Positions 1 through 64,000 of a stretch of 64,000 nucleotides of DNA are shown here, piece after piece. The notes under the pieces are model-generated. The model was not told the DNA's origin. It saw only the letters and a list, made by a program, of their open reading frames with translations, and ran no database searches. Position 1 is the stretch's first letter. The number at the start of each line of letters is the position of its first letter. This stretch comes from Acidobacteriota bacterium. Its GTDB lineage: Bacteria; Acidobacteriota; Vicinamibacteria; Vicinamibacterales; SCN-69-37. The position numbers and the translations under genes were made by a program. The DNA lies in assembly GCA_020853395.1 (NCBI GenBank), contig JADYYY010000004.1:62001-126000 (forward strand), written 5' to 3'.

Positions 1-72
1 ACGCCGCCACGAAGGCACGGAGGCGAACGAGCGACGCGGCGCTCAAACAGGCCGTCCGCGAGATAGATTACG

Positions 73-96
73 CGGCGCCGCGCGCGCGCGGCGCCG
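73..96. repeat. perfect 24-nt GC palindrome
   Basis: A perfect self-complementary stretch made only of G and C lies just downstream of the minus-strand DinB-like gene. It could fold into a strong hairpin and act as a terminator for that gene or for a gene left of the window. There is no T-run. Positions 1-72 hold nothing I can assign; one plus-strand frame is open from the edge, which could be the tail of an off-window gene, but I see no family signal in it. Confidence 0.4.
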
Positions 97-108
97 GCCG
101 GGTCCGTC

Positions 109-615
109 TCAGGCAGGCACGGGCGTCGGATCCATGCCGGCCCAAAGGTTCATCGTGTTGAGCTCTTCCCGTCCGCACGCCTTCAAGTACAGGAAGAGCT
201 GGGTGCGGTACGCCGCACATCCGCACAGCACGTTGTTGACGATGAACGCGCCGCGACTGGAGGTGCGGCCGAACACCGTGACGTTCGTGCGGAAGTCGTC
301 ATCGGACATGTCGTCGAGCAGCCTCGCGTACTCCTCGGACTGCGCGGCGATGGCGCCGACCGTCGCGTCGAAGTCGCGCGCCGCGGCGGCATTCTGGACG
401 GCGGTCCAGTGCGCCGGGTCGAACGCGCCGGCCTTCGCGGCCGACAGGAGCTCGGGCCCCATGTAGCTCAGGTACCGCAGCAGCTCCAGCACGCTGCGCT
501 GCTTGGCCGTGGGCCGGTACTCGAGGTGATGGCGGTCCACCTTGCTCGCCAGGTGGAGCAGGATGCGGACTTCGTTCTGGAGCGATGCGATCAGTTCAGC
601 TTTGGTCAGGATCAT
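109..615 (-). CDS. DinB-like four-helix-bundle protein
   Basis: A 168-residue protein with the layout of the DinB/YfiT-like superfamily: long amphipathic helices and, near residues 34-46, the stretch YRPTAKQRSVLELLRYL that is typical of DinB-like proteins (YRP.. then a helix starting at the SVLELL segment). Family members are often metal-dependent, using three His residues; here the His pair at about residues 29-30 is visible but a complete metal triad is not obvious. The physiological role is unknown; relatives include thiol transferases and DNA-damage-induced proteins. It stands alone on the minus strand. A TAGAAT hexamer (650-655, minus strand) about 34 nt upstream could be its -10. The family call is good, the function is open. 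Confidence 0.75.
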   Translation of the reverse strand: MILTKAELIASLQNEVRILLHLASKVDRHHLEYRPTAKQRSVLELLRYLSYMGPELLSAAKAGAFDPAHWTAVQNAAAARDFDATVGAIAAQSEEYARLLDDMSDDDFRTNVTVFGRTSSRGAFIVNNVLCGCAAYRTQLFLYLKACGREELNTMNLWAGMDPTPVPA

Positions 616-685
616 CGATGCCCTCGCGACGGAAGAATCGGCGCACGATTCTAATGCATCGCGAGGCGGGCGTGGGTCGATCAGC

Positions 686-889
686 TCACGCCCGATAGCC
701 GAGCAGCCTGGCCGGCAGGAACAGCACGGCTCGGACGAACGCGAGCAGCGCCTCGACTACGATGCCGAGGAGGCGGAACGGGATCGAGAGCAGCCAGACG
801 ATCGGCAGCACGAGCAGCGCGAGGACGGCGAACGGCCACGCGATCACGAACAGCAGGCACCACGCGAGAAAGATCAGCATGACCGTCAT
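686..889 (-). CDS. small two-helix membrane protein
   Basis: A 67-residue hypothetical protein that is almost entirely hydrophobic: two membrane helices at about residues 2-30 separated by a Pro, followed by an amphipathic tail rich in Leu, Arg and Val. I chose the internal ATG (MTVMLIF...) over the longer frame, because the 16 upstream residues are charged and unlike the rest and AAAGGGG lies right in front of it. The next Met (three codons in) gives a better spacing to that purine tract and is also possible. I do not recognise a family; small inner-membrane proteins of this type are common orphans. Confidence 0.5.
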   Translation of the reverse strand: MTVMLIFLAWCLLFVIAWPFAVLALLVLPIVWLLSIPFRLLGIVVEALLAFVRAVLFLPARLLGYRA

Positions 890-985
890 CCCCTTTCTCA
901 CACCCATCGCCTCACGCGCGCGCGACACCGGTCCCACGGCTCGCCGAACGTTCGGGCCAGCCGGCGGGCACGACCGCGGCAGGCG

Positions 986-1534
986 CTAGTCGGGCGGCAT
1001 CGCGGGCAAGCCGTCGATGCTCGCCGCGTTCTTCCTCCGGCAGTAGTCGCGCAGCCCGCTGTCTCCCTTGCGGCGCGCCCAGTCGACGAGCTGCGAGCGG
1101 TCGTCCACGTAGTCGTACAGCGGCACACCGAATCCGCACGAGGTCGAGACGCGCGTGACCTCCACGTCGACGATCGTCCGGCCCTGGTGCGCCGGCGGAA
1201 ACAGCGGCCGCAGCGTCTGGAAGTCGCCGGCGTCGGGCGTCAGCACGCGGCCTCGGCCGTGCAGGCGCACGATGCGCGGCGCGCCGGTGAACGCGCACAG
1301 CATGAGCACGATTCGTCCGTTCTCCCGCAGGTGCGCGACGGTCTCGGCGCCGCTGCCGTGATGATCCAGGTAGGCGACGCGATGCGGGCCGAGGACTCGC
1401 AGCGCGTCGAGCCCCTTCGGCGACACGTTGACGTGCTGCTCGGCCGACAGCGGCGCCGTCGCCACGAAGAACACGTGCTGCGCTTCGATGAACGCTCGAA
1501 GCGTGTTGTCGATGCCAGGATGAACGTCGCCCAT
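986..1534 (-). CDS. pyridoxamine 5'-phosphate oxidase-family flavoprotein
   Basis: A 182-residue PPOX/FMN-binding split-barrel protein. The N-terminal region GIDNTLRAFIEAQHVFFVATAP, the VNVSPKG segment at about residues 37-43 and the YLDHHGSG.ET segment are hallmarks of the subgroup that resembles PdxH but lacks a proven PNP/PMP oxidase role. The barrel would bind FMN or F420 at a dimer interface; the substrate is unknown. The start at 1534 (MGDVHPG) matches where this family normally begins. A longer ATG start at 1555 sits on top of a CATAGA hexamer that looks like the -10, so the shorter start is preferred. It is divergent from the DUF3079 gene; the palindromic activator-like site at 1598-1617 lies between them. 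Confidence 0.82.
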   Translation of the reverse strand: MGDVHPGIDNTLRAFIEAQHVFFVATAPLSAEQHVNVSPKGLDALRVLGPHRVAYLDHHGSGAETVAHLRENGRIVLMLCAFTGAPRIVRLHGRGRVLTPDAGDFQTLRPLFPPAHQGRTIVDVEVTRVSTSCGFGVPLYDYVDDRSQLVDWARRKGDSGLRDYCRRKNAASIDGLPAMPPD

Positions 1535-1597
1535 GACGGCGTTGCTCCGTCCCATTCTATGGCCGACACGCCCACCGCACGCGCCGTGTCACGCGCC

Positions 1598-1617
1598 GGC
1601 ATGACGACGGTCATGCC
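1598..1617. promoter_or_regulatory. Crp/Fnr-type palindrome ATGAC-N4-GTCAT (site 1)
   Basis: Perfect 8-bp arms GGCATGAC and GTCATGCC around a 4-bp spacer, centred at 1607.5. The inner arms equal those of the sites at 24412, 28232, 28322 and 44259. A TACAGT hexamer at 1638-1643 lies 30.5 bp from the centre on the plus strand, placing the predicted start near 1650, a few nt before the GTG of the DUF3079 gene. This fits a class II activation site; the outermost bases (GC instead of TA) differ from the other copies. Confidence 0.6.
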
Positions 1618-1652
1618 CCGAAAGACGCAGTCTCCGCTACAGTGGATCTGTT

Positions 1653-1925
1653 GTGAAAGAGACGTTTCTCCACCCTCGCCGGCCAGAGCGTGTCTGCTGG
1701 GGATGCGAGAAGCTCTGCCCGGCCGACGACCTGGCCTGCGGCAACGGCACCATCCGAACGCCTCATCCGGTCGAGCTCTTCGGCGACGACTGGCTCGACT
1801 GGTCTCGGGAACGGAACGAGACCTCAGCGCCCGGTCTCTGTCCTTCCGGCGCCACCGCATCCCCGCGCCTCGAAGGCACCGATCTGGACGGTGACGCGGC
1901 TCGGGAACGGCTGACCGCTCATTGA
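1653..1925 (+). CDS. DUF3079 small Cys-rich protein
   Basis: A 90-residue protein. Residues 10-50 match the DUF3079 family closely: a CWGCEKLCPADDLACGNG segment with four Cys, then RTPHPVELFGDDW. The Cys spacing suggests metal or Fe-S binding, but no function is established. The usual family length is about 65-75 residues; the C-terminal 35 or so residues here are low in family signal and are read through the 3' end of the convergent gene at 1824-2267. GTG at 1653 is the only start close to the conserved core. A -10-like TACAGT ends 9 nt upstream and no Shine-Dalgarno is visible, so the mRNA may be nearly leaderless. The palindrome at 1598-1617 suggests control by the Crp/Fnr regulator at 26694-27383. 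Confidence 0.75.
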   Translation: MKETFLHPRRPERVCWGCEKLCPADDLACGNGTIRTPHPVELFGDDWLDWSRERNETSAPGLCPSGATASPRLEGTDLDGDAARERLTAH

Positions 1926-2267
1926 GTCCGTGCAGGGCTGATCGAGCACGGTCACGGTCGCGACCGCTTGGCCGGCCGCGCGCGCGACGTATCGACGTCC
2001 TCCGCTCATCTGCTCGACGGCCACCGGGCTGGCGGTGATGGTCGCGCCGTCGGCCGGCTTGAACGTCATCATCGTGCCGACGACTTCGACGCTCCAGAAC
2101 GGCTCGTTGCCCCGGCCACGGAACGGCTCACTCTGGGAAGCCGACGCGGCCGACGGTGGGTTCTGTGGCGCAGCGAACGTGGCGCCGGCGGCGCACAGTG
2201 CCGCAGCGGTCACGCTCGAGACGATGGTCCGCGTCGCGTTCGAAGTTGCCGGCATGCCGATCCTCAT
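1824..2267 (-). CDS. COG3650-like periplasmic/envelope protein
   Basis: A 147-residue exported protein: an N-terminal signal-like segment to about residue 32, then RGRGNEPFWSVEV (about residues 50-62) and, near the C-terminus, CTDSMSGQPFPSRVTVQIG...GCGG. These two blocks are the signature of the COG3650/lipoprotein group often fused to HslJ-like META domains, implicated loosely in envelope stress. The two conserved Cys could form a disulfide. It lies 72 bp downstream of the serine hydrolase gene on the same strand and could share its transcript. Its last 102 bp overlap the convergent DUF3079 reading frame, an unusually long overlap. Confidence 0.72.
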   Translation of the reverse strand: MRIGMPATSNATRTIVSSVTAAALCAAGATFAAPQNPPSAASASQSEPFRGRGNEPFWSVEVVGTMMTFKPADGATITASPVAVEQMSGGRRYVARAAGQAVATVTVLDQPCTDSMSGQPFPSRVTVQIGAFEARGCGGAGRTETGR

Positions 2268-2339
2268 GGTCGTTCATGGTTTTCGGATCGACGATCGCCG
2301 TTCGATAGCGGCGACGAGCCGGGCCTGGACGTACGGCGA

Positions 2340-3641
2340 TCACGGCAGCGCCTGATACACGAGGGTCGGGTACTTCGTCTGGATGTCGGTGGCGTTCGGG
2401 ATGAGCTGCAACATCAGCACGATCGTCAGACCGGACGAAGGATCGACGCGGTACATCGTGCCGTAGGCCCCGCTCCAGCCGAACGCGCCGACCGAGTCCA
2501 TGCCGTTCGCGCCGTACCGGTCGGTGGTCTGGAAGCCCAGGCCGAACCCCAGGCCCGTGGTCGAGTGCAGCGTGCCGATCTGGTTGGTGGTCATCAATTG
2601 GACGGTGCGCGGGGCGAGGATCCGCACGCTGCCGAGCGCGCCGCCGTTGCGGATCATCTCGAGGAAGCGCGCGTAGTCGCGCGCGGTGGACACGAGCCCC
2701 GCACCGCCCGCGTAGCTCCGGCGCGGGCCGTCGACGTAGTGGCCCTGGCCGCGCGCGCCGTCCGGGGCGCGCACGATGCGCCCGCCGGCTCCGCTGGAGT
2801 ACACGGCCGCGAGCCGCGCGCGCTGATCCGCCGGCAGGAAGAAGTGCGTGTCCGTCATGCCGAGCGGGCCGGTGACGCGGCTCCGCACGAACTCGTCGAG
2901 CGACATCCCCGAGGCGCGCTCGACGACGCACCCGAGCACGTCCGTGTTGTAGCCGTACACGTAGGCCTCGCCCGGCTGCGAGACGAACGGCAGCGACGCG
3001 AGCCGCTCCATGGTGTCGCACACCGGCTCGTCCTTGTCGGCCGTGTACCAGCCGAAGCCGGCCGCCGGACCGAGGCCTCGAGCCTCGTACTGGGCCGCGA
3101 CGTCTGCCGACGTGCCGTACGAGATGCCGGCGGTGTGCGTCAGCAGATCGCGAATCGTGATTTGACGCCGCGCCGGCACCGTCGCGAGGCCGGCCTCGCT
3201 CTTCGTGATCACGGTGGTGGCCGCGTACGCCGGGATGAAGCGACTGACCGGATCGGCCAGCCCGATCCGGCCCTCTTCGTACAGCGCCAGGATCGCCGTG
3301 CTGGTGATGGCCTTCGTCTGCGACGCGATGCGGAAGATCGTATCGGCCGCCATCGGCCGCCCGGCCTCCCTGTCGCTCCAGCCGACGGCGCGTTCGTACG
3401 CCGTGCGGCCGTTGCGCAGCACGAGCGCCACGGCGCCGGCGATCCGCTCGTCGTCGACGTACTGCTGGAGCAGGCGATCGAGCCGGGCGAGCCGCGCGGG
3501 GTCGAGCCCGCTGGCCGTGCCGGCCGGCACAGGACGCGGCGCCGGCGGCGCCAACGCCGGTGCGCGCGAACCGGCTTGCGCGATCACGAGCGTGATGCCG
3601 AGCAGAACCGTGATGGCGGTCGCGATCAGACGGCGCGTCAT
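2340..3641 (-). CDS. serine hydrolase, beta-lactamase/esterase (class C) family
   Basis: A 433-residue secreted protein. Signal peptide at residues 1-24; the beta-lactamase-like domain fills the rest. The catalytic SxxK tetrad is SQTK (Ser107, Lys110), the second motif is Y-x-N in YGYNTD (about residues 245-250), and the third, usually HxG or KTG, is not clear but GWSGAYG near the C-terminus sits where it is expected. Relatives are esterases, D-aminopeptidases or penicillin-binding-like hydrolases; the substrate cannot be told. The ATG at 3641 has a strong GGAGGAG about 10 nt upstream, which rules out the much longer open frame running to 4448. It likely leads a two-gene unit with the COG3650-like gene. 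Confidence 0.88.
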   Translation of the reverse strand: MTRRLIATAITVLLGITLVIAQAGSRAPALAPPAPRPVPAGTASGLDPARLARLDRLLQQYVDDERIAGAVALVLRNGRTAYERAVGWSDREAGRPMAADTIFRIASQTKAITSTAILALYEEGRIGLADPVSRFIPAYAATTVITKSEAGLATVPARRQITIRDLLTHTAGISYGTSADVAAQYEARGLGPAAGFGWYTADKDEPVCDTMERLASLPFVSQPGEAYVYGYNTDVLGCVVERASGMSLDEFVRSRVTGPLGMTDTHFFLPADQRARLAAVYSSGAGGRIVRAPDGARGQGHYVDGPRRSYAGGAGLVSTARDYARFLEMIRNGGALGSVRILAPRTVQLMTTNQIGTLHSTTGLGFGLGFQTTDRYGANGMDSVGAFGWSGAYGTMYRVDPSSGLTIVLMLQLIPNATDIQTKYPTLVYQALP

Positions 3642-3756
3642 CGATGTCTCTCTCCTCCGCAGCGCGGAAGGTAGCAGAAAACGCCGGCCCGTGGTGCCGG
3701 CGACCGCCGGCCGCGCGCGCCCTCGACGCTGCTGACGGCCGGGCGATCCTGGCGTG

Positions 3757-3788
3757 GTTCGGCCGAACGCGGCGCGGTACTGCATAAT
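3757..3788 (+). promoter_or_regulatory. palindrome GTTCGGCCGAAC and -10 of DUF4149 gene
   Basis: A perfect 12-bp palindrome at 3757-3768 is followed by CATAAT at 3783-3788. The ATG at 3795 comes 6 nt after the hexamer, so transcription would begin at or next to the start codon. The palindrome lies where a -35 element would be and may be an operator. Confidence 0.4.
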
Positions 3789-3794
3789 CCGGCC

Positions 3795-4286
3795 ATGTCG
3801 ATGCTGCGCCTGCTGGCCGTGCTCGCCCTGGCGTTCTGGGCTGGCGGCCTCGTGGTGCTCGGCGCGTTCACCGCGCCGACGCTGTTCGAGGTGCTCCAGC
3901 TTCGCGATCCCAAGGCGGGACGGGAGCTCGCCGGCCTCCTCTTCGGAGACGTGCTTCAGCGCTTCCAGTTCGGAGCGTGGGCGGCCGCGGGCATGCTGAT
4001 CGTCTCGCTCGTGGTCCGGGCGCTGCTCGGGCCCAGGCCGCGCTGGTTCTTCGTGCGCCTGTGGATCGCCGCCGCGATGTTGGCCGCCAGCATCGTCACC
4101 GCCCGGCTCATCACGCCGCGCATCGACGGCATCCGGCGGAGCGTCGCCGGCCCGATTGCGGCCCTCGCCGACGACGACCAGCGGAAGATCTCGTTCGGAC
4201 GGTGGCACGCCCTCTCGTTCGGGCTGATGCTGTTCACGATCGTCGGCGGCGTGGGCCTCATCTACTGGGAAGTCCGGGATCACTAG
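3795..4286 (+). CDS. DUF4149 / TMEM205-like membrane protein
   Basis: A 163-residue inner-membrane protein with four predicted helices (about residues 5-25, 58-78, 87-107, 137-158). The N-terminal LAFWAGGLVVLGAFTAPTLF with its Gly-Phe-Ala-Pro pattern and the closing helix are typical of the DUF4149 domain shared with eukaryotic TMEM205. No enzymatic role is known. The start has no Shine-Dalgarno and follows a CATAAT hexamer by 6 nt. The stop codon falls inside a 23-bp tandem repeat that fills the junction with the convergent M16 peptidase gene. Confidence 0.78.
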   Translation: MSMLRLLAVLALAFWAGGLVVLGAFTAPTLFEVLQLRDPKAGRELAGLLFGDVLQRFQFGAWAAAGMLIVSLVVRALLGPRPRWFFVRLWIAAAMLAASIVTARLITPRIDGIRRSVAGPIAALADDDQRKISFGRWHALSFGLMLFTIVGGVGLIYWEVRDH

Positions 4287-4335
4287 ACTGGGAAGTACGG
4301 GCCCACGAGATCGGGAAGTACGGGACCACCGGACG
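4267..4335. repeat. 23-bp tandem repeat, three copies
   Basis: Copies begin at 4267, 4290 and 4313, each opening with GGGAAGT(C/A)CGGG. The first copy encodes the last residues and stop codon of the DUF4149 gene; the other two fill the gap to the convergent M16 gene. Copies 2 and 3 agree best with each other. Confidence 0.8.
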
Positions 4336-4359
4336 CGCCGCCGGCGGCGCGCTTCACGA

Positions 4360-7167
4360 TCAACGCTCCTGCTCGACCTCGAGCTTGCCGAGGTTGAGTG
4401 TTCGGAGGCCGGGTTCGATCGCCGCGCGATCGCCGACGGCGACGACAATGAACGGGCCGGGAGCGAGGTACTTCTTGGCGGCGGCCTGGACGTCCGGGAT
4501 GCCGACCGTGGCGATCATGCCGGGGAACTTCGAGTAGTAGTCCAGCCCCAGGCCGTAGACGACCAGATCGCTCAGCGTCGCCACCGTGCTGCCGCTCGTC
4601 TCGAAGTCGCTCGGCAGGCTGCGCACGATCGCGTCGCGCGCCAGCGTCAGCTCCTCCTGCGTCAGCGGGCTGCTCACCATGCGACGGATCTCCTCGAGGA
4701 TCTCCGAGGCCGCCGGTGCCGTGACGTCCGTCCGCACGCCGGTCGTCACCCAGAACGGGCCCGGTGTCTTGCGGAAGAGGAACTGCGACGAGGCGCCGTA
4801 CGTGTAGCCGTGCTCTTCGCGCAGGTTGAGGTTGATGCGGCTCGAGAACAGGCCGCCGAGCACGGTGTTCATCGTGAGAGTGGCCGGGTAGTCCGGCGCG
4901 GAGCGCGGCGCGCCGAGGCTCGTCACGACCAGTTGCGTCTGCGGCGCCTTCGGCACGTTCACGATGACGACGCGGCTGTCGGTGGTGGCGGGAGCGGCGG
5001 GGGCCGGCGCGGCCGCCGGGCCCGACGGCCAGCCGCCGAACGTGCGCTCCACGAGCGGCCGCAGCTCGCCTTCGTCCATCGGACCGGCGACGACCAGTGC
5101 GGCGTTGGCCGGCACGAACGTCTTCTTCCAGATGCCGGCGAGATCGTCGCGCGACGTCGCCTTTGCGGCCTCTTCCGTCCCGAGCTCCATGTACGCGTAC
5201 GGGTGAGCTGGTCCGTACAGCGCCAGCGTGGCGGCCGACGTCGCGACGGTGCCCGGATTCTGGCGCGCCGCGGCCAGGCTCGCCAGCCGGCTGGCGCGCT
5301 GCCGCTCCACTTCGGCCTGGGGGAACGTCGGGCGGAGCGCGACGTCGGCCGCGATGTCGAGCGCGGCGGCGAAGTTGCGCGCGAGCGACGCCACGGTGAC
5401 GGACGCCTGGTCCTTGGTCGACGTCGCGTTGAGCGAGGCGCCGAGCTGCGCGAGATCGTCGGCGAGCGTGAGCGCGTCGCGCGACGTCGTCCCCTGGCTC
5501 AGCATGCTGGCGGCGAAGTTCACGAGCCCTGGCCTGTCGGGCGGGTTCATGTCGCTGCCGGTCTTCAGCGCGAGCCGCGCCGTCACGGTCGCGGCGCCAG
5601 GGCGGACGTGGTAGACGACGGTCAGGCCGTTCGGGAGCGTGAAGGAACGCGCCGGCGGCACGGCGATCGCGCGCGCGGCGCCCGCAGCGGGCGGCGTCGC
5701 GCGCCAGGGCGCATCGGCGTTCACGGCCTCGGCGCCGGCACCGGCGGACGCCTTCGGCGGCGGGGGCGTCGGCACCGATTGGCCAAGGTCCGGATCGCCG
5801 GCCACGACGTGCTGCACGACCCTCGCGTCGCGACGCAGATAGCGCTCCGCGAACGCTTTCACGCTCGCCGGCGTCACGCGACGATGCTCCTCGAGGTACT
5901 TCGGCAGGTAGCCGGGATCCCCGAGATAGTGGTTGAACATGTTCAGAAGATCGGCGACGCCGCCGAAGCCGCCGAGCCGCTCGAGCCCCTGCAGCATTCC
6001 GGTCTCGAAGGTGTTCCGGGCGCGCTCGACTTCGCGTTCGTCCGGGCCGGCCTGCCGGAAGCGATCGAGCTCGGCGTCGAGCGCGGCCTCGACCTCGTCG
6101 GGCGCATGGCCGGGGCGCACGGTCGCGACGATCTGGAACACGGACCCGAGCCCCATCGACTGCTGGAACGCCGTCACGTCCTGCGCGATCTGCTTCTCGT
6201 ACACGAGCGCCTTGTAGAGCCGCGACGACGGTCCGCCGCCGAGCGCGCCGGCGGCCGCGTCCGCATCGGCATCGCCGGGCGAGAAGAACGCCGGGCTCAC
6301 CCACGCCATGACGACGCGCGGCAGCCGGATCCGATCCTTCGCCACGATGCGCTGCTCGCCCGAGATCGACGGCATCGCCGCACGCGCCTTCGGGACGTCA
6401 GCGCCGCGGACGAGCGTGCCGAAGTACTTCTCGACGAGCCGCTTCGTCGCCGCCACGTCGATGTCGCCGACGATCGCGAGGCTGGCGTTGTTGGGCGCGT
6501 AGTACTGCGCGAAGAACGCCTTCACGTCGTCGAGCTTCGCGGCCTGGATGTCGGCGTGCGAGCCGATCACGTTCGCGCGATACGGATGGCCCGGCGGAAA
6601 GATCGTCTGGAACACCTGCTCCTGCGCGAGTCCGTACGGCCGGTTCTCGACCGACTGCCGCCGCTCGTTCCGCACGACGTCCTGCTGGTTGGCGAGCTTC
6701 GCGAGGTCGACCGTGTCGAGCAGGTATCCCATCCGGTCGGACTCGAGCCAGAGGCCGAGCTCGAGCTGGTCCGAGGGGAGCGTCTCGAAGTAGTTCGTGC
6801 GATCGAAGTCGGTCGTGCCGTTGATGGTCGATCCGCCGGCGGCCTCGACGTAGCGGAAGTGGCCGTCGCCAGCGACGTGCTTCGACCCCTGGAACATCAT
6901 GTGTTCGAACAAGTGCGCGAACCCCGTGCGGCCGGCCGCCTCGTTCGCGGGGCCGACGTGGTACCAGACGTTGACCGCGACGAGCGGCAGCCGGTGATCC
7001 TCCGACAGAATCACCTCGAGGCCGTTGCCGAGCGTGTACTTCTCGTACGCGATCGACGGCGTGTCGGCCGCCGACGACGATGACGACGATCCGGAGCGAT
7101 GGCAGGCGGCCGCCGCGAGCGCGAGCGAAGCCGCCGCGGTCAGCGCGGCGATGCCCTGATGATTCAT
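4360..7167 (-). CDS. M16 family zinc metallopeptidase, two-module lipoprotein
   Basis: A 935-residue exported protein with a signal peptide and Cys22 as a probable lipidation site, then a Ser-rich linker. Two M16 modules follow. The N-terminal module (about residues 40-470) has the inverted zinc motif HxxEH as HLFEH (His85, Glu88, His89); the C-terminal module (about 500-925) lacks HxxEH, as usual for the regulatory half, and keeps the R/Y pair region REEHGYTYGASS. It should degrade peptides in the periplasm, anchored to a membrane. The ATG at 7167 gives the signal peptide; upstream in-frame Met codons would put charged residues in front. A CATAAT hexamer ends 6 nt upstream, again suggesting a leaderless message. 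Divergent from the acyltransferase at 7220. Confidence 0.92.
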   Translation of the reverse strand: MNHQGIAALTAAASLALAAAACHRSGSSSSSSAADTPSIAYEKYTLGNGLEVILSEDHRLPLVAVNVWYHVGPANEAAGRTGFAHLFEHMMFQGSKHVAGDGHFRYVEAAGGSTINGTTDFDRTNYFETLPSDQLELGLWLESDRMGYLLDTVDLAKLANQQDVVRNERRQSVENRPYGLAQEQVFQTIFPPGHPYRANVIGSHADIQAAKLDDVKAFFAQYYAPNNASLAIVGDIDVAATKRLVEKYFGTLVRGADVPKARAAMPSISGEQRIVAKDRIRLPRVVMAWVSPAFFSPGDADADAAAGALGGGPSSRLYKALVYEKQIAQDVTAFQQSMGLGSVFQIVATVRPGHAPDEVEAALDAELDRFRQAGPDEREVERARNTFETGMLQGLERLGGFGGVADLLNMFNHYLGDPGYLPKYLEEHRRVTPASVKAFAERYLRRDARVVQHVVAGDPDLGQSVPTPPPPKASAGAGAEAVNADAPWRATPPAAGAARAIAVPPARSFTLPNGLTVVYHVRPGAATVTARLALKTGSDMNPPDRPGLVNFAASMLSQGTTSRDALTLADDLAQLGASLNATSTKDQASVTVASLARNFAAALDIAADVALRPTFPQAEVERQRASRLASLAAARQNPGTVATSAATLALYGPAHPYAYMELGTEEAAKATSRDDLAGIWKKTFVPANAALVVAGPMDEGELRPLVERTFGGWPSGPAAAPAPAAPATTDSRVVIVNVPKAPQTQLVVTSLGAPRSAPDYPATLTMNTVLGGLFSSRINLNLREEHGYTYGASSQFLFRKTPGPFWVTTGVRTDVTAPAASEILEEIRRMVSSPLTQEELTLARDAIVRSLPSDFETSGSTVATLSDLVVYGLGLDYYSKFPGMIATVGIPDVQAAAKKYLAPGPFIVVAVGDRAAIEPGLRTLNLGKLEVEQER

Positions 7168-7173
7168 CCCCGC

Positions 7174-7211
7174 ATTATGCGGCCGAGCCGCCCGGAACGG
7201 TCTGTTATAGT
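7174..7211. promoter_or_regulatory. divergent -10 elements for M16 and GPAT-like genes
   Basis: Only 52 bp separate the two divergent start codons. CATAAT on the minus strand (7174-7179) ends 6 nt before the M16 ATG, and TATAGT on the plus strand (7206-7211) ends 8 nt before the GTG at 7220. Neither has a good -35 match, and neither start has a Shine-Dalgarno. Confidence 0.5.
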
Positions 7212-7219
7212 CGTGCTCC

Positions 7220-8344
7220 GTGAGACCGGACGACATTGCCCGCGCCGTCCTGGCCCGCGACGACGTGGCGAAGTACCTGCGGGATCCGGCCGCCACGGCT
7301 GACGAAGACCCGCAGCAGCGCATCGAAGCCTATCTCGACGAACTGCGCACGACGCAGCGCTACCGGTTCTACCGCGCGCTGCAGCATCCGCTGTATCCGA
7401 TCCTGCGGAAGGTGCAGCGCGTGCCCGAGCACCTCGAGCTCGCGCGCGCGGCCGCGTCGCGCGGGCGCATTCTCTACGTCTCCAATCACAAGAGCCATCT
7501 CGACTACCTGATCGAGCCGCTGGTGCTCGACGATCATGGCTTCCGTCCGCCGCTCACCGCCGCGGGGATCAACCTGTTCGGCGGCCCGCTCGGCCTGCTG
7601 CACCGGCACGTCACGGGCGCCATCCCGATCCGCCGGAACAGCAAGGATCCGCTGTACCTCGTGACGCTGCGCGCGTACGTCGCAGAGCTGCTCAATCGCC
7701 GCGATCTGCTCTTCTACCCCGAAGGCGGCCGGAGCTACAGCGGCGAGCTGAAGCCGCCGAAGACCGGGCTGCTCCAGGCGGCGCTGCAGGCCGATCGCGC
7801 GTCGCTCTCGATCGTGCCGATGGCGATCGCCTACGACCTCGTGCTCGAGGATCGGATCATCTCGCGCGAGGCGACGCGCCGGCGCAAGCGCCCGTTCGCC
7901 CAGGAGGTCGCCGAGATGGCGCGCCACGCGGTCGGCTACCGGTCGCGCGCGTTCGTCACGTTCGGCGCGCCGATTCCTATGGCCGACTACGAGCCGGACT
8001 CGCGCCGCAGCCTCGTCACGCTGACGCACCGCGTGCAGGACGCGATCGGCGGTCTGTACAAAGTCCTGCCCACGGCGCTCGTCGCCGCCGCCATGCGCCC
8101 GGGGCTGACCCGATCGGATCTCGTGGCGCGCGTCCGCGATCTCGTCGCGCTGCTCGCGGCGGAGCACGCCAATCTGGCCACGCGCGACGGCCGCGAGGCG
8201 GTCGACGACGGCCTGGCGAGGCTCGCCGAGCGCGCCGTGGTGGTGGCGGACGGCGCGCGGATCCGGGTGCGCGACCGCGTCGTGCTGCGCTTCTACGCGC
8301 GCACGATCGAGCACCTGCTCCGCCGGGCGAGGACGACACACTAG
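7220..8344 (+). CDS. PlsB-like glycerol-3-phosphate acyltransferase family protein
   Basis: A 374-residue acyltransferase of the PlsB/DHAPAT branch rather than the PlsC branch. Motif I is NHKSHLDY (HX4D with His90 and Asp95), motif II is GAIPIRR, motif III is FYPEGGRSYSGEL, motif IV is IVPMAIAYD; the AGINLFGGPLG segment is also typical of PlsB. It should transfer an acyl chain to sn-1 of glycerol-3-phosphate at the inner membrane, the first step of phospholipid synthesis. E. coli PlsB is over 800 residues, so this is a core-only version. GTG at 7220 is taken as start. Its stop abuts the proline dehydrogenase gene (no gap), so the two are coupled. A second, unrelated GPAT type is encoded at 47767-48855. 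Confidence 0.85.
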   Translation: MRPDDIARAVLARDDVAKYLRDPAATADEDPQQRIEAYLDELRTTQRYRFYRALQHPLYPILRKVQRVPEHLELARAAASRGRILYVSNHKSHLDYLIEPLVLDDHGFRPPLTAAGINLFGGPLGLLHRHVTGAIPIRRNSKDPLYLVTLRAYVAELLNRRDLLFYPEGGRSYSGELKPPKTGLLQAALQADRASLSIVPMAIAYDLVLEDRIISREATRRRKRPFAQEVAEMARHAVGYRSRAFVTFGAPIPMADYEPDSRRSLVTLTHRVQDAIGGLYKVLPTALVAAAMRPGLTRSDLVARVRDLVALLAAEHANLATRDGREAVDDGLARLAERAVVVADGARIRVRDRVVLRFYARTIEHLLRRARTTH

Positions 8345-9286
8345 ATGATCGAGACGCTGTCCAGAGCGGCTTTCGCAACGCTGGCTGGCAGTGCCCTTCT
8401 GAAGACCGTCGCGTCGCGCTACGGCATGCGCACGCCGGGGAGCTTCGCGCGGCGCTTCGTCGCCGGCGAGACGATGGAGGAAGCGATCGCCGCCGCGGCC
8501 GAGCTGGAGCGCCAGGGCCTGATCGTGACGCTCGACCACCTCGGTGAGCGCGTCGCGACGCAGGAGGCCGCGCTCGCCGCCGCGCGCGACTACGGCGCCA
8601 TCATCGAGGCGGCCGCCGGCGCGGGCATCAGCCGCAACCTGTCGGTCAAGCTCACGCAGCTCGGCCTCGACATCGACCGCGCGACGTGCACCGACAACCT
8701 GCGGCGGGTGCTCGACGTGGCCGCGCAGGCCGACTTCTTCGTGCGCATCGACATGGAAGGGTCGGCCTACACGCAGTCGACCTTCGACGTCTTCGAGTCG
8801 CTCTGGGGAATCGGCTGCCGGAACATCGGCGTCGTGATCCAGGCCTACCTCCGGCGATCGCCGGGCGACGTCGCGCGGATGAACGAGCTCGGCACGCGCG
8901 TCCGGCTCGTGAAGGGCGCGTATCGCGAGCCGCGCGAGGTGGCGTTCCAGGAGAAGGAGGACGTCGACCGCGCGTTCGTCGAGCTGATGCGGATGCTGCT
9001 CACCGCCGGCCACTCCCCGGCAATCGCCACGCACGACCCGGCGATGATCGAGGCCACGCGAGGCTTCGCAACGGAACGGGGCCTGGCTCGCACGGCGTAC
9101 GAGTTCCAACTGCTCTACGGCATCCGCCGCGATCTGCAGCGCGCGCTGGCCGCCGACGGACATCCGGTCCGCGTCTACGTGCCGTTCGGCACCGAGTGGT
9201 TTCCGTATTTCATGCGCCGGCTCGGCGAGCGGCCGGCCAACGTCGGCTTCGTGATGAAGAGCCTGTTCAAGGAACAGCAGGACTAG
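8345..9286 (+). CDS. proline dehydrogenase
   Basis: A 313-residue FAD-dependent (beta/alpha)8 barrel that oxidises proline to pyrroline-5-carboxylate and feeds electrons to the quinone pool. Diagnostic segments: LSVKLTQLG (barrel strand 2), VRIDMEGSAYT, RLVKGAYREP (FAD/substrate Lys-Gly-Ala-Tyr), IATHDP, EFQLLYGIR, and the C-terminal RVYVPFGTEWFPYFMRRLGERPAN that carries the substrate-binding Arg pair. It is the short monofunctional form, without a P5C dehydrogenase domain. It starts right after the stop of the GPAT-like gene and is followed without gap by the SDR gene, so the four genes 7220-11450 read as one operon. I name it proline dehydrogenase with confidence; the symbol (putA or prodh) varies, so I leave it blank. 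Confidence 0.93.
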   Translation: MIETLSRAAFATLAGSALLKTVASRYGMRTPGSFARRFVAGETMEEAIAAAAELERQGLIVTLDHLGERVATQEAALAAARDYGAIIEAAAGAGISRNLSVKLTQLGLDIDRATCTDNLRRVLDVAAQADFFVRIDMEGSAYTQSTFDVFESLWGIGCRNIGVVIQAYLRRSPGDVARMNELGTRVRLVKGAYREPREVAFQEKEDVDRAFVELMRMLLTAGHSPAIATHDPAMIEATRGFATERGLARTAYEFQLLYGIRRDLQRALAADGHPVRVYVPFGTEWFPYFMRRLGERPANVGFVMKSLFKEQQD

Positions 9287-10111
9287 GTGCCGCCGCTGTC
9301 GTCGAAGGTCGTCGCCGTCACGGGTGCCTCTTCGGGGATCGGCGAGGCCACGGTGCGCGCCGCCGCCGCCGCCGGCGCGCGGGTCATGGCCTGCGCGCGC
9401 CGAACGGACCGGCTGGCCCGGCTGGTCGACGAGGTGCGCGGACGAGGCGGCGAGGCGATCGCCGTGGCCGGCGACGTCGCGCGCGAGGCCGACATGGCGG
9501 CGCTCGTCGATCGCACGATCGCGGCGTTCGGCCGCCTCGACGTCATGGTGTGCAATGCGGGGATCGGCTATCACGGCCTGCTCGACGAGACGCCGCCGGA
9601 TGCCATGCGCCGGCTGGTGGAGGTGAACGTCCTCGGCACCTTCTACGCCGCGCGGGCGGCGCTCGTCGTCATGCGCCGGCAGCGGGCGGGGCACATCATC
9701 GCCGTGTCGTCGATCGCGGGCCGGCGCGGCGTCGGCGGCTCGAGCGTGTACTCGGCGACGAAGGCCGCACAAGTGGGGTTCATCGAGGGACTGCGCGCCG
9801 AGTTCCAGGGCACGCCGCTCCGCGCGTCGATCGTCTACCCGGTGTCGACGGTCACGGAATTCCACGACGCCATCGCGCGCGACTTCGGCCACACGGTGCG
9901 CGGCAAGGGGCCACGCCAATCAGCCGACGTCGTCGCGCGCGCGATCGTGCGGTGCATGGTGTCGCCGAGGCCGGAGGTCTATCCGTACCGGCCCGCGTGG
10001 CTGCTGTCGGTGCTGTCGGTGATCGCGCCCGCGCAGGCGGATCGCCTGATGCGCCGGTTCGGCCGCCGGCGCACGCCGGACCCTGCGACGCATGGGCCGC
10101 AGCACTCCTGA
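9287..10111 (+). CDS. short-chain dehydrogenase/reductase (SDR)
   Basis: A 274-residue classical SDR. Cofactor motif TGASSGIGEA (Gly-rich loop, residues 13-22), the NAG motif in VCNAGIGYHG, the catalytic Ser at SSIAGRRG and the Tyr-x-x-x-Lys as YSATK. An Arg-Arg pair after the second strand (CARRTDRL) suggests NADP. The C-terminal part beyond the core is basic. The substrate is unknown. GTG at 9287 directly follows the proline dehydrogenase stop. The 3' end overlaps the start of the CCA-adding enzyme gene by 20 bp, which supports translational coupling. Confidence 0.88.
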   Translation: MPPLSSKVVAVTGASSGIGEATVRAAAAAGARVMACARRTDRLARLVDEVRGRGGEAIAVAGDVAREADMAALVDRTIAAFGRLDVMVCNAGIGYHGLLDETPPDAMRRLVEVNVLGTFYAARAALVVMRRQRAGHIIAVSSIAGRRGVGGSSVYSATKAAQVGFIEGLRAEFQGTPLRASIVYPVSTVTEFHDAIARDFGHTVRGKGPRQSADVVARAIVRCMVSPRPEVYPYRPAWLLSVLSVIAPAQADRLMRRFGRRRTPDPATHGPQHS

Positions 10112-11450
10112 TCTCGCCGTCGCCATCGCGCGCGCCGTCGCCTCGGCCGGCGGCCGTGCCTACATCGTCGGCGGATGGGTGCGCGACGAGCTCCTGGGCC
10201 GCACGCCGAAGGACCTCGACCTGGAGGTGTTCGGCGTGCCGGCCGAGCGCCTTCGCGCGCTGCTCGAGCCGTTCGGCCGGGTCGACGCCGTCGGCGAGAG
10301 CTTCACCGTCTTCAAGATCGGCGACGTCGACGTCTCGCTGCCGCGCCGCGAGTCGAAGATCGGGCGTGGACACAAGGGGTTCGCGGTGCACGGCGATCCG
10401 CACCTCTCGCTCGACGAGGCCGCGCGCCGCCGGGACTTCACGGTCAACGCGATCTCGCGCGATCCGCTCACCGGCGACATTCTCGATCCGTTCGACGGCC
10501 GGCGCGATCTCGCCGATCGCGTGCTCCGCATGGTCGATCGCCGGACGTTCGGCGACGACAGCCTGCGCGTGCTTCGCGCCGTGCAATTCGCCGCGCGATT
10601 CGAGCTCACGCTCGACGCCGACACGGCCGCGGTGTGCCGCGCCACGCCGCTCGACGACCTGCCAGCCGAACGGATCTGGGGCGAGCTCGAGAAGCTGCTC
10701 CTCCAGGCCGAGCGGCCGTCGATCGGCCTGCGGCTCGCCTGGGATCTGGACGTGATTCGCCGGCTGCTCCCGGAGCTCGTGCCGCTCGCCGGCTGCCCGC
10801 AGGATCCCGAGTGGCATCCGGAAGGCGACGTCTGGACGCACACGCTGATGGTCGTCGACGAGGCGCGGCGGCGCATCGACGGCCTGCCGCGAGGGCCCGC
10901 GGCAGCCATGATGCTCGCAGCGCTCTGTCACGACGTCGGCAAGCCCGCGACGACGGCCATCATCGAGGGCCGGCTCCGATCGCCCGGCCACGAAATCGCG
11001 GGCGTGCCGGCCACGACCGCGCTGCTGGACCGGCTGAACATCCACACCCTCGACGGATACGACGTCCGCCGCGCCGTGCTCGGGCTCGTGACGGAGCACA
11101 TGCGACCGGGCGCGTTCCAGAAGTCGCCGACCGTCACCGACGGCGCGTTCCGTCGTCTGGCGCAGAAAGTCGATCTCGAGCTGCTCGCCCGCTTCGCCGA
11201 AGCCGACTGCCGGGGGCGCGCCGGCCCGTTCGACTGTTCGGCAATGGCCTGGTTCCTGGAGCGCGCGCGGTCGCTCGGCGTCGAGCATCGGCCTCCAGCG
11301 CCGCTCGTGCTCGGCCGCCACCTCGTCGCGCTCGGCGTCGACCCCGGCCCCCGCATGGGCGAGCTGCTGAAACGGATTTACGAGCGGCAGCTCGACGGCG
11401 AGTTCACGACGACGGACGAAGGCATCGCGCTCGCACGGACGCTCGTCTAG
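10092..11450 (+). CDS. cca: CCA-adding tRNA nucleotidyltransferase with HD domain
   Basis: A 452-residue class II nucleotidyltransferase. The catalytic Gly-Gly and DxD motif are in VGGWVRDELLGRTPKDLDL (Asp41, Asp43); RRDFTVNAI and the DPFDGRRDL segment and the Arg-rich DSLRVLRAVQFAARF block (base recognition) follow in order. The C-terminal half has an HD phosphohydrolase signature, ALCHDVGKP (about residues 277-284), as in bacterial CCA enzymes with 2',3'-cyclic phosphodiesterase activity. It repairs or adds the tRNA 3' CCA end; a poly(A) polymerase role cannot be fully excluded from sequence. It starts inside the end of the SDR gene and closes the operon. Confidence 0.93.
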   Translation: MGRSTPDLAVAIARAVASAGGRAYIVGGWVRDELLGRTPKDLDLEVFGVPAERLRALLEPFGRVDAVGESFTVFKIGDVDVSLPRRESKIGRGHKGFAVHGDPHLSLDEAARRRDFTVNAISRDPLTGDILDPFDGRRDLADRVLRMVDRRTFGDDSLRVLRAVQFAARFELTLDADTAAVCRATPLDDLPAERIWGELEKLLLQAERPSIGLRLAWDLDVIRRLLPELVPLAGCPQDPEWHPEGDVWTHTLMVVDEARRRIDGLPRGPAAAMMLAALCHDVGKPATTAIIEGRLRSPGHEIAGVPATTALLDRLNIHTLDGYDVRRAVLGLVTEHMRPGAFQKSPTVTDGAFRRLAQKVDLELLARFAEADCRGRAGPFDCSAMAWFLERARSLGVEHRPPAPLVLGRHLVALGVDPGPRMGELLKRIYERQLDGEFTTTDEGIALARTLV

Positions 11451-11489
11451 CCATCACGCCGGAGACTCGGTCCACGGCAGGACGAGCCT

Positions 11490-11544
11490 GTCGGATGTGC
11501 TCCGACGTCCCACACGACGCGCAGCATACGGACCGCCGCGTCCG
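11490..11544. terminator. two hairpins between convergent genes
   Basis: GTCGGA-tgtgc-TCCGAC (11490-11506) and CGGAC-cgccgc-GTCCG (11529-11544) lie in the 104-bp gap between the convergent cca and DJ-1-like genes. There is no T-run, so this is a possible bidirectional or Rho-assisted terminator only. Confidence 0.35.
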
Positions 11545-11554
11545 TCGTCAGCGT

Positions 11555-12238
11555 TCAGAGCAGCGCCGCGACCTTCTCGGCAGTCGCCCTGGCGGACCAA
11601 GGGTTCTGGCCGGTCACCAACCGGCCATCGACGACGACATAGGACATGAAAGGCAGGAAGGCCTTCTCGTAACGCGCCCCGCGCCGCTTCATCTCGGCCT
11701 CGGCGTTGTACGGCATCTTCCTGGCCACACCCGCGAGCACTTCTTCCCGCCAGGAGAAACCGGTGATCCGCTTGCCGGCCACGAGCAGCGTGCCGTCCGA
11801 GAGCCGCGTGTTCAGCAGGCCGCAGTAACCGTGGCAGACCGAAGACACGATGCCACCGCGCTCGTAGATGGCGCGCGTGGTTTCCTGGAGCCCTTCGTCG
11901 TTGGGAAAGTCCCACATCACGGCGTGGCCGCCAGTGAAGTAGATCGCATCGTAGTGCGCCGGGTCGATCTCGCCCGGCCGGGCTGTCGCCGACAGCAACG
12001 CGGAACGGGACGTATCTGCCAACCACCTCCTCGCCGATGCGTCCATGAGCGGCCACCTGAGCGCGCGCGGCTCCAGCGGCGACACACCACCTTTCGGGCT
12101 GACGATGCGCTGCTCGTATCCCTTCGCGGCAAAGACGTCGTACGCATGCGTCAATTCCGACAGCCACAGGCCGGTGGGCTGGGTGGGATCGGCGTAGTGC
12201 GCGACGTTGCTGACGACGTGGAGAACGCGCCGAGGCAT
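11555..12238 (-). CDS. DJ-1/PfpI-family protein (type 1 glutamine amidotransferase-like)
   Basis: A 227-residue cytosolic protein of the class I glutamine amidotransferase-like fold. The nucleophile elbow is SSVCHGYCG (Cys135, followed by His136), and FTGGHAVMWDFPND is the typical oxyanion/Asp region of the Hsp31/YDR533C-like group. Members act as glyoxalases or chaperones against reactive aldehydes. The ATG at 12238 (MPRRVLHVVS) starts exactly at the first beta strand of the fold; the upstream open frame has no family signal. It is divergent from the secreted protein gene at 12426, with a 187-bp gap between them. Confidence 0.83.
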   Translation of the reverse strand: MPRRVLHVVSNVAHYADPTQPTGLWLSELTHAYDVFAAKGYEQRIVSPKGGVSPLEPRALRWPLMDASARRWLADTSRSALLSATARPGEIDPAHYDAIYFTGGHAVMWDFPNDEGLQETTRAIYERGGIVSSVCHGYCGLLNTRLSDGTLLVAGKRITGFSWREEVLAGVARKMPYNAEAEMKRRGARYEKAFLPFMSYVVVDGRLVTGQNPWSARATAEKVAALL

Positions 12239-12425
12239 CGTCCTCAGTATCTCCTGCGGCCGTGGAGCGTCGGGCGCAACGCGTTGGCCTCTCCGGTTGT
12301 TCGCCTTCGCCGCGTGTCGGTCCCGGCCGCCGGCGCTGACGAGCAGTGATTCTCGATTCCGGTCGCACTCTGATAGGGTCTCGCCCGGGCACCCGCGTTC
12401 GCCGCCTGCCCGAGGAGTCAGCATC

Positions 12426-13634
12426 GTGCGCCACACTCTCGTCGCCGCCTTCCTGCTCGCCACGTGGGCTTCCGCAGTGCTCGTCGCGCAGTATCGCTAT
12501 CTGCCGGATTCGCCGGGCACCTGGAAGCCGTGGAAGTTCATCGCCTATCCGGATGACCGGCGCATGCTCGGCGCGCGGCCGGCCGACGTCAAGGAGCTCG
12601 AGGCGCAGTTGCTCGCGCTGAACGCGATCATCAAGAAGACCGTCGGGTTCACGAACCCGATTGGCTTCAGCGTGGAAACGGCGGGCGCCCTCGAGCCGGA
12701 GGCGGCCCCCTCATCGTCGGGCGCAGGAGAGCCGGCTCTCACGGTGCGGCCGTTGCCGGCGTGGCTGAACTTCGGCGCCTATCCGGTGATGGAATTCGGC
12801 AGCGGCGCCGCTGCCAAGCGCGACGACACCGGGGAAACCGCGCAGCTCCTGTTCTTCGTCAACCAGTTGTCGCAGCCGTTGTTCGCGTCCTCCGGCAGTC
12901 GTGTGCCGGAGTTCGAGCAGCTCGATGTCGATGTTGCGCGGCTCGCCGCGCCGCAGCCAGACGTGCTCGGCTTCTCGCGCTACGGCGAGACGCTCGTGAT
13001 CAAGAAGAACGCCGCACCAATCTGGACCTCGGTGACGTTTGCCGAGACGCTGGAGCTCGTGGCGCGCGGCATCGATCGCCGGCTGGTGGACGAGCGCGGC
13101 GCGGCGGCCCGGCTTCAGGCGGCGTACGACGAGATGAAGGATCCGAAGAAGCGCGAAGAGCGCCTGGCGCAGTACCGGAAGATCGCGCCGCTGCAGAAGG
13201 ATCCGGCGTTCATGGAGAAGATGACGAAGGCGGAAGCCGCGAAGGACACGCAGGCCGACACGCTGCTGCCGCAAATCGCGAGCGCCAAGGCGGTGGTGTC
13301 GAAGAGCGAGCAGGACCTCGCCGACGTCAGGACGACGGCCGCCGGACTCTCAGCGGCCGACAAGGCGGCGCCCGCCTGTTACGCCAGCCGCGAGCCGGTG
13401 TCTCTCGCGCGTTTCCGTCGTGCGCCGGCCTCGGGTTGCGACCCGCTCGTGCGCCCGAACTGGAAACTCTTCAACCCGGCGCTCCCGCGATCGGCGCCGC
13501 AGGTGCTGACCATTACGCACTTCGAGCCGTGCCTGATTCCGGATCGAGCGGTGCTCCACGTCGGCGGGTGCACGGCCAACGCGCGGCTGCTCGAGTCGAT
13601 CGACAAGGCCGCGTTGCTGGCGTGGCTGCAGTAG
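12426..13634 (+). CDS. secreted protein of unknown function
   Basis: A 402-residue protein I do not recognise. GTG at 12426 gives a clear signal peptide (residues 1-21, ending ...AVLVAQ). The middle region (about 220-320) is charged and probably coiled coil, rich in Lys, Glu and Ala. The C-terminal 80 residues carry four Cys (in CYAS, GCDP, PCLI, GCTA contexts) that could form disulfides or bind a ligand outside the cytoplasm. A possible -10 TAGGGT lies at 12374-12379. No operon partner follows: the next gene is convergent. Confidence 0.7.
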   Translation: MRHTLVAAFLLATWASAVLVAQYRYLPDSPGTWKPWKFIAYPDDRRMLGARPADVKELEAQLLALNAIIKKTVGFTNPIGFSVETAGALEPEAAPSSSGAGEPALTVRPLPAWLNFGAYPVMEFGSGAAAKRDDTGETAQLLFFVNQLSQPLFASSGSRVPEFEQLDVDVARLAAPQPDVLGFSRYGETLVIKKNAAPIWTSVTFAETLELVARGIDRRLVDERGAAARLQAAYDEMKDPKKREERLAQYRKIAPLQKDPAFMEKMTKAEAAKDTQADTLLPQIASAKAVVSKSEQDLADVRTTAAGLSAADKAAPACYASREPVSLARFRRAPASGCDPLVRPNWKLFNPALPRSAPQVLTITHFEPCLIPDRAVLHVGGCTANARLLESIDKAALLAWLQ

Positions 13635-13940
13635 CCGGCTCCATGTGCGGCTGCCGCCTGAGATTGGACAGGTCCGCGAGAGCTGAACGTCACGTGGGGT
13701 TGCGCGACAGCACCTCCAGAGGTTCGTCGAGGCTTCGCACGGGCCCGACGCGCGGCCGGACGCCTGATGGGCGGCCGGCCGCCTGAAGCGGACAGCGCGT
13801 GGCATGACGTCGGTCCCGCCGAAGTCCGATGCCACGCCGCCGTGTGTCGTCGCCGATACCTGGCCTGACCAGCCTTCTTCCGTTCGCGCCGTTCCGTGCG
13901 CATGCCGATTCAGGGCATTCGCCGCGTTCCCGCGAGGACG
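13635..13940. other. 306-bp convergent gap with a 14-bp palindrome
   Basis: No gene is supported here. The only structure seen is GGCGGCCGGCCGCC at 13770-13783, a perfect palindrome that could serve as a bidirectional terminator between the secreted-protein gene and doxX-like gene. The several open frames through this stretch show no family signal. Confidence 0.4.
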
Positions 13941-14435
13941 CTACGCCGCCGCGGCGACGCGTTGCCGGCGCGCCAGTTGCGCGATCGCGCCCAGCACCGC
14001 CACGGCGGCGGCACCGGCTCCCCACGCGCCGCCGGCCAGCGTGTAGCCAACGACCGCGTCGAGCGACAGCGCGCCGGGACCGGTGAATGCGACGGCCAGG
14101 GCGGCGACGCCGATCAGCAGATTGAACTCGAAGCCGCCGCTCGTGACGAAGAAGCTCTTCGCATGGACCGTTGCGGCGGCCACCACCATGACCGACGCGG
14201 TCAGCGCGGCACCGAGCGGCGTCAGGAATCCGACCGCCAGGAGCAGCCCGCCCGTCAGTTCGACGAGGCCCGCGACGAGCGCGTGACGACGGCCCGGACG
14301 GAAGCCGAGCATCTCCATGAACTGCCCGGTGCCGTCGAGCCCGTGCCCGCCGAACCATCCAAAGACCTTCTGGCTTCCGTGCGCAGCGAGGACGAGCCCG
14401 ACGGTCAGTCTCAACAGCAGGATTCCGATATCCAT
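13941..14435 (-). CDS. DoxX-family membrane protein
   Basis: A 164-residue protein with four membrane helices. The N-terminal LLLRLTVGLVLAAHGSQKVFGWFGG is the DoxX signature (conserved Arg, His-Gly and Lys), and helices 2-4 follow in the expected order. DoxX-family proteins are linked to quinone chemistry and to thiol/redox stress defence at the membrane. ATG at 14435 is preferred to the GTG one codon upstream because GAGGTG is correctly spaced. It lies 55 bp downstream of a MarR-type gene on the same strand; a TATAGA hexamer and an inverted repeat in the gap suggest its own MarR-controlled promoter. Confidence 0.87.
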   Translation of the reverse strand: MDIGILLLRLTVGLVLAAHGSQKVFGWFGGHGLDGTGQFMEMLGFRPGRRHALVAGLVELTGGLLLAVGFLTPLGAALTASVMVVAAATVHAKSFFVTSGGFEFNLLIGVAALAVAFTGPGALSLDAVVGYTLAGGAWGAGAAAVAVLGAIAQLARRQRVAAAA

Positions 14436-14450
14436 CACGTCACCTCTTTA

Positions 14451-14474
14451 TCTATAGACTGTTCACTACTGAAC
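14451..14474 (-). promoter_or_regulatory. putative MarR operator and -10 of doxX-like gene
   Basis: On the minus strand, GTTCA-GTAG-TGAAC (14461-14474) is a clean 5-bp-arm inverted repeat 4 bp upstream of TATAGA (14451-14456). The operator would cover the promoter spacer, a position expected for repression by the MarR protein encoded just upstream. Confidence 0.5.
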
Positions 14475-14490
14475 TACATGTCACACGAAC

Positions 14491-14910
14491 TCACCGACGT
14501 TGAATCTTCGCGAGCAGCTCGGCGAGCTGCCGCGACTCCGAAGCGCTCAGCGTCCCCAGCAGACTCCGCTCCGCCGCCTCCAGCACCCGCGACCCCTCGC
14601 GGCAGGCTTTCTGGCCGGCCGCCGTCAACGTGGCCAGGCGGGCGCGGCGGTCGCTCGGGTTCGCCTGCCGTTCGACGAACCCGTCGGCCTCGAGCCGGTC
14701 GACGAGCTGCGTGATGTTCGACTTCACGCACGACAGACGGTCGGCGAGCTGGGTCAAGGGCAACGACGCACCAGCGTCCGACAGCGCTTTCAGCGCCGCC
14801 AACTTCGCCCATGACAGGCCGATCGCGCCCAGCTTCGTTTCGACGTCGTCCTGCGCGGAGGCCGCGGCGTGCATCAGCGTGGCGAGATCGACCGCCGCCG
14901 ATTTCTTCAT
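14491..14910 (-). CDS. MarR-family transcriptional regulator
   Basis: A 139-residue winged-helix regulator. The recognition region LPLTQLADRLSCVKSNITQLVDRLEADGFVER and the wing NPSDRRARLATLTAAGQ are textbook MarR features. A single Cys (in RLSCVKSN) lies at the start of the recognition helix and could sense thiol stress as in OhrR-like proteins, but this is inference. It probably represses itself and the DoxX gene 55 bp downstream. The promoter at 14917-14945 places the predicted +1 at or next to the ATG, so the mRNA should be leaderless. Confidence 0.9.
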   Translation of the reverse strand: MKKSAAVDLATLMHAAASAQDDVETKLGAIGLSWAKLAALKALSDAGASLPLTQLADRLSCVKSNITQLVDRLEADGFVERQANPSDRRARLATLTAAGQKACREGSRVLEAAERSLLGTLSASESRQLAELLAKIQRR

Positions 14911-14916
14911 GTATGT

Positions 14917-14945
14917 ACTATACAGCGATGGCCTGACTTCGGCAA
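14917..14945 (-). promoter_or_regulatory. sigma70-type promoter of MarR gene, leaderless
   Basis: Minus strand: -35 TTGCCG (14940-14945), 17-bp spacer, -10 TATAGT (14917-14922). Only 6 nt separate the -10 from the ATG at 14910, so no room remains for a Shine-Dalgarno leader. Confidence 0.6.
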
Positions 14946-15085
14946 GGGCCTACCCTGGCCCGCCATTCGCCGATGGCAGCGGCGACCTGGCATCGCCATG
15001 GCGGTGCGCGCTGGGGGGGCGACGTGATGGACCACGCCGTGACGCTCTCGACCGGGTCTCTGCCCCCCTCAGCCATTGATGGTAG

Positions 15086-15114
15086 TTGACAGCCGTTACG
15101 TCTTCCCGTAGATT
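15086..15114 (+). promoter_or_regulatory. sigma70 promoter of PadR/ADOP unit
   Basis: A consensus -35 TTGACA (15086-15091), 17-bp spacer and -10 TAGATT (15109-15114) lie 14 nt upstream of the PadR ATG. This is the best canonical promoter in the window. Confidence 0.65.
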
Positions 15115-15128
15115 CCCATCAGGAACTG

Positions 15129-15467
15129 ATGGGTCTCACCAACACGCCGTCCGACCTGCTGCCCGGTACGCTCGAGCTCCTGATCCTGAAGACGCTCCTC
15201 GGCGGCGCCAAACACGGCTACGGCATCGTCGAGCATCTGCGTCTGGCGACGGACGACGTGCTGCGCGTGGGCGAAAGCGCGCTGTATCCGGCGCTCCAGC
15301 GGCTCCTGCTCGAGGGATGGGTGAAGGCCGCATGGGGGACGTCGGACAACAACCGCCGGGCGCGGTATTACACGCTGACCGCCGCCGGGCGCAGGCAACT
15401 CGCCGCTGAACGCGCCGAATTCGAGCGCATGGTCGGCGCCATCCAACGCGTGCTGGCGATGCCATAG
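15129..15467 (+). CDS. PadR-family transcriptional regulator
   Basis: A 112-residue PadR winged helix. Diagnostic: LLPGTLELLILKTL, the GYGI motif (HGYGIVEHL), SALYPALQRLLLEGWV (recognition helix and wing) and RYYTLTAAGRRQL. PadR proteins repress transporter genes in response to small molecules; the subgroup seen here is almost always coupled to ADOP permeases in Acidobacteriota. The ADOP gene begins 164 bp downstream on the same strand. AGGAAC just before the ATG is a weak Shine-Dalgarno. Confidence 0.92.
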   Translation: MGLTNTPSDLLPGTLELLILKTLLGGAKHGYGIVEHLRLATDDVLRVGESALYPALQRLLLEGWVKAAWGTSDNNRRARYYTLTAAGRRQLAAERAEFERMVGAIQRVLAMP

Positions 15468-15631
15468 GCCGTGCGCGCTGCCGCTCGTCATTCGGTCGCC
15501 GGCTAGCGGCGGTGGTCGTGGCGAGCCTGGGACCGGCAATGGCGAGGTGCTCTTCCGCGTTCGACGCTGCTGCGTGGCTCGGGACGCCCTGAGCACCGGG
15601 CCCGAATCCTCAGCGAGGAAGTCATCGATTC

Positions 15632-18295
15632 ATGATCGCGTTGCTCCGCCGTCTGCTCTACGTCCTCCGGCGTCCTCAGCACGACGCAGACCTGCGTGAC
15701 GAGATCGAGGTGCATCGCGCGCTGCGTCAGGAGGCACTCGAGCGCGACGGCCTCGCGCCGGCCGACGCCGCCCGGGCGAGCCGGCGGGCGCTCGGCAACG
15801 TATCGCTGGCGGTCGACGATGCCCGCGACGTGTGGGCCCTCCGCACACTGGATTGCCTGCGCCACGACATTCGAACGGCGATTCGAGGGCTGCGCAAGAG
15901 CCCGGTGTTCGCGCTGATCGCCATCGGGACGCTCGCCCTCGGCATCGGCGCCAACTCGGCGCTCTTCTCGATCTTCAACAGCCTGATCCTGCGCCCGCTG
16001 CCAGTGCGCGATCCGGGTGGCCTGGCGCTGCTCGCTGGCGGGTCGTGGACGTATCCCATCTGGGAGGAGGCCCGGCGCATCGGCGACGCGCTCTTCGACG
16101 GGACCGTCGCGTGGGCAGAGGAAACCTTCGACCTCTCGCAGGGCGGCCAGACGGATCTCGTCGACGGCGCGTACGTCAGCGGCCGTTTCTTCGACGTCCT
16201 TGGAGTGACCGCCGTACGCGGCCGCATGCTCACCACGACCGACGAAGATCCGGCCGCGCCGAACGGGCCCGTCGTCGTCATCAGCCATCGCTTCTGGCAG
16301 CGACACTTCGCCGGCGCGGCGGACGTCATCGGCCGCACGCTCACGTTGCAGCAGATCCCGTTCACGGTGGTGGGCGTCATGCCGGCGGGGTTCGCCGGCC
16401 TCGACGTAGGCCGAACCGCGGACCTGATGGTGCCGTTCGCGGTCCAGCCGATCCTGCACAGCGGCGCCAACTGGTTGACGGAGCGATCGACCTGGTGGGT
16501 CGAGATCATCGCGCGCTTGAAGCCGGACCAGAGCCTCGAGCAGGCGAACGCGGCCCTCAGAGGCGTGCAGCCGCGGATCCGCGCGGCAACAATCCCCGAC
16601 TGGCCCGAGGCGATGCGCGCGCGCTATCTCGACGAGCCCTTCACGCTCGTGCCGGCAGCCACCGGCAAGTCCGAGTTGCGCCAGCGGTTCGAGACGCCGC
16701 TGTTCGCCATGATGGTTGCCGTCGGCCTGGTGCTGCTCATCGCGTGCGCCAACATCGCCAGCCTGCTGCTGGCGCGCGCGTTGGTGCGGCGCCGAGAGCT
16801 GAGCGTGCGGTTGGCCCTGGGCGCGACACGCTGGCACGTCGCTCGTCTGCTGTTCATCGAGAGCCTGCTGGTGGCGACGAGCGGCGCCGCGGTCGGCTTG
16901 GTGTTCGCCAAGTGGAGCAGCGCGCTGCTCGTGCAGCAGTTGAGCACCTGGCAAGGCGCGATCGTCCTCGATCTGGCGCTCGACTGGCGGGTCCTGACGT
17001 TCACGGCGGCGGCCGCCTGTCTCTCGGCCGTCGTTGCCGGCGTTGCGCCCGTGGTCGGGCTGAAGAGCGTGGCGCCGGCCGAGGCGTTCAAGGACACCGG
17101 CCGGGGGATCGCCGGCGATCGCCGGTTCGCCCTGCGCGGCGCGCTGGTCGTCGCGCAAGTCGCCTTGTCGCTCGTCCTCGTCGTGGCGGCCGGCCTGTTC
17201 CTGCGCACCTTCACGACGCTCAGCCGCGTGCCGCTCGGTTTCACCCCGGAACCGCTGCTGATCGTGGACGCCAACCTAAGCCAGAGCAGCGTGCCGCCGG
17301 AGGAGCGTGGCGCGCTCGTCATGCGGATGCTGGATGCGGCGACGGGCGTGCCTGGGGTGCGATCGGCAGCCGCCGCGCAACTGACGCCGATCAGCGGCGC
17401 CGGCTGGAACAACTGGGTCGGCGACTCGGCCGCGCCGCCGTCCGATCGCAGCTTCATGGTGTGGCACAACGCCGTGACGCCGGGCTGGTTCGCGACGATG
17501 GGCATCCCGTTGCTGAGCGGCCGCGATTTCGACGCCGGCGATCGTCGTGGCGCCACGCTGGTGGCCGTCGTCAACGAGAGCTTCGTGCGCCGGTTCCTGC
17601 CAGGCCGGCCACCCCTCGGGCAGTCGATCAACACGGGCCCCGACTGGCGGTTCGAGATCGTCGGCGTCGTGGCCGACGCCGTGTATCGCAGGCCGCGAGA
17701 GGGCATGGTGCCGACCATGTACCTCGCGCTCGCGCAGCGTCCGCCGTTCCCGCGCCGTGTCGCGCTGACGGTGGCGGCCGCGACGCCTGGCCAGCGCGCA
17801 GCGCTCGAGCGCGACGTCGCCGGCGCGCTGACGCAGGTCGATCCGTCGGTCACGTTCACGTTCCGAACGTTCGATCAGCTCGTCGGCGCGACGCGCACGC
17901 AGGAGCGGCTCGTCGCCATGCTCTCGGCATTCTTCGGGACGCTGGCGCTGCTCCTGGCCGGCGTCGGCCTCTACGGCATCGTCGCGCACGCCGTGCGCGC
18001 GCGACGAACGGAGATCGGGCTGCGCATGGCGCTCGGCGCCGTGCCGTCCAGCATCGTGCGGCTCGTGTTCCGGCGTGTCGGCATCCTGCTCGCCGCGGGG
18101 CTGGCGCTCGGCCTCACGGCCGGCTTGTGGGCCGCGCAGTATATCGAGTCGATGCTCTTTCATCTCCCCGCGCGCGACACGGCCACGTTTGCCGGCGCCG
18201 CGGCCGTCCTCGTCGTCGTCGGCTGCCTGGCTGCCTGGGCGCCCGCCCAACGGGCCGCCCGGCTGGACCCGGCCCGCGTTCTACGCGACGGATAG
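15632..18295 (+). CDS. ADOP-type ABC transporter permease (MacB/FtsX-like)
   Basis: An 887-residue permease of the acidobacterial duplicated orphan permease group. The first 70 residues are a cytosolic segment; then RTAIRGLRKSPVFALIAIGTLALGIGANSALFS, the standard ADOP/MacB entry helix. A large periplasmic MacB-type domain, three helices around residues 360-480 (with ALVRRRELSVRLALGATR), a second periplasmic domain and a final FtsX module (RARRTEIGLRMALGAVPSS) follow. The duplicated FtsX halves make about eight membrane helices. No ATPase gene is adjacent, as usual for this orphan family. It probably acts in efflux or mechanotransmission; the substrate is unknown. PadR upstream is the likely repressor. 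Confidence 0.93.
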   Translation: MIALLRRLLYVLRRPQHDADLRDEIEVHRALRQEALERDGLAPADAARASRRALGNVSLAVDDARDVWALRTLDCLRHDIRTAIRGLRKSPVFALIAIGTLALGIGANSALFSIFNSLILRPLPVRDPGGLALLAGGSWTYPIWEEARRIGDALFDGTVAWAEETFDLSQGGQTDLVDGAYVSGRFFDVLGVTAVRGRMLTTTDEDPAAPNGPVVVISHRFWQRHFAGAADVIGRTLTLQQIPFTVVGVMPAGFAGLDVGRTADLMVPFAVQPILHSGANWLTERSTWWVEIIARLKPDQSLEQANAALRGVQPRIRAATIPDWPEAMRARYLDEPFTLVPAATGKSELRQRFETPLFAMMVAVGLVLLIACANIASLLLARALVRRRELSVRLALGATRWHVARLLFIESLLVATSGAAVGLVFAKWSSALLVQQLSTWQGAIVLDLALDWRVLTFTAAAACLSAVVAGVAPVVGLKSVAPAEAFKDTGRGIAGDRRFALRGALVVAQVALSLVLVVAAGLFLRTFTTLSRVPLGFTPEPLLIVDANLSQSSVPPEERGALVMRMLDAATGVPGVRSAAAAQLTPISGAGWNNWVGDSAAPPSDRSFMVWHNAVTPGWFATMGIPLLSGRDFDAGDRRGATLVAVVNESFVRRFLPGRPPLGQSINTGPDWRFEIVGVVADAVYRRPREGMVPTMYLALAQRPPFPRRVALTVAAATPGQRAALERDVAGALTQVDPSVTFTFRTFDQLVGATRTQERLVAMLSAFFGTLALLLAGVGLYGIVAHAVRARRTEIGLRMALGAVPSSIVRLVFRRVGILLAAGLALGLTAGLWAAQYIESMLFHLPARDTATFAGAAAVLVVVGCLAAWAPAQRAARLDPARVLRDG

Positions 18296-18337
18296 CGATC
18301 GGCACGGAACGTCGCCCCAAGATCAACGCGGGGCACC

Positions 18338-18379
18338 ATGTTCGAGGACGTGAAGTACATACGCCAGCGGCAAGCGTGA
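18338..18379 (+). pseudogene. possible 5' remnant of a second ADOP permease
   Basis: Thirteen codons starting MFEDVKYIR then stop. ADOP permeases commonly begin with M-F-x-D-(L/V)-(K/R)-Y, so this looks like the first codons of a lost permease copy 42 bp after the intact ADOP gene. Too short to be certain. Confidence 0.35.
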
Positions 18380-18620
18380 TTGGACGTCAGGACGGGTTTG
18401 CGACTGGCCGGTCAGCAACCTGACCAGAGGCTTTCTCGATGAGCAGGAGCGACGGCAGACGCGCGACGCGTCGATCGCCTGCTGGAGGTTGAGCCCGCGC
18501 TCGCCTCGACCGCCATCTCCCGCGAGCTCTTCAAGACGTGGAATGCCGCGTCGATGCTGTCCGCCGCGCGCGGCACGTCGCGAAGGCCCAATAGCCCGCC
18601 GCGAACATCCAGGTCTCCAA
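18380..18620. other. gap with a possible degraded coding segment
   Basis: No intact gene. In one plus-strand frame, about 18461-18560 reads as an amphipathic helical peptide (…RRVDRLLEVEPALAST…, then SRELFKTWNAASML) that begins only after an in-frame TGA and has no start codon of its own. It may be decayed coding sequence linked to the ADOP remnant upstream. I cannot name a family. Confidence 0.3.
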
Positions 18621-18705
18621 ATCCCCAGATGCTCAGATACCCGGATGTTCCGATGTCCCCAGATGCTCAGATATCCCGATATCCCGATATCCCGATGTTC
18701 AGGGA
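18621..18705. repeat. AT-richer imperfect tandem repeats at the nagB 3' end
   Basis: Two copies of CCCCAGATGCTCAGATA (beginning at 18623 and 18657), with GATGTTC segments, and a run of three CCCGATAT-type units near 18673-18695. The stretch is clearly lower in GC than its surroundings and reaches the nagB stop codon at a convergent junction with the ADOP gene. Confidence 0.65.
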
Positions 18706-19496
18706 TCTTCTTCTCTGTACATCTCCCACTCCGGCTCGCTGTTGAAGATCCAACGGTAGTAGTCCGCGCCCTGGAGCTCGGCGGCGGCGTCCTCGTCCAC
18801 GATCACCGTGCACCGCTCGTGGAGCTGCAGTGCCGTCGCGGAGATCATCGCGGTAATGGGCCCCTCGACGGCCGTCGCGACGATGCGGGCTTTCTCGGCG
18901 CCGGTGGCGAGCAGCAGCACGCGCCTCGCGTCCATGATCGTGCCGACGCCCATCGTGATGGCGCGCGTCGGTACGAGCGACGCGTCGCCGAACGCCGGGG
19001 CGTTCTGTTCGATCGTCGCGCGGGTGAGCGCTTTGACGCGCGTCCGCGACCGCAGCGCCGACAGCGGCTCGTTGAACCCGATGTGTCCCGAGCGCCCGAT
19101 GCCCAGGAGCTGCAGATCGACGCCGCCCGCGGCGCGGATGCTCGCCTCGTACGCCCGGCACTCCACGTCGAGATCCGCGGCCAGGCCGTTCGGCAGGTGC
19201 GTGTTGCGCCGATCGATGTTCACGCGATTGAAGAAGTGCTCGTCCATGTACGTCCGGTACGAGTGCACGTCGTCGGGGGCGAGGCCGACGTACTCGTCGA
19301 GGTTGAACGTGCAGCAGCGGGCGAAATCGAGGTCCTCCTGCTCGTGCATCTCGACGAGCCGCTCGTAGACGCGCTCCATGGTGCGGCCGGTCGCGAGGCC
19401 GAGGACGAGCGCCGGCCGGCGGGTGATCTCGGCGCCGATCAGGCGAGCGACGAGCCCCGCTGCCGCATCAGCGGTCGGACGGATGATGACCTCCAT
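18699..19496 (-). CDS. nagB: glucosamine-6-phosphate deaminase
   Basis: A 265-residue enzyme converting glucosamine-6-phosphate to fructose-6-phosphate and ammonia. Seen: GLATGRTMERVY (phosphate loop), TFNLDEYVGL with the catalytic Asp, SYRTYMDEHFF, and LGIGRSGHIGFNEP, the NagB signature with its catalytic His. The C-terminus has KARIVATAVEGPITAMISATALQLH, the usual closing helix. Length matches the family. It is monocistronic on the minus strand; a TGTACT hexamer 6 nt upstream of the ATG may be the -10. No nagA or transporter is nearby, so it likely serves general amino-sugar recycling. Confidence 0.94.
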   Translation of the reverse strand: MEVIIRPTADAAAGLVARLIGAEITRRPALVLGLATGRTMERVYERLVEMHEQEDLDFARCCTFNLDEYVGLAPDDVHSYRTYMDEHFFNRVNIDRRNTHLPNGLAADLDVECRAYEASIRAAGGVDLQLLGIGRSGHIGFNEPLSALRSRTRVKALTRATIEQNAPAFGDASLVPTRAITMGVGTIMDARRVLLLATGAEKARIVATAVEGPITAMISATALQLHERCTVIVDEDAAAELQGADYYRWIFNSEPEWEMYREEDP

Positions 19497-19544
19497 GCGC
19501 GAAGTACATCACAAAGCCGCGCGCTGTTGTACTCTGACGACCGG

Positions 19545-20189
19545 ATGAAGACGTGCGTCCTCGCGGCGGCGGCGGCGCTTGCCGTGGCCGTGCCGGCTCA
19601 CGCCCAACTGCCGAAATCGCTGCCGATCGCAGTCGTGGACGTCCGGGGGTTCTTCAGCGGCCTCAGCCGCGATCCGGTCACGGCCGATCAGCTCACGCCG
19701 CCGGTCACCACCGCGGAGCTGCCGAACCGCGCGCTCGGCGGCATCGCCGGCGTGCACCTGTTCGTCTGGCGCGGCCGCTCGATGGCGCTCGGCCTCGGCG
19801 GCGAGGGCGTCATCGCCCGCGCCCGCGCGCAGCAGAACGACGAGGAGACCGGCGCGCCGCTCGGTGCTCCGATCACGCAACGAATGCGGGGCCTTGCCGG
19901 CACCGTGTCGCTCAACTTCGGACACCGTGACGGCTGGAGCTACGTCAGCGCCGGCATGGGGCCGTTGACGCTGAACACCTACGACACCGAGCAGGCTCCG
20001 GATGCCCCACCGCCCACGCGGATGACGATCAACATGGGCGCCGGCGCGCGCTGGTTCGCGACGCGCCACGTGGCCTTCTGCTTCGACTTGCGCTTCTACC
20101 AGACGCGGCCGGAGACCCCGACGGACGCGTATCCCGGCCGGCAGCGCGCGCGCGTGCGCGTGCTCTCGGCCGGGATCTCGATCCGATGA
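19545..20189 (+). CDS. outer-membrane beta-barrel protein, unknown role
   Basis: A 214-residue exported protein: signal peptide 1-20 (ends AHAQ) and alternating hydrophobic strands typical of a small barrel, closing with a strand ending in ISIR. The segment RMTINMGAGARWFATRHVAFCFDLRFYQTR resembles OmpA-like/OMP_b-brl proteins. No specific family is recognised. Its stop overlaps the start of the ligase-ACP-acyltransferase gene (ATGA at 20186-20189), so the two are co-translated. Confidence 0.68.
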   Translation: MKTCVLAAAAALAVAVPAHAQLPKSLPIAVVDVRGFFSGLSRDPVTADQLTPPVTTAELPNRALGGIAGVHLFVWRGRSMALGLGGEGVIARARAQQNDEETGAPLGAPITQRMRGLAGTVSLNFGHRDGWSYVSAGMGPLTLNTYDTEQAPDAPPPTRMTINMGAGARWFATRHVAFCFDLRFYQTRPETPTDAYPGRQRARVRVLSAGISIR

Positions 20190-22789
20190 CGCCCGCGCGA
20201 GCCGCCATGCCGCGTGACACGCTCCTCGACTTCTTCGAGGACTTCTCCCGCCGTTCCGATACGTTCATCGTCCACGACGACGGCTACCGGGTGCGAGAAG
20301 TGAGCTACCGGGATCTGGCGGACGCGGCGCGGCGGTTCGCCGCCAGGCTCCGCGCCGAGAGGATCGAGCCCGGCGACAAGGTCGTCATCTGGGCGGAGAA
20401 TCGCGGCGAGTGGGTCGCGGCGCTGTGGGCGTGCCTGCTCACCGGCGCGGTCGCGGTGCCGGTGGACTATCGCGCGTCCGCCCAGCTCGTCGCCAGGATC
20501 AGCGGCATCGTGCAGTCGAAGGTCGTGCTCGTCGGCGACGAGGTCACGCTGAACGAGCCCGTCACCGGCATCGTCTGGAATCTCCGCGACGTCGCGCTCG
20601 AACCCGGCGTCGCACCGGCGCCGGAGTCCGCCGCGGTCTCGCGCACGATCACCGGCACGACGCTGGCGGAGATCATCTTCACCTCCGGCGCCACCGCCGA
20701 TCCGAAGGGCGTGACCATCACGCACCGCAACGTGCTCGCCAACATCGTGCCGATCGAGCGCGAGGTTCGGAAGTACCTGCGCTACGCGCGGCCCTTCCAT
20801 CCGATCCGCTTCCTGAACCTGCTGCCGCTCAGCCACATGTTCGGCCAGGCGATGGCCACGTTCGTGCCGCCCATGCTCTCGGGCACCGTCGTCTTCTCGC
20901 ACGGGTTCAGCCCCGCAGAGATCCTTCGCCAGATCGGATCGCGGCGCGTCTCGGTGCTCGTGTGCGTGCCGAAGGTGCTGGAGGTGCTGCGCGCGCACGT
21001 CGAGCGGGAGTTCCCGAACGCCGCGGCGGCCGACACGCTGCAAGGCAAACACTGGCTGTGGCGCTGGTGGCAGTACCGCGACGTCCATCGCCTCTTCGGC
21101 TTCAAGTTCTGGTGCATCGTCTGCGGCGCGGCGCCGTTACCGCCCGACCTCGAGGCCTTCTGGCGCAAGCTCGGCTTCCTGGTCGTCCAAGGCTACGGTC
21201 TCACCGAGACGGCGCCCATCGTCACGCTCAACCACCCGTTCCGCGCATCGCAGGGCACCGTCGGGACGCCGATCGCCGGCGTCGACGTGAAGATCGCGCC
21301 GGACGGCGAGATCCTCGTCCGCGGCGAAAACGTCACGTCCGGGTACTACGTTCCGGAACACTCGCCCGACGGCGGAGCCGCAGGCGGCGCGACCGAATCG
21401 CCGTTCGAGGACGGCTGGTTCCACACCGGCGACATCGGCGAGCTGGATGCGGCGGGCCGGCTGGTGATCAAGGGTCGCAAGAAGGAGATGATCGTCACGG
21501 CGCAGGGGCTCAACGTCTTCCCCGAGGACGTCGAGCGCGCGCTGCGCGCGCTGCCGCAGGTGAGCGATGCCGCGGCGGTCGGCGTGCGCGCCGGCGGCGA
21601 GGAACGGATCCACGCCGTGTTGGTGCTGGCGCCCGGCGCCTCGCCCGAGCGGATCGTACGCGACGCGAACGCCGGCCTCGAGGACCATCAGCGCGTCTGG
21701 AGCTGGTCGATCTGGCCGGGCCCGGCGCTGCCGCGGACCGAAGGGACGCAGAAGCTGAAGCGCCGCGAGATCCAGCGATGGGCGGCCGGTGAGCGCGGGC
21801 TCGTCCCGGCTTCGGCCGCCGAAGCGAGGACGGTTGCGGACGTCGTCAAGCGGTTCGCACCGGGCCGCGAGGTTCGCGCCGAGACCACGCTGGAGGAACT
21901 GGGGCTGAGCTCGCTCGACCGCGTGGAGCTGATGATGGCGCTCGAGGAAGCGTTTCAGACCACGCTCGACGAGGGAGCGCTCGCCGGATCGAAGACCGTC
22001 GGATCGATCGAAGCCGTCGTGAAGAGCGACGCGCCGGTGCCCGGCGCATCGCTCGAGGCGCGCACGTCCGAGGCAGGCACGCAGGCGGCCCCGCCGTCGA
22101 CGTCCATCGCCTTTCCGTCCTGGAACCGCAGCCGGCCCGCGTGGCTGCTCCGCCGGCTCAGCCTGCCGACGTGGATCCTGCCGCTCGGACGGATCTTCAT
22201 GCAGATGAAGGTCGAGGGTCTCGAGCACCTCGCCGCGCTGCGAGGTCCGGTCATCTTCGCCGCCAACCATCAGAGCCACATGGACACGCCGGCGATCCTG
22301 CTGGCGCTGCCGCCGCGCTGGCGGTATCGCGTCGCGCCGGCGATGGCCAAGGAGTTCTTCAAGGCGCACTTCAACCCCGGCCAGTACTCGCGGCGCGAGT
22401 GGTTCACGAACAGCCTGAACTACTACCTCTCCTGCGAGTTCTTCAACGCGTTTCCGCTGCCGCAGCGCGAGGCCGGCACGCGCCAGACTTTGCGGTACAT
22501 CGGCGAGATCGTGGCCGACGGTTACTCGATCCTCATCTTTCCCGAAGGCAAGCGGACCCAGTCGGGCGAGATCGGCCGCTTCATGCCCGGCGTCGGCATG
22601 ATCGCCGTCCGGCTCGGCGTGCCGGTCGTGCCGGTTCGAATCGAAGGCCTGGAGAACGTGCTGCACCAGAAGATGCGATTCCCCCGCCGCGGGCCGGTGC
22701 GCATCGCCTTCGGCGCGGCCATGCCCCTCTCCGGCGACGACTACGCCGCGGAGGCACGCCGGGTAGAAGCGGCCGTCCGGGCGCTCTGA
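20186..22789 (+). CDS. AMP-dependent acyl ligase - ACP - PlsC acyltransferase fusion
   Basis: An 867-residue three-domain protein. Residues 10-530 form an adenylate-forming ligase: P-loop FTSGATADPKG (about 166-176), GYGLTETAP, DGWFHTGDIGEL, and the catalytic Lys region ...TEGTQKLKRREIQRW. Residues 545-620 form an acyl carrier domain with the phosphopantetheine site LGLSSLDRVEL (Ser near 576). Residues 650-865 form a PlsC-type acyltransferase with NHQSHMD (HX4D) and FPEGKRT. This could activate a fatty acid, load its own ACP and pass the acyl chain to a lysophospholipid or glycerol phosphate. E. coli Aas has acyltransferase and ligase in the opposite order and no ACP. Membrane association is likely. 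Substrates are unproven. Confidence 0.88.
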   Translation: MTPARAAMPRDTLLDFFEDFSRRSDTFIVHDDGYRVREVSYRDLADAARRFAARLRAERIEPGDKVVIWAENRGEWVAALWACLLTGAVAVPVDYRASAQLVARISGIVQSKVVLVGDEVTLNEPVTGIVWNLRDVALEPGVAPAPESAAVSRTITGTTLAEIIFTSGATADPKGVTITHRNVLANIVPIEREVRKYLRYARPFHPIRFLNLLPLSHMFGQAMATFVPPMLSGTVVFSHGFSPAEILRQIGSRRVSVLVCVPKVLEVLRAHVEREFPNAAAADTLQGKHWLWRWWQYRDVHRLFGFKFWCIVCGAAPLPPDLEAFWRKLGFLVVQGYGLTETAPIVTLNHPFRASQGTVGTPIAGVDVKIAPDGEILVRGENVTSGYYVPEHSPDGGAAGGATESPFEDGWFHTGDIGELDAAGRLVIKGRKKEMIVTAQGLNVFPEDVERALRALPQVSDAAAVGVRAGGEERIHAVLVLAPGASPERIVRDANAGLEDHQRVWSWSIWPGPALPRTEGTQKLKRREIQRWAAGERGLVPASAAEARTVADVVKRFAPGREVRAETTLEELGLSSLDRVELMMALEEAFQTTLDEGALAGSKTVGSIEAVVKSDAPVPGASLEARTSEAGTQAAPPSTSIAFPSWNRSRPAWLLRRLSLPTWILPLGRIFMQMKVEGLEHLAALRGPVIFAANHQSHMDTPAILLALPPRWRYRVAPAMAKEFFKAHFNPGQYSRREWFTNSLNYYLSCEFFNAFPLPQREAGTRQTLRYIGEIVADGYSILIFPEGKRTQSGEIGRFMPGVGMIAVRLGVPVVPVRIEGLENVLHQKMRFPRRGPVRIAFGAAMPLSGDDYAAEARRVEAAVRAL

Positions 22790-22828
22790 GGCCCGGCCGG
22801 ACCTGCTATGCTGTATAGGATGAGAGGA

Positions 22829-22871
22829 CAGCAGATTTAGATTCCGCAATGAAGCGGAATCGTTTCTGCTG
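22829..22871 (+). promoter_or_regulatory. two-part stem-loop in the infA leader
   Basis: CAGCAGA (22829-22835) pairs with TCTGCTG (22865-22871), and inside it GATTCCGC (22840-22847) pairs with GCGGAATC (22854-22861) around a 6-nt loop. It lies 14 nt upstream of the TTG start of infA and downstream of a TATGCT/TATAGG -10-like stretch (22807-22818). It could modulate initiation of IF-1 or act as an attenuator. Confidence 0.6.
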
Positions 22872-23063
22872 GCGGGTTCAAGGGCTTGAGCAAGGATGAC
22901 CTCATAGACGTCCAGGGCACGGTGGTGGCCGTCCACAGCGGCGGCTTGTATCGCGTGCAGGTCGACTCCGGTCACGAGGTGCTTGCGCAGTTGAGCGGCC
23001 GGATGCGCCGCTTCAGAATCAAGGTCGTTCCGGGCGATCGGGTCACGGTGGGCGTCTCGCCCT

Positions 23064-24386
<1,323 letters not shown>

Positions 24387-24411
24387 GCGGCGGCAGGAAC
24401 GCCGCGCGTCG

Positions 24412-24427
24412 TATGACGGCCATCATA
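24412..24427. promoter_or_regulatory. Crp/Fnr-type palindrome TATGAC-N4-ATCATA (site 2)
   Basis: TATGAC-ggcc-ATCATA, one mismatch from the ideal palindrome, 24 bp after the helicase stop and 156 bp upstream of the cytochrome c start. No good -10 lies at the 29.5-bp distance seen at other sites; a TATGAT hexamer at 24503-24508 is the most likely -10 of the cytochrome gene, which would put this site near -95. Confidence 0.55.
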
Positions 24428-24583
24428 CGGCCGTCGCGGCCGCCGATGGCATCGTGGATAGGCGACCGTTCCTGACCTTGTTCGACGTGCCGGCGCGCAC
24501 GGTATGATCGGGCGATGGGTATCGCGCCCCACCCAAGGCAAGGGCGCCCGGTCGCGTGGACGGCTGGCGACAAGGAGAAGACG

Positions 24584-24922
24584 ATGAGAGTTCGGATGTT
24601 CGCATTCACCATGGCCGGGGCGCTCGCCTTGGCGTCGTCCGCGGCGGCCGCGCCGATTACCGACGCGCAGGCGACGGCGATCTTGACCAAGGCCGGCTGC
24701 ACGATCTGCCACAGCGTCGACAAGAAGCTGGTCGGCCCGTCCTATCTCGAGGTCGCGAAGAAGCACAAGGGAGACAAGACGGCACCGGCGACGCTTCCCG
24801 ACAAGATCCGCAAGGGCGGCACGGGCGTCTACGGCGCGATTCCGATGCCTCCGAACCCTCCCGACAAGATCAACGACGCCGACCTGAAGGCGCTCGTGGA
24901 GTGGATCCTCTCCAAGGCCTGA
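24584..24922 (+). CDS. class I c-type cytochrome (c551/c552-like)
   Basis: A 112-residue periplasmic monoheme cytochrome. Signal peptide 1-22; the heme motif is CTICH (about residues 37-41) and the Met ligand lies in IPMPPNPP, as in cytochromes c551/c552. After cleavage the mature protein is about 90 residues, the normal size. It is a soluble electron carrier, plausibly between the respiratory chain and terminal reductases encoded in this region. ATG at 24584 is supported by AAGGAG 7 nt upstream and by the signal peptide; an upstream in-frame ATG at 24515 lies exactly 6 nt after TATGAT but would add an unrelated tail. Regulation by the palindrome at 24412 is suggested. Confidence 0.9.
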   Translation: MRVRMFAFTMAGALALASSAAAAPITDAQATAILTKAGCTICHSVDKKLVGPSYLEVAKKHKGDKTAPATLPDKIRKGGTGVYGAIPMPPNPPDKINDADLKALVEWILSKA

Positions 24923-25021
24923 CGCACTCGGGCTCCGGTCGTTCCGACGGCGTGGCGCGTGCATCGCGCCACGCCGGTCGTGTTTGTCGGGGTAAGCTGT
25001 CCGGCACCGCTGGAGGTGACG

Positions 25022-25705
25022 ATGCGTGAGTATCGCGTTCGCGTGCGTGCCCTGCTCATCGCGTCGGCGCTGGCGCTCGTGATCGCCGGCGGCGTCGGAC
25101 GGCTGAGCGCGAGCCAGGGCGAGCCGCCACCGGCGCTCGGCACGCTCACGCCGCTCTTCGACGGCCGGACGCTCACCGGCTGGGAAGGCGACGCAGCCAT
25201 CTGGCGTGTGCAGGACGGCGCGCTGACCGGCGGGTCGCTCACGAGAACGGTCGACGTGAACTACTTCCTCGCCTCGACGCGCGAGTTCTCGGATTTCGTG
25301 CTCCGCTTCCAGATCAAGCTCACCGGCACCGAAGGGTTCGTGAACTCCGGCTTCCAGATCCGCTCGCAGCGGCAGCCGGGGTCGACCGAGATGATCGGCT
25401 TCCAGTGCGATTTCGGCGATCCGAACTGGTGGGGCGCCCTCTACGACGAATCGCGGCGCAACCGCGTGCTGTCGCCGTCCAACATGGACGCGCTCGGGCC
25501 CGTCATCCGCCGGCAGGACTGGAACGAGTACATCATCCGTGCCGACGGTCCGCGCATGACGACCTGGATCAACGGCGTGATGGGAACGGACTACCGCGAA
25601 ACCGATCCCGCGATCCCGCTCGCGGGTAAGCTCGGCATCCAGATCCACAGCGGCGCGAAGGCGCTCGTGCAGGTGCGCGAGATCGGCATCCGGGTGCTCC
25701 GGTAA
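25022..25705 (+). CDS. DUF1080 (3-keto-disaccharide hydrolase-like) secreted protein
   Basis: A 227-residue protein with a signal peptide (to about residue 32) and one DUF1080/LamG-like jelly-roll domain: LTPLFDGRTLTGWEGD, W-x-V-x-D-G-A-L-T-G, SDFVLRFQIKLT, VNSGFQIRSQ, GFQCDFGD, WNEYIIRADGPRMTTWINGV and GKLGIQIHSG are the family blocks in order. Relatives act on 3-keto-glycosides or bind sugars. ATG at 25022 is preceded by GGAGGTG. The gene ends at a convergent junction that carries three tandem hairpin repeats. Confidence 0.87.
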   Translation: MREYRVRVRALLIASALALVIAGGVGRLSASQGEPPPALGTLTPLFDGRTLTGWEGDAAIWRVQDGALTGGSLTRTVDVNYFLASTREFSDFVLRFQIKLTGTEGFVNSGFQIRSQRQPGSTEMIGFQCDFGDPNWWGALYDESRRNRVLSPSNMDALGPVIRRQDWNEYIIRADGPRMTTWINGVMGTDYRETDPAIPLAGKLGIQIHSGAKALVQVREIGIRVLR

Positions 25706-25714
25706 CGGCTGGCG

Positions 25715-25798
25715 CGTCGCGCTATCGCGCGATGGGATCGCTCGTCGCGCTATCGCGCGACGAGATCACCCGTCGCGCTATCGCGCGACGAGGACGGG
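25715..25798. repeat. 28-bp tandem repeat with hairpin core, three copies
   Basis: Copies start at 25715, 25743 and 25771, exactly 28 bp apart. Each has GTCGCGC-TATC-GCGCGA(C/T), a 7-bp stem (6 bp in the first copy) with a 4-nt loop. The third copy encodes the last codons and stop of the universal stress protein gene. Three hairpins in a row between convergent genes could end transcription from both sides. Confidence 0.85.
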
Positions 25799-26662
25799 AA
25801 CGGGGCACCGATTGAGGGCTCCCTCCGCTACGCTGCCGAGCAGCAGGTAGCGCGCGCCGCTCGTGCCCCGCGCGCCGACCACCAGCAGTTGCGCCCGCGT
25901 GCTGGCCACGGTGCGGAGCAGATCCCGCAGCGGCTCGCCGCTCGTGAGCACGGTGCTCGTCTGCCATCCGGCCCGCTCGAGCGCTGCGGCGGCCTGTTCG
26001 AGCGCCCGCAGTGCTGCCTTGCCTCGGCGGGTGTTCGTGCGTTTCACTTCGCGCACCACGATGCGGGCACCGGGCACGAACGTCCGCGACGGCACGGGCA
26101 TCAACTCGACGGCGTGCGCGAGCACGACGCGCCCGTGCGGGGGCGGCGTCAGCCTCCCCACGAACGCCAGCGCGCGCTTCGCCATGGCGGATCCATCGAA
26201 CGCCACGACGATTCTCCGCACGCGCGTCGAACGACGGACGACGAGCACCGGACACGTGGCGCCTCGGACGACCCCGCGAGAGACGCTGCCCATGAGCAAC
26301 CGCTGCAGCGCGCCGTGGCCACGCCAGCCGAGCACGATCGCATCGGCCGCGAATCGTTTGGCCTCGTCGAGGATGCCCTCGACGGGCAGCGTGTCGACGA
26401 CAGCCGCCTCGACGTCGGGCCAGCGGCGAGCGAGCGTCCGCCGGGCGTTCTCGGCCGCGATCTCGGCGCTCCGATCGAGCGCGGCGAGCAGCATCGATGA
26501 CGTGTACGCCGCGCCGGTTCGCCGCGCCGCCACCACGCGCACGTGCGTTCGTGCCGGCCACGGGAAGTTCGCGGCGGTCGCGAGGACGCCGCGCGCACGA
26601 TCGGACCCATCAGTGGCGACGAGGAGCTTGAATGCCTTGGATCCAGCCATGTGGTGTGTCAT
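25778..26662 (-). CDS. tandem universal stress protein (two UspA domains)
   Basis: A 294-residue protein (or 290 from the Met at 26650) with two UspA domains. Domain 1 starts KLLVATDGSDRA and ends GWRGHGALQRLLMGSVSRGVVRGATCPVLVVR; domain 2 starts RIVVAFDGSAMAKRAL and ends GARGTSGARYLLLGSVAEGALNRCPVPVLVAR. Both keep the G-x2-G-x9-G-S ATP-binding pattern. Such proteins aid survival under oxygen limitation and energy stress. It lies 31 bp downstream of the Crp/Fnr gene on the same strand and probably shares its transcript, linking it to the respiratory regulon. Its last codons are inside a 28-bp tandem repeat. Confidence 0.92.
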   Translation of the reverse strand: MTHHMAGSKAFKLLVATDGSDRARGVLATAANFPWPARTHVRVVAARRTGAAYTSSMLLAALDRSAEIAAENARRTLARRWPDVEAAVVDTLPVEGILDEAKRFAADAIVLGWRGHGALQRLLMGSVSRGVVRGATCPVLVVRRSTRVRRIVVAFDGSAMAKRALAFVGRLTPPPHGRVVLAHAVELMPVPSRTFVPGARIVVREVKRTNTRRGKAALRALEQAAAALERAGWQTSTVLTSGEPLRDLLRTVASTRAQLLVVGARGTSGARYLLLGSVAEGALNRCPVPVLVAR

Positions 26663-26693
26663 CCACGGCGGCGCGCCGTGCCGCCGCCAGCGC

Positions 26694-27383
26694 CTAGCCG
26701 GCCGCCAGGCTCTCGAGCGACGCGCGGTCCACGAGCACGAACCCGTCCTTCTCCGTGCGCAGCAGGTCTTCCTTGCCCCAGCGGCTCATGATGCGGATGC
26801 ACGTCTCGACGGTCGTCCCCGTGAGGTCCGCCAGCTCCTGCCGCGACAGCGGCAGCGGGATGAAGAGCGCGCCGTCCTGCTGGCGGCCGAGCTGATCGGC
26901 GAGCTTCAGGAATAGCCGTGCGAACCGAGACTCAGCCCGGCCGCCGGTGAGGTCGGTGAGCCTTGTCGTCAACTCGACGAGCCGCATCGAGAGGCTGCCC
27001 AGCAGGCCGCGCACGAGCGACGGGTGATCCTCGAGCAGCCGGAAGAAGTCCTGGCGTGGTATCAGCAGGCAACTGGTCGATTCGATGGCCTGCGCGGAGG
27101 CCGGGTACGGCCGGGACTCGTACGCGGCGACGGCGCCGAGCGGCCCTCCGGGTCCGAACATCTCGAGGATCACGTCGCTGCCCGACATGCTGTGCTTGAA
27201 CACCTTCACCCGTCCCGTGATGACGATGAAGAAGTAGTCGGAGGCGTCCCCCTCCTCGAAGACGGCGTCGCCGCGCTCGTAGCTGCGGACGAACGACACC
27301 GCGGCGACGCGGGCCCGATCCTCGGCCGACACCCGGCGGAAGAGCGGAATCTGGGCGAGAACGGACGGCTCTGGGCGCAGCAC
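26694..27383 (-). CDS. Crp/Fnr-family transcriptional regulator
   Basis: A 229-residue regulator: cyclic-nucleotide-type sensor domain (about 10-120), dimer helix (122-145) and winged HTH (150-215). Only Cys105 and Cys195 are present, so the N-terminal Fe-S cluster of FNR is absent; sensing by heme/NO as in DNR-type proteins is possible, but not shown. The recognition helix TTVETCIRIM keeps the FNR-like Glu193 and Arg197 that read the TGA core, with Ile196 in place of the FNR Ser that selects TTGA. This fits the A-TGA-C half-sites found nearby. GTG start; TATGAT at 27392-27397 lies 8 nt upstream. It is flanked by genes for the universal stress protein and RIC, next to the nar operon. Confidence 0.92.
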   Translation of the reverse strand: MLRPEPSVLAQIPLFRRVSAEDRARVAAVSFVRSYERGDAVFEEGDASDYFFIVITGRVKVFKHSMSGSDVILEMFGPGGPLGAVAAYESRPYPASAQAIESTSCLLIPRQDFFRLLEDHPSLVRGLLGSLSMRLVELTTRLTDLTGGRAESRFARLFLKLADQLGRQQDGALFIPLPLSRQELADLTGTTVETCIRIMSRWGKEDLLRTEKDGFVLVDRASLESLAAG

Positions 27384-27391
27384 GCCCGCCG

Positions 27392-27397
27392 ATCATA
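27392..27397 (-). promoter_or_regulatory. -10 of Crp/Fnr gene
   Basis: TATGAT on the minus strand, 8 nt before the GTG at 27383. No Shine-Dalgarno fits in between, so the message is probably leaderless or nearly so. The -35 region is GC-rich with no clear match. Confidence 0.5.
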
Positions 27398-27425
27398 GTG
27401 CGAATGGCGGCCGCCCGGCGAACCG

Positions 27426-28157
27426 TCAGTTCGCCAAACCTTCGAGCGCGATCGCACCAGGGAACAGCACGTCGTTCTCGAGCCGGACGTGCTGGACGAG
27501 ATCCTGCTCGAAGCGGGCGAGCTCCTCGTAGCAGCGGCTGTGCGTCGGGCTCGCCCCCGCCGGCACGGCGTACCCGTGCGTGAGCGCGCTCAGCTTCGTC
27601 ATGAGCGATTCCGCCTCGAAGTGGTCCGCCTCCATGACGCGAATCGGGTTGAGCAGCGTGCCGAAGGGGCCGGCCGACGGCCGGGTGCCCGCCCGGGCTG
27701 CGGCCGCCATCTCGTGGATGAACGGAAAGAGGATGTGCTCTTCCTTCACCATGTGCGGTCCGAGTGCGTCGCTGAGACTGCGGAAGATCTCGCGGACGTC
27801 GGCGAACTCGGGGTGCGCGTCGATCTCCTGTTCGACGAGGCTGTCGAGCCAGCCGCGGATGCGCGGCGTGCTCTCGCGGACGTACTGGTGATGACGCTCG
27901 ACGATGTGCCGGATCAGCTCGTCGAGCCCCTCGCCGGCGCGTCCCGTGGCACGCAGGCCGGCCGACTGGAGCGCCTGCACCACGGTATCGACGCCGACAC
28001 CCCTGGCAGCGGCGGCCTCCTGCAGCGTCTGGTGCCCTGACCGCTCGTAGTCGAAGCCCAACTGTTCGAAGACGGTCGCCGCGCGGAAATCGCGGGCGAC
28101 GAGCTCTCCGAGCGTCCGGCGTGCGAGCTCCGTCTGGTCCGAGGAGCTCGTGTTCAC
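27426..28157 (-). CDS. RIC-type hemerythrin protein (iron-sulfur cluster repair, di-iron)
   Basis: A 243-residue protein of the Ric/YtfE/ScdA family. Residues 10-65 are the ScdA-N/DUF542 domain (LGELVARDFRAATVFEQLGFDYERSGHQTLQEAA; the usual Cys-rich motif is reduced). Residues 80-235 are a hemerythrin bundle with RHHQYVRE, PHMVKEEHILFPFIHEM, EADHFEAE and HVRLENDVLFP, which supply the His/Glu di-iron ligands. It repairs Fe-S clusters damaged by NO or oxidants. GTG at 28157 is taken as the start because it precedes the first conserved helix; the longer open frame upstream lacks family signal. The palindrome at 28232-28247 with -10 TACCCT lies in its promoter. Confidence 0.88.
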   Translation of the reverse strand: MNTSSSDQTELARRTLGELVARDFRAATVFEQLGFDYERSGHQTLQEAAAARGVGVDTVVQALQSAGLRATGRAGEGLDELIRHIVERHHQYVRESTPRIRGWLDSLVEQEIDAHPEFADVREIFRSLSDALGPHMVKEEHILFPFIHEMAAAARAGTRPSAGPFGTLLNPIRVMEADHFEAESLMTKLSALTHGYAVPAGASPTHSRCYEELARFEQDLVQHVRLENDVLFPGAIALEGLAN

Positions 28158-28204
28158 GGCAGTCCCGGCCAGCCGTCGCCGATGTGCATGACGGGCATGG
28201 GCGA

Positions 28205-28247
28205 AGGGTACGGGCGAGCCGGCACGGGCGTTATGACGGCCGTCATA
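28205..28247 (-). promoter_or_regulatory. Crp/Fnr-type palindrome TATGACG-GC-CGTCATA (site 3) and -10 of RIC gene
   Basis: A perfect 16-bp palindrome at 28232-28247, centre 28239.5. On the minus strand TACCCT (28205-28210) begins 29.5 bp from the centre, putting the site at -41.5 relative to a predicted start near 28198. This serves the RIC gene, whose GTG lies 41 nt further on. Confidence 0.65.
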
Positions 28248-28321
28248 TTCGTCGAGGAATCCTCCGGCGTCGCCGAGGAATCTTCCGGCCGGCCGCAAAC
28301 GCACGGGCGATTCGCGATTCA

Positions 28322-28364
28322 TATGACAGGCGTCATATCGCGGCGCGCCAGGGAATCCTACAGT
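28322..28364 (+). promoter_or_regulatory. Crp/Fnr-type palindrome TATGAC-N4-GTCATA (site 4) and -10 of nar operon
   Basis: TATGAC-aggc-GTCATA at 28322-28337 (arms extend one base each side), centre 28329.5. TACAGT at 28359-28364 begins 29.5 bp from the centre on the plus strand; the predicted start is near 28371, so the site is at -41.5, the class II Fnr/Crp position. No -35 hexamer is needed in that arrangement. It would drive narC and the genes behind it. Confidence 0.7.
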
Positions 28365-28428
28365 GCTGGCGATTCGCGACACGCGGCACGCGAGCGCGGT
28401 GATCGCAGCCCTTCGGAAGGAGCGACGA

Positions 28429-29285
28429 GTGACCGCACCTCACGTGACGATCCTCTGGCGGTGGCGGGCGTTGCTGGCTGCCGGACTGGCGCTCGGCGTG
28501 GCACACAGCGCCGCGGCGCAGATGCCTCCCGCCTCGACGTTCTTCCAGCAGAACTGCGCGGCCTGCCACACCATCGGCGGCGGCGCGCTCGTCGGACCGG
28601 ACTTGAAAGGTGCCACGGAGCGTCACGAGCGCGCGTGGCTCATCCGCTTCATCGAGAACCCGAAGGCGGTCGTCGACGCCGGCGATCCAGCGGCCAAGGC
28701 GATGGTCGACGCGGCCGGTGGCCTGGTGATGCCGCAGATTGCGGGCATGACGCCGCAGATGGCGGAGGCGCTGGTCGACATGATTGCCGGAGGCGCCAGC
28801 CAGGCGCCAGCCGGGCCGTCGGTCACCGATCGCGCCTTCACGGCCGCCGACGTCGAGCACGGCCGGCGCCTGTTCAACGGCACGGAACGCCTCCAGAACG
28901 GCGGACCGGCGTGCCTGGCCTGTCACAACGCCGGCGCGGGTGAGGGCATGGGCGGTGGCCGGCTCGGTCCGGATCTCACGACCGTCTACGACCGGCTGAA
29001 GGGGCGCAAGGCGCTCGGGATGTGGCTGTCGGCTCCGGCGACGACCACGATGCGGTCCCTCTTCGCCGCACGCGCGTTCACGCCGGAGGAAATCGAAGCG
29101 CTCCTGGCGTACTTCGAGGACGCCGCCACGCGGCCGGCGTCGCCGAGCGGGCCGTCGCTCGCGTTTCTCGCGGCAGGGAGCGTGGGCGCGATCGCCGGGC
29201 TCGTGCTGTTCGCATTTCACTGGCGCGGCCGGCTCCGCGCGGTCCGCCGCCGGCTCGTCGAGACGGCGACGTCGGGAGGCACACG

Positions 29286-29289
<4 letters not shown>
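28429..29289 (+). CDS. narC: membrane-anchored diheme cytochrome c, NarC-like
   Basis: A 286-residue protein with an N-terminal signal (residues 8-31), two class I heme domains with CAACH (Cys43-His47) and CLACH (Cys162-His166), and one C-terminal membrane helix (about 244-265). As the first gene of a nar operon it matches the position and build of the Thermus NarC cytochrome, which is needed for assembly of, and electron transfer within, the nitrate reductase complex; that equivalence is inferred from context and architecture. GTG at 28429 follows AAGGAG by 7 nt; an earlier ATG at 28363 lies upstream of the predicted transcription start. Its stop overlaps the narG start (ATGA), so translation is coupled. 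Confidence 0.82.
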
Positions 29290-32933
<3,644 letters not shown>

Positions 32934-32948
32934 TCCGCGAAGGAGTGG

Positions 32949-34442
32949 ATGATGGACGTCCGTTCTCAGATCGCCATGGTGTTCCACCTCGACAAGTGCA
33001 TCGGGTGCCACACCTGCAGCATCGCGTGCAAGAACATCTGGACCGATCGCAAGGGCACCGAGTACATGTGGTGGAACAACGTCGAGACGAAGCCCGGCAC
33101 GGGGTTCCCCACGCGGTGGGAGGACCAGGAGTCGTACCAGGGCGGCTGGCACGTGGTCGACGGCAAGCTGCAGCTCCGCTCCACCGACAAGGCCCGCACG
33201 GTCACGAACATCTTCCATCATCCGCACATGCCGACGATGGACGACTACTACGAGCCGTGGACGTACGACTACCAGCACCTGTTCAACGCGCCCGAGGGTG
33301 ACGATCAGCCCACGGCCATCCCCGTGTCGATGGTCACGGGCCAGCCGATCGACATCAAAGCCGGCCCGAACTGGGACGACGACCTCGGCGGATCGAACGT
33401 GTACGCCGAGCACGATCGGAACCTCGACGGGCTCTCGCCCGACCAGCGGCAACAACTGTTCGCGATCGAGCGGCTGGTCTTCTTCTACTTTCCGCGCATC
33501 TGCAATCACTGCCTGAACCCGTCGTGCGTGGCCTCGTGCCCGTCGGGCGCCCTGTACAAGCGCGGCGAGGACGGCATCGTGCTGCTCGACCAGACGCGGT
33601 GCCGTGGCTGGCGGTCGTGCATCTCCGCCTGCCCGTACAAGAAGACGTTCTACAACTGGCAGACCGGCAAGTCCGAGAAGTGCATCCTCTGCTTCCCCAG
33701 GCTCGAGACCGGCCAGGCGCCCGCCTGCTTCCACTCCTGCGTCGGCCGGATCCGGTACCTCGGCGTGCTGCTCTACGACGCCTCGCGCATCGAGGCCATC
33801 GCGTCCATGAAGGAGGAGGATCTGGTCGAAGGGCACCGGTCGATGATCCTCGACCCGTTCGACCCGGCGGTCATCGCGGCCGCGCGCGCGAACGGCATCC
33901 AGGACGACGTCATCGAGTCCGCCCAGCGGTCGCCCGTCTACAAGTTCGTGAAGGTCTGGCGCGTGGCCCTGCCTCCGCACATCGAGTACCGCACGCTGCC
34001 GATGCTGTTCTACGTTCCGCCGATGTCACCCGTGATGGCCCAGCGCACGAACGGGGTCGTCGAGCACGTGCCGGGCGACTTCTTCCACGACATCGACTCC
34101 GCACGCGTGCCGATGAAGTTCCTCGCCAACCTGTTCGGAGCGGGGCACGACGGCCAGGTCCGCTACGCCCTGCGCAAGCAGAAGGCCGTGCGCTGGTACC
34201 GGCGCGCGGTCACGGTCGGCGACATCACCATGGAGACGGCCGAACGCATGCTGCGGGAAGCCGACTGCACGCCCGACGAGGCCGAAGCCATCTACCGGCT
34301 GACGTCGCTCTGCACGTTCGACGACCGCTTCGTCATCCCGCCGATGCACCGCGAGCAGGCGATCGAGATGCTCAAGGATCCGCACGAGCACAAACAGGCG
34401 GCAGGCTTCGGCTTCCTTTCCGGCCCGCGGAGGGGACTATGA
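32949..34442 (+). CDS. narH: respiratory nitrate reductase iron-sulfur subunit (NarH)
   Basis: A 497-residue four-cluster ferredoxin-type protein. Cluster motifs: CIGCHTCSIACK (residues 17-28), CNHCLNPSCVASCPSGA, CRGWRSCISACPYKK, in which Trp replaces one Cys so that the site holds a [3Fe-4S] cluster as in known NarH, and CILCFPR...CFHSC. It wires NarI heme to NarG at the cytoplasmic membrane face. Two Met codons open the frame (32949 and 32952); GAAGGAG just upstream fits either. The stop overlaps the narJ start (ATGA 34439-34442). Confidence 0.96.
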   Translation: MMDVRSQIAMVFHLDKCIGCHTCSIACKNIWTDRKGTEYMWWNNVETKPGTGFPTRWEDQESYQGGWHVVDGKLQLRSTDKARTVTNIFHHPHMPTMDDYYEPWTYDYQHLFNAPEGDDQPTAIPVSMVTGQPIDIKAGPNWDDDLGGSNVYAEHDRNLDGLSPDQRQQLFAIERLVFFYFPRICNHCLNPSCVASCPSGALYKRGEDGIVLLDQTRCRGWRSCISACPYKKTFYNWQTGKSEKCILCFPRLETGQAPACFHSCVGRIRYLGVLLYDASRIEAIASMKEEDLVEGHRSMILDPFDPAVIAAARANGIQDDVIESAQRSPVYKFVKVWRVALPPHIEYRTLPMLFYVPPMSPVMAQRTNGVVEHVPGDFFHDIDSARVPMKFLANLFGAGHDGQVRYALRKQKAVRWYRRAVTVGDITMETAERMLREADCTPDEAEAIYRLTSLCTFDDRFVIPPMHREQAIEMLKDPHEHKQAAGFGFLSGPRRGL

Positions 34443-34981
34443 GCGGCGTGCGCGCGGGCGCGATCGTGCTGGCCGGACGGCTCCTCCATTACCCCGGCGA
34501 CGACTACCTCGACGACGTGCGGGCGTTCGCCGAGCTGGCACGGCAGCTCGGCGTCGAGACGATGTCGGAGCTGAAGGCGTTCGTCGCGGCGCTGGACGGA
34601 CGGTCGGTCGGCGAACTGCAGGAGCTGTTCACGCAGACGTTCGACCTCACGCCGAGCTGCGCGCTCGAGGTCGGCTGGCATCTCTTCGGCGAAGAGTACG
34701 AACGGGGAGCGTTCCTCGTCGACATGCGCGACGAGCTCCGCACCCATGCGATTCCCGAGGGCACCGAGCTGCCGGATCATCTCGGGTCGCTGCTCGCGCT
34801 GGTCATCCGGGTTGAACCGGGACGGGCGGCGACGCTCGTGTCCAAGGCGCTGCTCCCGGCGATCGACAAGATGCTCACGGGCCTCCGCGAAGCTGGCAGC
34901 CCGTTCGTCGCCGCCATGGACGCGATCCGGCAGGTCCTCACGGCCTACGCGCCGGGCTCACCGGAGGTCAGCCATGCTTGA
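34439..34981 (+). CDS. narJ: nitrate reductase assembly chaperone (NarJ)
   Basis: A 180-residue member of the TorD/NarJ chaperone family: helical, with LLHYPGDDYLDDVRAF at the N-terminus and the central YxxxFDLTPxxxLxxxxHLFG-like segment (FTQTFDLTPSCALEVGWHLFGE) typical of NarJ. It binds apo-NarG in the cytoplasm and permits Mo-cofactor insertion and membrane attachment. GGAGGGG? is not needed here: the ATG overlaps the narH stop and is reached by coupling, with AGGGG just upstream. The 3' end overlaps narI by 8 bp. Confidence 0.93.
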   Translation: MSGVRAGAIVLAGRLLHYPGDDYLDDVRAFAELARQLGVETMSELKAFVAALDGRSVGELQELFTQTFDLTPSCALEVGWHLFGEEYERGAFLVDMRDELRTHAIPEGTELPDHLGSLLALVIRVEPGRAATLVSKALLPAIDKMLTGLREAGSPFVAAMDAIRQVLTAYAPGSPEVSHA

Positions 34982-35675
34982 TGCGATCTATCTCGACGGC
35001 GTGCTCTTCGGCGTCCTGCCGTACGTCGCGCTCTTCACGTTCACGCTGGCGTCAATCCAGCGGTATCGGGGCCAGCCCTTCACCTACTCCAGCTTGTCGT
35101 CCCAGTTTCTCGAGAACCGGCAGCACTTCTACGGCATGGTGCCGTTCCACTACGGCATCCTCGTCGTGCTGGCCGGTCATCTCGTCGCGTTTCTCACGCC
35201 GTCGGCCCTGCTGGCCTGGAACCGGCAGCCGCTCAGACTCTACGTCCTCGAGGTCACGAGCCTGGCGTTCGGCCTGCTGACGCTGGCCGGCCTGGTCATG
35301 ATCATCCGCCGGCGCCGGACGTCGCCGCCGGTGCGGGTCGTGACGTCGAAGGCCGACTGGGTCGTGCTCGCGCTGCTCGCGCTGCAGGTCCTGACCGGGG
35401 TCTACACGGCCGTGGTCCATCCCTGGGGCTCGTCGTGGTTCGCGTCGATCCTCACGCCCTACCTGTGGTCGCTGGTTCGGCTCACTCCGGATCTGACCGC
35501 CGTCGCCGTGTTCCCGCTCGCGATCAAGCTGCACGTCATCAACGCCTTCCTGCTGATCCTGTTCTTCCCGTTCACCCGGCTCGTGCACGCGCTGGTCGTG
35601 CCCAATCCGTACCTCTGGCGCAAACCGCAGGTGGTTCGCTGGTACCGCCGCGCCGCCGGGCCGACTGCTCACTGA
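34974..35675 (+). CDS. narI: nitrate reductase cytochrome b subunit (NarI)
   Basis: A 233-residue five-helix membrane protein. Helices lie at about residues 8-28, 58-80, 92-113, 128-150 and 182-204. The heme b His ligands are in MVPFHYGILVVLAGHLVAF and IKLHVINAFLLILFFPFTRLVH, two His in each, as in NarI. It oxidises quinol on the periplasmic side and passes electrons to NarH. The ATG at 34974 overlaps the end of narJ and follows GGAGG. narK1 begins 12 bp downstream. Confidence 0.94.
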   Translation: MLDAIYLDGVLFGVLPYVALFTFTLASIQRYRGQPFTYSSLSSQFLENRQHFYGMVPFHYGILVVLAGHLVAFLTPSALLAWNRQPLRLYVLEVTSLAFGLLTLAGLVMIIRRRRTSPPVRVVTSKADWVVLALLALQVLTGVYTAVVHPWGSSWFASILTPYLWSLVRLTPDLTAVAVFPLAIKLHVINAFLLILFFPFTRLVHALVVPNPYLWRKPQVVRWYRRAAGPTAH

Positions 35676-35687
35676 CGGAGCCTCCCC

Positions 35688-37031
35688 ATGGCCAACTCCA
35701 CGACGCGCGCGCTCGATGCTCCGGTGATCTGGAATCCTGAAGACGCGCGTCAATGGGAGGCTGGCGGCGCGCGCCTCGCGCGCCGAACGCTGTGGATCAC
35801 CACGGGCGCGCTCACGCTGTCGTTCAGCACCTGGTTCATGTGGAGCGCGCTCGTCGTCAGGCTGCCGGAGCTGGGGTTCCCGCTCACGGTCGGCCAGCGG
35901 TTCTGGCTGGCGGCGCTGCCGGGGCTGATGGGCGCCACGCTCCGAATCCCGTACTCGTTCGTCGTCCAGATGTTCGGTTCGCGGGCGGTCATCACGCTGG
36001 CGACGGCGTCACTCCTGATTCCGTCGATTGGCGTGGGGCTCGCGGTGCAGAACCCGAACACGCCGTTCTGGACGCTGGCGCTGCTGGCGGTGTCCGCGGG
36101 ATTCGGAGGCGGCAACTTCTCGGCGTTCATGTCGAGCACGAGCCTGTTCTTCCCGCGCTCGCGCCAGGGCACGGCGCTCGGCGTGCAGGCGGGCATCGGC
36201 AACTTCGGCGTCAGCCTCGTGCAGTTCCTCACGCCGCTCGTCATGACGGTGCCGATGTTCGGGCACCTCGGCGGCGATTCGCTGACCTGGACAAAGGGCA
36301 CGCAGACCGCGCAGCTCTGGATTCAGAACGCGGCGTTCATCTGGGTCCTGCCGGTCGTGTTCTTCACGGTGGCGGCGGCGATCGGCCTGCGATCCATTCC
36401 CGTGAAAGCGTCGTTCTCCCAGCAGGCCGTGATCTTCCGGCGCAAGCACAACTGGATCATGACGTCGCTGTACATCATGACCTTCGGCACGTTCTCGGGC
36501 ATGTCGGCGGTGTTCGCGCTGCTCATCCGGGAGGTCTTCGGCAAGCTCGAGGGCGCGCCCGATCCGCTGCAGTACGCGTTTCTCGGCGCTTTGATCGGAT
36601 CGGCGACCCGGCCGCCCGGCGGCTGGATCTCGGACAAGATCGGCGGTGCGCGCGTCACCATGGCGTGCGGCGTGCTTTTGCTGATCGGCTCGATCGGCGT
36701 CACCTGGTTCACGGCGCCGACGACGGTCGACACGTTCGGTCCTTTTCTTGCACTGATCCTGGTGATCTTCTTCGCCGCTGGCGTCGGCAACGGGTCGACG
36801 TTCCGGATGATTCCGGTGATCTTCCCGCGACACGAAGCGGGTCCCGTGCTCGGGTGGACGGCCGCCATCGCGGCGTACGGATCGTTCGTGCTGCCGATGC
36901 TGTTCAACTGGTCGCTCGGCAGGTTCGGATCGGTCAACCAGGCGTTCTACGTGCTCGCGGCGTTCTACGCCTGCAACCTGGTGCTCTGCTGGTGGTTCTA
37001 CGCGCGGCGCGGCGCTGAAGTGTCCTGCTGA
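35688..37031 (+). CDS. nitrate/nitrite transporter NarK type 1 (MFS, NNP family)
   Basis: A 447-residue twelve-helix carrier. The nitrate signature is visible as GFGGGNFSAFMSSTSLFFP and RQGTALGVQAGIGNFGVS in helices 4-5, and again in the second half (VGNGSTFRMIPVIFP). Type 1 NarK proteins are thought to bring nitrate in with protons; type 2 exchange nitrate for nitrite. GGAG lies 7 nt before the ATG. It is co-transcribed behind narI. Paralogous to the carrier at 38636-40012 but distinct in its helix-5 motif. Confidence 0.92.
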   Translation: MANSTTRALDAPVIWNPEDARQWEAGGARLARRTLWITTGALTLSFSTWFMWSALVVRLPELGFPLTVGQRFWLAALPGLMGATLRIPYSFVVQMFGSRAVITLATASLLIPSIGVGLAVQNPNTPFWTLALLAVSAGFGGGNFSAFMSSTSLFFPRSRQGTALGVQAGIGNFGVSLVQFLTPLVMTVPMFGHLGGDSLTWTKGTQTAQLWIQNAAFIWVLPVVFFTVAAAIGLRSIPVKASFSQQAVIFRRKHNWIMTSLYIMTFGTFSGMSAVFALLIREVFGKLEGAPDPLQYAFLGALIGSATRPPGGWISDKIGGARVTMACGVLLLIGSIGVTWFTAPTTVDTFGPFLALILVIFFAAGVGNGSTFRMIPVIFPRHEAGPVLGWTAAIAAYGSFVLPMLFNWSLGRFGSVNQAFYVLAAFYACNLVLCWWFYARRGAEVSC

Positions 37032-37116
37032 ACGCTGCGCCCGCACGCGTGCCGCGGGAGGCGGGCCGGCGAGCGCCGGCCTGCGCGGCGCGCTCCGCGT
37101 CCCTCTCGGAGGTTTC

Positions 37117-38616
37117 ATGTCAGTCCGTCGTGGTTCGACGCTTGCGACCGGCGCCCTGGCGCTGGCCGCGGCACTCGTCGTGCCTTCGCCCGCGGCCGGT
37201 CAAGCAGCCGGCACCGGAGGCAGCACACCGCCGAAAGCCTTGACCGTCTACGTGCGCAACTGGACGCGCGTGGAGTCCTGGCGCTTCTTTCAACCGCCCG
37301 CCGGCACGGCGGCGGATCCCGACTACACGTTCGTCGCCAACCGTCTGCAGCTCGGCGCCGAACGGCACACCCGCCGGTACGACTTCGTCGCCGCGGCGCA
37401 GTACGTTCAGTTCGGGGGGCTGCCCGCGGACGCGGGGGCGCCGGCGCCGCTTGGACCGATGGGGACCGGCGCGCTCTATTACGCACAGGGTGGCCAAACG
37501 GCGGCGAGCCGGCACCTGTACCTGCGCTACCTCAACGTGCGGCTCAAGGATCTGTCGCCCGGCTGGTCCATCCAGGCGGGACGAATGGCGTACACGTCGG
37601 GCGCCGAGTCGCCGTCGGGCAACGCGAAGATCGAAGCCGTCAAACGCCAGCGCGTCGATTCGAAGCTGCTCGGCGAGTTCGAGTGGTCCCACTATCAGCG
37701 CGGATACGACGGCATCCGGACGGACGTCGATCGGAAGGGCTACCACGTGACGGCAGCGGTGATGCGGCCGACGCAGGGGGGCTTCGAAGACAACGCCGGC
37801 GTGCACATCCGTCGCGTCAACGTGGTGACGGGCACCGTCGCCGTCAAACCCGGTCCGCATCTCAGGCACAGCGATTGGGAAACGTTCGTCGTCCGATACG
37901 ACGACAGCCGCGCGGTCGCGGCGCGCCCCGACAACTCCGGCCAGGCGGCGTCCCAGGTGGACGCGCACATCACGACGCTCGGCACCATGCTCGTGGGGGC
38001 GTATCCGCTGTCGCCCGCGCGTCAAATGGACGTCCTCGTCTGGACGGCGTGGCAGACCGGCGACTGGTACGGCCAGGCTCATCGAGCCGGTGCCATCACG
38101 GTCGAAGGCGGCGTCCAGTGGACGAGCCCGCGGTGGAAGCCGTGGATCCGCGGCGGCTTCACGCACGCGACCGGTGACAAGGACGCGGCCGACGCGCGGC
38201 ACGGCACGTTCTTCCAGGTGCTGCCGACGGTGCGGAAGTACTCGCTGTCGGCGACCTACAGCGTCATGAACCTCAACGACGGCTTCGTGCAGATCCTCGC
38301 CACCCCGCGGCCCAACGTCTCGCTGCGGCTCGACGTCCACCGGTTGTCGCTCGCCACGGCCGCCGACCGCTGGTACTACGGCAGCGGCGCGACGCAGAAG
38401 GCCGGTACGGTCTTCGGCTATGCCGGCCGGCCATCGCGCGGGTTCACGGACCTCGGCACCGTGGCCGAGGGCGCCGTGGACTACCGGTTCAGCCCACGCT
38501 GGTCGGTCAACGGGTACTTCGGCGTGTTCAACGGCGGCGACGTCGTGAAGCAGAACTTCACGGGCGGCACCCGGCCGCTGACCTTCGGGTATCTCGAACA
38601 CGTCCTGCAGTTCTGA
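37117..38616 (+). CDS. outer-membrane porin (alginate-export/AlgE-like barrel) in nar operon
   Basis: A 499-residue barrel protein with a signal peptide (1-30). The repeated strand pattern, FVANRLQLGAERHTRRYDFVAAAQYVQ near the N-terminus, LKDLSPGWSIQAGRMAY, the DRWYYGSGATQ and FTDLGTVAEGAVDYRFSPRWSVNGYFGVFNGG closing segments and the terminal aromatic Phe match the alginate_exp porin family. The channel would span the outer membrane. It sits between two nitrate carriers in one operon, so a role in nitrate/nitrite passage is inferred. GGAGG lies 5 nt before the ATG. Confidence 0.83.
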   Translation: MSVRRGSTLATGALALAAALVVPSPAAGQAAGTGGSTPPKALTVYVRNWTRVESWRFFQPPAGTAADPDYTFVANRLQLGAERHTRRYDFVAAAQYVQFGGLPADAGAPAPLGPMGTGALYYAQGGQTAASRHLYLRYLNVRLKDLSPGWSIQAGRMAYTSGAESPSGNAKIEAVKRQRVDSKLLGEFEWSHYQRGYDGIRTDVDRKGYHVTAAVMRPTQGGFEDNAGVHIRRVNVVTGTVAVKPGPHLRHSDWETFVVRYDDSRAVAARPDNSGQAASQVDAHITTLGTMLVGAYPLSPARQMDVLVWTAWQTGDWYGQAHRAGAITVEGGVQWTSPRWKPWIRGGFTHATGDKDAADARHGTFFQVLPTVRKYSLSATYSVMNLNDGFVQILATPRPNVSLRLDVHRLSLATAADRWYYGSGATQKAGTVFGYAGRPSRGFTDLGTVAEGAVDYRFSPRWSVNGYFGVFNGGDVVKQNFTGGTRPLTFGYLEHVLQF

Positions 38617-38635
38617 CTGCACGAGAGGACACGCC

Positions 38636-40012
38636 ATGACTGCTCCCCAGCTTCTGAACCCGACCGAGTCTCCCGTCGAGGTCCACGCCCGAAACCGCAT
38701 CCTGACGCTCTCGACGGCCGCCTTCACGCTGATGTTCGCCGTGTGGCTCCAGTTCGGCGTGCTCGGCATTCCGATCCGGAAGGAGTTCGGCCTGTCGGAC
38801 GTGCAGCTCAGTTGGCTGGCGGCCGTCGCGATCCTCAACGGATCGGTGTGGAGGCTCGCGTTCGGCATCCTGACGGACAAGTTCGGCGGCCGGCGCGTGA
38901 TGGCGGCCCTGCTGCTGCTGACATCGATCCCGACCTACCTCGTCACCACGGCGACGAGCTTCACGCAACTTCTGGTCTACGCCTTCCTCTTGGGCCTGTC
39001 GGGCAACTCGTTCAACGTCGGCATCTCCTGGAACTCCGCCTGGTTCCCCAAGCATCGTCAGGGATTCGCGCTCGGCGTGTTCGGCGCGGGCAACGTGGGG
39101 GCGTCGGTCACGAAGCTCATCGGCCCGGCGCTCATCACGATGGTGCCGGTGGCGGGCGTGATGGGCGGGCTCGTGCCCGGAGGCTGGCGGTTCGTGCCGG
39201 TGCTCTACGCCGCCATGCTCGTCGTGATGGCCGCGCTGATCTGGTTCTTCACGCCCAGCCACGATCGCAAGCCGGGCGCCGGCCGGCCGCTTCACGAGCT
39301 GCTGCGGCCGCTGAGATTCGTGCGCGTGTGGCGCTTCAGCCTCTACTACGTGGTCGTGTTCGGCGCGTACGTGGCGCTGTCGGCCTGGCTGCCGAAGTAC
39401 TACGTCGACGTCTACGGCCTGCCGCTCGCGACGGCCGCGTTGCTGACGACGCTCTTCATCTTCCCGGCGAGCCTCCTGCGCCCGTTCGGCGGGTGGATGA
39501 GCGACCGGTTCGGCGCTCGGCGCGTGATGTACGGCGTCTTCTGGGTCATGACGCTGTCGCTCATCATGCTCGCTGCGCCGAGCGGGCACATCGTGCTGTA
39601 CGTGCCGCAGCAGTTCGAATCGGACGGCACCCGCGAGGTGATGCAGTTCCAGCTCGGCGTCGGATGGTTCACTGTGTTCGTGTTCCTGCTCGGCGTCGGC
39701 ATGGGCGTGGGCAAGGCCGCCGTCTACAAGCACATTCCCGAGTACTTCCCGAAGGACGTCGGGGCGGTTGGCGGTCTGGTCGGGCTGATCGGCGCGCTCG
39801 GCGGGTTCTTCCTGCCGCCGTTCTTCGCCTACAGCTACAGCCTCGCCGGGATTCCACAGACCACGTTCTTCATTCTGCTCGTGGTCACGGCCGCGTCGTT
39901 CATCTGGATGCACTGGACCGTCCTCGGCATCCTGCGCTCTGCGAGCCCGGAGCTGGAGCACAAGTTCGAGTCGCCGGGCGATCGGCTGGCGCCCGGCAGC
40001 CGGCCGGCGTAG
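38636..40012 (+). CDS. nitrate/nitrite transporter NarK type 2-like (MFS)
   Basis: A 458-residue twelve-helix carrier. The NNP signature is GLSGNSFNVGISWNSAWFP and RQGFALGVFGAGNVGAS; the second-half copy is GVGMGVGKAAVYKHIPEYFPKDVGAVGG. It is the second nitrate carrier of the operon and may handle the opposite direction or antiport. GAGAGG lies upstream of the ATG. The operon ends here; the next gene is convergent 38 bp away and no clear terminator is visible between them. Confidence 0.91.
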   Translation: MTAPQLLNPTESPVEVHARNRILTLSTAAFTLMFAVWLQFGVLGIPIRKEFGLSDVQLSWLAAVAILNGSVWRLAFGILTDKFGGRRVMAALLLLTSIPTYLVTTATSFTQLLVYAFLLGLSGNSFNVGISWNSAWFPKHRQGFALGVFGAGNVGASVTKLIGPALITMVPVAGVMGGLVPGGWRFVPVLYAAMLVVMAALIWFFTPSHDRKPGAGRPLHELLRPLRFVRVWRFSLYYVVVFGAYVALSAWLPKYYVDVYGLPLATAALLTTLFIFPASLLRPFGGWMSDRFGARRVMYGVFWVMTLSLIMLAAPSGHIVLYVPQQFESDGTREVMQFQLGVGWFTVFVFLLGVGMGVGKAAVYKHIPEYFPKDVGAVGGLVGLIGALGGFFLPPFFAYSYSLAGIPQTTFFILLVVTAASFIWMHWTVLGILRSASPELEHKFESPGDRLAPGSRPA

Positions 40013-40050
40013 TCGCGGTCTCGGCACGCGCGTCCTCGTCCGGCCCGCGA

Positions 40051-40401
40051 TCAGAACGTGCCGTCCGGGCCGTCCGGATCGCTCTCCATGACGCCGTCGA
40101 GGTACATCACGGAGCCCACGAGCCACAGCAGGGTGCCGAGACCGATCACGCCGAGCGTGGGCGCGACGAGCGGCGCGCGGTGGTCGAGCAGGATCAGTCC
40201 GACGTTCTCGTTCACGCCCGCGGTCAGGCAGGCGATCGAGTACGCGATCACGCCCACGACCGACAGCACGCATCCGCCGATGACGAGACGCTTGCCGCGC
40301 CTCATGCGCCGTTCCGCCTCGGCGTGCAGATCGGCCGTCGTGGACAGTCCCACGGCGACGAACGAGTCAGCCTGTGCATCGGTCTTGCCGAAAGCCGCCA
40401 T
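40051..40401 (-). CDS. small membrane protein, unknown
   Basis: A 116-residue protein with a soluble N-terminal helix (residues 1-35) and two membrane helices (about 38-60 and 78-103) joined by a loop with an Asp-His-Arg segment. No family recognised. GGAGG lies 8 nt before the ATG. It begins 30 bp after the stop of the TehA/SLAC1-type gene and is probably the last member of the kinase-regulator-channel unit. Confidence 0.65.
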   Translation of the reverse strand: MAAFGKTDAQADSFVAVGLSTTADLHAEAERRMRRGKRLVIGGCVLSVVGVIAYSIACLTAGVNENVGLILLDHRAPLVAPTLGVIGLGTLLWLVGSVMYLDGVMESDPDGPDGTF

Positions 40402-40431
40402 GTGTGTGCCTCCAGTCAGGAATCGAACCCG

Positions 40432-41580
40432 TTACAAGTCGATGGCCGGATACGCGCGGGCGCGCGGCATCGGATGCCGGCCGCGCTGCTTCAGCCCGAG
40501 CACCACGATGTAGACCATCCGCCCCGCGAACCCCAACGCCGTCAGCAACCACGCCGAAAGAGCCGCCACCACGAAGCCTCGCGCAATCCAGACCAGGAAC
40601 GGCGCGCCGAGGGCCGCCGACAGCCGGTACGTGCTCACCGCGTACATCCCGAGCGGAAACACCAGGCCCCAGTAGAGCGGGTCGTAGGCGACCGGCACGC
40701 GATGACGCAGGTGTCTCCAGATCCACAGCACGAGCAGCATCGGGATCCACCAGGTGGCGGTCGCCCAGAACATCACCGTCATCCCGAGGATGAAGGGACG
40801 GAGCGGGCCGACGAGCGCCGACCCTCGCGCCGCATCGGCGAGCATCGCGCCGGCGAGGGTCGAGATTGCGACGGCGCCCATGTTGATCCAGTAGGGCGGC
40901 ATCAGATCGCGCGGCGAGAACCCGAAGAACATGTAGCGGTAGAAGATCAGCGCGATGATCCAGAAGTACAGCATGCCGCCGCCCGCCCAGAACGAGAGCA
41001 GCACGAACAACTGGGTATCGCGGTCGATCGAGAGGCGGCCGTCGAGCGCGCAGCCGAGCGTCGCCACCGATTGGGTCGCCACGACCGCCAGCAGCCATCC
41101 GCCGTTGATGCCGTCGGCCAGGCCGGGCTTGTGCTCCCGAATCGTCAGCAGCGTGAACACGGTGTAGGTGCAGGCCGCCCAGAACACGACGGTCGCCCAC
41201 CACAGCACCGTCGCGACCGCGATGTTCCCGTGGAGCCGCACGGCCTGCATGCCGAGCATGCCGGTGGCCGCGACGAGCGTGAAGTAGCCGGGCGCACGCT
41301 GGTGACTCGCCCAGTCCTCGCGGACGCGCTCGGGATTGCGGACGACGCGCGCGAGGAACAGGACCCAGATCGCCGGGTAGGCGATCAGGTTGATTCGAGA
41401 GAGCAGCGTCGCGAACGCCTGCAGTCCGGACGCCCGGCACGCGATCGCCACGATGCCGGTCGCCATCACCAGCGCGAAATACGCCGGGTGCAGGTCGGCC
41501 AGGCGGGCGTCGAGATGGCTCCGGACGGCAATGCCGCGCGTCACGAGAGCAGCGTATCGCGCGCCCGGCGGCGCGAACAT
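40432..41580 (-). CDS. TDT/SLAC1-family (TehA-like) anion channel or transporter
   Basis: Up to 382 residues with ten predicted helices. LHPAYFALVMATGIVAIAC at the start and GWLLAVVATQSVATLGC and YDPLYWGLVFPLGMYAVSTYRLS are classic for the C4-dicarboxylate/TehA/SLAC1 family, in which five helix pairs form an anion pore. Family members pass tellurite-related anions, malate, sulfite, chloride or nitrate. Two starts are possible, ATG at 41580 and GTG at 41544; the latter is nearer the first helix, and neither has a strong Shine-Dalgarno. It is 65 bp behind the NarL-type regulator gene, so the anion may be nitrate or nitrite; this is inference. Confidence 0.85.
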   Translation of the reverse strand: MFAPPGARYAALVTRGIAVRSHLDARLADLHPAYFALVMATGIVAIACRASGLQAFATLLSRINLIAYPAIWVLFLARVVRNPERVREDWASHQRAPGYFTLVAATGMLGMQAVRLHGNIAVATVLWWATVVFWAACTYTVFTLLTIREHKPGLADGINGGWLLAVVATQSVATLGCALDGRLSIDRDTQLFVLLSFWAGGGMLYFWIIALIFYRYMFFGFSPRDLMPPYWINMGAVAISTLAGAMLADAARGSALVGPLRPFILGMTVMFWATATWWIPMLLVLWIWRHLRHRVPVAYDPLYWGLVFPLGMYAVSTYRLSAALGAPFLVWIARGFVVAALSAWLLTALGFAGRMVYIVVLGLKQRGRHPMPRARAYPAIDL

Positions 41581-41645
41581 CCGCGTTCGTCCGCCGCCAT
41601 CGTCGGAGGATCGGCGGCGTCGTGTCGGTGTCCGTCCTACACGCC

Positions 41646-42281
41646 CTACTTCACGAGCCGGTGCTCGAGCGCATAGCGCATGAGCTGGGCGTTGGAGGTC
41701 AGGCCCATCTTCTCGAGGATCCGCGTGCGGTAGGTGCTGACGGTCTTGACGCTCAGATCGAGCGTGGCCGCGATGTCGGAGACCGAGCGCGCCGCCGCGA
41801 GGAGCAGGAGCACCTCGTACTCGCGCGGAGACAGCAGCTCGTGGGGTGCGTCGGCGCCCGATCCTCCGATCGCCACGAAGTCCGCGATCTGTTCCGCCAC
41901 GTTCTCGCCGAGGTACCGCTTCCCCTGCAGCACGCTTCGAATCGCCCGCAGCAGCTCCTCGGGCGCCCGATCCTTGGTCAGGTAGGCCGAGACGCCGATC
42001 CGCAGCGCGCGCAGGATGAACTGCCGCTCCCCGTACATGCTGAGCACGACGATCGCGAGGCCGGGTTGCAGCCGCCTGAACTCGTCGACCCAGTCGAGGC
42101 TGTTGCGCTCGCCCAGCGCGATGTCGAGGACCAGCACCGACACCGGCGACGAGCGCAGGCGCTCGAGCACCTCCTCGCACGAGCTCGCCTCGTCGATCTC
42201 GGCGGTCGGGAACGCCTGGCTGACGATGCGGTGCAGGCCGGACCGCACGACCGGATGATCATCCGCCAGCAGGATGCGCAT
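41646..42281 (-). CDS. NarL/FixJ-type response regulator
   Basis: A 211-residue two-domain regulator: receiver domain 1-125 with acidic pocket Asp7/Asp8, phospho-acceptor Asp53 (VLVLDIALG) and Lys at YLTKDRAPEE; LuxR-type HTH 145-208 (LSPREYEVLLLLAAARSVSDIAATLDLSVKTVSTYRTRILEKMG). It overlaps the 3' end of the histidine kinase gene by 23 bp, so the two form a co-translated two-component pair. Target genes are not evident; the adjacent channel gene and the nar operon are candidates. Confidence 0.95.
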   Translation of the reverse strand: MRILLADDHPVVRSGLHRIVSQAFPTAEIDEASSCEEVLERLRSSPVSVLVLDIALGERNSLDWVDEFRRLQPGLAIVVLSMYGERQFILRALRIGVSAYLTKDRAPEELLRAIRSVLQGKRYLGENVAEQIADFVAIGGSGADAPHELLSPREYEVLLLLAAARSVSDIAATLDLSVKTVSTYRTRILEKMGLTSNAQLMRYALEHRLVK

Positions 42282-44061
42282 CGGCCCTCGCCATGGATGG
42301 TACCGGAACCGTCACGGTCAGCGTCGTGCCTTGTCCGGGCGCGCTCTGGATCGCCAGCACGCCGCTCACGAGCCGCGCGCGCTCCCGCATGCCGATGATC
42401 CCGAGCGATGTGGGGCTCTGGAGCGCCCCCGCGTCGGCCCCGATGCCATCGTCGTGGACCTCGAGGCGAAGGCCGCCGGGAATGGCGCACAGGCGCACAT
42501 CGGCCACCCGGGCGTGCGCGTGGCGCACGACGTTCGTCAAGGCCTCCTGCGCGATGCGAAACAGCGTGACGGCGATGGTCTCGTCGAGGTTCGCGGGAAC
42601 GCCGTCCGCCTCGATCTGGACGATGAGGTCGGTTCGGCTTTCGACTTCACGAGCCTGCCACTCCAGGGCGGGAATCAATCCCAGCTTGTCCAGGACGCCT
42701 GGACGCAGCTCCGACGAGATGCGGCGCACGAACTCGAGCGCGGTGGCGATCTGTTCGTTCATCGCCGCCACGCCGTCGCGGAGCTTCGTCGCGCAGGGCC
42801 GATCGCGCTCGTCGACGGGGCACGACGCGGTCAGGCCGACGAGGTCGAACTTCATGGAGGTCAGCAGTTGGCCGATCTGGTCGTGCAGCTCGCGGGAGAT
42901 TCTCGCCGCTTCGGCTTCACGTGCATCCTGGAGCGCGCCCGTCAGGCCACGGAGGGCCGCCTGCGCGTCGAGTGCTTCCTGATGCCGGCGGGCGAGCGAA
43001 TCGGCCATCGTGTTGAAGGCGCCGGCCAGCAGCGCCGACTCGTTGTGCCCGCGCGGCACCACGGCGCGCGCCGTGAGATCGCCGGCGCCGAAGAGCTGAG
43101 CCGTGCGGGCGAGCGACCGCAGCGCCCGCAAGAAGCCTACCTCCGCGGCCGCAAAGGCAGCGACAATCGTGACGAGCGTGAGCACCCCCAGGCCGACGAG
43201 CGTGCGATAGAACGCGGCGTTGGCGTCCTGGAGGACCTGTTCGTACGGAAGCGCGACGGCGACGAACAGCCCGGGCGCGCCGTCGAGCGGTGCAGCGACG
43301 ACGAACCGGTGCTCGCCGCCGATCGGGACGATCCGTCCATGCCCCGATTGCGCGATGTCCGCCGCGCCCTGGACGTCGAGCGCGCGCGCGCCGCCGCCGA
43401 TCTCGTCGCCGCCGTAGGCGAGCACGCGACCGGCCCGATCGGTGATCATCACCGAACCTCCATCCCGAGGTCCGCTCTCTCGGGCCACCGCCGACAGCCA
43501 ATCGAGATCGAGCCCCGTGAACGCCACGGAGGTGACGTGCCCGTCGCCGTCGCGCACCGCGTACGCGTGGTTCAGCGTCGGCCGGTCGAGAATGGGCGAA
43601 ATCGTGTAGGTGCCGGCTTCCACGCTGGTCGATTGGAGGGCGGCGGCGAATGCAGGGTTGTCGCGCCAGCTTCGGCGGCTCGCCAACGGGTAGGCACTCC
43701 GGATCACGGTGCCCTCGGGAGAGAGCACGCCGATGTTCGCGAGCTGCGGATGGCCGGCGAGCAGCGCCGGCAGGAAGTCCGGATCGCCGATGATCCTCGA
43801 CTGCGGCCCCTCGCGGGCCAGCCTCGTGCCGAGCCAGGCGAGCAGCTCCCGCGCGCCGCGAATCTGGTGCGCGTGCTCTCGGCTCGTCAGCCCCGCCAGG
43901 TGCAGCGCATCGCTCTCGGTTCGGGCGAGCGCCGCCTCACGCTCGTTCTCCGCGGCGTAGGCCGTGAAGAGCACCGCCGGCAGCGTCGCAAGACAGATCA
44001 GGAACAGCAGCTTGCCGCGAAGCGACCGGAACGGCCAGAGCGACCTCCGTGTCCGGCGCAT
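42259..44061 (-). CDS. membrane sensor histidine kinase (HisKA_3 / NarX-like class)
   Basis: A 600-residue kinase: membrane helix 16-36, a periplasmic PDC/Cache-type sensor (about 37-283), helix 284-305, HAMP (about 305-357), DHp with phospho-acceptor His393 in RISRELHDQIGQLL, and an HATPase domain with NVVRHAHA (N box), DDGIG and LGIIGMRERARLV (G boxes). Two Cys, 414 and 423, sit in the turn between DHp helices, an unusual place that could allow redox control. ATG at 44061 follows GGGGAG by 8 nt. The promoter at 44232-44274 has an ideal Crp/Fnr-type site, so the kinase seems to be part of the nitrate regulon. Confidence 0.93.
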   Translation of the reverse strand: MRRTRRSLWPFRSLRGKLLFLICLATLPAVLFTAYAAENEREAALARTESDALHLAGLTSREHAHQIRGARELLAWLGTRLAREGPQSRIIGDPDFLPALLAGHPQLANIGVLSPEGTVIRSAYPLASRRSWRDNPAFAAALQSTSVEAGTYTISPILDRPTLNHAYAVRDGDGHVTSVAFTGLDLDWLSAVARESGPRDGGSVMITDRAGRVLAYGGDEIGGGARALDVQGAADIAQSGHGRIVPIGGEHRFVVAAPLDGAPGLFVAVALPYEQVLQDANAAFYRTLVGLGVLTLVTIVAAFAAAEVGFLRALRSLARTAQLFGAGDLTARAVVPRGHNESALLAGAFNTMADSLARRHQEALDAQAALRGLTGALQDAREAEAARISRELHDQIGQLLTSMKFDLVGLTASCPVDERDRPCATKLRDGVAAMNEQIATALEFVRRISSELRPGVLDKLGLIPALEWQAREVESRTDLIVQIEADGVPANLDETIAVTLFRIAQEALTNVVRHAHARVADVRLCAIPGGLRLEVHDDGIGADAGALQSPTSLGIIGMRERARLVSGVLAIQSAPGQGTTLTVTVPVPSMARADAHPAGG

Positions 44062-44231
44062 GCGATCTCCCCTTCCGGCCCGAGCCTCGATGCGCCGATC
44101 CGACGACCACGCCTCGGTTCGGCGGCGCGGCTGGCCGCCCGCCGATGCCTGGCCGCGCGGCCCCGCGCGAGCGCCGCCGGCACGCCGGCACGCCGGCCGC
44201 ATCGCCGAAAGCGCGTGGCGCAGTCCCCGCC

Positions 44232-44274
44232 ATCATAGAGAACGACGTGTGCCGCCGCTATGATCGACGTCATA
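44232..44274 (-). promoter_or_regulatory. Crp/Fnr-type palindrome TATGAT-N4-GTCATA (site 5) and -10 of kinase operon
   Basis: TATGAT-cgac-GTCATA at 44259-44274 (one arm mismatch), centre 44266.5. On the minus strand TATGAT at 44232-44237 begins 29.5 bp from the centre, so the site is at -41.5 of a start near 44225. The -10 matches consensus in five of six bases. The leader to the kinase ATG is about 165 nt. Confidence 0.7.
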
Positions 44275-44331
44275 CGGGTGGAAGCGCGAGGCTCGTGCGC
44301 CTCGCGTTCGTCCGGCGGCGGACGCCGCCGC

Positions 44332-45210
44332 TCAGAAGAACTTCCGAGAGATGTTGAAGCCCAGGAACCAGTCGCCGTTCGTCCCCGCGCCGCGCGCCAT
44401 CGATCCGATCGTGCTCGCGATGCCGTTCGAGACGTTCAACTGGAAGGCGTGGCCGCCGACGACCTTCTCGATCGCGATGGACGCCTGGTGGTCGCCAGGG
44501 TCGTAGCCGGCGATCCGCGGCATCACCTCCGCCACGACGTACACGGTTCGCCGCAAACGGATCCGCGCCGCGATGCCCACGAAGGTCGTGTCGTTGTCGT
44601 CGACGACCTCGGCCGGCAAGCTGTTGGAGTTGTTCACCCACATCGGCGTGACGTAGACCATCGCCGCGCTGCCGAGGCGGCGCGAGACGATCGCGCCGAG
44701 CGCCGGACTGTAGCTGCCGCGGAAGTTGTTCGTGCCGTCGATGCTGCCGAAGACGGCGACGCTGACCGGGCGTCCATCACGCTCCTCTGCGACGCTCTGA
44801 TGCGTGAAGAGCTCGATCGTGCGGTCGTTCGTCCGGCGGAACCCGATCTGCGTGCCGCGGAAGATGCCGTAGCGGTACTCGAGGCCGATCTGCGCCGAGG
44901 AATCGATGCCGAGCGCGTCGGCGAACAGGCTGCCGACGCTGCCCTGGTTGAGCGGACGCGTGAAGCGGTGCGTGACGCGAAACGCGCTCGCATTCCGGGC
45001 CAGCCGCAGCGTCGTCGGCAGGTTGACGAGCGTGAAGTCCGGTTGCAGCGGCTGGAAGTCGAGGTCCGGATCGGATGCCGGGCCTGGTGCGGCCTGTGCA
45101 GCCGCAGGGGCCTGAGGCGACGGCGGATCGCCGGCAGGTGCGGCCGCGACGCGCGCCGACATGGCCACGACGGCGGCCGCGACGAGCGTCAGGAGCGGAA
45201 GACGACGCAT
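44332..45210 (-). CDS. DUF5777-type outer-membrane beta-barrel protein
   Basis: A 292-residue exported protein (signal peptide 1-23, Ala/Pro-rich linker to about 50) followed by alternating strands that end in GTNGDWFLGFNISRKFF, a barrel-closing terminal Phe. The blocks RVTHRFTRPLNQG, DSSAQIGLEYRYGIFRGTQIGFRR and SLPAEVVDDNDTTFVGIAARIRLRRTVYVVAEVMPRIAGY fit the DUF5777 barrel family, which usually travels with a small c-type cytochrome, as it does here. AAGGAG precedes the ATG; the upstream cytochrome gene ends 14 bp away, so they share a transcript. Confidence 0.8.
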   Translation of the reverse strand: MRRLPLLTLVAAAVVAMSARVAAAPAGDPPSPQAPAAAQAAPGPASDPDLDFQPLQPDFTLVNLPTTLRLARNASAFRVTHRFTRPLNQGSVGSLFADALGIDSSAQIGLEYRYGIFRGTQIGFRRTNDRTIELFTHQSVAEERDGRPVSVAVFGSIDGTNNFRGSYSPALGAIVSRRLGSAAMVYVTPMWVNNSNSLPAEVVDDNDTTFVGIAARIRLRRTVYVVAEVMPRIAGYDPGDHQASIAIEKVVGGHAFQLNVSNGIASTIGSMARGAGTNGDWFLGFNISRKFF

Positions 45211-45224
45211 CACGGGCTCCTTCA

Positions 45225-45674
45225 TCAGTTGTTGGCCGCGCCTTCGGCGATCCAGCGGCGAATGATCAGCATCTGTCCTTCGGTGAGGTACGGACCGCTG
45301 CCTCGAGGCATCCGCTGCCCGACGATGCCCGGAGCGCCCTCGAGCTTCTGCACGAGATAGCTGTTGTCGGGATCGCCCGGGACGACGCGGACGGCGCCGG
45401 GCTTCTCCGTGCTCGCCACGTCGATGAGCGCGTTGTACGCGGCGTTCCGTGTCAGGTTCAATCCAGCCGGCGGCGTCCGTCCCACATCCGTGTGACATTG
45501 CACGCACGCGGCTCGACCGGAGCTGTCGCTCGCTTCGAAGATCTCCGCCTGGATGCTGGCTAACGTCTTCGTCAGCGTGGGCGAGGGCCCCGCGATGTCC
45601 TCGAGCGTCTCGTCGCATCCCGTCGCGACGAGCGCCGCGCCCAGGACAGCGGTCGCCAGCGTCTTTCGCAGCAT
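45225..45674 (-). CDS. monoheme cytochrome c lipoprotein
   Basis: A 149-residue lipoprotein: lipobox VATGC with Cys20, then one heme motif CVQCH (Cys57-His61). GDPDNSYLVQKLEG and QRMPRGSGPYLTEGQMLIIRRWIAEGA are the blocks of the small cytochrome family found beside Planctomycete-type cytochromes; the Met in RMPRG is a likely second heme ligand. It would sit in the outer or inner membrane facing the periplasm. AAAGGAC lies before the ATG. It is between the cupredoxin and DUF5777 genes with gaps of 17 and 14 bp. Confidence 0.87.
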   Translation of the reverse strand: MLRKTLATAVLGAALVATGCDETLEDIAGPSPTLTKTLASIQAEIFEASDSSGRAACVQCHTDVGRTPPAGLNLTRNAAYNALIDVASTEKPGAVRVVPGDPDNSYLVQKLEGAPGIVGQRMPRGSGPYLTEGQMLIIRRWIAEGAANN

Positions 45675-45691
45675 CACGAGTCCTTTCGCCG

Positions 45692-46126
45692 TCACGGCGC
45701 CGCCTTCGCGACCACGCGCAGCGTGCCGGTCATCTGCGCGTGCCCTTCGCCGCAGATCACGGTGCACATGATGGGGAACTCGCCGGCGTCTTTCGCGACG
45801 AAGTCGATCGCCATCGCCTTGTTCGGCATCAGTTCCTTGTCCACCTTCACCTTCTTGATCGCGAACCCGTGCACGCCGTCGATGGCCGTGACCACGAGCC
45901 GCACAGGCTCGCCCTGCTCGACTTCGATCAGCGACGGCTCGAACGTGTAGCGCTTGGCGGTGACGGCGATCTCGCGCGGCTCGCTCTTCTGGCGCGCCGT
46001 GATCGGCGGCGACAGGACACCGCCGGCGAGCGTCGCGAGGCCGAGCAGCGCGACGACACGAAGCCGCGGCCGCGCGCGAAGACCAGCGCGCTCCACGGCA
46101 ACCGTTGGTGCGAACGTCGATCTCAT
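45692..46126 (-). CDS. stand-alone CuA-type cupredoxin (COX2-like domain)
   Basis: A 144-residue exported protein with one cupredoxin domain. The ligand set of a binuclear CuA centre is complete: His86 (DGVHGF), Cys121, Cys125, His129 and Met132 in CTVICGEGHAQM. Cytochrome oxidase subunit II and nitrous oxide reductase carry this motif, but no oxidase or NosZ core is fused or adjacent. The N-terminal 45 residues hold one hydrophobic segment (24-40), a signal or anchor. It heads a three-gene unit with a monoheme lipocytochrome and an outer-membrane barrel, suggesting an electron-transfer chain in the periplasm. Confidence 0.88.
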   Translation of the reverse strand: MRSTFAPTVAVERAGLRARPRLRVVALLGLATLAGGVLSPPITARQKSEPREIAVTAKRYTFEPSLIEVEQGEPVRLVVTAIDGVHGFAIKKVKVDKELMPNKAMAIDFVAKDAGEFPIMCTVICGEGHAQMTGTLRVVAKAAP

Positions 46127-46499
46127 GACCGCAATCCTCGAGCGGCGCCCGCACGCGCGTCACGCGGGAGGCTCCGCCGCATCACGGAGCAACTGCAGTA
46201 CCAGAATTGAAACGTGAAATCGATCGCCAGAGCTGCCGCGCGCTTACGGCCGGCGAAAGCCGCTTACGCAGTTCCGCCTCGGCGAACGGCAGGTGCAGTC
46301 GACGACGATCGGCCGAGGGCGGCCGGACAGGGCCCGCTGCCTTCTAGCGAGCCGAGCATCGGGCCCAGCGCACGCGACAGCGGCGGCACAGATGATCGGA
46401 AGCGGCAGCCGGACCGACCGGTACAGGAGTATCATTTCCACGATTCATCCAGTACGACGCAGTGCCGCGCGCGGCACGTCGATCAAACGGAGTCGCCTC
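46127..46499. promoter_or_regulatory. 373-bp divergent regulatory region
   Basis: Lies between the cupredoxin gene (minus) and the diheme cytochrome gene (plus). It holds a TATCAT hexamer at 46430-46435 that may be the plus-strand -10, and a perfect 16-bp palindrome GTGCCGCGCGCGGCAC at 46462-46477 in the predicted leader. No TATGAC-type site is seen here. Confidence 0.4.
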
Positions 46500-47648
46500 A
46501 TGACAGCCTCCCCACGTTGTCGAATCCTCGTCGTCGCGCTGAGCTTCGCGGCGGCGCCATTTGCCGTTCCGACTGCCGCCCGGCAGCAGTCCGCGCCCAC
46601 CCCGGCGGCGGCCGCCGCGCCATCGACCGTGCCCGCATGGGCGTTTCCGATTCCGCCGAGTCGCGGCGGCGGACGCGGCCCAGCCGCTGGCTCTGCCGCC
46701 GGGGCGGCCTCCGGCCCAGCCGCTGGGGCGCCTGCCGGCGCGGCCGGCGCTCAGACGCCGGGCCCGGCGGCGGCGCAAGGCGCTCCGGCGCCGGCGCGCG
46801 GCCGCGGCGCCGTCGATCCGACGCCCCGCAGCGTGCCGAACAGCCCGCGCCAGTACACCGCGGCACAGACGCGCGACTCGTTCAGCATCGCGGACTGGCA
46901 CCCCGACGAGCACCCGCCGCTGCCCGACGTCGTCGAGCACGGCCGGCGGCCCGAGGTGAGAGCCTGCGGGTACTGCCATCTCGCCAACGGCTTCGGCAAG
47001 CCTGAGAACGCGCCGCTCGCGGGCCAGCCGGCCGAGTACCTGATCCAGCAGATGCACGACTTCCGCGACGGCAAGCGGCTCGGCTCGGAGCCCAGGGTCG
47101 TGGGCCCGGCGCTCATGGTCACGATCTCCAAGGCCGCGACGGAAGAGGAGATCCACACGGCGGCTGAGTACTTCGCATCGGTCAAGCGGAAGCCCTGGAT
47201 CAAGGTCATCGAAGCCGACATGGTCCCGGTGACGAGAAACACGGGCGTCATGTACGCGGTCGTGGAGGGTGCCGGCACCGAGCCGGTCGGCAACCGCATC
47301 GTCGAGGTGTCGACCAACTACGAGGCCACGGAGCTTCGCGATGGAGGCACGCCGTTTCTCGCGTACGTCCCGACCGGCGCGGTCAAGAAGGGCGAGGCGC
47401 TCGTCAAGACCGGCGGAAATGGCAAGACCGTCGCCTGCGGGATCTGCCACGGCGCCAACATGAAAGGCGTCGGCGTCGTGCCGTCGATCGCGGGACGATC
47501 CCCGAGCTACATGGGACGGCAGCTCTACGATTTCAAGAGCGGCAGCCGGCACGGCACGAACTCGGCGCTCATGCAGCCGGTCGTCGCCAACCTGACCGAC
47601 GAGGACATCGTCGACATGCTCGCGTATCTCGCAACGCTCGAACCCTGA
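46500..47648 (+). CDS. periplasmic diheme cytochrome c (cytochrome c4-like) with low-complexity linker
   Basis: A 382-residue protein. Signal peptide 1-27; residues about 35-110 are an Ala/Gly/Pro-rich linker; two class I heme domains follow with CGYCH (Cys156-His160) and CGICH (Cys313-His317). EYLIQQMHDFRDGKR and SPSYMGRQLYDFKSGSRHG, one in each half, are the c4-type blocks that carry the region of the Met ligands; DEDIVDMLAYLATLEP closes the fold. It is an electron carrier, soluble or tethered by the flexible linker. It is divergent from the CuA gene; the two may exchange electrons. Confidence 0.87.
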   Translation: MTASPRCRILVVALSFAAAPFAVPTAARQQSAPTPAAAAAPSTVPAWAFPIPPSRGGGRGPAAGSAAGAASGPAAGAPAGAAGAQTPGPAAAQGAPAPARGRGAVDPTPRSVPNSPRQYTAAQTRDSFSIADWHPDEHPPLPDVVEHGRRPEVRACGYCHLANGFGKPENAPLAGQPAEYLIQQMHDFRDGKRLGSEPRVVGPALMVTISKAATEEEIHTAAEYFASVKRKPWIKVIEADMVPVTRNTGVMYAVVEGAGTEPVGNRIVEVSTNYEATELRDGGTPFLAYVPTGAVKKGEALVKTGGNGKTVACGICHGANMKGVGVVPSIAGRSPSYMGRQLYDFKSGSRHGTNSALMQPVVANLTDEDIVDMLAYLATLEP

Positions 47649-47766
47649 TGACCTCTGGACATCTGGAGACGTGTTGTTTGGGCATCGAGTGGGCTGCTCT
47701 GACGTGGCTGAGCGGAACCACCTGCCGAGCTCTGTGATCGCGTAGCAGGGATCGCTCGCGAGTAGC

Positions 47767-48855
47767 ATGGCCGCCGTGGACGGACTCTCGAGTCGTCGAC
47801 GTCTCTCGACGCTCGTTGCCGATCCACGGTTTCCTGCCCAGTTCGGGTCCATCCTCCAGCATTTCTACGACCAGTATCACGAGGCGCTGGCCAACGCAGG
47901 GCTGCCGCGCGATCGGGCCGACGACCTCTGGTGCACGTTCATCGAGCAACTGGAGGCGCAGATCGAATCACCGTTCGTGTTCGAGCCCTATCACGGGCAG
48001 ATCACCGCGCCGTTCGACCACTATCGATTCGGCCTCGAGTTCCTCCGCCCTCTCGTCGATCGCTCGCGTTCCTCCGTTCGCGGGCTCCCCGAGCTCGACC
48101 GGATCGCCGCTCAGCTCGCGGCCGGCGAGAACGTCATCCTGCTCGCCAACCATCAGACCGAAGGCGATCCGCAGGCCATCAGCCTCCTGCTCGAGGACAC
48201 CTATCCGGCCATCGCGCGCGACATGATCTTCGTCGCGGGCGAACGCGTCACGACGGACCCTCTCGCGGTGCCGTTCAGCATGGGCCGGAACCTGCTCTGC
48301 ATCTACTCGAAGCGGTACATCGAGCATCCGCCCGATCGCAAAGCGATCAAGCAACGCCACAACCAGAAGACGATGGAGCGGATGCGAGAGCTGCTGGGCG
48401 CGGGCGGACGGTGCGTCTACGCGGCGCCGAGCGGCGGCCGCGACCGCATGACCGCCGGCGCCATCGAGATCGCGCCGTTCGATCCCCAGAGCATCGAAAT
48501 GTACTTCCTGATGGCGCGGCGGGCGCACCGGCCGTCCCATTTCTACCCGATGGCGCTCGCGACCTACGATTTCCTCCCGCCTCCCGAGAGCATTCAGATC
48601 GAGCTTGGCGAAGCTCGCCACATCCGGCGCGCCGGCATTCACCTGGCGATTGGCCCCGAGATCGACATGGAGCACATCGGCGATGCCGCGCTGGACAAGC
48701 ACGCGCGGCGGACGGCGCGGGCCGAGCACATCTGGCGCGCGGTCCGGGAGGAGTATCGACAGATCGTCGCGCCGGCGGCCATGGGACGCGACGGCGATGT
48801 GACCGCTGCTGGCGCCAGCGGCGCGCTCCAGGAGCGCCCGGACGATTCAGGATGA
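47767..48855 (+). CDS. chloroplast/Chlamydia-type soluble glycerol-3-phosphate acyltransferase
   Basis: A 362-residue acyltransferase. LLANHQTEGDP gives HX4D (His129, Asp134), DMIFVAGERVTTDPLAVPFSMGRNLLCIYSKRYI is the block shared with plastid ATS1/ACT1, APSGGRDR replaces the PEG motif, and HFYPMALATYDFLPPP and IELGEAR follow in the plant order. It should acylate sn-1 of glycerol-3-phosphate using acyl-ACP in the cytosol. Plants and Chlamydiae are the best-known owners. It is convergent with the NnrS gene, overlapping it by 9 bp. A second GPAT of PlsB type is at 7220-8344. Confidence 0.87.
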   Translation: MAAVDGLSSRRRLSTLVADPRFPAQFGSILQHFYDQYHEALANAGLPRDRADDLWCTFIEQLEAQIESPFVFEPYHGQITAPFDHYRFGLEFLRPLVDRSRSSVRGLPELDRIAAQLAAGENVILLANHQTEGDPQAISLLLEDTYPAIARDMIFVAGERVTTDPLAVPFSMGRNLLCIYSKRYIEHPPDRKAIKQRHNQKTMERMRELLGAGGRCVYAAPSGGRDRMTAGAIEIAPFDPQSIEMYFLMARRAHRPSHFYPMALATYDFLPPPESIQIELGEARHIRRAGIHLAIGPEIDMEHIGDAALDKHARRTARAEHIWRAVREEYRQIVAPAAMGRDGDVTAAGASGALQERPDDSG

Positions 48856-50172
48856 ACGCGGCGCCGCGCCGTGCGCGCAGCCGATTGCCGGCGACGCCAT
48901 CGTCGCAGCCATGTTGACGGCGAAGAGCACGATCGCCGAGAGCTCGAGGATGCCGGACGACGGCAGGACGGCCCAGGCCCAGGCCGCATCGCGCTGGTAG
49001 GCGACGACCTCACTCGTGACCCGGACGAGGCAGCCGGCGTTCAGGAGCAGCAGCCCCGCGAACATGACCCGCGGGCTCCAGAGCACACGCGTCGCGAATG
49101 CCGGCAGCACGCGCTGCCCGATCGAGAACACCATCGTGGACACGAACCCCACGGTGAACGCATGTCGCGACGCGCCCCAGATGCCGCCCGAGACATCCCA
49201 GACGCTCGCCGCGATCCCGAGCAGGCTCGCGGCGATCAGCCAGCCGTACGCGACGCGCACGAACGACGGGAACGAGCGGTGCACGCCGCGCGTCCTGGCC
49301 GCCTCGATCGGACGCTCCACGAGGCGAAGCGCGGCGACAGCGAGACCGGCGCCGGCGGCGAGCAGCGTGGCCGCGGCAAGCATCGAGTCCGCGATCGCCA
49401 GAGCGATACCCGACCAGGTCACGAACAAGCCGGCGAAGAGCAGCGCGAACATGGGCGGGCGCGTTCCGAGAAACATCGGCAGCCAGCGGGCGCTGAATCC
49501 CCAGATGAAGGGGGCGAGGAAGCCCCACGTCGCCAGCACCAGCACGCGCTGTCCCGCGCCGTGTGGCATCGCGGCGGACGTTCCCCAGCGGGCCACGTAC
49601 ACGGTCGCGGCAACGTTGGCGACGAGCGTCAGGCCGAATCCGGCCGTCGCGACGATGACCACCCGAACCCACGGTGCGAGGCGGCCGTCGCCGCCACCCG
49701 GCGGGCGATGCGAGGACACGAGGTGAACGAAGATCAGGAAGGCCGCGAGCTCCATCGCGGCGGACGCGGGCAGCAACGCTCGCCACTGCCAGCCGTACGC
49801 CGTCGCCAGCCAGCGCATCGTCACACCAGCAGTCCACAGCGCCCAGGCCGTCCAGCCGAGATGGATGACGGTGCGGAGGCCATCTCGAACCCTCGGAACT
49901 GAATAGAGACCGATGCCGAGGATGAACGTCCCGACCCAGCCGAAGATCTGCGCGTGGCCGTGGGCCTGGAGCTGGGCAGCGGACACGAGCGACACGCTCT
50001 GTCGCGCGCTGACCTGCAGCAGGCTGATCACGCCGAAGAGCGTGCCCGGCAGCAGCATGAAGAACACGCCGACTGCGACGTAGGCGACGAGCAACCGCGC
50101 CTGTGCGGTTTCCCTTGCCAGCGCCGACGATGACGCGCGGATGGAGGCGGAGCGGGCGACGAGAGACGGCAT
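48847..50172 (-). CDS. NnrS-family membrane protein
   Basis: A 441-residue membrane protein with about twelve helices. HGHAQIFGWVGTFILGIGLYSVPR (about residues 71-94) is the NnrS signature, with the His pair thought to bind heme/copper; further His are scattered in the later helices. NnrS proteins protect against nitrosative stress during denitrification by keeping NO from disturbing iron metabolism. Its presence beside the nitrate respiration genes fits. The start at 50172 has no strong Shine-Dalgarno. It shares a 209-bp divergent region with the secreted protein at 50382. Confidence 0.88.
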   Translation of the reverse strand: MPSLVARSASIRASSSALARETAQARLLVAYVAVGVFFMLLPGTLFGVISLLQVSARQSVSLVSAAQLQAHGHAQIFGWVGTFILGIGLYSVPRVRDGLRTVIHLGWTAWALWTAGVTMRWLATAYGWQWRALLPASAAMELAAFLIFVHLVSSHRPPGGGDGRLAPWVRVVIVATAGFGLTLVANVAATVYVARWGTSAAMPHGAGQRVLVLATWGFLAPFIWGFSARWLPMFLGTRPPMFALLFAGLFVTWSGIALAIADSMLAAATLLAAGAGLAVAALRLVERPIEAARTRGVHRSFPSFVRVAYGWLIAASLLGIAASVWDVSGGIWGASRHAFTVGFVSTMVFSIGQRVLPAFATRVLWSPRVMFAGLLLLNAGCLVRVTSEVVAYQRDAAWAWAVLPSSGILELSAIVLFAVNMAATMASPAIGCAHGAAPRSS

Positions 50173-50242
50173 GTGTCAGGTCCAGGATGGCCGGTCGAGC
50201 GGACGATCGCACGTGCCGGCGCGCCGGAATGGCGCCGCCGCT

Positions 50243-50306
50243 GACCGGCACTCACGTCGCGTCGATGGCGTCCACGATCAGGATCCTCCGCGGCCGAGTG
50301 CCGGTC
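50243..50306. repeat. 10-bp inverted repeat in divergent region
   Basis: GACCGGCACT (50243-50252) and AGTGCCGGTC (50297-50306), perfect complements 44 bp apart, between the NnrS gene and the secreted protein gene. It may mark two operators or a loop; no factor can be assigned. Confidence 0.45.
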
Positions 50307-50381
50307 GTTGCTGGAGGACAAACCCGCGATCTTCGGCGACAGGTGCCGATAGATCGGATGCGGCAGGAGGCCGCCACCTGC

Positions 50382-51512
50382 ATGAAACCGCTCACGTCGT
50401 CACGTTCTCGCCAGCCGGCTGCCATCGGCGTGCTGCTCGTCTTCGCCATCGGCCGCCCTGCGCTCGCCCAACGCGAGATCGACACGCGAGCGGTGACGGC
50501 CGTCACCGTCGTCACGGCCACGGATCTCGAGCGGCTGCCGACGTGCGGCAGGGTCCTGGCCGATCTGGTCGTGCCACCGACGCCAGCCCTCGACATGACG
50601 AACGGTGAGCTGCCGATCGAGCGCCCGGCTCAGCCCGTTCGTGGGGCGTCGCTCCTGGATGGCATCACGCTGCGGTTCGGCGACGGCCCTGCGCAGCCGG
50701 CCGGAGCGCCCTTCTGCGTCGAGAGCCTCGACGTGCTGAAACAGCCCCTGACGTTTCTCCGCGACGAGCTGCCGATCGGCACGATCCGCCTGACGCCCAC
50801 GTCGCGTCCGGCGCGTCCGTTCGCGGCGCCTGCGGACGCGGCGTCGCCGTACTTGATGTCGCCGGTCTTGTTGCCCGGCGAAGTACAGGTGATTCGCGGG
50901 CCGTTCTCGGGGCCGTCCGTCGTCGAGGTCAACGGCGTCGAAGGTGTGGTCCTCGCGCAGACGCCGAGAGCGCTCTACTGGATGCTGCCGCCGAATGCGC
51001 CGGCGGGACCGGTGACCGTCACGATGCGGAACGGCGACAACGGCGCGGCGTTCTCCGAGTTCGCGCTTGGCATCAGCATGTCGGCCGACCAGCTCCACCT
51101 GCTGCGCGGGCAGTCCACCGGCTTGCGCGTGACGGTGTACGGCCCCGACCAGATGCCCGCGTCCGCCTGGACGGCGGGGGAGGTCTCCGAGACGGTCGAC
51201 CTGGCCAAAGTGCGGCAAATGTTCGGCGACTTCAAGGCCCCGCGACCTGGAGAGCCTGGCGTGCTGTTCTTCCGTGTCGACAACGTATCCCGAGGGACGG
51301 TCTCCATGTCGCCGTCGAAAGACCAGTCCTACGCGACGCGGCTCACGCGCACGGACTTCGCCAGCGGGCCGTACACCTACGCGGGACGTCTCCAGTCGAA
51401 GAACACCGGCACGTTCTCCATCAACGCGCTGGTCGTCGGGTTCTTCGCCCCGATCGCCGGCCGGCCGCTCGCCGGCACCACCGCAGAAGGCAGCGTGCAG
51501 GGCAATCGCTGA
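50382..51512 (+). CDS. secreted protein with Ig-like/IPT-type region, unknown function
   Basis: A 376-residue exported protein: signal peptide 1-29 (ends PALAQ), a Pro/Ala-rich N-terminal half with a few Cys, then PSVVEVNGVEGVVLAQTPRALYWMLPPNAPAGPVTVTMRNG at about 185-230, which resembles IPT/TIG or beta-sandwich folds. The C-terminal domain is beta-rich. I cannot name the family. CAGGAGG lies 11 nt before the ATG. No operon partner: fabG starts 126 bp later with its own -10. Confidence 0.7.
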   Translation: MKPLTSSRSRQPAAIGVLLVFAIGRPALAQREIDTRAVTAVTVVTATDLERLPTCGRVLADLVVPPTPALDMTNGELPIERPAQPVRGASLLDGITLRFGDGPAQPAGAPFCVESLDVLKQPLTFLRDELPIGTIRLTPTSRPARPFAAPADAASPYLMSPVLLPGEVQVIRGPFSGPSVVEVNGVEGVVLAQTPRALYWMLPPNAPAGPVTVTMRNGDNGAAFSEFALGISMSADQLHLLRGQSTGLRVTVYGPDQMPASAWTAGEVSETVDLAKVRQMFGDFKAPRPGEPGVLFFRVDNVSRGTVSMSPSKDQSYATRLTRTDFASGPYTYAGRLQSKNTGTFSINALVVGFFAPIAGRPLAGTTAEGSVQGNR

Positions 51513-51624
51513 CGGCCGTCGACGCACCCGTGCACGGATCGCACGCCTGCTTCGGACGTGCGGCCCTGCCGCCGCACGCCACACGCTGGGGCGCGTCCGA
51601 GCGACGCGCGCGTCAATCCGAGAT

Positions 51625-51630
51625 TATGAT
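51625..51630 (+). promoter_or_regulatory. -10 of fabG-like gene
   Basis: TATGAT on the plus strand, 8 nt before the ATG at 51639, leaving no room for a Shine-Dalgarno leader. No -35 match is evident. Confidence 0.45.
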
Positions 51631-51638
51631 CGCGTGTC

Positions 51639-52385
51639 ATGACGGCTCTGGATCCGCCGCCGCTGGCCGGTCGCGTCGCGCTCGTCACCGGTGGAAGCCG
51701 CGGCATCGGGCGTGCGATCGCGATCGCGCTCGCGAACGCCGGTGCCGACGTCGCACTGAGCTTCCGTGAGCGCCACGCCGACGCCGTCGAGGTGCAACGG
51801 GCGATCGAAGCGCTGGGCCGCCGGGCGATGGCGGTGCGCGCCGATCTCTCGCAAGGCAGCGAGGCGAGCGCGCTGGTTGCGGAGGTCACCTCCACGCTCG
51901 GCAGCGTGTCGGTGCTGATCAACAACGCGGGCATCACGCGGCCGCGGCCGCTCGAGTCGATCACGGATCAGGACTGGCACGACCTGATCGCGGCGAATCT
52001 CACCTCGGTGTTCCTCGTCACGCAACGCGTCGTGCCCGCCATGCGCCTGGAGCGCTGGGGGCGCATCGTCAATCTCTCGTCCGTCGCCGCTCAGCTCGGA
52101 GGCGTCGTGGGCCCGCACTACGCGGCGTCGAAGGCCGGCATTCTCGGCCTGACGCACTCGTACGCCGCGCTGCTCGCGAAAGACGGCATCACGGTGAACG
52201 CGATCGCGCCAGCGCTCATCGCGACCGAGATGGTGACGAACAACCCGCGCGCTCGCGCTGACCTCGTTCCCGTCGGCCGCTTCGGCACACCGGACGAAGT
52301 CGCCGACGTCGCCGTCCTGCTGGCGACCAACGGCTACATCACCGGCCAGACGATCAACGTCAACGGCGGGTGGTACATGAGCTGA
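51639..52385 (+). CDS. 3-oxoacyl-ACP reductase-type SDR (FabG-like)
   Basis: A 248-residue SDR of normal FabG length. TGGSRGIGRA is the NADP loop, NNAGITRPRPLESITDQDW the catalytic Asn region, then SSVAAQLGG with Ser, YAASK (Tyr-x3-Lys) and the C-terminal GYITGQTINVNGGWYMS, which is strongly FabG-like. It probably reduces 3-oxoacyl-ACP, though FabG paralogues with other substrates exist and no fab cluster is nearby, hence no symbol. The mRNA is likely near-leaderless. A GGACC-rich repeat separates it from pyrE. Confidence 0.9.
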   Translation: MTALDPPPLAGRVALVTGGSRGIGRAIAIALANAGADVALSFRERHADAVEVQRAIEALGRRAMAVRADLSQGSEASALVAEVTSTLGSVSVLINNAGITRPRPLESITDQDWHDLIAANLTSVFLVTQRVVPAMRLERWGRIVNLSSVAAQLGGVVGPHYAASKAGILGLTHSYAALLAKDGITVNAIAPALIATEMVTNNPRARADLVPVGRFGTPDEVADVAVLLATNGYITGQTINVNGGWYMS

Positions 52386-52386
52386 C

Positions 52387-52435
52387 GGACCATGGGACCC
52401 GGACGAAGGACCGGGCCCGAGGACCGAGGACCATC
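52387..52435. repeat. short GGACC/GAGGACC repeats before pyrE
   Basis: The 54-bp gap between fabG and pyrE contains five spaced copies of GGAC(C/G) in the pattern GGACCATGGGACCCGGACGA then AGGACCGGGCC, GAGGACC, GAGGACCAT. It resembles the degenerate junction repeats elsewhere in the window but lies between co-directional genes. Confidence 0.5.
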
Positions 52436-52439
52436 ACTT

Positions 52440-53009
52440 ATGCATCACGATCAGGTGCTCTCCGTATTCCGCGACTCCGGCGCCCTGCTGGAAGGACACT
52501 TCAAGCTCACGTCGGGCCTGCACAGCTCCGGGTACCTGCAGTGCGCGCTCGTTCTCCAGCATCCCGCGCACGCCGAACGTCTCGGCGCGGCGCTCGCCGC
52601 GCATTTCGACGGCGCCAGCGCCACCGCGGTGCTTTCGCCAGCCTTGGGCGGTCTCATCATCGGGCACGAGATCGCGCGCGCGCTCGGCGTCCGTGCGCTC
52701 TTCGCCGAACGGGTGGACGGCAAACTGGCCCTCCGGCGCGGCTTCACCCTCTCGTCCAGCGACCGCGTGCTCGTCGTCGAAGACGTCGTCACGACCGGCG
52801 GATCCACGCGCGAGACCATCGCGGTCGCCGAAGCCGCCGGCGCGGCCGTCGTGGGCGCCGGGTCGATCGTCGATCGCAGCGGCGGGCAGTCCGCGCTCGG
52901 TGTCCGCCACGTCTCGCTGCTCACGCTCACGCTCCCGACGTACGAACCCGCGATCTGCCCGCTCTGCGCAGCCGGCACGCCAGCCGTGAAACCCGGATCC
53001 AGAACGTAG
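52440..53009 (+). CDS. pyrE: orotate phosphoribosyltransferase
   Basis: A 189-residue type I phosphoribosyltransferase converting orotate and PRPP to OMP in pyrimidine synthesis. GHFKLTSGLHSSGYLQCALVLQ is the PyrE N-terminal block, SPALGGLIIGHEIAR the flexible substrate loop area, and LVVEDVVTTGGSTRE the PRPP motif. The C-terminus has CPLCAAG, common in this PyrE subgroup. ATG at 52440 opens exactly at the first conserved helix. truA follows after 76 bp. Confidence 0.94.
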   Translation: MHHDQVLSVFRDSGALLEGHFKLTSGLHSSGYLQCALVLQHPAHAERLGAALAAHFDGASATAVLSPALGGLIIGHEIARALGVRALFAERVDGKLALRRGFTLSSSDRVLVVEDVVTTGGSTRETIAVAEAAGAAVVGAGSIVDRSGGQSALGVRHVSLLTLTLPTYEPAICPLCAAGTPAVKPGSRT

Positions 53010-53085
53010 ACGCGGCACCACGATCGCGCCGGCACCTTCGGGATTCCTGGAACCGTCCAGCCCGCATACGCCGCTGCGAACCGCC

Positions 53086-53829
53086 ATGCGCACGCTGAAG
53101 TTGACGGTGGCCTACGACGGCACGAACTACGTCGGCTGGCAACGCCAGGTGAACGGCATCTCGGTGCAACAGATGATCGAAGACGCCTTTGCTCCGCTGG
53201 CCGGCACGACGCCCGGCCCCGGCGTCGCCGGCGCGGGGCGCACCGATGCCGGCGTCCACGCCGCCGCGCAGGTCGCGAGCGTGAACGTGGACTTCGATCA
53301 CCCGGCCGACGCCGTGCTGCGCGCGCTCAACGTGCGGCTGCCGCCGGACATCCGCGTCATGTCGGTCGAGGAGGCGCCGCTCGGGTTTCACGCGCGCTTT
53401 CACGCGCGCGGCAAAGCGTACCGCTACCGGGTCGTGACGACGTCGATCCTGTCGCCGTTCGATCGGCTGTTCGTCTCTCACGCGCCGGGAACACGCGACG
53501 TGGACGCGATGCGCGAGGGGGCCAGGCTGCTCGTCGGGCGTCACGACTTCGCGTCGTTCCAAGCGCGCGGGTCGGCGCCGCAGCACACGGTCCGCGACAT
53601 CGAACGGCTCGACGTCGACGCTCGGCCCGACGAGATCGTCTTCGACATCACCGGCAACGGCTTCCTGCGCCACATGGCGCGAACCCTGGTCGGCACGCTG
53701 ATGGAGGTCGGCGAGGGCCTCAGGCCTCCAGCTTCCATGCGGGCCGTGCTCGCCGCGCGCGACCGGCGCGCGGCCGGCAGAACGATGCCGGCGAGCGGCC
53801 TGACGCTCATGGCGGTGCGGTACCGGTGA
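53086..53829 (+). CDS. truA: tRNA pseudouridine(38-40) synthase
   Basis: A 247-residue TruA enzyme. YDGTNYVGWQRQ opens the fold and GAGRTDAGVHA holds the catalytic Asp (about residue 56); RGKAYRYR and GRHDFASFQ and GNGFLRHMARTLVGTLMEVG complete the set. It modifies uridines in the tRNA anticodon stem-loop. Length is normal. It lies between pyrE and uppS with short gaps. Confidence 0.96.
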   Translation: MRTLKLTVAYDGTNYVGWQRQVNGISVQQMIEDAFAPLAGTTPGPGVAGAGRTDAGVHAAAQVASVNVDFDHPADAVLRALNVRLPPDIRVMSVEEAPLGFHARFHARGKAYRYRVVTTSILSPFDRLFVSHAPGTRDVDAMREGARLLVGRHDFASFQARGSAPQHTVRDIERLDVDARPDEIVFDITGNGFLRHMARTLVGTLMEVGEGLRPPASMRAVLAARDRRAAGRTMPASGLTLMAVRYR

Positions 53830-53882
53830 GCCGGGCGACGACCCCATTTCCGCCCGATAACTGCTAAGATCCTGGCCGAGAA

Positions 53883-54671
53883 ATGCCGCTACCGGAGATG
53901 ATCGCCGCGGTGTCGCCGGGATCGAAGGAGGAGGCGCTCCTCCGGCGCCTGGACTTCGACCGCCTCCCGAGGCACATCGCGATCATCATGGACGGCAACG
54001 GCCGCTGGGCCGAGAGCCGCCACCTGCCCCGCGTGGAAGGGCACCGCGCCGGCATCGACGCCGTCCGGTCCACCGTCGAGACGTCGGCGCGTCTGGGCAT
54101 CGCGGTTCTCACGCTCTACGCGTTCTCCGTCGAGAACTGGAAGCGCCCGGACACCGAGATCTCGGCGCTCATGAGCCTGCTCAAGCAGTACCTGAGGCTG
54201 GAGCTCAGAACGCTGCTCAGGAACAACATCCGGTTCCACGTCATCGGCCAGCGGGATCGGCTGGATCCCGACGTGCGCGACGAGCTGGCGGACGCCGAGG
54301 CGCGCACCGCGGGGAACACCGGCATGCTGTTCAACATCGCGTTGAGCTACGGCGGCCGCGCGGAAATCGTCGACGCAGCGCGGCGCGCGATTCGCGACGG
54401 CATCGATCCGGACGCGCTCGACGAAGCCGCGTTCAGCGCGCGGCTCTACACCGCCGGTCAGCCGGATCCGGATCTGCTGATCCGCACGAGCGGCGAGATG
54501 CGGGTCAGCAACTTCCTCCTCTGGCAGATCGCCTACGCCGAGATCTGGGTGACCGACGCGCTCTGGCCGGATTTCCGTACGCAGCACCTGCTCGCCGCCG
54601 TCCTCGACTACCAGAAGCGCGACCGGCGCTACGGCGCGATCCCGCCCGCTGTCGGAGCGGGGAAGCAGTAG
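53883..54671 (+). CDS. uppS: isoprenyl (undecaprenyl) diphosphate synthase
   Basis: A 262-residue cis-prenyltransferase. IIMDGNGRWAESRHLPRVEGHRAG holds the catalytic Asp and FPP-binding residues, SVENWKRP the conserved SxxNW, and LIRTSGEMRVSNFLLWQIAYAEIW the homodimer/Mg motif. It makes the C55 lipid carrier for peptidoglycan and other envelope polymers. TAAGAT at 53865-53870 may be a -10 serving the uppS-cdsA-dxr-rseP run. cdsA begins 13 bp downstream. Confidence 0.96.
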   Translation: MPLPEMIAAVSPGSKEEALLRRLDFDRLPRHIAIIMDGNGRWAESRHLPRVEGHRAGIDAVRSTVETSARLGIAVLTLYAFSVENWKRPDTEISALMSLLKQYLRLELRTLLRNNIRFHVIGQRDRLDPDVRDELADAEARTAGNTGMLFNIALSYGGRAEIVDAARRAIRDGIDPDALDEAAFSARLYTAGQPDPDLLIRTSGEMRVSNFLLWQIAYAEIWVTDALWPDFRTQHLLAAVLDYQKRDRRYGAIPPAVGAGKQ

Positions 54672-54684
54672 AGTCGCGTCGGCA

Positions 54685-55485
54685 ATGACAAGGGTCGCTT
54701 CCGCGCTGGTTCTCGGCGCTGTCGTTGGACTCACGCTCTGGGTGCTGCCGCCCTGGGCCACTGCCGTGCTGGCGTGCGCGGCGGCCGTCGTCGCCGGCCT
54801 GGAGATCGCGGGACTGTCCGCGCGCGCCGAGGCGGCCGTGCCGGCGGCGTTTCTCTCGACCGGCGCGGCGGCGTTGCTCCTGGCCGTGGCGGCGACGAGC
54901 CGGCACGCGCCGGCGGCGGACGCACCCGTGGCCGTCCTGCTCGCGCTCGTCGTGGGCGGCGGTGCCGTCGCGCTGACGCTCGGACCGCCGTCCCACGCGA
55001 CGCTGACACGAGCTGCCGTCCTCGTCATGGCGCCCGTGTACGTCGGGGCGCCGCTCGGCGCGCTCGTCTGGGTGCAATGGGCGATGGGACCCGCCGCGAC
55101 GACCTGGCTCGTCGCCACGCTGGCGGCCAGCGACATCACGCAGTACTACGTCGGACGCCGCTTCGGGCGCACGCGCCTGGCGCCCGCCGTCAGCCCGGCC
55201 AAGACCAACGAAGGCGCGATCGGCGGCGTGTCGGCCGCGACGATCGCCGGGGTCGTCCTGGGACCGCTGTGCGTCGGCACATCGCCGCTCATGGGCGGCC
55301 TGGTCGCGCTGGTGGTGGCGATGTTCGGGATCGCCGGAGACCTGTTCGAATCGCTGCTCAAGCGCAGCGCCGGCGCGAAGGACGCGTCCGCGCTCATCCC
55401 CGGACATGGCGGCGTGCTCGATCGGCTCGACAGCTATCTCTTCGCTGCCCCGGTCTTCTTCCTTTTCCTCCGCTACGTCATCTGA
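54685..55485 (+). CDS. cdsA: phosphatidate cytidylyltransferase
   Basis: A 266-residue membrane enzyme with about seven helices. The CDP-DAG synthase signature is present in its C-terminal third: SPAKTNEGAIGGV, then GDLFESLLKR.AGAKDASALIPGHGGVLDRLDS. It makes CDP-diacylglycerol for phospholipid synthesis. Its order between uppS and dxr is the classic bacterial arrangement. Confidence 0.95.
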   Translation: MTRVASALVLGAVVGLTLWVLPPWATAVLACAAAVVAGLEIAGLSARAEAAVPAAFLSTGAAALLLAVAATSRHAPAADAPVAVLLALVVGGGAVALTLGPPSHATLTRAAVLVMAPVYVGAPLGALVWVQWAMGPAATTWLVATLAASDITQYYVGRRFGRTRLAPAVSPAKTNEGAIGGVSAATIAGVVLGPLCVGTSPLMGGLVALVVAMFGIAGDLFESLLKRSAGAKDASALIPGHGGVLDRLDSYLFAAPVFFLFLRYVI

Positions 55486-55502
55486 CGGACGCCGGCCGCC
55501 GC

Positions 55503-56678
55503 ATGAAGCGCATCGCCATTCTTGGTTCGACCGGCTCCATCGGCCAGAGCGCGCTCGCCGTCGTGGCGGCCCATCCCGATCGCCTGCAGGTCGTGACGCT
55601 GGCCGCCGGCGAAAACGCTTCGCTGCTCGCCGAACAGGCGGCAGCGTTTCGCCCGGCCGCCCTCGGCGTCGCCACCGAGGCCGCGCTCGTCGATCTCGAG
55701 GAGCGGCTGGCGCCGGACTCCGGCGTCGAGATCCTTCCGCCGGGACGCGAAGGGCTCATCGCCGCGGCGACGCACCCCGACGTCGATCTCGTGCTGTGCG
55801 CCTCGTCCGGCACGGCCGGCTTGGAGGCGGCGCTCGCCGCGATCGAAGCCGGCAAAGCGCTCGCCCTCGCGAACAAGGAAGTGCTCGTCATGGCCGGCGC
55901 GGTGATGGTTCAGGCCGCCCTGCGGCGCGGCGTCGCCATCCTCCCGGTCGACAGCGAGCACAACGCCATCCACCAGTGTCTGGACGGACGCAACCTGTCG
56001 GACGTGCGGCGGCTGATTCTGACGGCCTCCGGCGGGCCGTTCCGCACGCTGCCGACGAGCGCCCTCGCCAGGGTGACGTTCGAGGACGCGCTGCGCCATC
56101 CGACCTGGCGGATGGGACGCAAGATCACGATCGACTCGGCGACGCTCATGAACAAGGGCCTGGAGGTCATCGAGGCGCGCTGGCTGTTCGGGACGCCGGC
56201 GCGGGCGATCGACGTGGTCGTGCACCCGCAGTCCGTCGTGCACTCGATGGTCGAGTTCCGCGACGGGTCGGTGCTCGCGCAGCTCGGCGTCACCGACATG
56301 CGACTGCCCATCCAGTACGCCTTCTCGTATCCCGAGCGCTGGTCGGCGCCGCTGCCTCCGCTCGACCTCACGCGGCTCGGCGCGCTGGAATTCGCGCCGC
56401 CCGATCTCGATCGCTTTCCCTGTCTCCGCCTCGCCTACGCGGCGCTCGAACACGGCGGCGTGGCGCCCGTGGTCTTGAACGCGGCCAACGAGATGGCGGT
56501 GGAGGCGTTCCTCGCCGGCGGGATCAGCTTCCCCATGATTCCCGCGGTCATCGAGCGAGCGCTCGACGCCGCGGGCCGCCAGACGGGCGAGTTGCGGTCG
56601 ATCGCCGAGATCCGCGAGGCCGACGCGTGGGCCCGCGAATACTCGGCCGAAACCATCAGTACGCTACCATCGTCGTAG
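55503..56678 (+). CDS. dxr: 1-deoxy-D-xylulose-5-phosphate reductoisomerase
   Basis: A 391-residue MEP-pathway enzyme. GSTGSIGQSAL is the NADPH loop, LANKEVLVMAG and PVDSEHNAIHQCL the metal/substrate segments, LTASGGPFR, and WRMGRKITIDSATLMNKGLEVIEARWLF. It converts DXP to MEP, the committed step to isoprenoids used by UppS two genes upstream. rseP starts 6 bp downstream. Confidence 0.97.
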   Translation: MKRIAILGSTGSIGQSALAVVAAHPDRLQVVTLAAGENASLLAEQAAAFRPAALGVATEAALVDLEERLAPDSGVEILPPGREGLIAAATHPDVDLVLCASSGTAGLEAALAAIEAGKALALANKEVLVMAGAVMVQAALRRGVAILPVDSEHNAIHQCLDGRNLSDVRRLILTASGGPFRTLPTSALARVTFEDALRHPTWRMGRKITIDSATLMNKGLEVIEARWLFGTPARAIDVVVHPQSVVHSMVEFRDGSVLAQLGVTDMRLPIQYAFSYPERWSAPLPPLDLTRLGALEFAPPDLDRFPCLRLAYAALEHGGVAPVVLNAANEMAVEAFLAGGISFPMIPAVIERALDAAGRQTGELRSIAEIREADAWAREYSAETISTLPSS

Positions 56679-56684
56679 GATCCG

Positions 56685-57980
56685 ATGACCACGCTGCTGT
56701 CGTTCCTGTTCGTGCTGGGCGTGCTCGTCTTCGTGCACGAACTCGGGCACTTCCTCGTGGCCCGCTGGCACGGTGTGCGGGTGCTCGCCTTCTCGCTGGG
56801 CTTCGGTCCGAAGATCGCCAAGGTGGTCCGCGGCGGCACCGAGTACTGCATCAGCCTCGTGCCGCTCGGCGGGTACGTGAAGCTCGCGGGCGAGAACGCC
56901 GAAGAGCACCAGGCGCCCGCGCCCGACGAGTTCATGGCGAAGAGCAAGTGGGTGCGCTTCCAGGTGTACGTCGCCGGGCCGATCATGAACATCGCGCTCG
57001 CGCTGATCCTCGGCACGTTCGTGCTCAGCCAGGGCGCCGACGAGCCTCTGTACAAGAGCGCGCCGCCGGTCGTCGGCACGGTCGTCGCGGACAGCCCGGC
57101 CGCACGCGCCGGCCTCGAGGCCGGCGACCTCGTGGTGAGCATCGACGGCAAGCCGGCCTCGACCTGGGATGACGTGGAGCTGGCCGTGCTGCCCAGAGCA
57201 GGCCGCGAGCTCGCCATCGTCGCGCAACGCGGAGGCGAGCGGCTGCAGGTGACGCTCACGGCCGCGGCACGCGGCGAGTTCGAAGCCGGCGACATCGGCA
57301 TTCGCCCGGTGCTCCGGCCGCAGATCACGCAGGTGAATCCGGACAGCCCGGCCGAGAAAGGCGGGCTGCGGCCCGGCGACGTGCTCGTCGCCCTGAACGG
57401 CGAGCCGGCCTTGCTCCGCGAGGCGACGATCGAGCGCATCCGCAGCAGCGCGAACACGCCGCTCGTGCTCACCGTCGAGCGCGAGGGAACGCGTCACGAC
57501 GCGACGGTCGTGCCGCAGGGCGCGCCAGGCGCCGCGTTGATCGGCGTGTCGATCAGCGCCTTCGAGGTCAGGCGCATCGATCCGACGCTCGCGCAGGCCG
57601 TTCGCCTGAGCCTGGAGCAGAACTGGGAGCACACGCGGCTCATCGGCAGCACGCTGCGCGGGCTCTTCACGCGCGACACGCCAGTGCGCCAGCTCATGGG
57701 CCCGGTCGGCATCGCGCAACTGTCCGGGACCGCGGCCGAAGTGGGCTGGACGGCGCTCTTCGGCCTGATGGCGATGATCAGCTTGAACCTGGGCCTGCTG
57801 AACCTCATGCCCGTGCCGGTGCTCGACGGTGGCCACATCGCGATCCTGGCCGTCGAAGGGCTGGCGCGCCGCGACCTCAGCCCGCGCGTGAAGGAACGGA
57901 TCCTGATGACCGGCGCGTCGCTGGTCGTGCTGCTGATGGTGACGGTGATCTACAACGACATCGCGCGGCTGTTCCGCTGA
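56685..57980 (+). CDS. rseP: RIP metalloprotease RseP (site-2 protease)
   Basis: A 431-residue intramembrane zinc protease. HELGHFLVARW in helix 1 carries the HExxH, two PDZ domains occupy about 110-290 (with VVGTVVADSPAARAGLEAGDLVVSI and ITQVNPDSPAEKGGLRPGDVLVAL), and NLMPVPVLDGGHI supplies the third metal ligand in the penultimate helix. It cleaves anti-sigma factors and signal-peptide remnants. It ends the envelope operon; a 20-bp palindrome follows. Confidence 0.95.
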   Translation: MTTLLSFLFVLGVLVFVHELGHFLVARWHGVRVLAFSLGFGPKIAKVVRGGTEYCISLVPLGGYVKLAGENAEEHQAPAPDEFMAKSKWVRFQVYVAGPIMNIALALILGTFVLSQGADEPLYKSAPPVVGTVVADSPAARAGLEAGDLVVSIDGKPASTWDDVELAVLPRAGRELAIVAQRGGERLQVTLTAAARGEFEAGDIGIRPVLRPQITQVNPDSPAEKGGLRPGDVLVALNGEPALLREATIERIRSSANTPLVLTVEREGTRHDATVVPQGAPGAALIGVSISAFEVRRIDPTLAQAVRLSLEQNWEHTRLIGSTLRGLFTRDTPVRQLMGPVGIAQLSGTAAEVGWTALFGLMAMISLNLGLLNLMPVPVLDGGHIAILAVEGLARRDLSPRVKERILMTGASLVVLLMVTVIYNDIARLFR

Positions 57981-57992
57981 CAGGCGCGCGAC

Positions 57993-58012
57993 GAGGTGAC
58001 CGCGGTCACCTC
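57993..58012. terminator. perfect 20-bp palindrome between rseP and glucokinase
   Basis: GAGGTGACCG followed by its exact reverse complement, a 10-bp self-complementary arm with no loop spacer. It contains the glucokinase stop codon (58006-58008, minus strand) and lies 12 bp after the rseP stop. It could be a bidirectional terminator or a dyad operator. Confidence 0.45.
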
Positions 58013-59013
58013 TCCAGCAGCGCCGCTGCCTTGACGGACGCGCCGATCAACCCGGCGCCCGCATTCAGCACCACTTTCACGGGCACGTCCTGCAGTAGCG
58101 GCGTCATCGGCCCCTTCGCGAGAAACGCCTCCATGAACGAACCGGCCTCCAACGCGGGCAGAATCTTCGGCGCGATGCCGCCGCCGATGTAGATGCCGCC
58201 AATGGCCAGCGCGCGCAGCGCGACATTGCCGGTCTCCGCGCCATAGGCAGATACGAACATCCCGAGCGCTTCCTCGCACCAGTGACACGTCCGCTCCAAC
58301 GCCGCGGCCGTGACGTCGGCGGCGCGGTCGCGCTCCTCGCCCTGAGCCCTCGCGCCGAGGTCGGCGGCGACGACCGGGCAAGCGGATTTCGCTCGATCGG
58401 ACGCATGGGTGAACTGGAACAGGTTCACGATGCCGGGTCCCGAGAGCACGGCCTCGACCTCGGCACGCCCGTATTCCCGCGTCAAGTGCTCGACCAGCTC
58501 GAGCTCGCGCCGGGTCCGCGCGGCGAAGTCGGCGTGGCCCGATTCGGAAGCCGACGGCACCAGCCGGCCGTTCACGCGCGGGATGTGCGACGCGTTCAGC
58601 CCCGTGCCGGCGGCAATGAGCGCGCAATTGCCCGCGGCGGCTGGCCGCCCGGCCTGGAGCACGCACAGCTCGTCGGCTTCGAGCACCGACACCGAGTACG
58701 CCATCGACTCCAGATCGTTCAGGAGCGCCGCCGGACAGCCGCCGAGCGCCCGCGAGATCTCGTCGAGATCCGCGGTCCAGTCGACGTTGGTCAACGTCGC
58801 ACGCAGACCCTCGACCGGCCCGGCGACACCCGCGGCGATCGCCTGCACCGCCGGACGATCGACGTCCGCGAGGAACGCGTGGACGATTTCCGAGAGCGTC
58901 GAGTAATCCTGAGTGGCATACACTCGTGTGGCGAGAGCGACAGGCCGCACGCCGCCTGGACGAAACAGGCCGACGAGCGTCTTCGTTCCGCCGACATCCG
59001 CGGCGAGCAGCAT
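58006..59013 (-). CDS. glk: glucokinase
   Basis: A 335-residue Glk-type (not ROK-type) sugar kinase. LAADVGGTKTLVGLF is the phosphate-1 loop, GVAGPVEG, LLNDLESMAYS the catalytic-Asp region, LIAAGTGLNASHI and GGIYIGGGIAPKIL the adenosine motif. It phosphorylates glucose at C6. Length fits. TATGAT at 59022-59027 lies 8 nt before the ATG on the minus strand, a probable leaderless promoter. Confidence 0.92.
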   Translation of the reverse strand: MLLAADVGGTKTLVGLFRPGGVRPVALATRVYATQDYSTLSEIVHAFLADVDRPAVQAIAAGVAGPVEGLRATLTNVDWTADLDEISRALGGCPAALLNDLESMAYSVSVLEADELCVLQAGRPAAAGNCALIAAGTGLNASHIPRVNGRLVPSASESGHADFAARTRRELELVEHLTREYGRAEVEAVLSGPGIVNLFQFTHASDRAKSACPVVAADLGARAQGEERDRAADVTAAALERTCHWCEEALGMFVSAYGAETGNVALRALAIGGIYIGGGIAPKILPALEAGSFMEAFLAKGPMTPLLQDVPVKVVLNAGAGLIGASVKAAALLER

Positions 59014-59021
59014 GGCCCCGG

Positions 59022-59027
59022 ATCATA
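59022..59027 (-). promoter_or_regulatory. -10 of glucokinase gene
   Basis: TATGAT on the minus strand, ending 8 nt before the glucokinase ATG at 59013. The intervening bases do not form a Shine-Dalgarno at usable spacing. Confidence 0.5.
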
Positions 59028-59050
59028 CTTGGCGCTGCGGAGCGAGGGAA

Positions 59051-59995
59051 ATGGCGGACACGGCGATGGAACAGGGACAGGCGGCGATCGCGAACGTGGG
59101 CTTCATCGGCCTCGGCATCATGGGCGGGCCGATGGCGCGCAACCTGATCAAAGCCGGCTTCTCGCTCGTCGTGCACAGCCGGACGCGAGCATCGGCCGAA
59201 GCGCTGGCGCCGCTGGGTGCCACGCTGGCCGGCAGCCCCGCCGAAGTGGCGCGCCGCGCCGACATGGTCGTGACGATGGTGCCGGACTCGCCGGACGTCG
59301 AGCTCGTCGCCGACGGCCCCGACGGCATCTTCACCGGCGCGAGGCCAGGGCTCATCGTCGCGGACATGTCCACCATCTCGCCGGCGGTCACGAGAGACCT
59401 GGCAGGGCGGGCGGCGGCGGCCGGCTGCCACTGGCTCGACGCGCCCGTCTCTGGCGGCGAGCTCGGCGCCATCAACGGCACCCTGACGATCATGATCGGC
59501 GGCGAGTCTTCCGCGGTCGAGCGCGCGCGGCCGGTGTTCCGCGCGATGGGGTCGCGCGTCACCCACATTGGGCCGTCGGGCCACGGGCAGACCGCCAAGC
59601 TGTGCAATCAGATCCTCGCCGCGGTGAACCTGCTCGCCGCGTGCGAAGCGCTCGTCCTCGGCGCGAAGGCCGGCCTCGATCTGGAGAAGCTGCACGAGGC
59701 GCTCACGGGCGGCGCGGCGAACAGTTGGGCGTTCCAGCATCTCGGCGCGAAGATTCTGGCCCGCGACTTCGCGCCGGCCTTCAAGGTCCGGCTGCAGCAG
59801 AAGGATCTGCGGCTCGTCAGCGAGACCGCGCGCGAGCTGAACGTGCCGACGTTCGCCGCCGAGCTGGTCCAGCAGCTCCTCCGCGCGCTCGAGGTGCGCG
59901 GCGAGAGCGAGCAGGGCACGCAGTCGCTCGTGACGCTGCTCGAGCAGCTCGCCGGAACCAGCGTGGCCGCCGGCCGACGGAGCGCGGACGCTTGA
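59051..59995 (+). CDS. 3-hydroxyisobutyrate dehydrogenase/tartronate semialdehyde reductase family (GarR-like)
   Basis: A 314-residue beta-hydroxyacid dehydrogenase. VGFIGLGIMGGPMARNLIKAGF is the Rossmann loop; DMSTISP, LDAPVSGGELGAINGTLTIMIGG and GHGQTAKLCNQI (catalytic Lys) are the family blocks; residues 165-300 form the helical dimer domain. It reduces a small 3-hydroxy/semialdehyde acid with NAD(P)H. The exact substrate cannot be assigned. It is 38 bp from the divergent glucokinase start; the next gene may overlap it by 4 bp. Confidence 0.9.
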   Translation: MADTAMEQGQAAIANVGFIGLGIMGGPMARNLIKAGFSLVVHSRTRASAEALAPLGATLAGSPAEVARRADMVVTMVPDSPDVELVADGPDGIFTGARPGLIVADMSTISPAVTRDLAGRAAAAGCHWLDAPVSGGELGAINGTLTIMIGGESSAVERARPVFRAMGSRVTHIGPSGHGQTAKLCNQILAAVNLLAACEALVLGAKAGLDLEKLHEALTGGAANSWAFQHLGAKILARDFAPAFKVRLQQKDLRLVSETARELNVPTFAAELVQQLLRALEVRGESEQGTQSLVTLLEQLAGTSVAAGRRSADA

Positions 59996-60039
59996 CATCC
60001 CAGGCGCGCCGATTCATCGTGGCCACCGGCGCCGGTTCG

Positions 60040-61092
60040 ATGCGATCGACGGATCGTCCTTTCAGCGGCTGGCACGTCGTGGTGCTCGGGCGCCTGCGCC
60101 TGCTCTCCCGGCGCGACGTCCGGGCCATCGTGGAACGGCTCGGCGGCACGTTCGCCTCGGCGGTGACGCCGCGTACGAGCGTCGTCGTGCGTGCCGGCGA
60201 CGAGGTCGACGTGCCGGCCCATGTCCCGCGGGTGCTGACCGAGGACGAGTTCTGCCTCGAGGCGGGGCTGCCCGACGTCGAGACGCTTCGCGGGCAGTAC
60301 CACTCGGTCCGCGAGCTGCGCAGCCGGCATCCGTCGCTGACCGACGATCACCTTCGCTACCTCGAGCGTTGGGGGCTGATCCGGCCGGTGGCCGGCCGGT
60401 ACGCGTTCTCGGATCTGACGGTGATACGGCAGGCCGCGGCCGAGATCGCGCGCGGCACGCCGCTGCAAGCATGGCTGCGCGCGATCGCGGCCGAGCGCGA
60501 GGGCCAGCTCGTCCTCGACTTCCAGCCCGACGCGGATCGGACGCCGGCGCGCGTCGTGAAGCTGCCGACGCCCGCGCCGCCGCCGATGTCGCGGCTGCCC
60601 CAGGGACGGCTGGAACAGATCGCGGCGGCGAACCAGGCGTTGGCCGCGAAGTACTTCCTCGAAGGGGCGGAGCTCGACGACGGCGATCACCGGGATCTCG
60701 ACGCCGCGGCAGCGGCGTATCGCCGCGCGGCGATCTTCCAACCGCAGCTCGTGCCGGCCATCGTCAACCTGGCCAACATTCACTACGAGCGGGACCAGAT
60801 CGTCGAGGCGGAGGCGCTGTACGAGAAAGCTGTCCGCCTCGATCCCGAGTGCTTCGAGGCGCACTTCAACCTCGCGAACATCCATCACGATCTCGGGCGG
60901 TACGCGGAGGCGATCGCCGCCTATCGCGAGGCGCTCGCGATCAACCCGCACTACCCGGAAGCCCACTTCTATCTGGCGGTCACGCTCGAGAAGACGGGCC
61001 GGTCTGCGGAGGCGAAGCCTCACTGGCGGGAGTATCGCGTGCTGGCACCCGAAGGCGAGTTCGTCGAGCTGGCGCGGGAGTTCTCGGAATAG
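60040..61092 (+). CDS. BRCT - MerR-like HTH - TPR protein
   Basis: A 350-residue soluble protein with three regions. Residues 7-78 look like a BRCT domain (FSGWHVVVLGRLRLLSRRDVRAIVERLGGTF, then a TSVVV strand). Residues 99-155 resemble a MerR-type winged helix (LTDDHLRYLERWGLIRPVAGRYAFSDLTVIRQAAAEI). Residues 220-335 hold three TPR units, e.g. PAIVNLANIHYERDQIVEAEALYEKAVRLDP. The mix of DNA-damage, DNA-binding and scaffold modules is unusual and the role is unknown. The start is uncertain: TTG at 59992 overlaps the upstream stop; ATG at 60040 is used because the BRCT domain begins just after it. Confidence 0.8.
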   Translation: MRSTDRPFSGWHVVVLGRLRLLSRRDVRAIVERLGGTFASAVTPRTSVVVRAGDEVDVPAHVPRVLTEDEFCLEAGLPDVETLRGQYHSVRELRSRHPSLTDDHLRYLERWGLIRPVAGRYAFSDLTVIRQAAAEIARGTPLQAWLRAIAAEREGQLVLDFQPDADRTPARVVKLPTPAPPPMSRLPQGRLEQIAAANQALAAKYFLEGAELDDGDHRDLDAAAAAYRRAAIFQPQLVPAIVNLANIHYERDQIVEAEALYEKAVRLDPECFEAHFNLANIHHDLGRYAEAIAAYREALAINPHYPEAHFYLAVTLEKTGRSAEAKPHWREYRVLAPEGEFVELAREFSE

Positions 61093-61096
61093 CGCG

Positions 61097-63199
61097 TCAG
61101 TACCGCTCGAGCATCATCGCGTAGAAGAAGAGGACGGTCCGCCGGGCGTCGCGCACGAAGTTCACGCCGACCGACACCGGGTTCAAGCGCCAGAACTGCA
61201 GGCGGGTACCGGCGTGCCAGGTCTGCTGCCAGTATTCCCTGAGGTGGTCGCGGCCGGCCTCGAGGTGCCGGAGCGAGAACACGTTGAGCTTCGCGACGCG
61301 GCGCCGCCAGCTCGAAGCGGGCGCGGGCAGCGCCGGCACGTGCGCGTTGACGGCCTCCCCGAACGTCGTCGCCCAGGCCCCGACGGCTTCCCGTACGGCG
61401 TCGAGCCGATCCGCCATCGTTTCCCCGACGTGTTGCACGGTGCTGCCCACCGACGAGCGGATCGCGCCCACGCGGGCATCCATCGCGCCGTGGATCCGTC
61501 CCCAGTTGAGCTTGACCTCGGCGGTGGAGCGCCGCGCGACGTTCCGCAGATCGCCGAGGAACGCGTACTGGTCGCTGCGGATGCGCGTCTTCAGCCACAG
61601 CTCCTCCATCTCGAGGAAGATCTTGGCGTACTCGCGCAGGATGTAGGCGTGCTCGCGCACGCGCCGCCGCAGAAACGTCAGGCGGCTCTCGATCGGGAAT
61701 CCCGGCCGCCGCGATCGCCGATCCTTCAGCCGGAAGAAGCCGGTGATCATCGGGTGCGCGCCTTCGGCCATCGCGGCGCGATACCAGATGAAGTTCTTCA
61801 GCACGGCCCAGTACGTGTGCGGGTTCTGGCGCAGGAGCGATCGGCGCATGTGATCGAACGAGTAGAACTCCCGCCACGCGTCGCGGAACGCGCGATACCA
61901 CTCCTCGGCGCTCATGTGCTGGTGGGGCGTCGTCGCGTGGAACGAATCGAAGTTGTTGTAGTCGGCGTCCATCGGCACGCCCGCCTTGACGGCCACCTGG
62001 TGGTCGCGCGAGCCCGGCAGCGGCGTGAGCATGAAGAACGACGCCTGATCGACGAGCAGCGTGTCGCGCAGGGTGCGGACGTCCTCCATGACGCGCTCGT
62101 ACGTGTCGTTCGGGAACCCGATGATGTAGCCGACGTGACAGACGACGCCGACCGCGTGCCACCGGGCGATCATGTCGCGGTACTCGCGCGACTTGTTCTG
62201 CGGCTTGCCGCCGGCCTTCAGGTTGTCGTCGCGGATCGCCTCCATGCCGATGAAGACCTGGACGCAGCCGGCGCGCGCCGCCTTCTCGATGAACCCCGTC
62301 ACGCGCGGCGCCTGCGTGTCGACCTGCATCATGAAGTCGACGTGAATGCCCTCCGACTCGCGCATCGCGATGAGCCCGTCGAAGATCGCCTCCCAGTACG
62401 GGTTGCGCGTGAAGTTGTCGTCGGTGAAGAAGTAGTGGTGGATGCCGCGGCGCCCTTTCAGGCGGTAGTTCTGCCGGATCTGCTCGAGGATCGGACCGGC
62501 GCCCCTGGCGCGCATCGTACGCCCCTGCACGTTGATGATCGTGCAGAACGAGCAGTTGAAGACGCACCCGCGGCCGGCGTCGATCGTGCCGCTCTCCTTG
62601 AGCATGAACTTCTTCTGCGTCTTGAACGACGCGCGCGGCAGCGGTGCGTTCAGCAGCTCCGGGCGGTTGTCCAGGAAGTCGTAGACCGGCCGCCGCCGGC
62701 CCGCGACGACGTCCTGGAGCACCTCGCCCCAGTGGTTCTCGACCTCACCGAGCACGAGGGTGACGCCAGCGTCGATCATCTCCTGACACTCGGGCGGCAT
62801 CGCGGCGGACATCGCGATCGCGCCGCTCACGTGGAACCCGCCGATCATCACCTCGCAGCCGTCGGCGAGGAACTGCCGGGCCAGGTCCTGCGCGCGCGGG
62901 TACTGGTTCGTCTGCACGCCGACGAGGCCGACCAGGATCTTGACTCCCTGGCGCCGGTGCTTCCGGGCGAGCCGCCGCGGATCGACCTTCGAGACGATCT
63001 CGTCGATCACGTCCACCGTCACGTCGACGTCCCCGAGGGCGCCCTGCCGGATCGCGTCCTCCGTCAGGCTGTTCAGGCAGCTCAGCGTGTTGCTGGGCAG
63101 CGTGCCCCGGAGATGCCGGATGACGTAGCCCTCGTCGTCGTACTTCGAGGGGCGGATGAGGATGATCACGAGCCGCTGGGCCGATGCGGCAACGGGCAT
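61097..63199 (-). CDS. B12-binding radical SAM protein
   Basis: A 700-residue protein. The N-terminal 180 residues fit a cobalamin-binding-like Rossmann domain (VGVQTNQYPRAQDLARQFLADGCEVMIGGFHVSG). The radical SAM cluster motif is CVFNCSFC (about residues 208-215), followed by HYFFTDDNFTRN, FIGMEAIRDDNLKA and GYIIGFPNDTYERV blocks. The last 250 residues are helical and not conserved with known enzymes. It catalyses an unknown radical reaction. ATG at 63199 follows GGAGG by 6 nt. It is downstream of, and same strand as, alternative complex III genes. Confidence 0.88.
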   Translation of the reverse strand: MPVAASAQRLVIILIRPSKYDDEGYVIRHLRGTLPSNTLSCLNSLTEDAIRQGALGDVDVTVDVIDEIVSKVDPRRLARKHRRQGVKILVGLVGVQTNQYPRAQDLARQFLADGCEVMIGGFHVSGAIAMSAAMPPECQEMIDAGVTLVLGEVENHWGEVLQDVVAGRRRPVYDFLDNRPELLNAPLPRASFKTQKKFMLKESGTIDAGRGCVFNCSFCTIINVQGRTMRARGAGPILEQIRQNYRLKGRRGIHHYFFTDDNFTRNPYWEAIFDGLIAMRESEGIHVDFMMQVDTQAPRVTGFIEKAARAGCVQVFIGMEAIRDDNLKAGGKPQNKSREYRDMIARWHAVGVVCHVGYIIGFPNDTYERVMEDVRTLRDTLLVDQASFFMLTPLPGSRDHQVAVKAGVPMDADYNNFDSFHATTPHQHMSAEEWYRAFRDAWREFYSFDHMRRSLLRQNPHTYWAVLKNFIWYRAAMAEGAHPMITGFFRLKDRRSRRPGFPIESRLTFLRRRVREHAYILREYAKIFLEMEELWLKTRIRSDQYAFLGDLRNVARRSTAEVKLNWGRIHGAMDARVGAIRSSVGSTVQHVGETMADRLDAVREAVGAWATTFGEAVNAHVPALPAPASSWRRRVAKLNVFSLRHLEAGRDHLREYWQQTWHAGTRLQFWRLNPVSVGVNFVRDARRTVLFFYAMMLERY

Positions 63200-63308
63200 G
63201 GCGCCTCCATCTGGCGCGGGACACGGGCACGCGACGCCCGGGCCCACGAGACCAGCGTCCATGATCAGGCGGCGCTGCGAGGAATTCAAGTCCGCGGACG
63301 CGCGCGGA

Positions 63309-63815
63309 CTATACGCGTTTGACGATGGCGCCGGCGGGCGCCGCGAGGATGCGCGTGAGATCCTCCACCGTGCGCTCCACCGGGTCCTCGACGCCCACCA
63401 GGATCTGCCCGTTCGTGACCTCGGTGTCGTAGAGCAGCCGCTTCGATCGGGCGGGCAGGCTGGCCGAGACCAGCAGGGAGATGACGGTGGCGAGGATCGA
63501 GCCGAGCATCGTGCACTCGAAGATGATGACCATGTTGGGCCACCACGGCGTGATCGGCATGCCGCCGGTGACGACCGGCCACAGCAACTGCCCGGTGCGG
63601 GTCAGCCAGGTTCCAAGGCTGAACCCGATCAGGGCGCCGAGGCAGGCGATGTACCACATCCTCGTGCGCCGATCGGCCTGGAAGAACTCGAAGTCCTCCA
63701 TCGGGTACGGCGTGATGATCGTGATCTGATCCAGGCTCAGGCCCGACGCGCGCAGGCCGTTGACGGCCTGCTGTGCGGCGTTGCCATCGCGGTAGAGCGC
63801 GTAGACGGCGTTCAC
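63309..63815 (-). CDS. actD: alternative complex III subunit ActD (DUF3341)
   Basis: A 168-residue DUF3341 protein with two membrane helices (about 54-76 and 95-118) between a ferredoxin-like N-terminal domain (YALYRDGNAAQQAVNGLRASGLSLDQITIITPYP) and a C-terminal tail. YIACLGALIGFSLGTWLTRTGQLLWPVVTGGMPITPWWPNMVIIFECTMLG is the diagnostic ActD hairpin. ACIII oxidises quinol and reduces cytochrome c or an oxidase in place of bc1. GTG start overlaps the stop of the ActC-like gene. Confidence 0.92.
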   Translation of the reverse strand: MNAVYALYRDGNAAQQAVNGLRASGLSLDQITIITPYPMEDFEFFQADRRTRMWYIACLGALIGFSLGTWLTRTGQLLWPVVTGGMPITPWWPNMVIIFECTMLGSILATVISLLVSASLPARSKRLLYDTEVTNGQILVGVEDPVERTVEDLTRILAAPAGAIVKRV

Positions 63816-64000
63816 AGGTGCAGCTCCCCGAGCGGATGCGTCTTCGTGGCGGGCGGCAGCAGCCGCGGCGACGGGTGCTCGCCTCCCTTCAGCTCCCAGA
63901 TCGAGATGATCGGGACGAACTTCGCGAACAGCACGTAGAGCATGATCATCGCGGCGAACGTCGCCGTCATGACGATCAGCTCGACCGGCTGCGGCAGGTA
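63812..64000 (-). CDS. actC: partial: ActC (NrfD-like) subunit C-terminus
   Basis: The last 62 codons of a membrane protein that runs off the right edge: a helix (ELIVMTATFAAMIMLYVLFA) and a tail KFVPIISIWELKGGEHPSPR... typical of the end of the NrfD-like ActC subunit of alternative complex III. The stop (63812-63814) overlaps the actD GTG by two bases, showing the order actC-actD. The rest of the operon (actA, actB) is expected beyond 64000. Confidence 0.85.
   Translation of the reverse strand, partial: YLPQPVELIVMTATFAAMIMLYVLFAKFVPIISIWELKGGEHPSPRLLPPATKTHPLGELHL

Follow-up and report, generated by a model that had tools for sequence, protein, structure and literature searches.

Comparative genomics of a Crp/Fnr-family regulator and its proposed TATGAC box in Vicinamibacteria

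The gene at 26694-27383 on the minus strand of the window (the whole 64 kb stretch of DNA that was analysed) encodes a 229-amino-acid Crp/Fnr-family regulator, which comparative genomics very likely pairs with the palindromic box TATGAC-N4-GTCATA. In Vicinamibacteria, a little-studied group of soil bacteria, regulator and box very probably represent a genuine Crp/Fnr subfamily that combines a box of its own with a denitrification (anaerobic nitrogen-oxide) regulon. It is highly probable, on sequence grounds, that the protein acts as a dimeric class II activator on this box and governs nitrogen-oxide respiration and repair. Sequence statistics underlie the gene-box association, the distinct box family of a paralogue, the fixed spacing from box to -10 element, and the identity of the targets. 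A difference from FNR within the recognition helix may account for the altered box. Acidobacteriota are abundant in soil and carry many nitrate, nitrite, and nitric oxide (NO) reductase genes; to our knowledge, the control of these genes is hardly known.

The regulator and the boxes of the window

The regulator, whose residues are counted from a GTG start, consists of a cNMP-binding-like sensor domain and then a Crp-type HTH domain. Both domains score above the Pfam cut-off (PF00027, 81.6 bits; PF13545, 54.9 bits), which places the protein in the Crp/Fnr superfamily. Its gene is the middle one of a RIC(ScdA/YtfE)-crp-USP operon on the minus strand, and the divergent plus strand carries cytochrome c, narGHI, and transporter genes. 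The RIC gene product scores 160 bits against TIGR03652, below the cut-off of 204.7. The universal stress protein gene follows the regulator gene (25778-27383) as uspE follows fnr in E. coli (NC_000913 1397672-1399526). The genes and the helix are located as follows.

26694..27383, minus: Crp/Fnr-family regulator, proposed TATGAC-box reader (229 aa; Pfam cNMP_binding and HTH_Crp_2 above cut-off)
26772..26810, minus: recognition helix, residues 192-204, VETCIRIMSRWGK (helix sequence, FNR alignment, AlphaFold2 model)
26805-26807, 26796-26798 and 26793-26795, minus: helix codons of Glu193, Ile196 and Arg197, respectively
27426..28157, minus: RIC/YtfE/ScdA-type iron-sulfur repair di-iron protein, operon gene 1 (ScdA_N and Hemerythrin; start 28157 inferred)
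25778..26662, minus: universal stress protein, operon gene 3 (PF00582)
28429..29289, plus: c-type cytochrome, first gene past the nar-side box (PF00034 on the longer ORF 28363-29289; start inferred)
29304..32933, plus: NarG, nitrate reductase alpha subunit (PF00384, PF01568)
32949..34442, plus: NarH, nitrate reductase beta subunit (PF13247, PF14711)
34746..35675, plus: NarI, nitrate reductase gamma subunit (PF02665)
24584..24922, plus: small c-type cytochrome, gene following the 24412 box (longer ORF 24515-24922 matches PF00034)
42259..44202, minus: sensor histidine kinase with dCache, HAMP and HisKA_3, kinase domain NarX/NarQ/UhpB-like

In the nearby palindromes, TATGACNNNNGTCATA, the TGA core is preceded by A, and the box is written here as TATGAC-N4-GTCATA. 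With up to two mismatches, TATGACNNNNGTCATA occurs five times in the window against 0.33 expected, and none of 100 shuffles reached five. The two exact copies are located between the RIC-crp-USP and cytochrome c-nar units. The fifth site (1600, two mismatches) falls within an ORF and probably arose by chance; the other four are listed here.

28232..28247, minus: exact box TATGACGGCCGTCATA, promoter of the RIC-crp-USP operon (pattern scan; TANNNT 21 nt downstream)
28322..28337, plus: exact box TATGACAGGCGTCATA, promoter of the cytochrome c-nar cluster (pattern scan)
24412..24427, plus: one-mismatch box TATGACGGCCATCATA, upstream of a cytochrome c gene (-10 at canonical spacing absent)
44259..44274, minus: one-mismatch box TATGACGTCGATCATA, upstream of the NarX-like sensor kinase (pattern scan)

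The 4.28 Mb genome to which the window belongs has four exact sites, against none for the control, and seven sites with at most one mismatch, four of which fall within the window. Box sites are spread over three contigs. Every site with at most one mismatch has A before TGA in each half, which bears out the statement of an earlier note on this DNA that the sites near the regulator gene have A at this base. The FNR box has a single one-mismatch match in the window, which is the chance level. A full-text literature search returned no paper with a TATGAC-N4-GTCATA box. Elsewhere in the genome, a two-mismatch site, TATGACAACGATCATG (L016, G000:C4:130800), has in its neighbourhood a multihaem cytochrome c7-type gene and an fdhD-like gene, the latter named by inspection; it may be a further target.

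Association of the regulator gene with the box across the order

The comparison set comprised 149 genomes of the order, 55 with an ortholog of the regulator (55-75% identity) and 94 without. The exact box was present in 51 of the 55 ortholog-positive genomes and in 6 of the 94 ortholog-negative ones (Fisher p=3.7e-28). When labels were shuffled only within taxonomic families, the best of 20000 trials gave 38, and none (0/20000) reached the observed 51. The control pattern T[CGT]TGAC...GTCA[ACG]A, with any base except A before TGA, was not associated with the ortholog (25/55 vs 36/94, p=0.40); this is a direct test of the base that the earlier note had singled out. Boxes of the TBTGAC type, TGTGAC included, likewise had no association with the ortholog. 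The 149 genomes together hold 145 exact sites and only 2 matches to the reversed control pattern, which argues against chance palindromes.

A de novo palindrome search around the orthologs, in which the box was not assumed, gave TATGAC as the top half-site, with 23 symmetric sites against at most one for any other half-site, and in 17 loci against a shuffle maximum of 5. Around the orthologs, A precedes the core TGACN4GTCA in 78 of 104 halves. The regulator gene is probably autoregulated, since a box lies within 300 bp upstream of it in 17 of 51 ortholog loci. The named orthologs belong to Acidobacteriota MAGs, several of them labelled Vicinamibacteria or Vicinamibacterales. The gene was also seen, at 64-67% identity like that of the Acidobacteriota orthologs, in records titled Bifidobacterium breve (L164) and Acidimicrobiia (L189), which are probably mislabelled MAGs.

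Three of the six genomes with a box and no detected ortholog (G058, G131, and G145) form one genus, g44. On the whole, the exceptions agree with the pairing of regulator and box. G131 encodes a 42% homolog with ETCIR, an E-x-x-I-R helix, and has 23 near-boxes against 0 for the control; G145 has 11 against 0. Among the four ortholog-positive genomes without an exact box, one-mismatch sites occur in G035 (1), G063 (1), and G074 (3), and G096, where the ortholog gene is partial, has neither exact nor one-mismatch boxes.

The genome of the window encodes one further Crp/Fnr protein over the Pfam cut-off (G000:C4:27748-28392; L005, L050), with the helix LYTVSR. Its gene is divergent from a second RIC gene, and thus both Crp/Fnr genes adjoin RIC genes. 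This arrangement, together with the six genomes that have boxes and no detected ortholog, would suit an explanation in which the LYTVSR paralogue or another regulator family reads the boxes and the gene association reflects genetic linkage. Such an explanation is extremely unlikely: the spread of sites over three contigs is not accounted for by linkage, the exception genome G131 carries the divergent E-x-x-I-R homolog, and the paralogue family has a conserved box of its own. TTGCG-N4-CGCAA was found in 19 of 21 loci of this family (helix L-Y/F-T-V-S-R), and TTGCGC-N2-GCGCAA in 17 loci against a shuffle maximum of 2-4. The copy in the present genome, TTTGCGATGGCGCAAA, lies between the paralogue and the second RIC gene. 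The genome-wide count of the paralogue box, TTGCGCNNGCGCAA, was not discriminating, as the GC-rich background is as high as the control. Moreover, no TATGAC box was found in the 12 genomes where only other Crp/Fnr proteins, the LYTVSR family among them, were detected. These findings indicate that regulator and paralogue each have their own box and that both boxes share one spacing. The claim of the earlier note that this protein reads the box is thus strongly supported by comparative genomics, and the paralogue, of the kind that it had allowed for as a competitor for the sites, goes with another box. Inspection of a third 'Crp' match in the genome (C19:53154) showed a winged-helix protein of another kind, not a Crp/Fnr. 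Other Crp/Fnr subfamilies of the order (RELVSR, ETVVR, RETVN) have too few loci for a box to be defined.

Promoter geometry and the predicted regulon

Among 70 unique exact sites, a TANNNT hexamer was found at a distance of exactly 21 nt from the 16-bp box 36 times, in 34 sites; other offsets had a mean of 0.43. It occurs nine times at the same offset from the paralogue box. For a start 7 nt after the hexamer, this spacing puts the centre of the box at -41.5, where FNR and CRP bind when they act as class II activators. The -10 elements are visible only when promoters are aligned on the boxes, and three are inferred in the window.

28205..28210, minus: TACCCT, RIC-crp-USP promoter (21-nt spacing, common to about half of the 70 sites)
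28359..28364, plus: TACAGT, nar promoter (21-nt spacing)
44232..44237, minus: TATGAT, kinase promoter (21-nt spacing)

A sigma-70 consensus scan of the window returned no promoter and no recognisable -35 at the box promoters. Both this absence and the 36 occurrences against 0.43 at the spacing of an activator centred on -41.5 speak against repression. Some Crp/Fnr sites do repress according to the literature, and the 24412 box has no -10 at the 21-nt activator spacing. Nevertheless, it is very unlikely that the boxes are chance palindromes or repressor sites and not activator sites. According to the preferred mechanism, a dimer of the Crp/Fnr-family protein would bind TATGAC-N4-GTCATA and, from -41.5, would recruit RNA polymerase as a class II activator.

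The predicted regulon would cover nitrate, nitrite, and nitric oxide respiration and repair, with RIC-crp-USP (autoregulation), cytochrome c-narGHI, the NarX-like kinase, and nirK elsewhere in the genome as its members. The small cytochrome c gene, a cytochrome b/Fe-S protein opposite a COX2-like gene, and a CbiX-TonB ORF are also predicted targets in this genome. The NirK target scores 360.6 bits against TIGR02376 (cut-off 296.3). This copper nitrite reductase (L010:1607-3016; site G000:C7:174048) has a C-terminal cytochrome c domain and lies downstream of a one-mismatch box. The CbiX-TonB gene (L004:1620-3014; site G000:C11:287440) is a single ORF with CbiX (sirohydrochlorin chelatase-like) and TonB-receptor plug domains, downstream of an exact box. 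In relatives, extra predicted targets are a NorB-type NO reductase (NorB domain) and haem/Fe-S electron carriers, and, named by inspection, a NarK-like transporter and a NirJ-like radical SAM gene. Box, reader, the contrasting box of the paralogue, and the fixed promoter spacing together provide a ready regulon predictor for this group.

The regulator has no cysteine before residue 105, and the N-terminal [4Fe-4S] cysteines of FNR are missing from it in the alignment with E. coli FNR. Because of this, and because RIC, nirK, and NO reductase are among the targets, the signal is most likely NO or another nitrogen oxide, or derived from nitrite. The Crp/Fnr proteins DNR, NNR, and NnrR activate nir, nor, and related genes in denitrifying proteobacteria and, like the regulator, do without iron-sulfur cysteines. 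The presence of boxes upstream of nirK, the nar cluster, and NO reductase suggests a comparable control of denitrification. The boxes differ: DNR uses TTGAT-N4-ATCAA (PMC1274295) and NnrR a TTG-type box (PMC6710368), both with T before TG, whereas the half-site here is ATGAC with A. HcpR1 of delta-proteobacteria has the box wyTTGACnnnnGTCAArw (PMC1274295). It shares the TGAC-N4-GTCA core with C at base 5, but has T before TGA, hcp/frdX targets, and Ser or Pro at the 180 position. HcpR proteins go with hcp/frdX targets and a CRP-, TTGAC- or GTAAC-type box; the present box is of another type, and no hcp was found among the recurrent box neighbours examined here.

Residue 196 and the base before the TGA core

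The helix region of the regulator reads G189 T T V E193 T C I196 R197 I M S R W, and an AlphaFold2 model (pLDDT 89) gives residues 192-204 as a single helix. V192, E193, I196, and R197 align with V208, E209, S212, and R213 of E. coli FNR (from NC_000913), as the earlier note had proposed for Glu193, Arg197, and Ile196. V192, E193, T194, and R197 are the same as in FNR (V208-E209-T210-I211-S212-R213), so that only 195 and 196 differ within V192-R197. E193, I196, and R197 are invariant across all orthologs. The regulator resembles FNR in its Crp/Fnr fold, V-E-T-x-x-R helix, TGA-core half-sites, 4-bp spacer (TTGAT-N4-ATCAA in FNR), class II geometry, anaerobic respiration targets, and universal stress gene neighbour (uspE in E. 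coli). It differs in being only 19% identical, in lacking the N-terminal cysteine cluster, in Ile for Ser212, in an ATGAC and not a TTGAT box, and in an NCBIfam Fnr score of 44.9 against a cut-off of 228. Its E-x-x-I-R thus replaces the E-x-x-S-R that accompanies TTGAT-N4-ATCAA. Nor does it match CRP, which has Arg180 and the box TGTGA-N6-TCACA: Val192 stands at the aligned position, and TBTGAC boxes, TGTGAC included, show no association.

At the residue level, the TGA core would be read by Arg197 and Glu193 in the manner of FNR. Ile196, which stands where FNR has Ser212, would favour A (T on the other strand) before TGA, possibly by hydrophobic packing against the methyl group of the thymine. 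That Ile196 selects this A is plausible but unproven, and its chances are put a little short of even. Four E-x-x-I-R branches have A before TGA: the orthologs, whose clade includes members from Thermoanaerobaculia, Rokubacteria, and Myxococcota; the homolog of genus g44; a rare third Crp/Fnr subfamily, METTIR/LESAIR (L240-L243; 4/193 genomes of the class), whose gene is preceded by ATGA-N6-TCAT in 4/4 loci; and Dehalococcoidia, with 10 sites against 0 for the control in one genome. Furthermore, Ser196 pairs with T in the paralogue and Ile196 with A in the regulator. It can be hypothesized, about as tentatively, that the Crp/Fnr code has a third specificity position at 196 (CRP 184, FNR 212), where Ile selects A; the ATGA-reading branch so defined would extend over Acidobacteriota, Myxococcota, Rokubacteria, and Chloroflexi and would include the denitrification activator of Vicinamibacteria.

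The Nitrospirota homologs do not follow this pattern. They share E, I, and R, but K-F/L replaces R-W at 201-202. ATGACN4GTCAT occurs 55 times against 37 for the control in 18 of their genomes, with no clear TATGAC regulon. Neither alignment nor a de novo search revealed ATGA or another palindrome upstream of these genes (L198-L221), which seem to lie inside a conserved operon. Therefore, either E193, I196, and R197 are not sufficient, or these proteins have few sites. The proposed E-x-x-I-R/ATGAC subfamily accordingly holds for the orthologs, with the residues in all of them and the box in 51 of 55 genomes, and fails for the Nitrospirota relatives. The tree groups the E-x-x-I-R proteins almost into a single clade; the joint change of Ile196 and A therefore counts about once and is inseparable from other changes of the clade, for example that of box base 5 from T in FNR to C. 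Hence, of the paired protein/DNA change put forward in the earlier note, the reading of the box by this regulator stands, and selection of A by Ile196 is the unproven step; same-helix homologs keep A in four branches and lack a clear ATGAC regulon in Nitrospirota.

It is quite possible, though with clearly less than an even chance, that the regulator reads the box while A is set by residue 192, by packing through 195 or Trp202, or by indirect readout, and that Ile196 is incidental. The Nitrospirota proteins and the single origin of E-x-x-I-R favour this reading. FixK2 Leu195 presumably occupies the 192 position. It contacts a thymine (PMC9104804). In the CprK structure, the conservation of the outer T-T/A-A is attributed to indirect readout (PMC2610375). 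In PMC1274295, the base before TGA is correlated with CRP residue 180 (192 here; R180-G3) and not with 184 (196 here). Thus, the Ser of FNR, which the earlier note took as the selector of the preceding base, is one of two candidate positions, and this literature ties the base to the other. A limited full-text search found no paper on FNR E209/S212/R213. Against the role of residue 192, V is present in both the regulator (A box) and FNR (T box), and L in both the paralogue (T box) and two LESAIR members (A box). Residue 192 alone therefore does not predict the base, whereas residue 196 does in the families compared. For the Crp/Fnr field, the regulator is a natural near-mutant of FNR, with V-E-T..R the same and residue 196 and the base different, suited to a test of a third code position.

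The co-evolution rule of Rodionov et al. 2005 (PMC1274295) couples R180 with G3 and E181 with A6; the available part of that paper correlates no base with position 184 and has no entry of A at base 3. Glu193 with the A of TGA fits this rule, and so does Y/F193 of the paralogue family with the TGC of its TTGC box.
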